Source of the DNA: Candidatus Eiseniibacteriota bacterium
Lineage (GTDB): Bacteria; Joyebacterota; Joyebacteria; Joyebacterales; Joyebacteraceae
Length of the DNA stretch: 38,822 nucleotides
Reading direction: 5' to 3'
Assembly (NCBI GenBank): GCA_030609365.1
Contig: JAUWCJ010000011.1
Coordinates: 1-38,822 of the forward strand
The notes beneath the pieces are model-generated. The model did not search any database. It was not told where the DNA came from and saw nothing but the letters and a program-made list of their open reading frames with translations. Positions 1-38,822 of this stretch are shown here, piece after piece. Each line of letters starts with the position of its first letter. The stretch's first letter is position 1. A program made the translations under genes and the position numbers.

Positions 1-5
1 CCAGT

Positions 6-248
6 CTACAACAACAATCCCCCTTCGTGCTTGAGAAGCCACTGCTTTCGCTCCAAGCCGCCTCCGTAGCCCGTCAGACCCCCATCGCTTCCGATGACCC
101 TGTGACAGGGCACGATGATCGAGATGGGATTGTCGCCGTTGGCCGCCCCGACCGCGCGCACGCCACGCCATCGGGCATAGAGAAGGCCGACGCGCTCATC
201 GCCAAATACCTGCCTCAGGCTAAGCGAATCCCCGCGCGCCCGCCCTCT
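6..248 (-). pseudogene. C-terminal remnant of O6-alkylguanine-DNA alkyltransferase (MGMT/Ogt)
   Basis: The minus strand encodes about 80 residues that include the alkyltransferase signature [10 protein letters not shown] with its acceptor cysteine. The usual continuation [18 protein letters not shown] follows, and the frame stops at position 6. Family members are about 150-180 residues long. The N-terminal half and most of the DNA-binding helix-turn-helix are missing here. The fragment lies in the same frame as the upstream DUF6504-like ORF, separated by a single TAG at 249-251. The only in-frame start before the PCHRV motif is a GTG that would give about 51 residues. I therefore read it as a broken gene, either a deletion/fusion remnant or an assembly defect. 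Its place behind lexA suggests it once belonged to the DNA-repair unit. Confidence 0.8.
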
Positions 249-575
249 CTAGCCGTCTAAGTCGGTACGCGAAAGCGTCCACCCCATCGTGCGGGTGTTG
301 TATACAAGCTCGTAGAAGTCTTCCTCGCCGGTGATCACCGAAAAGTAGTGGAGCTTGTACTGCCCGTCGTGCTCTTCCCATTTCCCCGTGACCCGATCGA
401 CGTCGAAGATCCTGTTCTTCCACTTGAAGCGAAGAGGGTCCAGCTGGCCACCACTGAATCTGGTCAACACTGTGACCGGCTCGTTGATTTCGTGGATCAT
501 TCCGTCCAGCCCCGTTTCGTAGGTGGTCTCGTGGTAGGACGCAGCGTGGTGGGACGCATCCTCATCCGATGGCAT
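249..575 (-). CDS. DUF6504-like small protein in the lexA operon
   Basis: This product of about 108 residues has the pattern EPVTVLTRF, then PLRFKWKNRIFDVDRV and a C-terminal YELVYNTRTMGWTLSR. It resembles the DUF6504 family, short beta-rich proteins often encoded beside SOS mutagenesis genes. The family call is from memory of the motif pattern, not a search. I chose the ATG at 573-575 because it lies inside the end of the preceding small ORF, giving a 14-base overlap typical of translational coupling. A GTG at 632 and an ATG at 503 are also possible; the conserved core begins at the latter. Function is unknown. Position third behind lexA suggests damage-inducible expression. Confidence 0.62.
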   Translation of the reverse strand: MPSDEDASHHAASYHETTYETGLDGMIHEINEPVTVLTRFSGGQLDPLRFKWKNRIFDVDRVTGKWEEHDGQYKLHYFSVITGEEDFYELVYNTRTMGWTLSRTDLDG

Positions 576-741
576 CGGCGGGCGGATGCGCCGTCTTGAG
601 TTCCACCTCTCTATTCGGGGTGTCTTCGCCACGAGTGATCTCGCGGACCCTGGCGGGTGTGCCCGTCAGGAGAATGAGCGCTACGATGAAGGCCGCGACC
701 GACACCGCGCGACGTATCGGATGTGTTCTTGTATGTACCAT
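562..741 (-). CDS. Small single-span membrane protein (59 aa) directly downstream of lexA
   Basis: An ATG at 739-741 lies two bases after the lexA stop. It is preceded by a strong GGAGG eight bases upstream, inside the end of lexA. The ORF runs 59 codons to a TGA at 562-564. Residues 1-11 are basic, residues about 12-27 (AVSVAAFIVALILLTG) are one hydrophobic segment, and the rest is polar. This fits a membrane anchor or an uncleaved signal with a short exported tail. I recognise no family. SOS-induced single-span peptides that block division (SidA in Caulobacter, YneA in Bacillus) are known to sit in LexA regulons. Location and topology make a similar role conceivable, but that is inference only. 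Confidence 0.6.
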   Translation of the reverse strand: MVHTRTHPIRRAVSVAAFIVALILLTGTPARVREITRGEDTPNREVELKTAHPPADAIG

Positions 742-743
742 CT

Positions 744-1367
744 CTAGAACCTCCGCATCAGCCCGACAACACGCCCGAGAACCCGGACATTGCCACGCTT
801 GTCGAGCAGGATGTCGTCGTAGTCCGGGTTCTCGGGTCGGAGTACGATCTTCCCCTTTGAGGTCATGTAGGTCTTGACGGTCGCCTCGTCGTCGAGCATT
901 GCCACAACAATGTCACCGTTCTTCGCATCGGGTTGCGGACTCACGATGACCACGTCGTTGTTGATGATCCCCGCGTTCTTCATGCTATCGCCGTTCACGC
1001 GGAGCGCGAAGCACTCCTCGCTTCGAGCTATCATCTCGTCGACCGCGATCCTTCCCTCTATGTTCTCTTCGGCGAGCATCGGCACTCCGGCCGCTACGCG
1101 GCCGACCAGTGGAATCTCCACGGTGCTCCGCTCACGACTGACTTTCGCGTGATGCTCCAGCCACTCGATGCCGCGCGAGATGCCCTTGCTTCTCTTTATG
1201 TACCCGAGCTTCTCCAGGATGGAAAGGTGGTAGCGCACACCGTTGGTCGACGAGATACCTGCTTCCTCACCTATCTCGCGGATCGTCGGCGACCGGTCGT
1301 GCTTCCGGATCGTCTCGGTGATGAAGTTGAGGATCTCTTCCTGTGTCGGCGTGAGGTCGTGTCTCAT
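744..1367 (-). CDS. lexA: LexA repressor
   Basis: This 207-residue protein is the SOS repressor. RecA filaments on damaged DNA trigger its self-cleavage, releasing repair genes. Residues 1-70 are the winged helix-turn-helix (SPTIREIGEEAGISS, recognition helix, then GYIKR). The Ala93-Gly94 cleavage site lies in RVAAGVP. The catalytic dyad is visible as Ser128 in NGDSMK and Lys165 in EATVKTY. Length and domain order match full-length LexA. AGGAGAT upstream of the ATG is a good ribosome-binding site. It heads a minus-strand unit with the small membrane ORF and the DUF6504-like gene. Two TGCAC-N4-GTGCA sites on its promoter imply autoregulation. Confidence 0.97.
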   Translation of the reverse strand: MRHDLTPTQEEILNFITETIRKHDRSPTIREIGEEAGISSTNGVRYHLSILEKLGYIKRSKGISRGIEWLEHHAKVSRERSTVEIPLVGRVAAGVPMLAEENIEGRIAVDEMIARSEECFALRVNGDSMKNAGIINNDVVIVSPQPDAKNGDIVVAMLDDEATVKTYMTSKGKIVLRPENPDYDDILLDKRGNVRVLGRVVGLMRRF

Positions 1368-1400
1368 CTTGACTGTATCTCCTGCTCGTTAGACCGAGGC

Positions 1401-1469
1401 GGGCCGCGCCGTATGAGAGGATTGGGCGGGCGAGCTGACCATTTTCCGCTGCCACCCAATGCGCGGCCC
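1401..1469 (-). other. Long hairpin in the lexA 5' leader
   Basis: Between the predicted lexA transcription start (about 1544) and its ATG lie nested inverted repeats. GGGCCGCGC at 1401-1409 pairs with GCGCGGCCC at 1461-1469. ATTGGGCGG at 1421-1429 pairs with CCACCCAAT at 1452-1460, with one G-U pair. The helix would sit about 35 bases upstream of the start codon in a leader of about 175 bases. It could influence translation or mRNA stability. No T-tract follows, so it is not a simple terminator. I recognise no known riboswitch. Confidence 0.45.
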
Positions 1470-1534
1470 CGATACCCCGGCCCGTGGTGAGCCTTCAGTT
1501 TCAAGACCTCGAGCGGCTGGCTTGGTTGCCGCCC

Positions 1535-1548
1535 TGCACATCTGTGCA
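1535..1548. promoter_or_regulatory. LexA box 1, overlapping the lexA transcription start
   Basis: TGCACATCTGTGCA is a perfect TGCAC-N4-GTGCA palindrome. It fits the LexA recognition sequence reported for Fibrobacter succinogenes (TGCNC-N4-GTGCA). It lies just downstream of the minus-strand -10 element, where a bound dimer would block initiation. Confidence 0.8.
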
Positions 1549-1550
1549 CC

Positions 1551-1579
1551 ACATTACTGCACACATGTGCAGGAGTCAA
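1551..1579 (-). promoter_or_regulatory. lexA promoter (sigma70 type)
   Basis: On the minus strand TTGACT (1574-1579) and TAATGT (1551-1556) are separated by exactly 17 bases. The spacer is almost filled by the second TGCAC-N4-GTGCA palindrome and the other palindrome follows the -10 box. This gives a coherent repressed promoter, transcribing leftward into lexA. Confidence 0.82.
1558..1571. promoter_or_regulatory. LexA box 2, within the lexA promoter spacer
   Basis: TGCACACATGTGCA is the second exact TGCAC-N4-GTGCA match; its symmetry extends by one base each side. Its centre is 23 bp from box 1, about two helical turns, so two dimers could sit on similar faces of the DNA. It lies between the -35 and -10 elements. 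Confidence 0.8.
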
Positions 1580-1581
1580 GC

Positions 1582-1624
1582 AAAAAGAAGAGGGGCCCCT
1601 GGGGGAGTGCTGAAGGGACCCCTC
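1582..1624 (-). terminator. Rho-independent terminator upstream of the lexA promoter
   Basis: Read on the minus strand, GAGGGGTCCC (1615-1624) pairs with GGGGCCCCTC (1590-1599) with one mismatch, and TTCTTTTT (1582-1589) follows. It would stop leftward transcripts immediately before the lexA -35 element. No annotated minus-strand gene lies upstream of it, which is why a small RNA is considered next. Confidence 0.6.
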
Positions 1625-1812
1625 GGATACGACCCGAGAGAGGGGAAACCAACGCCGCTGCCGGTGTTCCTGGCTCTTGATGCGCCCGTCGATGCGGATT
1701 CAAAGCTGCCATTGGAGACTGACGGGCCTCGGAAACGGTGTGTCGGGTCGTCTGATTTCGGGCCTGACAGGCTCATGCCTGCCCGTGGCTCTGCCAGCTC
1801 TCATGTCCGACG
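1582..1812 (-). ncRNA. Candidate small RNA between the lexA promoter and the beta-helix gene
   Basis: This stretch has no convincing coding frame on either strand but shows nested complementarity. Nine bases at 1629-1637 (ACGACCCGA) match 1743-1751 perfectly. Inside them 1684-1690 (GCCCGTC) pairs with 1721-1727. Another hairpin lies at 1759-1785 (GACAGGC tcat GCCTGCC core). On the minus strand a consensus TATAAT lies at 1819-1824 and a T-tract terminator at 1582-1624. That would define an RNA of about 230 nt. No good -35 hexamer is visible. I could not match it to tmRNA, RNase P, SRP or 6S RNA. It may be only structured spacer DNA. Confidence 0.3.
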
Positions 1813-1954
1813 GACGGTATTATAGACGACCGTTGTTAGCTCTGGGTGAGCGGCAAGACAATGTTCTGCGATGATCCACGGGGAGGTTTGGATATGATAG
1901 AATAGCATCTGCGTCCTACTCCTCGCCCCCTTCTCGCCCATAAGGAGCACTTCA

Positions 1955-3757
1955 ATGCGCACCTGTCTGGTCATCTCTCTCCTGCTACTTGCGCTCTCGG
2001 CGTCAGCCACGACCATCACGGTCGACCTCGGCGGCTCCGGCGACTATCTCACGATCCAGGAAGGCATCGACGCCGCGGTCTACGGCGACACGGTGCAGGT
2101 CGCGTGCGGGACCTACCACGAGCACGACATCGTCATGAAGTCGGGCATCTGTCTGAGGAGCGAGACCGGACGGCCGGAGTGTGTGACCGTCGATGCGGAC
2201 AGCTTGGGCCGCGTCTTCTACTGCACCGGCCCCGACAGCACCACGGTCGTGGAAGGACTGACGATCACACGCGGCCTGGACCTTGTCACGGTCAGCCCGT
2301 GCGGCGGCGGTGGGATGCGTTGGGAGGATTCATCTCCTCGCATCGTCAGTTGCTCGTTCACAGAGAACATGGCCCACCACCTAGGACCAAACGCCTATGG
2401 TGGAGCGATCGCCTTCACCGGGTGCTCACCCGTCATCGTCGACTGCAGTTTCACAGGCAACACGGTCAAGACGAGCTGACCACACGGCAACGCCTACGGC
2501 GGCGCGCTCTCTTTCTATCAGAGCGACTCCGTCATCACGGACTGTGTGTTCCTGGGGAATGGGGACCGGACCTCGGCCGGTGGAGGCGTCTACGGCTCGA
2601 GCAGCTTCCTGACGCTCACTGGCTGTACGTTCGAGGAGAACATCGCAGCCTATGGGGCTGGTCTGTACGCCGGGGGGCCGGTCGTGGTCGACTGCGTCTT
2701 CTCGCGGAACGGCTACGGGTACAGTCATGGTGGCGCAGCCCATGTGGGACACGGGGGCACGATCACGGGGTGCACGTTCGAGGACAACGTCGCGGAATTC
2801 GGAGGGGCGCTGTGGTGTGGCTCGGGAAGCACCATCACAGATTGTGTCTTCCTCCGCAACTCAGCGCACTACACCGGGGGTGTCGATTGCCTCGGGTCCA
2901 CAACTATCGAGGGATGCACGTCCTCCGGGAACAGTTCTGAGTGGAAAGCTGGCGCCATCTACATGTACGACGGCGGTACGGTGCAGCAGTGTGTCATCAC
3001 GGACAATCTCGCGGAGAGGAGCGGCGGGGGCATCTACTGCGGAACTTCTCACTCGACCCGCTTTTCTGCGGCATGGCCGGCGATGACTTCACGCTCTGCG
3101 CGAACTCGCCGTGCCTGCCGGTAGTCCGAGACTGCGAGGAACTCATAGGAGCGCTCGGCCAGGGCTGCGACAACTGTGACAGCCCCGTTGAGGGCGCGCT
3201 GATCGTGGGGTCGTGCAACGAGGAGTCCGTCACCCTGCGGTGGGCCATGGAGGGCCTCGGGCGGGTACTCCGGACTCAACATCTGCCGAGCCACGGAAGC
3301 AGGCGGACCGTTCGCGAGGCTCAACGACGAACTACTGTCGGCGCTGTCGCCTGGGAGCTACCTCGACCATAGTGTGTGGCCGGCCACCACGTTCTGGTAC
3401 AGGCTCCGCGCCGTACGGCCCGATGGTGTTGAAGAGGACGCGGGAGAGGCGATCAGCGTCACGACGCCCGGCCGGCTGACGGCAGTTCTACGTGCCCCCA
3501 ACCCCAATCCGTTCTCGGACCGTTGCGCATTCGAACTCGACCTTCCGTCGGGAAGCAACCGCGCTTCGGTCGGCGTGTTCGACGTCTCCGGCAGGCGCGT
3601 GGCGAGCCTGCACGACGCCCCGCTCTCAAGGGGCAGACACGAGTTCGCGTGGGACGGCCTCGACAACGACGGCAGTCAGTGCGCCGCGGGTGTTTACTTC
3701 GTGAGATGCGAGGCCGGCGACCTGGTGCTACGGCAGAGAGCGGTGCTCCTCCGATAG
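1955..3757 (+). pseudogene. Secreted right-handed beta-helix protein with FlgD-like C-terminus, disrupted
   Basis: AAGGAG precedes the ATG. A signal peptide ([18 protein letters not shown]) leads into Pfam-like beta-helix repeats (cycles of [17 protein letters not shown]). The frame is broken three times. An in-frame TGA lies at 2477-2479, and clear repeats continue after it in the same frame. A shift occurs near 3045, after which PLFCGMAGDDFTLCANSPC appears in another frame. A third break near 3260 returns to the first frame, with GYSGLNICRATEAGG, a fibronectin-like segment and a C-terminal FlgD-like fold (NPFS..., GRRVASLHD, WDGLDNDG, GVYFVR). In FCB-group bacteria such tails often act as sorting or anchoring modules on exported proteins. 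It is either a decayed surface-protein gene or carries assembly errors. Confidence 0.85.
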
Positions 3758-3773
3758 AGGACCCCCAACGAAG

Positions 3774-3802
3774 AAGGGCCGCCGGAAGACCTGGCGGCCC
3801 TT
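3774..3802. terminator. Bidirectional hairpin terminator between convergent genes
   Basis: AAGGGCCGCC (3774-3783) and GGCGGCCCTT (3793-3802) form a perfect 10-bp stem with a 9-base loop. It lies between the beta-helix gene (plus) and the DUF5362 gene (minus). The A-rich left and T-containing right flanks suit termination on both strands. Confidence 0.8.
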
Positions 3803-3830
3803 AAGAACGATCCTCGTGTCACATCATCGG

Positions 3831-4223
3831 TCAGTAGTTGCCCATGAACGGGACCAGCGAAGCCAGTCCTACGGTGAAGGCGGCAATGATGCTGACGATT
3901 ATTCCTATCAGAGCGAGCACCCCGTAGATGGTGAAGTAGGTTTTGAGCTTCGACATCGCGCCGTAGAGCTCCATCTTGCTGCCGCTCGCCTGCGTAGACT
4001 CCACGGCCGTTGCCGTCTGGAAGAGAAGAATACCGATCCAGATAGGCAGCCAGCAGATGATGATGCCCACGACCGTGATGGCCATGAGAACCCCGTAGAT
4101 GATCATGAGCACACCGAGGAACTTCATCCAGCCCTTCGCCGCGAACAGCGGAGCGCTGACCTCGCGGATGAGCTGCCGCTCGTCTCCCCCTGAGGGGGTG
4201 AGGCCTCCGGTTACCTCTCCCAC
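3831..4223 (-). CDS. DUF5362-family membrane protein
   Basis: This 130-residue protein starts at GTG, after a strong AGGAGGTGA. A polar N-terminus (about 28 residues) is followed by the motif APLFAAKGWMKFLGVLMIIYG. Two hydrophobic helices follow (about 35-75) with the cytosolic segment SKMELYGAMSKLKTYF between them and a third hydrophobic region. The pattern is that of DUF5362, a small integral membrane family common in FCB-group and related genomes. No biochemical function is known to me. It is a stand-alone gene closed by the hairpin at 3774-3802. Confidence 0.8.
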   Translation of the reverse strand: MGEVTGGLTPSGGDERQLIREVSAPLFAAKGWMKFLGVLMIIYGVLMAITVVGIIICWLPIWIGILLFQTATAVESTQASGSKMELYGAMSKLKTYFTIYGVLALIGIIVSIIAAFTVGLASLVPFMGNY

Positions 4224-4325
4224 AATTCACCTCCTGGCTTGGGACCAAGAAGGACTCCCTGACACTCGCGGCAGGCTAGCACCGACGCCGCGCGGCGGTC
4301 AAGTGTCTCATCGTCGCCGCGAAGC

Positions 4326-4559
4326 TCACGTCTGAAGGAGTTCCTTGATCTCATCGACAGACAGGAGCTTCCCCGTGCTCTTGATCTCTCCATCGATAGC
4401 GAGCGCGGGCGTCATCATCACGCCGAACGCCATAATGTCTTTGATATCGGAGACCTTCTCCACCTCACACTCAATGCCCAGTTCCCCGATAATGTCATCT
4501 ACGCGCTCCTCGAGCTTCCTACATCTCGGGCAGCCGGTGCCCAGTATTTGTACCTTCAA
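4326..4559 (-). CDS. Thioredoxin-fold CxxC mini-protein (thioredoxin_3 type)
   Basis: This 77-residue protein begins KVQILGTGCPRC, with redox cysteines 10 and 13. It ends with the typical strand MMTPALAIDGEIKSTGK and a C-terminal helix. It matches the small redox-active disulfide/MTH895-like thioredoxins. I chose the TTG at 4557-4559 because AGGAGG lies eight bases upstream and the fold starts there; a longer frame from 4646 would add an unrelated Arg-rich extension. It probably exchanges thiols or disulfides in the cytoplasm. It lies downstream of the sulfur-relay cluster but behind a terminator (4603-4634), so it may be expressed separately. Confidence 0.85.
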   Translation of the reverse strand: MKVQILGTGCPRCRKLEERVDDIIGELGIECEVEKVSDIKDIMAFGVMMTPALAIDGEIKSTGKLLSVDEIKELLQT

Positions 4560-4602
4560 GCCTGTCCTCCTGTCTGCAGACACACGTCTCCGAACAGAAA
4601 GA

Positions 4603-4634
4603 AGGGGCCGCCTCGGAGAACCAATGCGGCCCCT
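4603..4634 (-). terminator. Rho-independent terminator after the sulfur-relay operon
   Basis: On the minus strand AGGGGCCGC (rightmost arm 4626-4634) pairs with GCGGCCCCT (4603-4611) in a perfect 9-bp stem with a 14-base loop. TCTTTCTGTT follows. It closes the tusA-dsrE-nifS-like unit. Confidence 0.75.
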
Positions 4635-4697
4635 GTCGCCGCCCACAGACGGCCCCCGTTGATGCCCGCGGCCGACCCGACCGCCTCGCCATAACTC

Positions 4698-5915
4698 CTA
4701 CTCCCCCTCCTCGTCGTGATCGTGATGCCCGAACTCTTTCTTGTCGTAGGTCATGCCCGGCCTGAACGCCGACATCTCGCGCAGGCGCTTCGCAATCCCG
4801 GGCAGCACGTCGAGCACCATATCGACGTCCTCGTCGGTCGACCACCTGCCGAACGTAAACTGAAGCGAGCCGTGCGCCTCCTCGTGCTTGATGCCCATCG
4901 CGAGCTGCACGTACGAGGGCTCGAGCGTCTTGGCGCTGCACGCCGACCCGCTTGAGACACTTATGCCTTCCATGTCGAGCGACAGCAGCAGGCTTTCACC
5001 CTCGATGTAGGCGAGCCGGATGTTCGCGTTGTTGGGAAGCCTCCGCTCGCGGGGCCCATTCAGCGTCGTGTCCTTAATACCCTTGAGGATCCCGTCCATC
5101 AGCCGGTCGCGCATGGGCCTGACCCGGGCGGTGTCCGCCTCCATCTCGTCACCCATGATCCTGGCGGCCACACCGAACCCAACGATGCCCGCGACGTTCT
5201 CAGTCCCAGAACGCAGCCCCCGTTCCTGCCCGCCTCCGTGAACGAGCGCCTCGAGCCGGATGCCCTTCCGTATATAGAGAGCACCCACACCCCTGGGCCC
5301 GTAGATGTCGTTGGACGACAGAGTTATGAGATCGAACGGGAGCGTCGACACGTCGATGGGGATCCACGCCCCGGCCGCCGTGGCGTCCGTGTGGAAGAGA
5401 ACACCCGCGGCCCTCGCGATGTCCGCGATCTTCCCCACCGGCTGGATGGTGCCCACCTCACCCAGTGCCGTCATCACGGAGATCAGGACCGTGTCGTCGC
5501 GGATCGCCGCCTCGACGTCGTTGGGGTTCACGAACCCCTCGTCGTCCACGGGCAGCCAGGTCACCTCGAAACCGAGACGCTCGAGGTACTTGAGCGGGGT
5601 GATGACCGAGCGATGCTCGACCACGGAGGAGATGATGTGCTTGCCCTTGGACTGGAGTTTCAGTGCCACGCCCTTCAAGGCCATATTGTTGGCCTCGGTC
5701 GCTCCAGACGTGAAGACGATCTCGGCAGGTGTGGCGCCTGTGAATCCGGCGACGCGCTCGCGCGCCTCCTCGAGCGCCTGGCGCGCGGCGTCACCGTCGG
5801 ACCGGAACAGGATCGACGGGTTCCCGAAGTGTTCGGTCATGTGGGGGATCATCGCTTCTACGACGCGCGGGTCGACCGGCGATGCCGACTGGTAGTCCAG
5901 ATATCCTTTCATCAC
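4698..5915 (-). CDS. Cysteine-desulfurase homologue (NifS/IscS family) lacking the PLP lysine
   Basis: This 405-residue class-V aminotransferase-fold protein aligns end to end with IscS/NifS. It keeps the N-terminal YLDYQSASPVDP, the stacking His101 (VVEHRSV), the PLP-ring Asp177 (HTDAT), the GGGQERGLRSGT segment and the persulfide cysteine Cys326 (SGSACSAKTLEPSY). The Schiff-base motif is altered: where IscS has SGHKIYGPKG this protein has SSNDIYGPRG, so His-Lys is Asn202-Asp203. The partner Gln after DAT is Ala180. Without the lysine, normal desulfuration is unlikely. It may be a sulfur carrier, scaffold or use another chemistry. The C-terminus is His/Asp/Glu-rich. It is the last gene of a tusA-like/dsrE-like unit. 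A GTG at 5915 has the better-spaced GGAGG; ATG at 5912 is the alternative. Confidence 0.9.
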   Translation of the reverse strand: MMKGYLDYQSASPVDPRVVEAMIPHMTEHFGNPSILFRSDGDAARQALEEARERVAGFTGATPAEIVFTSGATEANNMALKGVALKLQSKGKHIISSVVEHRSVITPLKYLERLGFEVTWLPVDDEGFVNPNDVEAAIRDDTVLISVMTALGEVGTIQPVGKIADIARAAGVLFHTDATAAGAWIPIDVSTLPFDLITLSSNDIYGPRGVGALYIRKGIRLEALVHGGGQERGLRSGTENVAGIVGFGVAARIMGDEMEADTARVRPMRDRLMDGILKGIKDTTLNGPRERRLPNNANIRLAYIEGESLLLSLDMEGISVSSGSACSAKTLEPSYVQLAMGIKHEEAHGSLQFTFGRWSTDEDVDMVLDVLPGIAKRLREMSAFRPGMTYDKKEFGHHDHDEEGE

Positions 5916-5934
5916 TGGCTTCCACCTCCGCCCG

Positions 5935-6303
5935 TCAGAAGGACAGGATCGCGTCCGCGTCCAACGAGAGGTCGTTCAAGGTTGCGGCGCCCACGACCAC
6001 CACTTCGTCAACGTAGTCTCCCCTGTCGAGGTCCATGAGCTGCGAACTCTGGTCGCAGGCCAGGAGCGTCACGCCCACGTCCACGGCCCGTTGCATCACC
6101 TCGGACAGCGTCGGGAAGGAACCCATCTGAATTTTCTCGGCCTCACCTCTCTTGACTACGGTGACGCCCTTCCCGAGAAAATAGATGGTGGCATCCAGGT
6201 TCATCGACGCGGCGACGGTCGCCAGGACGAACGGGGAGTATAGCCGCTCGGGGGTATCGACACCCGAGGTCTGTACATAGAGAATACGGTTCTTGTCGAC
6301 CAT
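5935..6303 (-). CDS. DsrE-like sulfur-relay protein
   Basis: This 122-residue protein has the DsrE/YchN alpha-beta fold: an N-terminal strand RILYVQTSG, ERLYSPFVLATVAASM, then ATIYFLGKGV, and a central cysteine Cys83 in TLLACDQS. In DsrE/TusD-type proteins that cysteine carries persulfide sulfur. The ATG at 6301-6303 was chosen because CGGAGGGA sits seven bases upstream; an ATG six bases further up is too close to it. It lies between the TusA-like carrier and the NifS homologue, so a sulfur hand-over role is likely. It may also simply be a peripheral redox partner. Confidence 0.85.
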   Translation of the reverse strand: MVDKNRILYVQTSGVDTPERLYSPFVLATVAASMNLDATIYFLGKGVTVVKRGEAEKIQMGSFPTLSEVMQRAVDVGVTLLACDQSSQLMDLDRGDYVDEVVVVGAATLNDLSLDADAILSF

Positions 6304-6386
6304 TGTCATTCCCTCCGATATCAGGAGCGCCGCGAGCCGCGCAGGCCGGCGCCTCCGGACCGCGTGGCGCATGCCGCCGACCGCCC

Positions 6387-6635
6387 CTACGCGGTCCGGC
6401 GGACCAGAAATCGGAAGACGTTCCCGTCTTCCTCAATGGAGATGAGCTCGTGACCGGTTCGCTTCGTCCAGCTCTGGATGTCGGGCTTCGACGACGGGTC
6501 GTCGGCCAGGAGCTCGAGCACGTCGCCGACCTCGACGTCGCCTATCGCCTCGTTGACCCGTATCACGGGCTCGGGGCAGAAGTAGCCAGTTATGTCGAGT
6601 GTCTCGGCGACGGTCTGTTCGCTCTTGTCTCCCAT
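6387..6635 (-). CDS. TusA-family sulfur carrier
   Basis: This 82-residue protein carries the TusA/SirA signature LDITGYFCPEPVIRVNEAI with the persulfide-accepting Cys20 in CPEP. The DVLELLADDPSSKPDIQSWTKRTGHELI segment and a final beta strand are also typical of the family. TusA proteins shuttle sulfane sulfur from a cysteine desulfurase to DsrE-type acceptors, tRNA-thiolation or cofactor pathways. It is the first gene of a minus-strand trio with the DsrE-like protein and the lysine-less NifS homologue. GGAGG lies just upstream of the ATG. Confidence 0.9.
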   Translation of the reverse strand: MGDKSEQTVAETLDITGYFCPEPVIRVNEAIGDVEVGDVLELLADDPSSKPDIQSWTKRTGHELISIEEDGNVFRFLVRRTA

Positions 6636-6746
6636 TCGACCTCCGCTTGCTGATGCCGCTGGACCGCGATGGAGCCGGACGTAGTTGGACCCGCGGGACC
6701 AAGCCTGATGCGCGTCACATTCATGAGTTGGCTCCCGCGAGTCCTA

Positions 6747-6764
6747 TGCACATCGTCTTGTGCA
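6747..6764. promoter_or_regulatory. Palindrome upstream of the tusA-like operon
   Basis: TGCACA-N6-TGTGCA lies about 112 bp before the TusA start, in the 189-bp gap that follows the M50 gene. The half sites equal those of the LexA boxes but the spacer is eight bases between TGCAC and GTGCA instead of four. It could be an operator for another regulator. I could not place a clear promoter beside it. Confidence 0.3.
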
Positions 6765-6824
6765 CACCCATTAGGATGCGGGCAGGGTGGGTGGGGTTCC
6801 TCGTCACAGAATCTCTCGCCGCGT

Positions 6825-7481
6825 CTAGTAGATGATCGCTGAGTGGAGTATCCCAACAAGCGCGAAGAGGGGTCTCAGAGCGCCCGTGAAGATAAGGAGC
6901 ATGAGAATCATGAAACCGTAGCGGCCGACGCTCAGGAACTGCCAGCCCATGTCCCGCGGCATGACCGCCGCGATCAGGCGGGAACCGTCCAGAGGAGGGA
7001 TGGGCAGGAGGTTGAACATGGCGAGGAGAAGATTGATGTATATGCCCCAGTAACCGATGAAGACCAGGAACGACCACTCCAGGCTCATGGCCACATGAAA
7101 GATGATGGTGTAGACCATCACCTGCGCGAGGTTCGAGACCGGCCCGGCCAGGGCGGTAATGGCGAAGTCGCGCATGGGGTCTCTGAACTGCCGTATGTCG
7201 ATCGGGACCGGCTTCGCCCAGCCCAGGAGCGGTAGATGCATCAGGACCGCCATGGCTGGCAGAATGATGCTCCCCACAAGATCGATGTGCGGCATGGGGT
7301 TCAGCGTGATCCTGCCCTGCCTCCGGGCAGTGGGGTCACCCAGCCTCTCCGCCACCAGCCCGTGCGAGACCTCGTGGATGATCACGGAGAAAAGCAGGAT
7401 CGCTATCGTAACAGGAACATGAAGTGCATTGATGATACTGTCCAATGGCGTCTCACTTGGAGTGATTCGGAGCGTCCGCAC
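6825..7481 (-). CDS. Site-2-protease family M50 membrane metallopeptidase
   Basis: This 218-residue, highly hydrophobic protein has the zinc site HEVSH (His36, Glu37, His40) in the first transmembrane segment. The GPVSN motif lies in the middle, and the third zinc ligand is in NLLPIPPLDGSRL. This is the compact M50/FwdE-like architecture without PDZ or CBS domains. Such enzymes cleave substrates within the membrane. The GTG start lies 12 bases after the stop of the HAD gene, so both are probably co-transcribed. The Shine-Dalgarno is weak. The substrate cannot be inferred. Confidence 0.9.
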   Translation of the reverse strand: MRTLRITPSETPLDSIINALHVPVTIAILLFSVIIHEVSHGLVAERLGDPTARRQGRITLNPMPHIDLVGSIILPAMAVLMHLPLLGWAKPVPIDIRQFRDPMRDFAITALAGPVSNLAQVMVYTIIFHVAMSLEWSFLVFIGYWGIYINLLLAMFNLLPIPPLDGSRLIAAVMPRDMGWQFLSVGRYGFMILMLLIFTGALRPLFALVGILHSAIIY

Positions 7482-7493
7482 GCGGCGGGTCTC

Positions 7494-8282
7494 TCAAATC
7501 TGGTCGTCGCTGTCCTCGTCGCCGGTCGGACCGGCATCGCCGGCCTGACCCCTATCACTGTCCCGACCCACACCACCCGTCCAGCCCGGATCGTCCAGCC
7601 AGCCGTCAACGACATCGACGATGTCTTTGAGTCTTGAGATGACCTCGCAGTCGACATCGCTGTAGGCTCCGACCGGATCGAAGAGTACGGGCAACATGCC
7701 GGCCGCCCTCGCCCCGCGCACGTCGACCTCGTAGTAGTCACCGACGTAGACCGCTTCCTCCGGGGACAGAGAGCTTTTCTTCAGCGCATCCTCGAAGATC
7801 CTGCGATCCGGCTTGCTGATACCCACGATAGCCGAGTCGATGACGAAATCAAACCTGTCGAGGATACCGATCTCCTCCATCCTCCATTCCAAGCGCCCAT
7901 CCGAATTCGAGATAACGCCCAACGAGAGATCCCGCGCCGACAGATTATCCAGGGTGCTGTCCAGACCCTCGACCGGTTGTTTCCATATGCCGAGCCCGGT
8001 GTCGTTGGCGACGCGCGTCATCTCGATGGCGTCAGGGATCGACTCGTCGGGAACACCCAGCGCCTGGAAGAACGGCGTGTAGTACACCGACCAGAAGTCG
8101 TACACGTCCGTGCCGGGCGAGTCGGCCACCGACCTGTCGAAGGCGCCCCTCGCCTTGGCCTCGGCCCGTACGATCTCGTCGATGGCGGACTCCACGCCGA
8201 GCGCTTCGCATATGTCCCGGTAGATGTAGTAGTCCGGGAAGAGGATCGTGTTGCCCGCGTCGAAGAAAACGCCTCTTATCAT
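7494..8282 (-). CDS. HAD-superfamily hydrolase (REG-2/haloacid dehalogenase-like)
   Basis: This 262-residue protein begins MIRGVFFDAGNTIL with nucleophile Asp8. Motif II is ISNSDGR, the motif III lysine lies in GISKPDRRIF, and motif IV is YVGDYYEVDVRGA. The second aspartate of DxD is replaced by Gly, as in the haloacid-dehalogenase and REG-2 subgroups. A helical C1 cap fits residues 15-100. The ATG at 8280-8282 matches the start of the fold; an upstream in-frame extension overlaps the previous gene and lacks homology. The C-terminal 35 residues are Gly/Asp-rich and probably disordered. Probably a phosphatase of unknown substrate. Confidence 0.88.
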   Translation of the reverse strand: MIRGVFFDAGNTILFPDYYIYRDICEALGVESAIDEIVRAEAKARGAFDRSVADSPGTDVYDFWSVYYTPFFQALGVPDESIPDAIEMTRVANDTGLGIWKQPVEGLDSTLDNLSARDLSLGVISNSDGRLEWRMEEIGILDRFDFVIDSAIVGISKPDRRIFEDALKKSSLSPEEAVYVGDYYEVDVRGARAAGMLPVLFDPVGAYSDVDCEVISRLKDIVDVVDGWLDDPGWTGGVGRDSDRGQAGDAGPTGDEDSDDQI

Positions 8283-8302
8283 ATAGAGAGCCTCGTGCCG
8301 TT

Positions 8303-9760
8303 CTATCGGGATGAAGCGGCCCCGGTGGCCCGCTGTGCGGCAGCGCCCGCGTTCAGGCAATGCAGCCAGGCGTTCTGATAGTTGTAGAGCGCGCTGATCT
8401 CGGACCCCACGCCCCGGGCGCCGCACGCACGTCCGGCAGCGAGCGCGGCGCGCGCCGCCTTGGCTGACGTTTTCGCCGACATGAACTCCATGTCCTCCCT
8501 CAAGCTACTGTCAACCTGCTCGAACACCTTCGCCTTGCGCTTGTCGTTCAGGTCGTTCGAGTAGCCCGCCCGGTCGAGATAGAACTCCTCGACCGTGTCC
8601 GCAACCTCGGCGACCAGGGTCGATGTGTGTTCGACGGCACGCTCGGCCAAAAGCGCGTTGGCTTCCACTTGGTGCACGAGAAGTGCGCGGATCCGCGCCT
8701 TCGCCTGCTTGGTGGCCGCGTCCCCGACATGTCCATGCTCATGCTCGCCCTCCGCCGCCTGCCCGGTGGACTCATCGAGAACGCGCTCTGTGAGATCACG
8801 CGCGAGTTCCCAATCACTCCTCATCGCTGTCCAGGAGATGTAGAGGTTGCCGTCCGCCTCAGGAGTGGCACTCAGGGCGTCCACGGAGATCACGGCGTCC
8901 TCGAGGAGTCCCCCCAGCTCTACCAAGATGTGCAGCACCCCGGACATCGATTCGAGAGCCGGACCCGTACGCTGCGCCGGTTCGCCCGCGTCCGCCGCGG
9001 CCCGCGAGGCGTCGGCCCACCTGTCAACGAGAAGTTCGGGGCTGTCGATGCTGAGCGAATCAACAAGAGCGCCCAGGTCCCGCGCTTCGATGGCGACCGC
9101 TCCACAGACCGCATCGAGCTGACCGGACGTTTCGATGATACAGGGAGAGAGTTCGGCTATGCGACCCAAGTCTCCCTGCGTGACGGCCTGCTCCAGGTGC
9201 TCCCGTGACGCCGCGAGTTCGGCGGCGAGCTCTGCCGCTGCCTCACCTCCGGCGGCCACGCTGCCAACCAGACTCTCGAATCTCGTCATCATCCCGCGCG
9301 CCGGGGTGGAGGAGAATTCGTGCCACACGATAAAGCCGAAGAGCGTGTCTCTGAGAGCGCTCTCCGCGGGAATCATGCGGGAGATACCCTCGATACCAAA
9401 GGTGACGTCCAGCACGCCGATTGAATCGACCGCGGTTTTGATTCGCGCGATGGTTGCCGAGAGCTCCCTTCCCGCTTCAACGAGCGTCGTCAGCTCCTCG
9501 CCCGTCTGATTCTCGGCGATGCCGTTGAACTCAGCAGACAGCCCGTCGGCGAACTGGATCTTGAGATCGAGGACCGTGGGAACGAGCCAGGGCTGCAGCG
9601 GGATGTCGTACGCAAACTCGACATCCTCAGGCGGAGCCGCCGGGATGAACGTCGCGTCCTCGGCCTGCGCGGCGGCTGTAGCGGCCAGAACGATCGCACC
9701 GGCGAGCAGGAGCATGTAGAAACCGAGTAGAAGCGTGGAGCTTGTTCGTGTGTGCGGCAT
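8303..9760 (-). CDS. Exported alpha-helical protein of unknown function
   Basis: This 485-residue protein has a signal peptide or membrane anchor (residues about 9-33, LLLGFYMLLLAGAIVLAATAAAQA). A short proline-rich stretch follows. The remainder is long amphipathic helices rich in Ala, Glu and Leu with alternating charge, and likely coiled-coil segments (about 80-110, 165-215 and 330-420). It has a His-rich patch EGEHEHGH and four scattered cysteines. I recognise no family. It lies 21 bases upstream of the HAD gene, so it may head a transcript with HAD and M50. GGGGGA precedes the ATG. A periplasmic structural or sensor role is possible but unsupported. Confidence 0.75.
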   Translation of the reverse strand: MPHTRTSSTLLLGFYMLLLAGAIVLAATAAAQAEDATFIPAAPPEDVEFAYDIPLQPWLVPTVLDLKIQFADGLSAEFNGIAENQTGEELTTLVEAGRELSATIARIKTAVDSIGVLDVTFGIEGISRMIPAESALRDTLFGFIVWHEFSSTPARGMMTRFESLVGSVAAGGEAAAELAAELAASREHLEQAVTQGDLGRIAELSPCIIETSGQLDAVCGAVAIEARDLGALVDSLSIDSPELLVDRWADASRAAADAGEPAQRTGPALESMSGVLHILVELGGLLEDAVISVDALSATPEADGNLYISWTAMRSDWELARDLTERVLDESTGQAAEGEHEHGHVGDAATKQAKARIRALLVHQVEANALLAERAVEHTSTLVAEVADTVEEFYLDRAGYSNDLNDKRKAKVFEQVDSSLREDMEFMSAKTSAKAARAALAAGRACGARGVGSEISALYNYQNAWLHCLNAGAAAQRATGAASSR

Positions 9761-9941
9761 CGCAGGTCCCCCGTAGAAAGGGCGAATACAACCTCTGTCC
9801 GGACATAGTAGTCAGTACGTCGTCGCGACACTGAAATCCTGGTCGTCAAGCCGGCGGGCTCGAGTCGGACCTGCCCACCGGCGAGTTGATGGTAGCACAC
9901 TCCTATTCGCGTGCCAAGATAGGCGTTCACGGCCCCCGTGC

Positions 9942-9970
9942 TTGCCCGCGGGCGCGTCTGGGTGCATAAT
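9942..9970 (+). promoter_or_regulatory. Promoter for the DUF3857 operon
   Basis: TTGCCC (9942-9947), a 17-base spacer and CATAAT (9965-9970) lie about 75 bp upstream of the ATG at 10045. The 284-bp gap between divergent genes also holds an imperfect 10-bp stem-loop at 9850-9882. Confidence 0.5.
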
Positions 9971-10044
9971 TGGCCTTGAAGACAAATCACCAGAGCGCCC
10001 GGGGCGTCGCCCCCGGGCTCAACAGAGAACCAAGGGGAAGAGAG

Positions 10045-12024
10045 ATGCGGAAATACGCACGAAACTCCCTCGGCCTGCTGCTGGCGGCAGCCTTAGCGGC
10101 GCTGCCGACGCTCGCTCACGCGGTTCTTGAGCCGCTGGAGCTGTCGGACGCCGCGGGCCTGGCGACCAGCCTGGGAGGCCTGGAGGAGTACCCGGACGCC
10201 AACTCCGTCACCGGACTCGACCACACGTACATCGAGTTTGACGAGACCGGCGCCTACGAACAGTACAACCACACGTTCACGAAAGCGCTCACCGAAGAGG
10301 GCCGGGACGGCAACGGCAGCGTGTCGCTCAGCTACCACAGAAGATACGGTTCCGTCGAGATCGTGATGGCGAGGGTCATCAAGGCCGACGGGAGCGAGGT
10401 GGTCGTCGGAGAGGAGCTCATCACCGAGGGCACGCCTCCGGAGGTCTCCGCGATGAACATCTTCGAGGAGGACTTCCGGCAGATCTCCGTCGTCTTCCCC
10501 GGCCTCGAGGTCGGCGACGCCATCGAGTACATCGTTCATCAGAGCTACAAGCCGCTCCTCGACAACGGCTTCAATGGCATCTACTTCCTTCAGTACGTGG
10601 AGCCCATCGTTGAGTCCAGGGTAACGATCATCGGTCCATCGAGTCTCCCGCTCGTCCACGTTGTGAAGAACGGCGAGGCTGAGTATGAGGAAACCATCGA
10701 CGAAGACCGCACGGTCCACGTGTGGACGACGAGAGGAATGCCGAAGATCGAGCGCGAGCTCGCGATGGCTCCTCCCCGACAGATAGCCGCGCGCCTCATC
10801 GTCTCGACGATGCCGACGTGGGAGGAAATGTCTCGCTACGTCTGGAAGCTGGTCGATGACAAGTGCGTCGCGGAGGAGTCCATCGTGGACCTCGTCGCCG
10901 AGATCACCGATGGTTTGACGTCCACCGAGGACAAGATCCGCGCCATCCACTACTGGATCCTCGAGAACGTCCGCTACTTGGGGATTGCCATGGACCGTGG
11001 CGCCTTCCTCGAGCCGCACTTCGCGTCTTACACGCTGGAGAAGGAGTACGGCATCTGCCGCGACAAGGCGACGCTCATGATCACCATGCTTTCGGAGATC
11101 GGCGTGCCCGCCTGGATGGTGGCGATCAACCCGAGCCACCGGATGGACACCGAGATCCCGACCGTCTACTTCGAGCACGGCATCGTGGCCATCGAGGGAC
11201 CCGACGGCGACTATCTCTACATCGACCCGACAATCGAGGGGACGCGCGAGGTCTACGCCGGGAACGTCGGCGACCGCTATCTCCTCGTCGCCACGGAGGA
11301 GGGCGAGGACATCCGGCAGGCCGCGCACGTTCCGGCCACCGCCAACTCGGGCGACATCACGGACCGTGCGGTGCTGGCCGACGACGGCAGCATCGAGGGC
11401 GACGTCACTATCACGGGGAACGGCTTCTACGAGCTCATACTCCGAACCGTCAGCAAGAGCGTGGGTCCGCAGCAGTTCGAGATGATGGCCGAACAGATGG
11501 TCCAGAGCATCTACCCCGGAGCCGAGCTCAGGAGCTTCTCGGTCACGGACGCGGACGACCTGTACGAGCCGACGACCATCAAGCTCTCCTATCATATCGA
11601 TGACTACGCGCTGGACGCGGCGCCCTACATGCTCTTCGGGGTTCCCGCCGCTACGGGGTCGTTCGAGATGCTGTCCGACTTCCTGTTCGGACGGATGGTC
11701 GGGCTGCCGGAGCGCAAGTACCCGGTGGCGCTCGGTGTCACGCTGGGAGTCGACGAGAAGTCGGAGGTGGCGCTTCCCGATGGATTCGTCGTCGAGAATC
11801 TGCCGGACGCCGTCGATTTCGAAGCGGGCGCCATCAGCCTGTTGATGGTATACGAGTACGTGCCGTCCGAATCCGGCGACGGTGGGTTCATTCACTACAG
11901 GAGGAAGTTCGGGATCGACACGTTCGAGATTACGCCTGCGGACTACATGAACCTGAAGGAGGCCGTCAGACTGGCCAGTAGGTCCGAGAAAGGTGAAGTC
12001 ATACTCAAGAGAGAGGAGGGCTAG
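10045..12024 (+). CDS. Exported DUF3857/transglutaminase-like protein with intact triad
   Basis: This 659-residue protein has a signal peptide (MRKYARNSLGLLLAAALAALPTLAHA). An N-terminal DUF3857 beta domain (about 40-260) is followed by a transglutaminase-like core. The papain-type triad is visible as Cys338 in YGICRDKA, His378 in YFEHGIV and Asp394 in YIDPT. A C-terminal beta-rich domain completes the family layout. Such proteins are common in the Bacteroidota/FCB periplasm and are thought to act on peptides or surface polymers; substrates are mostly unknown. I chose the ATG at 10045, behind AAGGGGAAGAG and at the start of the signal peptide; an ATG-like start at 9970 lies inside the promoter. 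It is the first gene of a three-gene operon. Confidence 0.88.
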   Translation: MRKYARNSLGLLLAAALAALPTLAHAVLEPLELSDAAGLATSLGGLEEYPDANSVTGLDHTYIEFDETGAYEQYNHTFTKALTEEGRDGNGSVSLSYHRRYGSVEIVMARVIKADGSEVVVGEELITEGTPPEVSAMNIFEEDFRQISVVFPGLEVGDAIEYIVHQSYKPLLDNGFNGIYFLQYVEPIVESRVTIIGPSSLPLVHVVKNGEAEYEETIDEDRTVHVWTTRGMPKIERELAMAPPRQIAARLIVSTMPTWEEMSRYVWKLVDDKCVAEESIVDLVAEITDGLTSTEDKIRAIHYWILENVRYLGIAMDRGAFLEPHFASYTLEKEYGICRDKATLMITMLSEIGVPAWMVAINPSHRMDTEIPTVYFEHGIVAIEGPDGDYLYIDPTIEGTREVYAGNVGDRYLLVATEEGEDIRQAAHVPATANSGDITDRAVLADDGSIEGDVTITGNGFYELILRTVSKSVGPQQFEMMAEQMVQSIYPGAELRSFSVTDADDLYEPTTIKLSYHIDDYALDAAPYMLFGVPAATGSFEMLSDFLFGRMVGLPERKYPVALGVTLGVDEKSEVALPDGFVVENLPDAVDFEAGAISLLMVYEYVPSESGDGGFIHYRRKFGIDTFEITPADYMNLKEAVRLASRSEKGEVILKREEG

Positions 12025-13959
12025 ATGAAGAGGATCCTGGTCTCACTAGCCGTGCTTGCTCTCGTGGCCACGTCGGGTCTGGCCGAGCAGTGGCTGGACA
12101 CGGACGTCGAGGGGCTCATCGAGAACGCTCCCGACAAGGAGGACTTCCCGGGCGACTCGGCCATCTTCCTCAAGATGCAGGAGGTGGCGGAGGTTGCCGA
12201 GGACGGATCGGTGGTGACGACGCGGAACAGGCTCATCAAGATCCTGACGCTCAGGGGTCGCGAGCGGTACAGCAATCAGTCGTTCCTGTTCAACGAGGAG
12301 CTCTCCGTTCTGTCGCTGGTCAAGGGCGTGACGATCACGAAGATGGGGCGATTGAAGGAGGTCGAGGAGGACGCCATCAATGACGTGACGCCGGCGTTCC
12401 TCGAGGGAGCGTCGATGTACGCCAACGTCTTGGAGAAGGTCATCTCCTTCCCCGTGGCAGGGCCCGGGTCGACGATGGAGCTCCAGATCAGGGAACACCT
12501 CGAGCCTGCCACAGACGGAAGCTACTCCGGCATCGAGCACATGGGCGCGATGGACCCGGTGTTCGACGCATCGTTCACCATCCGATATCCGGAAGGCAGC
12601 GAGGCCCCGTCGAGTGTCGGCTACACGGGAGATCTGGGCACGACGACGATAGCGAGGGTCGCGAAGGTCGGTGAGACCAGCTACAGCGTCCGCAACGTCC
12701 AGGCCCTGGTCGCTGAGGAGCACATGCCCCCCGCGACCGAACTCTACCCGACCGTCCTCTACTCGTCCTACACAAGCTGGGAGCAGCCGGCGGCGTTCTT
12801 CGCCAATGAATTCTTCCCTCACGTCGAGACCGGCGGAGAGATCGCGTCGCACGTGACGGACCTGACTCAGGGCCTCTCGTCCAATGAGGACAAGGCGCGG
12901 GCGCTGTTTCTGGACGTTGCGACCGAGGTCAGAAACGTCCACATGCCACTCGGCCTCGGCGGATACGCTCCGAACGATGCGGAACAGGTGCTCGAGAACA
13001 AGTACGCCGACACGCGCGACAAGGCGGTGCTACTCATGAGCATGCTCCGCGCGGCCGGCATCGACGCGTATCCCGCGCTGGTCGCCGGAGGCTCGGACGC
13101 TCGCTTCACAGAGTCGGTGCCCACTCTCAAGCAGTTCACGCGCATCCTTATCGCTCTGCCGGACGGCGATTCGTATCGCTTCCTTGACCCGTTCCTCGAT
13201 GACGTGTCCTACGGCTTCGTGCGGTGGGGGCGCGGGAACACCGCGCTCGTGGTCAGGGACGACGGCTCGGGCGAGCTCGTGCAGATCCCGGGCTTCCGCG
13301 CGTCGGAGAACCACGCTCGGAAGAGCATGGTGATAACCATCGATAGCGATGGAGGCGCCGAGGTCCGCGCAACCTGTGAACTCGAAGGCTACTTCGACAG
13401 GAAGGCACGGCGCGATCTCAAGGATGCGACGCCGTCCGAGGAACAGAAGGTGTTCGACACGGCTGCGAACGTCGTGTCCGCGGGAGCCACCAACACGGGT
13501 TACTCGCACTCGGACCTCACTGACCTCACCACTAGGCCGGTCCGTGTCTTCCAGGACATCCAGGCGAAGGAGCTGGCGGTGCCGCAGGGTGACATGATGA
13601 TCGTGCACCTGCCCCCGTTCCCTCACTCGTTCGCGTCGACGGGGCTCTATCCGGCGCTGGCGGAGCGACGCTACGCATTCGAGTTCCCGTGCGAATTCCG
13701 AAGCGACATCGAGGTCGACGTGTCGCTGCCGGACGGCTACGAGGTGGTCTGGCTCCCCGAAGACGTGATGCTCATCACACCGGACGCCGTGTTCCAGCTG
13801 ACCTGCGAGTCGCACGAAGACGAACACTCCGTAGTCTGGAAGCGGTCGATAGCTGTCAACGAGCGAAGCATCGCGGTCGATGGCTACAGCAAGTTCAAGG
13901 AGAACTACGACGCTCTCATCTCTCCAAAGAACCGACTGATCCTGTTGAAGAAGGCCTAG
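12025..13959 (+). CDS. Exported DUF3857/transglutaminase paralogue with lost catalytic residues
   Basis: This 644-residue protein starts directly after the previous stop, behind AGAGGAGGG. It has a signal peptide (MKRILVSLAVLALVATSGLAE) and the same DUF3857 plus transglutaminase-core layout as its neighbour. At the active site the family pattern YGICRDKA reads YADTRDKA, so the nucleophile is Thr330. The histidine position (FEHG in the neighbour) is FTRI, Arg373. Asp388 (FLDP) remains. The fold looks intact, so this is a probable pseudoenzyme rather than a decayed gene. It may bind the same substrate, regulate the active partner or form a heterodimer with it. Confidence 0.85.
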   Translation: MKRILVSLAVLALVATSGLAEQWLDTDVEGLIENAPDKEDFPGDSAIFLKMQEVAEVAEDGSVVTTRNRLIKILTLRGRERYSNQSFLFNEELSVLSLVKGVTITKMGRLKEVEEDAINDVTPAFLEGASMYANVLEKVISFPVAGPGSTMELQIREHLEPATDGSYSGIEHMGAMDPVFDASFTIRYPEGSEAPSSVGYTGDLGTTTIARVAKVGETSYSVRNVQALVAEEHMPPATELYPTVLYSSYTSWEQPAAFFANEFFPHVETGGEIASHVTDLTQGLSSNEDKARALFLDVATEVRNVHMPLGLGGYAPNDAEQVLENKYADTRDKAVLLMSMLRAAGIDAYPALVAGGSDARFTESVPTLKQFTRILIALPDGDSYRFLDPFLDDVSYGFVRWGRGNTALVVRDDGSGELVQIPGFRASENHARKSMVITIDSDGGAEVRATCELEGYFDRKARRDLKDATPSEEQKVFDTAANVVSAGATNTGYSHSDLTDLTTRPVRVFQDIQAKELAVPQGDMMIVHLPPFPHSFASTGLYPALAERRYAFEFPCEFRSDIEVDVSLPDGYEVVWLPEDVMLITPDAVFQLTCESHEDEHSVVWKRSIAVNERSIAVDGYSKFKENYDALISPKNRLILLKKA

Positions 13960-13962
13960 GCC

Positions 13963-16900
13963 ATGAAGTATCGCGCGCTTGAAGATATCGCCGGGAGGAT
14001 CGAGCGGAAGAACGTTCCGTTCTCGGACCTCATGCCGTGGCGTGTGCGCCGCATCCTCCTCGTGTCGAGTCTCTACGACTCGTTCACGTTCCAGGAGGAC
14101 GGCAATCTCGGCGAGATGCTCTTCTCGGAGTATCAGGAGCTCAATTTGAGCTCCACACCTACTATTATCCGGGTCTCCACGGCCGAGGAGGCCGTTCGGG
14201 AGCTCGCGGACAGCAAGCCCGATCTCGTCATAACAATGCCCCGAGTCGGAGAGATGGACGTCTTCGATTTCGGACGGCAGTGCCGGGAGCAGGCGCCGGA
14301 GCTGCCGGTCGTTCTCATGGCATACGACACGCGCGAGCTGGCCGTCCTCAAGGAGAGGGCGGAACGGCAGGCCGTCGACAGGTTCTTCGTGTGGCTCGGT
14401 GACGCGCGCGTATTCCTTGCGGTCATCAAGTGGGCCGAGGACCAGATGAACGCCTCCCACGACGCGGGGATGGCCGGCGTCAAACACATCCTTCTCATCG
14501 AGGATTCGATCCGCTTCTACTCCGCGTACCTGCCGATGCTCTACGGAGAGATCATGGAGCAGACGCAGGCGCTCATGGCCGAGGGGGTCAACCGCATGCA
14601 GCAGCTGATGCGCATGCGGGCGCGCCCGAAGGTGTTGCTGGCTTCCACGTATGAGGAAGCCGAGCAGATCTTCCAGACGAGCGGCGAACATCTGCTCGGT
14701 GTCATCTCCGACGCACGCTTCCCGAGGGGCGGAGAGCCGGACTCGTCGGCCGGGCTGGCTTTCGCCCGCATGGTCAAGAGCCAGGACGCGGGCACTCCTG
14801 TTCTCATCCAGTCGAGCGATGGCGACATCGCGAAGAAGGCAGAGGAGCTGGGCGCCGCGTTCTGCCGCAAGACGTCCCGGACGCTTCTGCACGACGTTCG
14901 CGGCTTCATGCGCGGGCACCTGGGGTTCGGTGACTTCATCTTCCGCGACAAGGAGGGACGTGAGATCGCCCGCGCCGACGACCTCCGGAGCCTCGTCGAT
15001 GCGGTCAAGAGCGTCCCCGAGGAGTCTCTCCTGCTCCACGCAAACCGCAACGACTTCTCCACGTGGCTGATGGCGCGAACGGAGTTCGACCTCGCCAAGG
15101 CCATCAAGCCAATAAAGAGCGACGAGTTCACGAGCCCGTCCGCGATGCGCGACTACCTCCTGTCGGCAATCCGGACCTACCGCAGTCGCTCGAGGGCCGG
15201 CCTGGTCGAGGAATTCTCGCGCGAGACGTTCGAACCCGAGACGACCTTCTCGCGAATTGGCGCGGGGTCGCTCGGCGGGAAGGGCCGCGGCCTCGCGTTC
15301 GTCAACTCACTCCTGAACGCGTATGATATCGAGGACCGTATCGACGGCGTACACATCCAGGTTCCGCGCAGCGCCGTCGTGGCCACCGGCGTGTTCGACC
15401 AGTTTATGAGCGAGTCGGAGCTAACCTCCTTCGCGCTCGAGGAAGAAAATGACGAGAGGATCAGAGAGGCGTTCCTTGCGGCCGAGCTCCCACAGGAAAC
15501 GCGGGACGAGCTGGCCTCATTCCTTTCGCGGGTGAAGTACCCCTTGGCTATCCGTTCTTCCAGTCTCTTCGAGGACTCATCCTACCAGCCATTCGCCGGC
15601 ATCTATCAGACCTACATGCTCCCGAACTCGAACGCCAGTCTCGAAGTCCGCCTCGACGAGCTGTGCCGCGCGATCAGGCTGGTGTACGCGTCGACCTATT
15701 CCTCCGACTCCAAGACCTACATCGAGTCGACGCCGAACCGGCTCGAGGAAGAGAAGATGGGTGTCATCATCCAGCAGATCGCCGGGCAGAGACACGACGA
15801 CTACGTCTACCCGAACCTAGCAGGTGTCGCACGCTCCTACGACTTCTATCCCGTCAAGGGGATGAAGGCCGAAGACGGCATCGCGTCCGTGGCCCTCGGT
15901 CTCGGCAGGATGGTTGTTGAAGGCGGACGCGTTGTGCGGTTCTCACCGGCCCATCCGAACAAGCTCTTCCAGTTCTCCTCAACGAAGGACTACCTGAACA
16001 ACTCGCAGCGCGAGTTTTACGCCCTGGACCTGGCCGGCGACGCGCCGGTCGGAAGCGCCGCCGATTCGCCGGATGCGAATCTGGCCCTCCTGGGACTGGG
16101 CGTCGCGGAGGAGCACGGCACGCTCGACCACGTGGCGTCCGCGTACTCGGCTGCGAACGACCGTATCTACGAGGGCACGGGGCGGCCCGGACCGCGACTC
16201 GTGACGATGGCCGGCGTTCTCGGTGGAGACTCGTTCCCGCTGGCGGAAACGCTTCGCTTTCTTCTGGAGGTCGGGAAGGCCGGTTTCACCTGCGAGACGG
16301 AGATCGAGTTCGCGGTCAACTTCAGCGCGGAGCCGGGCGAGCCGCACGAGTTCGCGTTCCTGCAGATCCGCCCGATGGTCTTCGGCGGCGAGTTCGAGGA
16401 CGTCAACCTGGGCGGGATCGAGCCGAGGGGCGCGGTCGTCCTTTCGGACGGCGCGCTCGGCCACGGGCACATCGGGGACATCCGCGACATCGTCTACGTG
16501 GACAGACAGACGTTCGACCGGAGCAAGTCGGTCGAGATAGCGGCCGAGATCGGAGCTCTGAACGCGCGCTTCGCCGAGGCTGGACGTCCCTATCTGCTTA
16601 TTGGTCCTGGCCGCTGGGGCAGCGCAGACCCGTGGCTGGGGATCCCGGTGCGGTGGGCGCAGATCTCGCGAGCGCGCTGCATCGTCGAGACGGAGCTGCC
16701 CGACATCAAGGTGGAGCCGTCGCAGGGCACCCATTTCTTCCAGAACATCACATCCTTCGGAGTCAGCTACTTCACGGTCAGCGGAAGCGGCCACGGCGCA
16801 TTCATCGATGAGGCGTGGCTCGCCGCGCAGCCGACCGAATCGGGGACGGTTCACGTGCGTCACCTGACATTCGATCGACCGCTGGACGTTGCCGCGAACT

Positions 16901-16965
16901 CGAAGACCGGCCACGGCGTGGTGCTGAAGCCGGGGGTCCGGCTCACCGAGCACAGCGACGAGTAG
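13963..16965 (+). CDS. Tandem receiver domains fused to a PEP-synthase-like ATP-binding domain
   Basis: This 1000-residue protein begins three bases after the previous gene. Residues about 28-155 look like a receiver fold without a phospho-acceptor (LVITMPRVG, Met92 region). Residues about 173-320 form a second receiver with the full set: Glu180-Asp181, Asp250 (ISDAR), Ser284/285 and Lys303 (CRKTS). From about 430 a PPDK/PEP-synthase N-terminal ATP-grasp follows (GAGSLGGKGRGLAF, then YPLAIRSSSLFEDS, and FLQIRPM). The C-terminal part has LLIGPGRWGSADPWLG. The phosphohistidine swivel and the PEP-barrel domains of true PEP synthase are absent. It may be a phosphorylation-controlled phosphotransferase; the partner is unknown. 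Co-transcription with two exported transglutaminase-like proteins is unexpected. Confidence 0.85.
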   Translation: MKYRALEDIAGRIERKNVPFSDLMPWRVRRILLVSSLYDSFTFQEDGNLGEMLFSEYQELNLSSTPTIIRVSTAEEAVRELADSKPDLVITMPRVGEMDVFDFGRQCREQAPELPVVLMAYDTRELAVLKERAERQAVDRFFVWLGDARVFLAVIKWAEDQMNASHDAGMAGVKHILLIEDSIRFYSAYLPMLYGEIMEQTQALMAEGVNRMQQLMRMRARPKVLLASTYEEAEQIFQTSGEHLLGVISDARFPRGGEPDSSAGLAFARMVKSQDAGTPVLIQSSDGDIAKKAEELGAAFCRKTSRTLLHDVRGFMRGHLGFGDFIFRDKEGREIARADDLRSLVDAVKSVPEESLLLHANRNDFSTWLMARTEFDLAKAIKPIKSDEFTSPSAMRDYLLSAIRTYRSRSRAGLVEEFSRETFEPETTFSRIGAGSLGGKGRGLAFVNSLLNAYDIEDRIDGVHIQVPRSAVVATGVFDQFMSESELTSFALEEENDERIREAFLAAELPQETRDELASFLSRVKYPLAIRSSSLFEDSSYQPFAGIYQTYMLPNSNASLEVRLDELCRAIRLVYASTYSSDSKTYIESTPNRLEEEKMGVIIQQIAGQRHDDYVYPNLAGVARSYDFYPVKGMKAEDGIASVALGLGRMVVEGGRVVRFSPAHPNKLFQFSSTKDYLNNSQREFYALDLAGDAPVGSAADSPDANLALLGLGVAEEHGTLDHVASAYSAANDRIYEGTGRPGPRLVTMAGVLGGDSFPLAETLRFLLEVGKAGFTCETEIEFAVNFSAEPGEPHEFAFLQIRPMVFGGEFEDVNLGGIEPRGAVVLSDGALGHGHIGDIRDIVYVDRQTFDRSKSVEIAAEIGALNARFAEAGRPYLLIGPGRWGSADPWLGIPVRWAQISRARCIVETELPDIKVEPSQGTHFFQNITSFGVSYFTVSGSGHGAFIDEAWLAAQPTESGTVHVRHLTFDRPLDVAANSKTGHGVVLKPGVRLTEHSDE

Positions 16966-16980
16966 CTGCTTCCCTCGCAG

Positions 16981-17003
16981 TGTGCCCCGGCCGATGGGGC
17001 ACA
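16981..17003. terminator. Hairpin between convergent operons
   Basis: TGTGCCCC (16981-16988) and GGGGCACA (16996-17003) form a perfect 8-bp stem with a 7-base loop, 16 bases after the stop of the receiver/PPDK gene. No T-tract follows. The rest of the gap to gdhA (17004-17160) shows nothing convincing. Confidence 0.5.
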
Positions 17004-17160
17004 TGCCGGCCGCCGCCATTCACGACAACCATCTCTCCAGTACACAGCGAGACGGCAGAAGGTAAACCCTCCGCCGCCTCGCGTTCGGCGCGGAACCGCC
17101 GTGCGGCCCGCCCTCGATTCACTTCACTGCAGCAATTCTCCTGCTACAGCACTACCGTTC

Positions 17161-18597
<1,437 letters not shown>

Positions 18598-18602
18598 CTA
18601 GG

Positions 18603-18631
18603 ATAATAGCACGAGAGGGGACCCGCGTCAA
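18603..18631 (-). promoter_or_regulatory. gdhA promoter
   Basis: On the minus strand TTGACG (18626-18631) and TATTAT (18603-18608) are spaced by exactly 17 bases, about 80 bp before the gdhA start. No operator-like palindrome overlaps it. Confidence 0.75.
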
Positions 18632-18754
18632 CGAAGATTGGGGCCCCGGCGCGGAGATATCAGGCCGAATACGCAGACGCGGGGGTTCTGGCTGGGTGGG
18701 CCCATGCGCGCTTCGGCGGGCTGAGCCAGACGGTCACTGTCTGATCGCAACCGC

Positions 18755-20008
18755 TTAGGAGATTGTCCCCGTTGGGCGGCGCCTCGATGTCTTCGGGGCG
18801 CCGTTCCGATAGTCACGCATGCCGACCGGGTCCTCGGTCATGCGCTCGGCCATCAGAACCGTGTGCTTGCCCTCGTGCGCGACGATACTGCAGTTCCCGA
18901 AGACCTTCTCGATGTGACGCTTGATGCCGACGTAGCGCATGAGAACCAGGTACATCTTGCCGTGGAACCTCAGGTGAGCGTAGGCCTGGTCGACCAGTGG
19001 ATAGAGCACGTCGACGCCGGCGTGAAAGGGCGGATTGGAGATGACGCGGTCGAAGCGCTCGCCCCGCACGGCGTCGAAGCGGTCGCTGACCAGGGCTTCC
19101 ACCCGGGGCTTGCCGTTCTTCCGGGCGTGATGAAGATGATGAGACGTTATGTTGCGCGCGGCGCACTCGACCGCCCGAGCGTTCGTGTCGACCATAACGA
19201 CTCGCCCCACCGATGCCAGGTGCGCGGCGGCAATGCCGATGGGACCGTACCCGCACCCGACGTCGATGACCGAATTCATCGGCATGACGTCGACGGACTC
19301 GATCAGGAGGAGCGTGCCCTCGTCCATCTCCTTGCGTGAGAAAATGCCGGCACGCGTACAGAACGTGTACTTCCTCCCGCGCAGCCTGGTCTCGATCGTG
19401 TGTTCGTAGACCGACGGGTCGGCAGGCACAGGCGAGCGAACCGGGCTGCGCTCGGCGCGCATGAGCCAGTAACCGCCACTCTTCCGTATCACCTTGGCCG
19501 GGCCGATGGTCTCGGAGAGCTTCCGCATGTAGCTCTTGGCGCCCTTCCTCACCTTGGCAATGAGATAGAAGCTCCCGCCGTTTCTGAGTTTCGGCAGGGC
19601 ACGATCGATCATCTCGAAGATTGCCTCGGTGCCCTCTTCGACAGGGGGATTCATTGCGATGATGTTGAAGAAGCCGTCGGAGTAGCGGTCGAGCGTGTGA
19701 TCAAGGACGATGTGAGCGTTCGCAACACTGTTCGCCTTGACGTTCTCCTGCGCCCATCGCACTGCGCGGATATCGGAATCGACCATGCGGATGTCGACCC
19801 CGGGCGCGCTGTTGGCGAGGGCCACACCTACGGCCCCGTAACCGCAGCCGTAGTCCAGGATATTGTCACCGGGACTGACGTTGACGTTGTCGATGAGCAG
19901 GCGCGTCGACTTCGCAATGCGGTCCTTGGAGAAGAGCCCGCCCACCGATCGGAAGGTTCTCTCCTGATGTCTCAGCCTGGTTGTTATCTCGTACGAGTTC
20001 TTGACCAT
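18755..20008 (-). CDS. Tandem two-domain MTS methyltransferase (RsmC/RlmG-like)
   Basis: This 417-residue protein is an internal duplication of a small-methyltransferase fold. Domain 1 has the SAM motif DYGCGYG (52-58) and NPPV (120-123). Domain 2 has DVGCGYG (249-255) and NPPF (325-328). Both are introduced by a matching segment: TRLRHQERTFRSVGGLFSKD in domain 1 and TRLRGRKYTFCTRAGIFSRK in domain 2. NPPF-type MTS enzymes methylate the exocyclic amine of guanine in rRNA. In E. coli RsmC/RlmG the N-terminal domain has degenerated, whereas here both SAM motifs look intact. Probably an rRNA guanine-N2 methyltransferase; the target base is not predictable. Its promoter is at 20202-20230 and its leader is long. 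Confidence 0.85.
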   Translation of the reverse strand: MVKNSYEITTRLRHQERTFRSVGGLFSKDRIAKSTRLLIDNVNVSPGDNILDYGCGYGAVGVALANSAPGVDIRMVDSDIRAVRWAQENVKANSVANAHIVLDHTLDRYSDGFFNIIAMNPPVEEGTEAIFEMIDRALPKLRNGGSFYLIAKVRKGAKSYMRKLSETIGPAKVIRKSGGYWLMRAERSPVRSPVPADPSVYEHTIETRLRGRKYTFCTRAGIFSRKEMDEGTLLLIESVDVMPMNSVIDVGCGYGPIGIAAAHLASVGRVVMVDTNARAVECAARNITSHHLHHARKNGKPRVEALVSDRFDAVRGERFDRVISNPPFHAGVDVLYPLVDQAYAHLRFHGKMYLVLMRYVGIKRHIEKVFGNCSIVAHEGKHTVLMAERMTEDPVGMRDYRNGAPKTSRRRPTGTIS

Positions 20009-20035
20009 GTCGAGTGCCAGCTGCTGTGAGAGAGA

Positions 20036-20178
20036 ATGCCCCGCCTGCTAGAAGCGGGGCATCCGCGAGCTGGAGGCGATGATCGCTGTCGCCTTCAGCG
20101 GAACAGCAGGATCGGTCGGCGGCAACAGTAAGTGAGCCGCCAACCAGCTTGTGCGAAAGCCGGCCCTTGGGCCGACCG
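20036..20178 (-). other. Structured leader of the methyltransferase gene
   Basis: A leader of about 187 nt lies between the promoter and the start at 20008 and holds several hairpins. ATGCCCCGC (20036-20044) pairs with GCGGGGCAT (20054-20062), a perfect 9-bp stem about 28 bases before the ATG. CGGTCGGC (20113-20120) pairs with GCCGACCG (20171-20178). The arm around TCGGCGGC (20116-20123) can pair instead with GCCGCC at 20136-20141. The overlap makes two states mutually exclusive, as in attenuators. The hairpin at 20036-20062 has a loose pyrimidine tract on its minus-strand 3' side. It could equally terminate transcripts of the upstream flippase-like gene. Confidence 0.4.
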
Positions 20179-20201
20179 TTGACTTTACGGGTTCCACGCG
20201 G

Positions 20202-20230
20202 ACTATACGACCCGACGGTAGGTCGGTCAA
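20202..20230 (-). promoter_or_regulatory. Promoter for the tandem methyltransferase
   Basis: On the minus strand TTGACC (20225-20230) and TATAGT (20202-20207) have a 17-base spacer. The -35 hexamer overlaps the stop codon of the upstream flippase-like gene. Confidence 0.7.
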
Positions 20231-21390
20231 GTTGATTGTGGGGTTTTTCCGGTGAACCCCTTCCGCCCGATCCGCTTCGCGACCAGCACGCCCCCCACGG
20301 ACATCGGCACGAAGTAGATAGCAAGCCGCCAGAGCACGAGCGACACGCCGACGAAGCGCGCCGGCAGAAACGCGGCGAAGAACCCGATGTATCCGCCCTC
20401 ACCAAACGCCAGTGAGCCCGGTGTGGGCGTCGCGGTGATGACGGGCTTCAGGAGACACTGCAGCACAAGAGGTCCAACCATCGAGCCGCGGTAGCCGAAG
20501 CCCCACAGGATCACGATAGCGACCATGAACTCCGCGAGATAGGCGAGAATGACCAGGAGGATGCCCCAGAGGAGGACCCATCGCTTGTGGCGACCGAGGG
20601 TAGTGAGTGCCTCCCGGAAGACGTGCGACTCGCTTTCCATCATGACGCGGGATTCCTCGACTCTCCGCGCGGCCTTCCCGCGCAGCCTGCGACCCAGAAA
20701 TGCCGCCAGGCTATCGATCATGCGCTTGAATTGCCTCGGGTAGCGGAGCATGGTAACGAGGATCGCCACAATGAAGACGAGCGGCACGGCGGACAGTGGC
20801 CCTACTATCTTGAGGAATGTGACCGTCCCCTCCGAACCCTCCCACCCGAGCGCGGTGAGCGTCGTGGCGCCGACGAGCACGAAGAAGAAGAACACGCCCG
20901 GAACAAATCCCTTCACGATAACGATGGCCGTCGCCAGCCCTGCGCGCACGCCCTTCCTGGTCAGAAGGAAGCCCTGGTATGGAACGCCCGCAGCACTGAT
21001 CGGCATCAGCTGGCCTATGAAATGGCCCTCAACCGTGAGCTCGAGGGCCTCTATCGCCGTGATCTTCTCTTCCTGGATCCCATTGACAAGAACCAGGAGC
21101 GAAAGAGACTCGAGGACCATTCTGAGAGACTGGGCAACAAAGAGAAGAGCGACCAGTCCGGCGCCGAATGAAAGCACCCCGTGCCACGTCTCATCGTCGG
21201 TGGTGACGATGACCGTCACGGCCATAATGGCAATGCTGCCCACAATGAAGACGATGGCGGCTCGCCACAGCTTGGAGCGGTCTAGACCTGGCGCGGCATG
21301 TTCCGTCGACAGAGAACTCCCCCGGGTCGAATGAACGGAGCGGGTAGCTTGCAGTTCATCGACTATAGGGTCAGGTTGGTCAGTGGTCAA
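20227..21390 (-). CDS. Flippase-like/lysylphosphatidylglycerol-synthase TM-domain membrane protein
   Basis: This 387-residue polytopic protein has about eight hydrophobic segments between residues 43 and 370. It matches the LPG_synthase_TM/UPF0104 family (TIGR00374 type). Characteristic pieces are LELTVEGHFIGQLMPISAAGVPYQGFLLTR and, near the C-terminus, ATPTPGSLAFGEGGYIGFFAAFLP. The catalytic GNAT-like synthase domain of MprF is absent, so it may move lipids or isoprenoid-linked substrates. The N-terminal 40 residues are polar. The assigned TTG start at 21388-21390 has no good Shine-Dalgarno, so the true start may be later. It is transcribed divergently from the pectate-lyase-like gene. Confidence 0.82.
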   Translation of the reverse strand: MTTDQPDPIVDELQATRSVHSTRGSSLSTEHAAPGLDRSKLWRAAIVFIVGSIAIMAVTVIVTTDDETWHGVLSFGAGLVALLFVAQSLRMVLESLSLLVLVNGIQEEKITAIEALELTVEGHFIGQLMPISAAGVPYQGFLLTRKGVRAGLATAIVIVKGFVPGVFFFFVLVGATTLTALGWEGSEGTVTFLKIVGPLSAVPLVFIVAILVTMLRYPRQFKRMIDSLAAFLGRRLRGKAARRVEESRVMMESESHVFREALTTLGRHKRWVLLWGILLVILAYLAEFMVAIVILWGFGYRGSMVGPLVLQCLLKPVITATPTPGSLAFGEGGYIGFFAAFLPARFVGVSLVLWRLAIYFVPMSVGGVLVAKRIGRKGFTGKTPQST

Positions 21391-21461
21391 GATGTTGCGG
21401 GGAACGCTTCTTGCAGTTTGGCAGGCGGGTGATCGTATCCCGATTCACCAGGGAGGTCGGT

Positions 21462-22520
21462 TTGCGAAGAAGGAACGTCGGTCTCGTGCTCACGGTCACC
21501 TTGACGGCGCTCCTCGTGTGCGCGACCGCAGCGAGCGCCCGTCCGCTCCAGGGATTCGGGGCGGACACGGTCGGCGGCGCCGGCGGTGAGAGCTACGTGG
21601 TAACGTCTCTCGCGGACTCGGGACCCGGCACGTTCCGCGACGCCGTCTCGGTCTCGAACCGCGAGATCACGTTTGCCGTAGGTGGCACGATCGAACTCTC
21701 GTGCACCGTCCGCGTGACGGGGCACCATCTGACCATAGACGGGTCGACCGCGCCTGACCCTGGTATCACCATCACGGCGGCGCACACGGGCGTCCTCGGG
21801 GCGCTGTTCGACATCCGCGGCGCAAGCGACATGATTGTCAGGCACATCCGCGTCATCGACGCGCCGGACCCGGTGGCGGGCGACAACCTCCGCATCTGGG
21901 ATGGCGCGCACAACATCGTCGTCGACCACTGCTCGTTCCGGAGGGCCGGCGACGGGAACGTTGACATCTGCATCAACGCGCACGACATCACGGTCCAGTG
22001 GTCCATCATCGCCGAGACCGTCAAGAACTCGCTCATCCGCACGGGCCTCACGAACATCTCGCTGCACCACAACCTGTTCATCGTCGGAGACGAGCGGAAT
22101 CCGCAGCTGGACGATGCGACGTCCGTGGACATGGTCAACAACGTCATCTGCGGCTGGGCCTCGAACTACGGCACGCGTCTGAGGAACGGCGCGTCCGCGA
22201 ACCTGGTGAAGAACTACTACCTCCCCGAGTGCGGGAGCGACGAGGCGAACGCGGTCGTGATCGCGCCGGACGCGGGCGCCGTCTATATGGAGGGCAACAT
22301 CCTTCCTCCGAGCTGCACCACGAGCGGTACCACTCAGAACCGGATGGCCGCACCTCCGGTAGACGAGATGTCTCCTGTTGAGGCGCTCGAGGCCGTGCTT
22401 GAGGAGGCGGGAGCCCATCCGCGCGACGCGGACGACGAGGATTTCATCTCAGGCATCGTGTCGAACCCGGTTGAACCGACCTCGTGGGGACAGATCAAGT
22501 CGATGTACCGCACAGGATAG
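21462..22520 (+). CDS. Exported pectate-lyase-like parallel beta-helix protein
   Basis: This 352-residue protein starts at TTG (21462-21464) with GGGAGG five bases upstream. That places the signal peptide (LRRRNVGLVLTVTLTALLVCATAASA) at the N-terminus; an upstream ATG-like start at 21411 would add 17 non-conserved residues. The mature start GFGADTVGGAGGESYVVTSLADSGPGTFRDAV is typical of polysaccharide-lyase family 1-like proteins. A beta helix follows with HIRVIDAP, VVDHCSFRRA and SLHHNLFI. It may cleave polyuronides, but the catalytic Arg/Lys could not be assigned with certainty. There is no carbohydrate-use cluster nearby. It is probably a secreted scavenging enzyme. Confidence 0.8.
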   Translation: MRRRNVGLVLTVTLTALLVCATAASARPLQGFGADTVGGAGGESYVVTSLADSGPGTFRDAVSVSNREITFAVGGTIELSCTVRVTGHHLTIDGSTAPDPGITITAAHTGVLGALFDIRGASDMIVRHIRVIDAPDPVAGDNLRIWDGAHNIVVDHCSFRRAGDGNVDICINAHDITVQWSIIAETVKNSLIRTGLTNISLHHNLFIVGDERNPQLDDATSVDMVNNVICGWASNYGTRLRNGASANLVKNYYLPECGSDEANAVVIAPDAGAVYMEGNILPPSCTTSGTTQNRMAAPPVDEMSPVEALEAVLEEAGAHPRDADDEDFISGIVSNPVEPTSWGQIKSMYRTG

Positions 22521-22577
22521 AGCAGGCGTCTGCCGGCTGATACCCTGCAAACACCACCCGGAGGCTCTCAGGGCATC

Positions 22578-22606
22578 TTGATAAGCGCGCCGAGCCGCGC
22601 TAGAAT
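22578..22606 (+). promoter_or_regulatory. Promoter for the TGS-domain GTPase
   Basis: TTGATA (22578-22583), a 17-base spacer and TAGAAT (22601-22606) lie about 40 bp upstream of the ATG at 22647. Confidence 0.72.
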
Positions 22607-22646
22607 CGTTGTTCACAGTCGAGGTGCAACGAGGACAGAGGAACAG

Positions 22647-23642
22647 ATGCCGGCGAATCTCCCCCCACCCTACAAGAACGCGGAGCAGCGCTTCCGTGAG
22701 GCGAAGACGACGGAGGATAAGATAGCCGCTCTCCAGGAGATGATGGCTATCATCCCCAGGCACAAGGGCACGGACAAGCTCCGCGCCCACCAAAGGAAGC
22801 AGCTCTCGAAGCTCAAGGCCGAACTCGAGCAGCCCGGCAGGAAGGGCCGCAGGGGCAACACGTACCATGTCCCGAAAGGCGAGGCGCCTCAGGTCATCCT
22901 GATCGGCACACCCAACGTCGGGAAATCACAGATAGTCGCTGCGACAACCAACGCGACGCCGGAGGTCGCCAACTACCCCTTCACCACGCGCGTTCCGCTG
23001 CCCGCGATGATGCCGTACGCCGATATCCACATAGAGCTTGTGGACGTCCCCCCGTTCTCGCGCGACCACACGGAGACATGGCTGCCCGAGCTGGTCAGGA
23101 ACGCCGACACCGTGTTCCTGGTGGTCGATGCGTCCGCGGACGACTGCGTGGACTCGTGCCAGTTCGTGATAGAATTCCTGACCTCGAAGGGGATCAGACT
23201 CTCCCCCGTCTGCGACCCGAACGAGATGGAACTCGCGAGAAACGTCAAGCCGACACTCATCATCGCCAACAAAATCGACGAAGAGGGGGCGGCCGAGAAC
23301 CTGGAGTTTCTGCGGGAGATAATCCAGGACGAGTTTGAGATCCTCCCCGTGTCCGCAGAGACCGGCGAGGGGCTCGACGAGATGAAGCAGCGTCTCTACG
23401 AGTTCCTGGACGTCGTCAGGATCTACAGCAAGATACCGGGTAAGACGGCGGACATGCAGAAACCGTTCATCGTGAAGCGGGGCAGCACGGTTCTCGATGT
23501 AGCGCAGAAGATCCATCGCGAGTTCGCAGACAACTTGAAGTTCACGAAGATCTGGGGCTCGGGCAAGTTCGACGGGCAGATCGTCGACCGCGACCACGTC
23601 GTCGAGGACGGGGACATACTCGAGATCCATGTAGACATGTAG
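22647..23642 (+). CDS. OBG/DRG-type GTPase with C-terminal TGS domain
   Basis: This 331-residue protein starts MPANLPPPYKNAEQRFREAKT, a helical lead like that of archaeal/eukaryotic DRG proteins. The G domain shows G1 GTPNVGKS (87-94), G2 around YPFTTRVP, and G3 DVPP, where most relatives have DxPG. G4 is NKID and G5 is VSAETGEG. A TGS domain occupies about 255-331 (FIVKRGSTVLDVAQKIHREF, ending DGDILEIHVDM). Such GTPases bind ribosomes or rRNA. The proline in G3 in place of Gly is worth noting, because that glycine senses the gamma-phosphate. The ATG at 22647 follows AGAGGA; an upstream ATG in frame overlaps the promoter. Confidence 0.9.
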   Translation: MPANLPPPYKNAEQRFREAKTTEDKIAALQEMMAIIPRHKGTDKLRAHQRKQLSKLKAELEQPGRKGRRGNTYHVPKGEAPQVILIGTPNVGKSQIVAATTNATPEVANYPFTTRVPLPAMMPYADIHIELVDVPPFSRDHTETWLPELVRNADTVFLVVDASADDCVDSCQFVIEFLTSKGIRLSPVCDPNEMELARNVKPTLIIANKIDEEGAAENLEFLREIIQDEFEILPVSAETGEGLDEMKQRLYEFLDVVRIYSKIPGKTADMQKPFIVKRGSTVLDVAQKIHREFADNLKFTKIWGSGKFDGQIVDRDHVVEDGDILEIHVDM

Positions 23643-23662
23643 CACCCACGTTGACAATGCCA

Positions 23663-23742
23663 GGCGGATGGGGCCCTACCCCGCCGCGAGTTTAGGCGCG
23701 AAGCGCCGCGTGTCTGAGCGCCGGGGTAGGGCCCCATCCGCC
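23663..23742. repeat. 80-bp element with a perfect 21-bp inverted repeat
   Basis: Positions 23663-23683 and 23722-23742 are exact reverse complements over 21 bp, with no mismatch. The 38-base centre holds its own hairpin, GGCGC gaa GCGCC (23695-23707), and three more pairable bases next to the arms. It begins 21 bases after the GTPase stop and ends 26 bases before the next ATG. No T-tract follows. It could act as a terminator or RNA-stabilising hairpin, or be a copy of a short palindromic repeat family. No second copy is visible in this window. Confidence 0.75.
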
Positions 23743-23768
23743 AAGCAATTCTGCCAAGAGGAGACCAC

Positions 23769-25160
23769 ATGAACACCAAACAGCTCGTGTTTGGGCCCAC
23801 CTTCGAAGAGATGTTGCATCCGTCGAAGATCGACCCGTCCATACGCGCCAGTGCACTCAAGGCGGCGAAGGACGACCCGCTCAGCCCCCTCAACCTCTAC
23901 AACATCACCTGGCGGAACCCCGAGGGCAGGATCTACTACATCGTGCTCCCGAAGGAACTGACCGGTGTCGATGCCAACATCGTCGTCCTCTACAGCAAGG
24001 ACTTCCCGACCAGAAGCCACAAGGTCGGCGCAACCTACTCCGTGACAATGGAGCACCAGCTCGAAGGCGACATCGAGCCGGGCGTCCACACGCTCGTGTG
24101 GCCCTCGACGGGCAACTACGGGATCGGCGGGGCGTACGTGGGACCGAGAATGGGCTTCGACTCGCTCGTGCTCCTCCCCGAGCTCATGAGCCAGGAGCGC
24201 TTTGAGAAGATCGAGTGGTTCGGCGCCCGCTACATCAAGACCCCCGGCTGCGAGAGCAACGTCAAGGAGATCTACGACAAGGCCAACGAGCTCCGGAAGG
24301 ACCCGAAGAACAGGATCATGAACCAGTTCGAGGAGTTCGGGAACTACCGCTTCCACTACTACTGCACGGGCAACTCGTGCATCGAGGTCGCCGCGGAGCT
24401 CGCGGAGAAGGGCATCGGCAACGGGAAGATCGCGGCGTTCGCATCGGCCATGGGCTCAGCCGGCACGATAGCGGCCGCCGAGCGTATCAAGCACGAGTTC
24501 CACGACGCTCTCACCATCGGCGTCGAGCCCACCCAGTGCCCCACGCTCTACTGGAACGGCTACGGTGGACACGATATCCAGGGGATCGGCGACAAGCACG
24601 TCACGTGGATCCACAACGTCTTCGAGATGGACGCCATCACCTGCATCGACGATATCGAGTCCAAGAAGGGGCTGCAGCTCCTGACCGAAGAGGCCGGCTG
24701 GAAGGTGATGGACGACCGCTACGGTGTACCCGAAGAGAGTATCCAGGAAATGTCCGAGATCATGGGCATCTCAGGCGTGTGCAATGTGCTCGCTTCCATC
24801 AAGACCGCGAAGTTCTACGGCCTCAAGGACAGCGACAGCATCTTCACGATCGCCACGGACACGATGGACCGGTATCACTCCGTGATGAAGCAGCTCGATG
24901 ACACGTACGGGGTGATGGACGAGATGGAGGCCGCGGTTAGGACCGTGTCCCTCTTCCACAACACGAAGACTGACTGGTTCCGTGAGGGAACACGTCACGC
25001 AAAGCAGAGCTGGTTCAATCTCAAGTACTACACGTGGGTCGAGCAGCAGGGTAAGACCGTCGAGGAGCTCGACGCCCAGCGCGACCCGGAGTTCTGGCTC
25101 GCCGAGCAGGCGAAGGTCGAGGAGATGGACAGGCGCCTGCGTGAACTGAGAGACGCGTAG
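23769..25160 (+). CDS. Fold-type II PLP-dependent enzyme (cysteine-synthase superfamily)
   Basis: This 463-residue protein has the PLP lysine Lys85 in TRSHKVGATYSV, the substrate loop PSTGNYGIGG and the phosphate-binding loop GSAGT near residue 232. This is the order seen in cysteine synthase, threonine synthase and tryptophan synthase beta. It is longer than CysK (about 310), with an extra 110-residue C-terminal part rich in Trp, Tyr and charged residues. The reaction is not predictable; beta-replacement or elimination on a Ser/Cys-like substrate is likely. Conserved cysteines in YCTGNSCIEV could be redox or metal sites. AGAGGAG precedes the ATG. It is followed by the promoter of the hdr-frd operon. 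Confidence 0.85.
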   Translation: MNTKQLVFGPTFEEMLHPSKIDPSIRASALKAAKDDPLSPLNLYNITWRNPEGRIYYIVLPKELTGVDANIVVLYSKDFPTRSHKVGATYSVTMEHQLEGDIEPGVHTLVWPSTGNYGIGGAYVGPRMGFDSLVLLPELMSQERFEKIEWFGARYIKTPGCESNVKEIYDKANELRKDPKNRIMNQFEEFGNYRFHYYCTGNSCIEVAAELAEKGIGNGKIAAFASAMGSAGTIAAAERIKHEFHDALTIGVEPTQCPTLYWNGYGGHDIQGIGDKHVTWIHNVFEMDAITCIDDIESKKGLQLLTEEAGWKVMDDRYGVPEESIQEMSEIMGISGVCNVLASIKTAKFYGLKDSDSIFTIATDTMDRYHSVMKQLDDTYGVMDEMEAAVRTVSLFHNTKTDWFREGTRHAKQSWFNLKYYTWVEQQGKTVEELDAQRDPEFWLAEQAKVEEMDRRLRELRDA

Positions 25161-25251
25161 CTCGCGGCACGTTCGCGCGGCGTGGCGGCCCCGCTTGACC
25201 CCGCTCGTACTGAACCCTGCTCAGATAGCCGCTCCGAGGCTGACTCCGACC

Positions 25252-25280
25252 TTGCGACTCCCCCTTTGGGGAGATACAAT
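25252..25280 (+). promoter_or_regulatory. Promoter of the hdrACB-frdBA operon, with palindrome in the spacer
   Basis: TTGCGA (25252-25257) and TACAAT (25275-25280) are 17 bases apart. The spacer contains the palindrome CTCCCC-cttt-GGGGAG (25258-25273). It could be an operator, or a terminator hairpin of the upstream PLP gene. Transcription should start near 25287, giving a leader of about 200 nt before hdrA. A further inverted pair, GTAGCAG (25282-25288) and CTGCTAC (25326-25332), spans the expected start point. Confidence 0.7.
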
Positions 25281-25286
25281 CGTAGC

Positions 25287-25451
25287 AGTGACATCCCGGC
25301 TCCTGCGGGGCCGACCATAATGACTCTGCTACTCGACGTGGCAGTCCCTCGCCAGACACGATTCACAGAGGGACTGAGCAACCGCGTCGAGTGTCGTGTG
25401 TTCATCGGCGTCAGGTGACGACCCGGTCCGACCGGGGCCGTGGTTTTTTTT
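25287..25451 (+). ncRNA. Structured leader RNA, candidate cis-regulator of the hdr-frd operon
   Basis: A helix is formed by CTCGACG (25332-25338) with CGTCGAG (25385-25391). Inside it CAGTCCCTC (25342-25350) pairs perfectly with GAGGGACTG (25368-25376) around a 17-base loop. In that loop ACACGA (25356-25361) is complementary to TCGTGT (25394-25399) just outside the helix, a plausible pseudoknot. A terminator with eight T residues ends at 25451, 35 bases before the hdrA start. Helix, pseudoknot and terminator ahead of an operon is the usual riboswitch or attenuator layout. I could not match it to a riboswitch class I know. It could also be a free-standing small RNA. Confidence 0.5.
25418..25451 (+). 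terminator. Rho-independent terminator just upstream of hdrA
   Basis: ACGACCCGGT (25418-25427) folds on ACCGGGGCCGT (25431-25441) with one mismatch and one bulge. GG and eight T residues follow (25444-25451). It lies 258 bases after the PLP gene stop but only 35 bases before hdrA, so it probably acts within the hdrA leader. Confidence 0.75.
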
Positions 25452-25486
25452 GCCTTAGAGAAATTGAACCGAGCCAGGGGGTGGAT

Positions 25487-27877
25487 GTGAGAATCGGAGT
25501 CTACGTCTGTCACTGCGGAGGAAACATCTCCGAGGTCGTGGACGTTGAGAAGGTCGCGAAGGCAGTGGGCGAGCAGGGCAATGTCGTGATATCGCGCGAC
25601 TACGGCCATATGTGTTCGGACGTGGGTCAGAAGCTGATCGCAGACGACATCAAGGAGCACGAACTCGACCGGGTCGTGGTCGCCGCGTGCTCTCCCCAGT
25701 TCCAGGGCGGCACGTTCATGAGGGTGCTCGAGACGTCGGGGCTCAATCCGCACTTGCTCGAGATGGCGAACATCCGCGAGCACTGCTCGTGGACGCTCCC
25801 CGGCTCGCCGAAGGAAGCAACCGAAAAGGCCGAGAGCCTCACCAGTATGGCGGTCGCGAAGGCGCGGCTGGACGAACCGCTGGAGAAGAGAACCATGCCC
25901 ATCGGCAAGAGGGTGCTGGTGATCGGTGGGGGCATCGCCGGGATACAGGCTGCTCTCGATCTCGGGGACGCCGGGTTCGAGGTGCACCTGGTGGAGAGGA
26001 CCCCGTCCATCGGTGGCAAGATGGCCCAGCTCTCGAGGACGTTCCCGACGGAGGACTGCTCGGCGTGTATCTTGAGCCCGAAGATGGCGGACGTCCCCGC
26101 GAACCCCAACATCGACCTTCTGACGAACTCGGAGGTCACAGCCATCGAGGGCCACCTGGGCAGCTTCGACGTGACGGTCACGAAGAAGCCTCGCTACGTA
26201 GATCCGGACAAGTGCACCGCGTGCGGACTCTGCGAGGAGAAGTGCCCCGTATCGGTTCCGGATGAGTTCGAGGAGGGGCTGATCGAACGCAAGGCCATCC
26301 ACGTGCCGTTCGGTTTCTCCGTACCCAACAAGAACGTCATTGATGAAAGCGTCTGCCTGAGGCTGACCAAGGGCGGCGACGTCTGCGGCCTCTGCGAGAA
26401 GATTTGCCCTCACGACGCGATCGATTTCGGAGACAGACCCGAGACCGAGCAGTTCACCGTGGACACGGTCATAGTCGCGACGGGCTACGACATCTTCGAC
26501 GCCACCAAGAAGACGGTCTACGGATTCGGCCGGTTCGAGAACGTCATAACCGGCCTGCAGATGGAGCGGATGGTCGTACACGGCGCCGAGGGAACGCCGA
26601 TCCGCCCGATCAAGGGCCGGATCGCGTTCATCCAGTGCGTCGGTTCCCGTGACGAGCAGGTGGGCAACGAGTACTGCTCCAGGGTCTGCTGCATGTATGC
26701 GAGCAAGCTCTCCCAGCTCTTGAAGCGCTCGGACCCCAGTCGAGACGTCTACGTCTTCTACACCGACCTGCGGTCGTTTGGGAAGGGCTTCGAGGAGTAC
26801 TACAAGCGGGGGCAGGAGGCCGGCGTCAAGTTCGTGCGCGGCCGGCCGGCCGAGCTCCGTGAGGATCCGGTGACCAAGAGGGTGACTATCAAGGTCGAGG
26901 ACACACTCTCCCGGCAGATGATCGAGTCGGAGTTCGACCTGGTGGTCCTGTCGGTGGGCATGACGGCCAGCGCCCAGACCGATCCCATCGCCGAGATGCT
27001 CAAGCTCACGAAGAGCCCCGACGGGTTCCTTCAGGAGGCGCACCCCAAGTTCAAGCCGGTCGATACGCTGACCGAGGGAGTGTTCCTCGCGGGCACCGTT
27101 CAGGGTCCGAAGGACATACCGGACACGGTCACACAGGCAAGTGCGGCGGCGGCAAGGGCTATACGGCTCATGAACCAGGGCGAGTACACGCTCGACCCGG
27201 TCGTGGCGTTCGTTCACGAGGAGGCCTGTGACGGCTGCGGGCTGTGCGTCCCGGCCTGCCCGGTGAAGGCGATAGCGATCTCGGGCGGGGTAACGGAAAT
27301 CAGCGAGTCTTCGTGCACTGGTTGCGGCGTGTGCATCTCCGCCTGCCCAACGGAGGCCCTCGACCTCAAGGGATACACGAACGCGCAGCTCCTTGAAGAG
27401 GTAAGGGCCGCTCTGAGCGGAGGCGACGGTACGACCGTCCTTGTCTTCGCCGACGACATGACTGTCTACAGGTTGGCGGACAACGTGGGGACGGCGAGAA
27501 TGGCCTACGCCCCCAACTCGAGAATCATCAGGGTCCCGAGCGGAGGGCGGGTGACCCCCAGGCTCATCCTCGAGGCATTCTCGCTCGGCGCGGGGGCCGT
27601 TCTTATCGGCGACAGCGAGGAGAAATCGTCGCCCTTCGTCGGCAGCGCCGCGACGATGAAAGAGAACGTCGCGGCGGTGAAGAGCGCCCTCGAGACCGAG
27701 GGCATCGACCCGGAGCGAGTGCTCGGACTCGAGCTCGTCACCGTGATGATGGCCGGCTTCGTCGGCCGCGTGAACGGCCTGTGCGCGCTGGCCAACAAGC
27801 TGGGCGCGGTGCCGGAGGACAAGAGGAAGGCTCTGGTGGAGCACGTTAACGACAAGCTTCTCAGCAACAAGCGATAG
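25487..27877 (+). CDS. hdrA: HdrA-like flavoprotein fused to a cysteine-less MvhD-like domain
   Basis: This 796-residue protein starts at GTG 25487 behind AGGGGGTGG. Residues 1-130 form the N-terminal cluster domain (RIGVYVCHCGGN, VVAACSPQFQ). FAD binding starts at VLVIGGGIAGIQAA (about 143). Ferredoxin cysteines are C243/246/249/253 and C290/300/303/307, then two C-terminal 4Fe-4S motifs C581/584/587/591 and C610/613/616/620. Residues about 635-796 resemble MvhD (PNSRIIRVPSGGRVTPRLILEAFSLGAGAVLIGD). All [2Fe-2S] ligands of real MvhD are absent: the expected CCxWC, MCSGR and GGCxxxxCHY read FADDMTVY, VPSGGR and GDSEEKSSPF. HdrA normally splits electron pairs at its FAD. It is the first gene of the operon. 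Confidence 0.93.
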   Translation: MRIGVYVCHCGGNISEVVDVEKVAKAVGEQGNVVISRDYGHMCSDVGQKLIADDIKEHELDRVVVAACSPQFQGGTFMRVLETSGLNPHLLEMANIREHCSWTLPGSPKEATEKAESLTSMAVAKARLDEPLEKRTMPIGKRVLVIGGGIAGIQAALDLGDAGFEVHLVERTPSIGGKMAQLSRTFPTEDCSACILSPKMADVPANPNIDLLTNSEVTAIEGHLGSFDVTVTKKPRYVDPDKCTACGLCEEKCPVSVPDEFEEGLIERKAIHVPFGFSVPNKNVIDESVCLRLTKGGDVCGLCEKICPHDAIDFGDRPETEQFTVDTVIVATGYDIFDATKKTVYGFGRFENVITGLQMERMVVHGAEGTPIRPIKGRIAFIQCVGSRDEQVGNEYCSRVCCMYASKLSQLLKRSDPSRDVYVFYTDLRSFGKGFEEYYKRGQEAGVKFVRGRPAELREDPVTKRVTIKVEDTLSRQMIESEFDLVVLSVGMTASAQTDPIAEMLKLTKSPDGFLQEAHPKFKPVDTLTEGVFLAGTVQGPKDIPDTVTQASAAAARAIRLMNQGEYTLDPVVAFVHEEACDGCGLCVPACPVKAIAISGGVTEISESSCTGCGVCISACPTEALDLKGYTNAQLLEEVRAALSGGDGTTVLVFADDMTVYRLADNVGTARMAYAPNSRIIRVPSGGRVTPRLILEAFSLGAGAVLIGDSEEKSSPFVGSAATMKENVAAVKSALETEGIDPERVLGLELVTVMMAGFVGRVNGLCALANKLGAVPEDKRKALVEHVNDKLLSNKR

Positions 27878-27885
27878 GTGGCCAC

Positions 27886-28290
27886 ATGGCTGAAACAGTA
27901 GTTATCACAGTGAAGAGCGAGGCGTTCCTGAAGAAGATCGTCGCGCTGAGCGCCGAGGCGATCACCGTCTGCGACCAGTGCGGCACCTGCTCGGGAAGCT
28001 GTCCGATGATCGCGGAGATGGACGTCACGCCATCGCAGCTCATGAGAATGGTACAGCTGGGACAGAGTGAGGCGCTTGACACGAAGACGATGTGGGTATG
28101 CGCCTCATGTTTCGCCTGCACGGTACGCTGTCCACGGGGTCTCGACGTGTCGAAGGTCGCCGAGGCACTGCGACAGGTGACGCTCCGCAGGTCGGTCGAC
28201 CACCTCGACATCAGGAACATTCCGGACGATGAGCTGGCAGAGCTTCCGCAGATCGCCCTCGTCAGCGCGTTCAGAAAGCTCACCGGATAG
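27886..28290 (+). CDS. hdrC: HdrC-like 4Fe-4S electron-transfer subunit
   Basis: This 134-residue protein has two ferredoxin motifs: C29-x2-C32-x2-C35-x3-C39-P and C72-x2-C75-x2-C78-x3-C82-P. A basic/helical tail, DHLDIRNIPDDELAELPQIALVSAFRKLTG, follows. Both match heterodisulfide reductase subunit C, which wires HdrA to HdrB. It begins eight bases after hdrA. No membrane segment is present, so it is the soluble HdrABC type rather than HdrDE. Confidence 0.93.
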   Translation: MAETVVITVKSEAFLKKIVALSAEAITVCDQCGTCSGSCPMIAEMDVTPSQLMRMVQLGQSEALDTKTMWVCASCFACTVRCPRGLDVSKVAEALRQVTLRRSVDHLDIRNIPDDELAELPQIALVSAFRKLTG

Positions 28291-28301
28291 GAGAGAACAG
28301 A

Positions 28302-29264
28302 GTGACGTCTGAACAGACAAGCACGACGCGCGCCGCCCCGGATACCGGGAGCCCCAAGAGGACGCGGCTGCCTTACTACCCGGGCTGCACGCTCAAGACT
28401 ACGGGAAAAGGCCTGGAGGACTCCGCCCTGGCGGTCGCCGAGACGCTGGGGGTGGAACTCGTCGAGCTGCCCAGGTGGAACTGCTGCGGCGTGGTCACGT
28501 CCCTTACGGACGATGACCTGATGCGGCACATAGCACCCATCAGGAACATGGTGCGCGTCCAGGAGGTCAGCGATGCCGGCCTCGTGGATGACAAGCGGGT
28601 GGTTACTCTCTGCTCGATGTGCTTCAACGCCCTGAAGTGGTCCAATGCGCGCATCGTCGGGGACGCCGAGGATCTCAAGTCCCTCAACGATTTCATGTAC
28701 CTTGAGGAGGACTATCGGGGAGACGCGGAGGTCGTGCATTTCCTGGAGATCTTGAAGGAGCTCGACCCGGAGGCGATCGCGGAACAGGTGAAGACGCCTC
28801 TCGGTGAACTCAACGTGGCGCCCTACTACGGATGCACGCTGCTCCGGCCGAAGAGCATCGGTATAGATGACCCGGAGGACCCGACGATCCAGCAGGAGCT
28901 CCTTGAGATCATGGGGGCCACGGTCATCGACAATCCCTACAAGACGGTGTGCTGTGGCAGCTACCAGACAGTCCAGGACAAGTACGCCGTCGCCGAGCTC
29001 ACTCACGGTATCTTGAGTCACGCGAGGGCGGCGGGCGCGGAGGCCGTGACAACGTTCTGTCCCCTCTGCGCGTTCAACCTGGACAACAGGCAGAGGGAGG
29101 TCCTCGAGAAGCACCCGGATTTCGAGCCGATGCCTGTGTTCTACTTCACGCAGCTCATGGCAGTGGCGTTCGGCCTGAACCCGAAGTGCTGCCGGTTCGA
29201 CCTCAACCACACCGACCCGAGGCCGCTTCTCCGCGGCAAGGGCCTCATGAAGGAGGGGGCGTGA
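28302..29264 (+). CDS. hdrB: HdrB-like subunit with two CCG domains
   Basis: This 320-residue protein starts at GTG (28302). The first cysteine-rich domain has C29, C61-C62 (NCCGVV), C104 and C107 (CSMC). The second has C178, C217-C218 (VCCGSY), C253 and C256 (CPLC). These CX31-38CC...CX2C arrays bind the unusual non-cubane 4Fe-4S clusters that reduce disulfides in HdrB. All ligands are present, so catalytic chemistry on a disulfide or related acceptor is plausible. The native substrate in a non-methanogen is unknown. The stop overlaps the next start (GTGA), indicating coupled translation. Confidence 0.93.
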   Translation: MTSEQTSTTRAAPDTGSPKRTRLPYYPGCTLKTTGKGLEDSALAVAETLGVELVELPRWNCCGVVTSLTDDDLMRHIAPIRNMVRVQEVSDAGLVDDKRVVTLCSMCFNALKWSNARIVGDAEDLKSLNDFMYLEEDYRGDAEVVHFLEILKELDPEAIAEQVKTPLGELNVAPYYGCTLLRPKSIGIDDPEDPTIQQELLEIMGATVIDNPYKTVCCGSYQTVQDKYAVAELTHGILSHARAAGAEAVTTFCPLCAFNLDNRQREVLEKHPDFEPMPVFYFTQLMAVAFGLNPKCCRFDLNHTDPRPLLRGKGLMKEGA

Positions 29265-30019
29265 GCGAATCGAAGACCATGATGGAGAAGATCTCGGAGT
29301 CGACGAGATCACTGACGACCGGCGTCGACACCAGGGACGTCGAGCACTGGGTGACGATCTACATCATGGGGCGCGGATACAGTGTCCCCGCCGACCTCAC
29401 GATAATGACCGCCATGGAGTTCGCTGGGTATAAGCTCATCAGGTCCTGCGGATGCCGGCAGGGATTCTGCGGCGCGTGCGCCACGATCTTCCGCAGAGAG
29501 GGTCAGTACAAACTGGAATCGGCCCTCGCATGCCAGACGAGAGTGGAGGACGGGATGTGCCTGGTGCAGATTCCCTTCTCCCCCGCCGAGGCCGCCTACT
29601 ACGACATCGCGGCAGAGAGCTACGACTACTCGGTCTTCAGCAAACACTACCCCGAGGTGGCGCGCTGTGTCTCCTGCAACACGTGCACGAAGGCGTGTCC
29701 GCAGGACCTCGAAGTGATGGACTACATCCAGTCGGCCATCAAGGGCGACTTCGAGAGCCTCGCCGAGCAGTCTTTCGACTGCATTCAGTGTGGGCTCTGC
29801 GCGCTGCGCTGCCCGGCCGAGATAGTCCAGTACAACGTGGGACACCTTGGCAGGAGGATGTTCGGACGCTACGGCAGCCCCGAGCCCGAGCACCTCAAGA
29901 CGCGGCTGGCGGAGATGGAGCGTGGCGAGTTCTCGAGTGTGCTCGACGCTCTGGTCGGCGCGTCCACGGAGAAGCTCAAGGAACTCTACGCAGCCAGGGT
30001 GAGAGAATCCGACGAATAG
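29261..30019 (+). CDS. Fumarate-reductase-type iron-sulfur subunit (TfrB/FrdB-like)
   Basis: This 252-residue protein starts at GTG in a GTGA overlap with hdrB, behind AAGGAGGGGGC. The N-terminal [2Fe-2S] domain has an unusual ligand loop, SCGCRQGFCGACA (C63, C65, C70, C73), and C91, with one cysteine more than SdhB/FrdB. Two cluster motifs follow: CVSCNTCTKACP and CIQCGLCALRCP. The second is a full 4Fe-4S set where SdhB has a 3Fe-4S site next to quinone. There is no CCG domain, unlike methanogen TfrB; HdrB is encoded separately. No membrane-anchor genes follow, so the electron partner should be HdrABC rather than quinone. Confidence 0.88.
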   Translation: MSESKTMMEKISESTRSLTTGVDTRDVEHWVTIYIMGRGYSVPADLTIMTAMEFAGYKLIRSCGCRQGFCGACATIFRREGQYKLESALACQTRVEDGMCLVQIPFSPAEAAYYDIAAESYDYSVFSKHYPEVARCVSCNTCTKACPQDLEVMDYIQSAIKGDFESLAEQSFDCIQCGLCALRCPAEIVQYNVGHLGRRMFGRYGSPEPEHLKTRLAEMERGEFSSVLDALVGASTEKLKELYAARVRESDE

Positions 30020-30028
30020 GGAGGCGAG

Positions 30029-31684
30029 ATGTCTGAGGTCAAGTACATCGGCGGCTACCCGGAGCACATGCGGCAGTCAATCGAGATAGTCAACCGCTCG
30101 CGGGCGAGAAGGAAGGACGCCGTCCCCGCCGCGATGTCCGCGGAGCAACGCGAGGAGACGCTGCAGGTCCACCCGGACTACGCCCCCGGGGGCAAGAGAG
30201 AGCTCAAGATCGGGCCGAACAAGGGCGACCCCGTGCCGGTTCCGGTGGCCGATCTGCTCGAGTCCTATCCACTCATCGACGAGACCGAGATAGATCTGAG
30301 CGTGGCCGACCACGAGGTTGATGTGATGATCATCGGTGGGGGGCTCGCCGGGACCGCGGCCGCGCTTCTGGCACAGGACCAGGGCGTGGAGCGCGAGAAA
30401 ATACTACTGATCAACAAGCTGAGGCACGGTGACTGCAACTCCATCATGGCCGAGGGTGGAACACAGGCGGCGGACCGTCCGATAGACCCGCCGGATAGGC
30501 ACTTCCTCGATACGATCGGCGGCGGCCACTACGCGAACAAGCCCGAGGTCGTCAGGGCTCTGGTCGAGGACGCGCCCCTGGTTATGCACTGGCTCGAAGA
30601 ACTCGGAGTCGTCTTCGACAAGCGTGACAACGGGGACTACGTCGAGAACTGGGGTGGTGGCACCTCCGCGCGAAGGATGCACTCGTGCCGCGACTACACG
30701 GGCCTCGAGGAGTTCCGCGTACTGAGAGACGAGTTCAGGGCCAGGCGCATCCCCTCCATTGAACACTCACCGGCGATAGAACTCACAACGGATGAGAGCG
30801 GCCGCGTGACCGGCGCCGTGCTTTACAACCTTGAGACCGGGGCGTACCAGGTGGTCAGCGCGAAGGCCACCGTCCTCGCGACCGGCGGATTCGGACGCCT
30901 GCACATCAGGGGCTTCCCCACGACGAACCATTACGGGGCGACGGCCGACGGCCTGGTCCTCGCCTACCGGGCGGGCGCGAAGCTTCGCGATGCCGACACG
31001 GTACAGTACCACCCGACCGGCGCGGCCTACCCGGTGCAGATCGTCGGCTTCCTGCTCACCGAGAAGCTGAGGAGCGCGGGCGCACAGCCGATCAACAAGG
31101 ACGGCGAGGCCTTCGTCTTCCCACTCGAGCCCAGGGACGTAGAGGCTTCGGCGATCATCCGCGAGTGCTACGTGAGGGAGAACGGTATCACCACGCCATC
31201 CGGACTGCGCGGCGTCTGGCTGGACACGCCGTTGATCGATGCCATTCACGGCGAGGGCTACATAGACCGCGCGTTCCCGGCGATGAAGCGGATGTACGCC
31301 AGGTTCGACATAGACATAACGGTGGACCCCGTTCTCATCTTCCCGACTCTGCACTATCAGAACGGTGGAGTTGAGACCGACCCCGATGGCGCCACCAACA
31401 TCGAGGGGCTCTGGGTGGCCGGAGAGGTATCGGGAGGCATCCACGGCAAGAACAGGCTGATGGGTAATTCGACGCTGGGGACAATGGTGTTCGGCAGGCG
31501 CGCCGGCGCGGCCGCGGCCGCCTACGTCAAGTCCGCCGACGCAGGGGAACGCACGTTCCGCCACGTTGAGCAGTTCGTCGAACTACTGAAGGGCGCAGGC
31601 GTGGACTCCAGTCGCCGGGCGCCGATGCTGCTGCCGGAGTACAGGGGCAAGGCCTCTCTGGCGAGAATGATCGACGTGTGGTAG
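30029..31684 (+). CDS. Soluble fumarate-reductase/succinate-dehydrogenase-like flavoprotein (TfrA-like)
   Basis: In this 551-residue protein an N-terminal extension of about 95 residues precedes the FAD motif VDVMIIGGGLAGTAAALLA. The position of the covalent-FAD histidine in SdhA is Asn (GDCNSIMAEGG), as in aspartate oxidase and soluble reductases, so FAD should be non-covalent. Substrate-site elements are present: VQYHPTGAAYP, LHYQNGGVETD and GIHGKNRLMGNSTLG with the catalytic-type Arg. The C-terminal helical domain of FrdA/SdhA is missing. It likely reduces fumarate (or a related enoate) or oxidises succinate, linked through the FrdB-like subunit to HdrABC. GGGAGG precedes the ATG. It is the last gene of the operon. 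Confidence 0.88.
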   Translation: MSEVKYIGGYPEHMRQSIEIVNRSRARRKDAVPAAMSAEQREETLQVHPDYAPGGKRELKIGPNKGDPVPVPVADLLESYPLIDETEIDLSVADHEVDVMIIGGGLAGTAAALLAQDQGVEREKILLINKLRHGDCNSIMAEGGTQAADRPIDPPDRHFLDTIGGGHYANKPEVVRALVEDAPLVMHWLEELGVVFDKRDNGDYVENWGGGTSARRMHSCRDYTGLEEFRVLRDEFRARRIPSIEHSPAIELTTDESGRVTGAVLYNLETGAYQVVSAKATVLATGGFGRLHIRGFPTTNHYGATADGLVLAYRAGAKLRDADTVQYHPTGAAYPVQIVGFLLTEKLRSAGAQPINKDGEAFVFPLEPRDVEASAIIRECYVRENGITTPSGLRGVWLDTPLIDAIHGEGYIDRAFPAMKRMYARFDIDITVDPVLIFPTLHYQNGGVETDPDGATNIEGLWVAGEVSGGIHGKNRLMGNSTLGTMVFGRRAGAAAAAYVKSADAGERTFRHVEQFVELLKGAGVDSSRRAPMLLPEYRGKASLARMIDVW

Positions 31685-31757
31685 GCAGAGCCTGAGCAGT
31701 GGCAGGGCGGTGACGTGGCGACGTGTTGCGCCGGCCGCCGACATCTGTCGTCTGTCC

Positions 31758-31787
31758 GAGAAAGGGCGGCTTCGGCCGCCCTTTCTC
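31758..31787 (+). terminator. Strong terminator of the hdr-frd operon
   Basis: A perfect 13-bp stem (31758-31770 with 31775-31787) closes a TTCG tetraloop, and TTTGTG follows. It lies 74 bases after the frdA-like stop. Confidence 0.92.
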
Positions 31788-31908
31788 TTTGTGCCTCACG
31801 GGAGCGGCTCTCGGAGGGTCACCTCTCCACACAAGCCCGAGATATCCGTTCGTCAGCGCCCCCGTCGAGCCAGCGGCGGCGCCGCACCTGGGGCGCCGCA
31901 CGTGTTAC

Positions 31909-31937
31909 TTGACTCCTGGCCCACTTCCTGCTAAAGT
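31909..31937 (+). promoter_or_regulatory. Promoter of the iron-uptake operon
   Basis: TTGACT (31909-31914) and TAAAGT (31932-31937) are separated by 17 bases, 30 bp upstream of the DtxR-family start. The -10 box is embedded in the palindrome annotated next. Confidence 0.82.
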
Positions 31938-31954
31938 AAGAGTGCGCTTACTTT
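31933..31954. promoter_or_regulatory. Putative DtxR-family operator
   Basis: AAAGTAAG (31933-31940) and CTTACTTT (31947-31954) form a perfect 8-bp inverted repeat around six bases, covering the -10 element and the transcription start. Its size and symmetry are like metal-regulator boxes of the DtxR/MntR family. The gene immediately downstream encodes such a regulator, so autorepression in iron-replete cells is the simplest model. Confidence 0.7.
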
Positions 31955-31966
31955 GTGAGGGGAATC

Positions 31967-32353
31967 ATGCTTTCTGCGCGCAGTGCCGACTATCTTGAGA
32001 CCGTCTACCTCCTCTCCTTGAGGAACGACACCGTGGGTGTGTCGCAAGTGGCGGCGGAGCGCGCTGTTACGGTCCCAACGGCGCGTTCGGCGATCGGGAG
32101 GCTCCGGAAGGACGGCTACGTCAGGCAGGAACGATACGGCAAGATCCTGCTGACCGAGCTCGGTCGGAGTCGTGCAGAATCCGTTTACAGGACGCACAGT
32201 GTGATCTTTCGGTTTCTTCATGACGTTCTCGGCGTCGACGCCGAAACGGCCGATACCGAGGCGTGCAAGATGGAACACGGGCTGTCCGAGAAGACGCGCG
32301 CGCGACTCGCTCAGTTCCTAGACGAGCAGTGCGCACCGGAGGCTGGGAGGTAG
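31967..32353 (+). CDS. DtxR-family metal-dependent transcriptional regulator
   Basis: This 128-residue protein starts at the ATG at 31967 behind GAGGGG. The winged helix is SADYLETVYLLSLRNDTVGVSQVAAERAVTVPTARSAIGRLRKDGYV. The dimer and metal-binding helix contains RTHSVIFRFLHDVLGV and ACKMEHGLSEKT, with the Cys/Glu/His arrangement of the DtxR metal site. The SH3-like C-terminal domain of DtxR is absent, as in MntR-like short members. Location before feoA/feoB points to iron rather than manganese. It is the first gene of the operon. Confidence 0.9.
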   Translation: MLSARSADYLETVYLLSLRNDTVGVSQVAAERAVTVPTARSAIGRLRKDGYVRQERYGKILLTELGRSRAESVYRTHSVIFRFLHDVLGVDAETADTEACKMEHGLSEKTRARLAQFLDEQCAPEAGR

Positions 32354-32360
32354 GTGAACG

Positions 32361-32555
32361 ATGGATAAGGTCTTACTGGGAGTGATACTTGTCGTCGCGG
32401 TCTCGGTCCTTGTCAGGATTCTGTGGAGGTCCGTCGGCCGCGCGAACGACCCGTCGAAGCCCCCTTCGTGCAGCGCGTGCCCTTTCGACAGCAAGTGCGA
32501 GATGCAGAACCAGCCGCACATAAGCGAGCACGGGAGCATAGCTGATGACAGCTGA
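32361..32555 (+). CDS. FeoB-associated Cys-rich small membrane protein
   Basis: This 64-residue protein has one N-terminal hydrophobic helix (VLLGVILVVAVSVLVRILW). A cytosolic segment with CSACPFDSKC, three closely spaced cysteines, follows. This layout matches the small Cys-rich proteins found next to FeoB in many anaerobes. It may deliver or sense Fe2+ at the FeoB channel. AGGTAGGT precedes the ATG. It overlaps the start of feoA by 11 bases. Confidence 0.75.
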   Translation: MDKVLLGVILVVAVSVLVRILWRSVGRANDPSKPPSCSACPFDSKCEMQNQPHISEHGSIADDS

Positions 32556-32886
32556 CCCGAGAGTGTCACTCGCAACCCTGAATCCCGGCGAGGCCGCGGT
32601 GGTGGTCGGCGTCCAGGGCGAGGGCGCGTTCCGAAGAAGACTACTGGACATGGGCTTCATCAAGGGAACCCTGGTCCGGGTCATCAAGCACGCGCCGCTA
32701 CGCAACCCCGTGGAGTATTGCATCGGCGGAACACACGTGACACTGAGACTACAGGAAGCTCAGCAGATCATCGTTGAGCAAGTCACTCCCCCACCCTACT
32801 GCCGGACGCATGACGACAGAGGACGCGGCAGACGTCTGGGCAGGGGGCGTGGGCGCGGAGGAACATGGCTGAGAAGAAATCGTTGA
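32545..32886 (+). CDS. feoA: FeoA-family protein with basic C-terminal tail
   Basis: The first 80 residues are a FeoA SH3-like domain: VSLATLNPGEAAVVVGVQGEGAFRRRLLDMGFIKGTLVRVIKHAPLRNPVEYCIGGTHVTLRLQEAQQIIVE. FeoA supports FeoB-mediated ferrous iron import. Normal FeoA ends about here. This one runs on for about 30 residues of Arg/Gly-rich sequence (RGRGRRLGRGRGRGG) and overlaps feoB by 22 bases. The tail may simply be read-through coding until the next stop, or a membrane/nucleic-acid contact. Confidence 0.9.
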   Translation: MTADPRVSLATLNPGEAAVVVGVQGEGAFRRRLLDMGFIKGTLVRVIKHAPLRNPVEYCIGGTHVTLRLQEAQQIIVEQVTPPPYCRTHDDRGRGRRLGRGRGRGGTWLRRNR

Positions 32887-35021
32887 CGATAGCCCTCGCG
32901 GGCAACCCGAATTCCGGGAAGACCTCCATATTCAACAGCATGACGGGCGCCCGGCAGCACGTGGGAAACTGGCCGGGTGTCACAGTCGAGAAGAAGGTCG
33001 GCTACATCTCGCACCGCGGCTACGAGATCGAGATCGTTGATCTTCCCGGCACGTACAGCCTGACCGCGTATTCCGTTGAGGAGCGCGTCGTACGCAGCTA
33101 CATCGTCGACGAGAAGCCCGACGTCGTCATCCACGTGGTCGACTCGGGTAACTTGGCGAGGAATCTCTATCTGACAATTCAGCTGATGGAGCTGGACGTC
33201 GACCTCGTCGTCGACCTCAACATGTGGGACGAGTTCCTCGACACAGGGGCGGAGCTCGACCTTGAGAAGATACATCGGCTGCTGGGAGCACCGGTCGTCC
33301 CGACCGTCGGGCACAGAGGCGAGGGCATCGAGGCCCTCCTCGATGCGGCCATAGATCTGGTGGAGGACAGGGAGGAGCACCACCGCCACGTTCCCATCTC
33401 CTACGGTCCCCACGTCGATGACCTTCTCGTAGAACTCGTGAAGCAGCTCGAGGACGGCGGTGTTTCCACGCACGGCTACCCGCTCCGATGGGCGGCCATC
33501 AAGATGCTCGAGGGCGATCGAGAGATCCTCAAGATGACCACGTCCGGCGAGGGCGCGCCTGATGACGCGTCGTCCCGACTGCGCGAAGCCGCCGCGCGTG
33601 CCATCAGGCACATCAGTGTGGCGACCGGCGCCGATGCCGAGACGGTGATCTCGGAGGGCAGAAGCGGCTACGTAGAAGGGGCGCTCAGGGAGTCGCTGAC
33701 GCTCCCCCAGACCGACCGCATGGAACTCTCCCGCCGCATCGACAACGTCCTCACAAACCGATTCCTCGGCTACCCGATCTTCCTGGCACTCATGTGGATC
33801 CTGTTCCAGCTCACTTTCCAGGTGGGCGCCTACCCCCAGGGCTGGCTGGAGTCGGGGGTCACATGGCTCGCCGGAACGCTGGAGACCGCGCTCCCGGAGT
33901 CTCTCGTCTCGGACCTGCTCGTCAACGGCGTGGTCGGTGGAGTGGGGTCGGTTATCGTCTTCCTTCCGAGCATTCTGATCCTGTTTCTGGGGATAGCGTT
34001 CCTGGAGGACTCGGGCTACATGGCCAGGGCCGCCTTCCTCATGGACAGACTGATGCACGCGCTGGGACTGCACGGGAAGTCGTTCATCCCGATGCTCATG
34101 GGCTTCGGGTGCACGGTCCCCGCCATCATGGCGACGCGCACGCTGGAGTCCCGGCGTGACCGCATAATGACGACGCTGATCCTTCCCCTGATGTCATGCA
34201 GCGCGCGATTGCCGGTCTACGTACTCGTGGCGGGGGCCTTCTTCGCTGAGCGGGCCGGCACCGTGGTTTTCCTGATATACGTGATCGGTATTGTGACCGC
34301 TATGCTCATAGGCAGACTCTTCGCGAAGACCCTGTTCAGGAGCACTCCCGCGCCGTTCGTCATGGAGCTGCCCCCCTACCGCCTCCCGACAACGAAGGGC
34401 GTGCTCATCCACATGTGGGAGCGCGGCAAGATCTACCTGCAGAAAATGGGCGGCGTCATCCTCGTCGCCTCGATCGTTCTCTGGTTCCTGGGTGCGTTCC
34501 CAAGAGACGCCTCCGTCATCGAGACCTACGAGATGGACATCGCAGCACTGCGCGCAGCAGGCTCCGTGGAGGCTGCAGCCGCAGCGGACGTACTCGAGTC
34601 GGAGTTCGCGGCCAGGCTCACTGAGGATTCCTACATCGGTAAGGCCGGCAAGTTCATCTACCCGGCCGTGAGACCGCTCGGCTTCTCCTGGGAAATGGGC
34701 GTCAGCCTGATAACCGGATTCGTCGCCAAGGAGGTTGTCGTCTCGACGCTCGGCGTCCTCTATCACACGGACGAGTCGACCACAAACGGCGAGCATTCGC
34801 TGGCGGCGGCCCTCAAAGATCCAGCAGGTGGCATCACGCCTCTTGCCGGGTTCGCGTTCATGCTCTTCGTTCTGCTCTACACACCGTGTATAGTCGCGGT
34901 GATAGCGACCAAGCGGGAGATAGGCGCGAAGTGGATGGCGTTCTCCGTCGGGTACCAGTTCCTGCTGGCTTGGACCGTCAGTTTCGGTGTCTATCAGATC
35001 GGGAAACTGGTGGGGCTGTAG
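32865..35021 (+). CDS. feoB: Ferrous iron transporter FeoB
   Basis: This 718-residue membrane GTPase has G1 GNPNSGKT (13-20), G2 around GNWPGVTVEKKVG, G3 DLPGTYSL (Asp59) and G4 LNMWDE (Asn119-x-x-Asp122). A helical region ends at residue about 300. The membrane part contains the gate motifs (GFGCTVPAIMATRTLESRRDR, LPLMSCSARLPVY) and the C-terminal YTPCIVAVIATKREIG. It imports Fe2+. It starts within the end of feoA behind GCGGAGG. Full family length; no interruption. Confidence 0.96.
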   Translation: MAEKKSLTIALAGNPNSGKTSIFNSMTGARQHVGNWPGVTVEKKVGYISHRGYEIEIVDLPGTYSLTAYSVEERVVRSYIVDEKPDVVIHVVDSGNLARNLYLTIQLMELDVDLVVDLNMWDEFLDTGAELDLEKIHRLLGAPVVPTVGHRGEGIEALLDAAIDLVEDREEHHRHVPISYGPHVDDLLVELVKQLEDGGVSTHGYPLRWAAIKMLEGDREILKMTTSGEGAPDDASSRLREAAARAIRHISVATGADAETVISEGRSGYVEGALRESLTLPQTDRMELSRRIDNVLTNRFLGYPIFLALMWILFQLTFQVGAYPQGWLESGVTWLAGTLETALPESLVSDLLVNGVVGGVGSVIVFLPSILILFLGIAFLEDSGYMARAAFLMDRLMHALGLHGKSFIPMLMGFGCTVPAIMATRTLESRRDRIMTTLILPLMSCSARLPVYVLVAGAFFAERAGTVVFLIYVIGIVTAMLIGRLFAKTLFRSTPAPFVMELPPYRLPTTKGVLIHMWERGKIYLQKMGGVILVASIVLWFLGAFPRDASVIETYEMDIAALRAAGSVEAAAAADVLESEFAARLTEDSYIGKAGKFIYPAVRPLGFSWEMGVSLITGFVAKEVVVSTLGVLYHTDESTTNGEHSLAAALKDPAGGITPLAGFAFMLFVLLYTPCIVAVIATKREIGAKWMAFSVGYQFLLAWTVSFGVYQIGKLVGL

Positions 35022-35071
35022 CCTGTGCGTCAGCCCCTGTCCAGACACATCCGGTGAGGGGAAATCCACAC

Positions 35072-37234
35072 ATGGAATTGCATCACAGAGACCGGCGCTT
35101 CGGCGTCGCAGCGTCCCGCGCGTCTGCCGCGCTCTCTATTGTCGCAGTGTTGATCGCCGCCCTGCCCCTCTCCGCCGCTTCTCCGTCCACGTCGCTCCCG
35201 GCCGCACCGGAAACGAGAGTCTCCGTTGTGGTCGACACCGTGCACGGGCACGTCATAGAGGACGCCTATCAATGGCTCGAGGACTTCGAGTCCGAGGAGG
35301 CGCAGGCGTGGATAGAGGCGCAGCAGGAGTACCTGCGCGAGGTCCTGGACGCCAACCCGGACCGTGACGCGCTGCGCGCGCGGCTGGACGAGCTGTTCCA
35401 GATCCCGAGCCTCGGCGGAATGTCGAAGAAGGGCGACCGTGTCTTCTTTATGCGCCGCGACCCCGAGAACGAACAGTCCGTGCTCTACTTCACAGACGGC
35501 CTCGACGGAGAGCAAAAACTTCTACTGGACCCGGACACCCTCGGGGAAGAGACCCGCGTGGGTCTGGACTGGTGGTTCCCGTCGGTCGACGGGCGAATGC
35601 TGGCCTACGGTCTCTCCGAGGAGGGAAACGAGTCCAGCGTGCTTCACGTTATGGACGTCGACACGGGTGAGCTTCTCCCCGACCGGATACAGAACACGAG
35701 AGCCGCGAGCCTGGCCTGGAAGAGAGAAGGCGGAGGCTTCTACTACACTCGCTTCCCCGGTCCCGGTGAGGTCCCCGATGCCGAGCTCTTCTTCCATCGC
35801 AAGATCTACTACCACGAGCTGGGAACAGACCCCGCTGACGACCCCTTGATCTTTGGTGAGGATCTCGACATGTACGCGTGGCCCGGCGTGTCACTCTCCA
35901 CGAACGGGCGGTTTCTGCTCCTCTACGTGTTCCAAGGCTACACACAGAACGACCTCTACGTGAAGGATCTTGGCGTGGACGGCGAACTCGTGCCGATCGC
36001 GGAAGGCCTAGACGCGCGGTTCGGGGGATTCGGCATAGGCGATGATTTCTACCTTACGACGACGCTGGACGCGCCGAACTCGCGCATACTCCGGGTCGAT
36101 CTGAACGACCCGACCATGGAAGACTGGGTCGAGTTGGTACCGGAGAACGAGCACGCGATACAGGGTCACATGTTGGCGGGAGACCACCTCGTCGTCCAGT
36201 ATCTCGAGGACGCCAGGTCGGTGGTAAAGGTGTTCACGGTCGATGGTGACTATCTTCACGACGTCCCGCTGCCGGACGTCAGTTCGGTATTCGACTGGAC
36301 GTGCGACTGGCGCAGCCCTGAGATTCTCGTGGGTGTGAGCTCCTACCTCATCCCGCCTACAGGCTACCGGTATGACATCCCCACGCGGGACCTGTCACTC
36401 TTCATGATGGTCGATGCGCCGATCGACACGGAGCCCTACATCGCCGAGCAGGTCTGGTTCACATCCAGGGACGGTACGAACGTCCCGATGTTCTTGGTCT
36501 ACAGGAAAGACATCGAGCTCGACGGCAGCAACCCGGCTCTGCTTACAGGCTACGGAGGATTCAAATCCTCGACGACCCCCAGCTTCGCTCGCAACCGATT
36601 CCTCTGGATGGACCGCGGCGGCATCTACGCTCAGGCTAATCTCCGGGGCGGCGGCGAGTACGGCGACTCGTGGCACAGGGACGGCATGCTCGCGAACAAA
36701 CAGAACTCCTTTGATGACTTCATCGCCGCAGCCGAGTGGCTCATCGACAGCGGCTACACAAACCGCGAGAAGCTCGCCGTGTGGGGAGGGAGCAACGGCG
36801 GCCTCCTGGTCGGCGCGTTCGTCACGCAGCGGCCCGACCTCGCCCGTGCTGCCATATGCGACGTGCCGCTTCTGGACATGGTGCGTTTCCACAAGTTCTA
36901 CGCCGCTACCATGTGGACGACCGAGTACGGTCACCCGGACGATCCGGAGCAGTTCGAGTGGCTCTACGCCTACTCTCCATACCATCATGTGGACCCCGGA
37001 ACCGAGTACCCCGCGCTCTACATAACGACCGCGGAATCAGACACGCGCGTCCACCCATCGCACGCAATGAAGATGACGGCGCGGCTTCAGGCTGAGACGG
37101 GATCTGACCGTCCGATCCTGATGCGGTTCGAGCGGGCCGCGGGGCACGGCGCGGGGACGCCGATGAGTATGATCCTCGACCAGTACACCGACTACTACTC
37201 GTTCCTGTTCACGCAGCTGGGGGTCCGATTCTAG
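35072..37234 (+). CDS. Exported prolyl oligopeptidase (S9A family)
   Basis: This 720-residue serine peptidase begins with a long signal sequence (basic HHRDRRF, then ALSIVAVLIAALPLSAA). The N-terminal blade domain starts at YQWLEDFESEEAQAWIEAQ. The alpha/beta-hydrolase domain holds Ser574 in GGSNGG, Asp657 in TTAESDTRVHP and His692 in AAGHGAG. The oxyanion region GGGEYGDSWHRDG and the typical LLTGYGGF are also present. It cleaves short peptides after proline. Export to the periplasm is less common than cytosolic location for S9A. It starts 50 bases after feoB, so partial read-through from the iron operon is possible. Confidence 0.94.
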   Translation: MELHHRDRRFGVAASRASAALSIVAVLIAALPLSAASPSTSLPAAPETRVSVVVDTVHGHVIEDAYQWLEDFESEEAQAWIEAQQEYLREVLDANPDRDALRARLDELFQIPSLGGMSKKGDRVFFMRRDPENEQSVLYFTDGLDGEQKLLLDPDTLGEETRVGLDWWFPSVDGRMLAYGLSEEGNESSVLHVMDVDTGELLPDRIQNTRAASLAWKREGGGFYYTRFPGPGEVPDAELFFHRKIYYHELGTDPADDPLIFGEDLDMYAWPGVSLSTNGRFLLLYVFQGYTQNDLYVKDLGVDGELVPIAEGLDARFGGFGIGDDFYLTTTLDAPNSRILRVDLNDPTMEDWVELVPENEHAIQGHMLAGDHLVVQYLEDARSVVKVFTVDGDYLHDVPLPDVSSVFDWTCDWRSPEILVGVSSYLIPPTGYRYDIPTRDLSLFMMVDAPIDTEPYIAEQVWFTSRDGTNVPMFLVYRKDIELDGSNPALLTGYGGFKSSTTPSFARNRFLWMDRGGIYAQANLRGGGEYGDSWHRDGMLANKQNSFDDFIAAAEWLIDSGYTNREKLAVWGGSNGGLLVGAFVTQRPDLARAAICDVPLLDMVRFHKFYAATMWTTEYGHPDDPEQFEWLYAYSPYHHVDPGTEYPALYITTAESDTRVHPSHAMKMTARLQAETGSDRPILMRFERAAGHGAGTPMSMILDQYTDYYSFLFTQLGVRF

Positions 37235-37292
37235 GAGCCGCCCAGACTCCGACCCAGTCGAGAGCCAGCGATGGGAGCCCGGAGGTAGACGA

Positions 37293-37715
37293 ATGATCCG
37301 GTATCTGAATTCGGCGGATGGAATCCGGCCGGACCAGCTCAAGGGCTTCTTCGAGGGGTGGCCGTCGCCGCCGACGCCCGAGACTCACGCCACGATAATG
37401 CGAGGAAGCTACCGGGTTGTCCTGGCCCTCGATGAGGACCGTGATACCGTGGTCGGCTTCATCACGGCAGTGTCGGACGGCGTGCTCGCCGCCTACATTC
37501 CACTACTCGAAGTCCTCCCCCAGTATCGCCGGCGCGGCATCGGACGCGAACTGGTCACGCGCATGCAGGAGGAGCTCGCTGAGCTCTACATGGTCGACCT
37601 GGTCTGCGACGAGGCCGTGAAGTCGTTCTACGTGTCTCTGGGCATGAAACCCGCTCTAGCCATGACGGTGCGACGACTCGACAGGCAATCCGGAACCACA
37701 CCGGAAAGCAAGTAG
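37293..37715 (+). CDS. GNAT-family N-acetyltransferase
   Basis: This 140-residue protein has the GNAT core: VLALDEDRDTVVGFITAVSDG, the strand AYIPLLEVLPQYRRRGIGRELVTRM with the acetyl-CoA pyrophosphate loop RRRGIG, and FYVSLGMKPALAMTVRRL. The substrate is unknown. GGAGG lies upstream of the ATG. Spacing to the prolyl oligopeptidase (58 bases) allows co-transcription. Confidence 0.9.
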   Translation: MIRYLNSADGIRPDQLKGFFEGWPSPPTPETHATIMRGSYRVVLALDEDRDTVVGFITAVSDGVLAAYIPLLEVLPQYRRRGIGRELVTRMQEELAELYMVDLVCDEAVKSFYVSLGMKPALAMTVRRLDRQSGTTPESK

Positions 37716-37753
37716 ACCGCTGGAGCGCGGGAGTCCAATGAAGGAGGAAGAAG

Positions 37754-38107
37754 ATGGGAAATCCGCTCTGTCATTTCGAGCTGATGGTCAGTGATGTAAA
37801 GAAGGCGCAGGAGTTCTACGGCAAGATCTTCGACTGGGAATTCAAGACCGACGAGGCCATGCCGCACTATACGATGATCTCAACGGGCACGGAGCCTGGC
37901 GGCGGCCTTATGAAGAAGCCGGCCGAGGCCCCGCAGTTCGCACTGGCCCAGTACTTCGAGGTGGACAGCATCGAAGAGACGATGGCAAAGGTCGAGGCGG
38001 CGGGCGGCAAGCCCGGCATACCGAAGATGGAGATCCCGGAGATCGGCTGGTGGGCGATGTTCTTCGACCCCGACGGAATCCCGGTGATGGTGTTCCAGGC
38101 GAAGTAG
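37754..38107 (+). CDS. VOC-fold protein (glyoxalase/bleomycin-resistance-like)
   Basis: This 117-residue protein has two beta-alpha-beta-beta-beta modules. The first is CHFELMVSDVKKAQEFYGKIFDWEF and the second is AQYFEVDSIEETMAKVEAAGGK with a final MFFDPDGIPVMVFQ. It resembles small VOC proteins such as the CFP30/27-kDa antigen group. Metal ligands (His/Glu) are partly recognisable, but no substrate can be named. AGGAGGAAG precedes the ATG. Confidence 0.9.
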   Translation: MGNPLCHFELMVSDVKKAQEFYGKIFDWEFKTDEAMPHYTMISTGTEPGGGLMKKPAEAPQFALAQYFEVDSIEETMAKVEAAGGKPGIPKMEIPEIGWWAMFFDPDGIPVMVFQAK

Positions 38108-38134
38108 CACCCGACAAATCCGATGAACCTGGCG

Positions 38135-38161
38135 CCCCGGGGCGACGATGTCGTCCCGGGG
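38135..38161 (+). terminator. Hairpin terminator after the VOC gene
   Basis: CCCCGGGGCGAC (38135-38146) pairs with GTCGTCCCGGGG (38150-38161) over 12 positions with one G-U. It has only a weak T-rich flank (TGTGTTCGTC). The remaining gap to 38399 shows only a TATTAT (38290-38297 region) as possible -10, without a good -35. Confidence 0.65.
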
Positions 38162-38399
38162 TGTGTTCGTCCCACACTGGCACTCTCCCGGACAGCGCCA
38201 CGCGCGCGGCCCACGACCGGCAGGCCCGTCGAAGGCCACCACACCCCTTGTGGCGGGCCAGTTGCTGCTGGAACCCGAGCGCGCCGCGCGGTATTATTGT
38301 CGATGATCACATCTACGCCGCTGAGGAAGCGAGCACGCGCAAGGGGCTTGGTCTGTCCCGGAGCAGCCATGTAGCGCCACTGCGCGCTGGAGGCCAAGG

Positions 38400-38822
38400 A
38401 TGAGAATCGGCGTCGCCCAGCTCAACCCGACCGTGGGTGATTTCGACGGCAACCTGGCAGTTGCAGAGAAGGCCGTTGAGCTAGTTCGAGACCGGGAGCC
38501 TGAGCTCATCGTCTTCTCGGAGATGTTCCTGCCCGGCTATCCCCCACAGGATCTTCTCGAGAAGAAGTGGTTCGTCGAGAGAGCGCTGGCCGCTCTCGAG
38601 AAACTACGCAAGTTCTCGGAGAGCGTCCCGGACATCGGCATCCTCACAGGCACGATTTTGCCCAGCGGACTCAACGCCGGTAAGGGGCTCTACAACTCGG
38701 CTGTCTTACTCAAGGCCGGGGAGACGCTCACCACCGTACATAAGGCGCTGCTCCCGACCTACGACGTCTTCGACGAGGCCCGCTACTTCGACGCCGCGAC
38801 CGACGCCGGCGTCGTCCGATTC
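38400..38822 (+). CDS. nadE: Glutamine-dependent NAD+ synthetase, N-terminal nitrilase domain (partial)
   Basis: The frame starts with ATG at 38400 behind GGAGG and is open to the window end (141 codons). The sequence MRIGVAQLNPTVGDFDGNL, then IVFSEMFLPGYPPQDLL with the catalytic Glu, is typical of the glutaminase domain. The nitrilase-fold lysine lies in TTVHKALLPTYDVFDEARYF. This domain makes ammonia for amidation of nicotinate-adenine dinucleotide in the C-terminal domain, which lies outside the window. Confidence 0.9.
   Translation, partial: MRIGVAQLNPTVGDFDGNLAVAEKAVELVRDREPELIVFSEMFLPGYPPQDLLEKKWFVERALAALEKLRKFSESVPDIGILTGTILPSGLNAGKGLYNSAVLLKAGETLTTVHKALLPTYDVFDEARYFDAATDAGVVRF

Follow-up and report, generated by a model that had tools for sequence, protein, structure and literature searches.

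An IscS homologue with Asn-Asp in place of the PLP-binding His-Lys pair, encoded beside TusA- and DsrE-like carriers: a candidate sulfur relay protein

The iscS-like gene and its surroundings

The window (the whole 38,822-nucleotide stretch of Candidatus Eiseniibacteriota DNA analysed here) carries on its minus strand, at 4698–5915, an intact open reading frame of 405 amino acids, starting at either GTG 5915 or ATG 5912, which encodes a class-V homologue of the IscS type lacking the Schiff-base lysine. The protein has the class-V aminotransferase fold and IscS-type sequence, as judged from a match to PF00266 (E 2.3e-70) and from Foldseek: the top matches of its AlphaFold2 model (pLDDT 84) include PDB entries 4EB7 and 4HVK and E. 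coli IscS (TM ~0.9 for IscS), and in sequence no protein of solved structure matches it better than Archaeoglobus fulgidus IscS2 (4EB5; E 5e-133). It scores under every NCBIfam equivalog cut-off, e.g. 469.7 versus 530.75 bits for NifS.

From S200 to G209 (5289–5318, minus strand) the protein reads SSNDIYGPRG, encoded by tcg tcc AAC GAC atc tac ggg ccc agg ggt, where, as an earlier note on this DNA had claimed, IscS and NifS have their His-Lys motif. Thus, N202 (AAC, 5312–5310) replaces H205 of E. coli IscS (Ec H205), and D203 (GAC, 5309–5307) replaces Ec K206, the position of the Schiff-base lysine. In IscS and NifS, the substrate is anchored at its carboxylate by R354, while PLP is stacked against H104 and has its pyridine nitrogen paired with D180. 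The first of these positions is also altered in the window protein, being occupied by Q352 (4860–4862), as are those of Ec Q183, now A180 (5376–5378), and Ec N155, now G152. The stacking histidine (H101, equivalent to Ec H104; 5613–5615) and the PLP-pyridine aspartate (D177, equivalent to Ec D180; 5385–5387) are both retained, as is the persulfide cysteine, C326 (equivalent to Ec C328; 4938–4940), in the mobile loop GSACSAKTL. The earlier note was therefore right in reporting the loss of the pyridine-facing glutamine and the survival of the cysteine, aspartate and histidine. Residues 325–330 have pLDDT values below 50, as expected for a mobile loop.

Two putative sulfur carriers, also recognized in the earlier note and now matched to Pfam models, are encoded upstream of iscS on the same strand. 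The dsrE-like gene (5935–6309; PF02635, E 7.9e-17) probably starts at ATG 6309, after GGAGGG, within a frame that is open from 6372, and its conserved cysteine codon (6057–6055) specifies cysteine in all 41 operon homologues; the tusA-like gene (6387–6635; PF01206, E 8.3e-23) has its CPEP cysteine codon at 6578–6576, again invariably cysteine (54/54 operon homologues). Downstream of iscS, also on the minus strand, lies an MTH895/ArsE-type thioredoxin-like gene (4326–4559; TIGR00412, E 5.6e-31), with a TTG start at 4559 after AGGAGG in a frame open to 4646. The intervening gap contains a terminator-like hairpin read from the sequence (4596–4633, minus strand; GGGGCCGC...GCGGCCCC + TTCTTTCT), which is overlapped by a weaker stem at 4642–4626 found by a pattern scan. 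With this hairpin in between, and with the thioredoxin gene adjoining iscS in only 3 of 15 members of the window's family, we rejected it as a fixed operon partner; its membership of the tusA-dsrE-iscS unit is uncertain. Elsewhere in the window, at 25391–31684, genes for HdrA-like, CCG-domain (HdrB-like), Fer2/Fer4 and FAD_binding_2 proteins follow one another in an arrangement reminiscent of a gene cluster for a heterodisulfide or thiol:fumarate reductase.

The unusual motif does not reflect a fault in the sequence. When related genomes were searched at the protein level, most of those belonging to the window's family proved to have the IscS-like gene, and Asn-Asp is kept in all 15 same-family genomes that span the whole motif region, with synonymous variation of its codons (AAC/AAT and GAC/GAT) and a dN/dS of 0.14–0.27; because of this, a base-calling artefact is ruled out, and the gene is under purifying selection. 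Apart from the oddity of the motif itself, nothing speaks for a base-calling error or a decaying pseudogene, which, given the intact frame, the purifying selection, the agreement within the family and the depth of the clade described below, we reject as extremely unlikely.

A clade of IscS proteins without the lysine

When GTDB genomes were scanned for NDIYGPKG, 80 loci emerged, 78 of which encode IscS homologues. Since counting Asn-Asp in loci fetched by that very motif is circular, its conservation was judged from the protein searches of the window's family and of Asgard archaea. The archaeal sources of the loci include Bathyarchaeota, Asgard archaea, Thermoplasmata, Methanoperedens, Methanomassiliicoccus and Hadesarchaea, and the bacterial ones Deltaproteobacteria, Syntrophobacterales, Aminicenantes, WOR-3/Stahlbacteria, Aerophobetes, Eisenbacteria and Fibrobacterota. 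The Asgard members recovered by protein search, outside the motif-fetched set, have ND, or else NE (L231 and L241) or NS (L288 and L289), and never lysine at the motif.

Two trees were built after the alignment columns of the motif, the Gln position, the Cys loop and the Arg position had been taken out. In both, a single branch separates the ND group, with A. fulgidus IscS2 and the window protein among its members, from the rest (UFboot 99, SH-aLRT 72 and 200/200 bootstrap trees in the first; UFboot 99 and SH-aLRT 82 in the second). The window protein thus shares its ancestry with A. fulgidus IscS2, separately from the Lys-bearing IscS proteins. Bacterial members fall in at least two places among the archaeal ones, and this suggests transfer between the domains.

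The ND substitution as such is not new, as A. fulgidus IscS2 carries SSNDIYGPKG. The two proteins, which are ~53–55% identical, share not only the motif and the clade but also the replacement of the glutamine by alanine and the loss of the substrate arginine (leucine in A. fulgidus IscS2, with a Cys loop of GSACSSKTL). They differ in that A. fulgidus IscS2 (4EB5, 4EB7 and 4HVK) comes from an archaeon and has been seen in complex with IscU, whereas the window protein is bacterial, has tusA and dsrE rather than iscU adjacent to its gene, and has additionally lost Ec N155 (to glycine).

Active-site losses and retentions across the clade

Residues were counted in 126 clade members and in 79 Lys-bearing relatives. 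The motif asparagine is invariant in the clade and is followed by aspartate in 122 members, glutamate in two and serine in two; hence the ND motif, which the earlier note had proposed looking for among the closest homologues, is common to a whole clade. By contrast, all 79 relatives have His-Lys at Ec H205-K206, a lysine at K206 occurring in none of the clade (0/126 versus 79/79). Equally consistent is the loss of the substrate arginine: position 354 is Gln, Glu, Leu or Val in all 126 clade members (0/126 Arg) and Arg in 76 of the 79 relatives. The equivalent of Ec Q183 is alanine in 119/126, compared with glutamine in 74/79 Lys-bearing sequences; within the clade, glutamine occurs there in 1 of 15 members of the window's family and in none of the 111 outside it. 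At the same time, the persulfide cysteine and the equivalents of Ec H104 and D180 are each retained in 126/126, as is T73 (Ec T76), and S200 is retained in 125/126. Compared with E. coli IscS (1P3W; TusA complex, 3LVJ) and NifS, the window protein therefore shares the fold, persulfide cysteine, stacking histidine, pyridine aspartate and IscU-docking glutamates, but lacks the Schiff-base lysine, its histidine, Gln183 and Arg354.

The joint absence of the Schiff-base lysine and of the arginine for the substrate speaks against standard desulfurase chemistry of any kind, and on these sequence grounds the window-type protein has very probably lost normal desulfurase activity. Might it still be a PLP enzyme, acting on cysteine or another substrate, with the cofactor held non-covalently or through a relocated lysine? 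The unbroken pocket (H101, D177 and T73 in 126/126; S200 in 125/126) could still accommodate PLP without a covalent bond, or else a ligand with a structural role, and basic residues are indeed enriched in the clade, namely K109 (124/126), R300 (125/126) and, next to the Cys loop, K329 (118/126). The neighbouring lysine that the earlier note had named as a potential Schiff-base former thus has two candidates, K329 and K109, but neither is invariant: K329 gives way to Arg, Leu or Met and K109 to Glu or Arg, and because each is replaced by other residues in some members, both look non-catalytic. Moreover, the arginine is lost throughout, the D203 position tolerates Glu and Ser, and A. fulgidus IscS2 has been reported inactive (PMC7585200), making a surviving PLP enzyme very doubtful.

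The same paper attributes the lack of desulfurase activity in A. fulgidus IscS to the replacement of lysine by aspartate, and states that a cysteine of the protein ligates the cluster on IscU; Methanosarcina acetivorans IscS1 (MA0808) likewise lacks the PLP lysine (PMC7585200). The latter resembles the proteins considered here in its lost lysine and in its pairing with a long (24.2-kDa) IscU1, and its gene lies in a cluster with four uncharacterized ones (PMC7585200). A D199K mutant of A. fulgidus IscS2 is represented by PDB entry 4R5F. The title of Yamanaka 2013 reportedly calls the A. fulgidus protein an 'unusual L-cysteine desulfurase', and because of this title, the activity record of A. 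fulgidus IscS2 may be mixed.

The tusA-dsrE-iscS-iscU operon

Neighbours were counted only at loci with enough flanking sequence, comprising 52 clade genes outside the window's family, 39 Lys-bearing genes and 15 genes of the family. In the clade, tusA adjoins the ND iscS in 50/52 cases and dsrE in 32/52, versus 0/39 for both among the Lys-bearing genes, and iscU does so in 49/52 versus 13/39. The usual order is tusA-dsrE-iscS-iscU, and the IscU homologues keep their Asp and Cys ligands (C/D/C/C; 46/46, and 45/45 for the last Cys). In the window's family, tusA and dsrE are each found beside iscS in 9/15, and iscU in 0/15; in the genomes of its relatives, iscU (PF01592) sits elsewhere. No PF01592 gene was found in the assembly containing the window. 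True loss of iscU from this organism is not accepted, however: the missing gene is likely an assembly gap, because the M1-peptidase-like gene that adjoins iscU in the relatives is also missing from the assembly.

Most of the iscU genes in ND operons (e.g. that of L048) encode proteins of ~258 aa in which IscU is fused to half a pyridine-nucleotide-disulfide reductase domain (Pyr_redox, E 3.5e-6), perhaps a reductase or docking remnant. In WOR-3/Stahlbacteria, the ND operons (e.g. L065, L086, L111 and L114) often have, directly upstream of tusA, genes that by eye look like those for rubrerythrin, ferritin and desulfoferrodoxin, hinting at a link to oxidative stress or iron handling.

The IscU-docking glutamates Ec E309 and E311 are conserved in 126/126 clade members, including the window's family, and E347 in 116/126. 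The residues with which E. coli IscS docks TusA are only partly conserved. In the E. coli IscS–TusA complex, the two cysteines lie ~4 Å apart, and IscU, which binds a different surface of IscS, nevertheless displaces TusA (PMC2854127). A minimal archaeal IscS–IscU pair has been defined by Garcia et al. as the MIS system (MisS/MisU), as described second-hand in PMC12442378.

The invariant docking glutamates bear on what we regard as the main rival to a relay, the ligand-only role proposed for A. fulgidus IscS. The protein would then merely hold IscU while C326 ligates a [2Fe-2S] cluster being assembled from free sulfide, and TusA and DsrE would serve some other acceptor. Both the A. fulgidus IscS–IscU structure (4EB5/4EB7) and its authors' proposal, as cited in PMC7585200, favour such a scaffold. 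What it leaves unexplained is the occurrence of tusA beside 50/52 clade genes, and beside a second Lys-less group (see below), set against its absence from the Lys-bearing ones; we consider this role possible, but on balance unlikely.

A second Lys-less group

In one genome, an IscS-like gene with the motif AAQT is part of a row encoding IscS-IscU-DsrE2-TusA. The AAQT protein was searched against 386 genomes and 30 loci were read; at 14 of these, the lysine is missing, the motif positions being HQ, QQ, NQ, SQ, QH, HR, QG, NS, PQ or QT (members include L316, positions 4018–6865, from genome G020, and L319–L323, L328, L332, L337 and L343–L346). All 14 lack Arg354 and keep the persulfide cysteine, and the genes are linked to those for TusA, DsrE or DsrE2, and IscU. 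A tusA gene is near 10 of the 14, or 11 if the longer stretch L316 is used for G020, whereas the 16 Lys-bearing genes from the same search have tusA in 0/16 and Arg354 in 15/16.

The features shared with the ND clade are thus the missing lysine and arginine, the retained cysteine and the linkage to TusA/DsrE(DsrE2)/IscU; the differences are a separate branch, a variable motif and a Cys loop mostly ending in [KR]AL. A single origin of the two groups was rejected (p-AU 0.024, a modest value from a single test in which the groups were named before the tree was built), and the second group appears from this to have arisen independently. An independent-pairs test of lysine loss against tusA had only two pairs and so no power. 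Both this group and, within the ND clade, the loss of the substrate arginine and the linkage to TusA/DsrE appear to be undescribed in searchable papers, and no paper describing the tusA-dsrE-iscS-iscU operon was found in the literature searched (subscription papers excluded).

Two further sets of sequences stand at the margins. L341, which branches at the base of the second group and is a possible intermediate towards it, still has His-Lys, but its Arg354 is gone and its Cys loop is unusual (GSTCTFTARKP). The Asgard IscS homologues L301/L311 (DAHH) and L309/L312 (DSHA) are Lys-less yet retain Arg354, and no tusA, dsrE or iscU was found at their loci.

A proposed relay of sulfane sulfur to IscU

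From the losses, the retained residues, the clade and the gene linkage, we infer that the window protein is inactive, binds these partners and lies on a path of sulfur from TusA/DsrE via C326 to IscU. Our preferred reading, held with moderate confidence, is that an IscS of the A. fulgidus IscS2 clade has here been retired from catalysis and relays sulfane sulfur along this path. The suggestion in the earlier note of a scaffold that accepts persulfide without making it is thereby upheld as the best reading, in view of the clade, the retained Cys, His and Asp, and the carriers; what that note had missed was the IscS2 type of the protein, the loss of the substrate arginine and iscU as the usual partner.

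Because the Schiff-base lysine (K206, now D203), its neighbouring histidine (H205) and the substrate-carboxylate arginine (R354, now Q352) are gone, the protein could not desulfurate cysteine through the established PLP chemistry. Still in place are the mobile C326 and the glutamates that dock IscU, together with the fold and the cofactor pocket. Sulfane sulfur from elsewhere would arrive on DsrE and TusA, and TusA would pass it to C326, in a reversal of the IscS-to-TusA step of E. coli, charging the cysteine without PLP chemistry; the C326 loop would then swing to IscU, to act as persulfide donor and/or temporary cluster ligand. Set against the relay are the incomplete conservation of the TusA-docking residues, the location of iscU outside the operon in the window's family and the members of that family without adjacent tusA or dsrE.

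The ultimate origin of the sulfur has to be considered separately. The genome containing the window encodes two Lys-bearing IscS-type proteins (L001, SSHKIYGPKG; L002, AGHKVYAPKG), and 28 of 35 clade genomes, some of them related to this one, likewise encode such a protein; therefore, cysteine could still be the ultimate source. One could accordingly imagine the ND protein acting with its Lys-bearing paralogue, as a mixed dimer or as an acceptor of its persulfide. Yet no other IscS-type protein was detected at E 1e-30 in 6 of the 35 genomes (to which assembly incompleteness may contribute), one has only a SufS-type protein besides the ND protein, and the Lys-bearing paralogue lies outside the operon, so that a partnership of this kind seems very improbable.

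Taking the relay through C326 beyond this organism, we tentatively propose, with somewhat less conviction than would make it probable, a cysteine-independent route in anaerobic archaea and bacteria, from DsrE/TusA to the cysteine of a dead IscS and on to IscU, which would have arisen at least twice by loss of the lysine and the substrate arginine from an IscS already joined with tusA and dsrE. It would speak to how sulfide- or sulfur-rich anaerobes supply Fe-S assembly with sulfur that does not come from cysteine: the factors that direct sulfide to the Fe-S machinery are unknown according to PMC7585200, and no desulfurase for SMS was found in M. jannaschii (PMC12192291). The tusA-dsrE-(dead iscS)-iscU operon, found in two separate Lys-less lineages, provides candidates for such sulfide-directing factors that are directly testable. 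Many archaeal and bacterial 'cysteine desulfurase' annotations are probably wrong about activity, and what had been an isolated observation in A. fulgidus gains a family, partners and a likely role.
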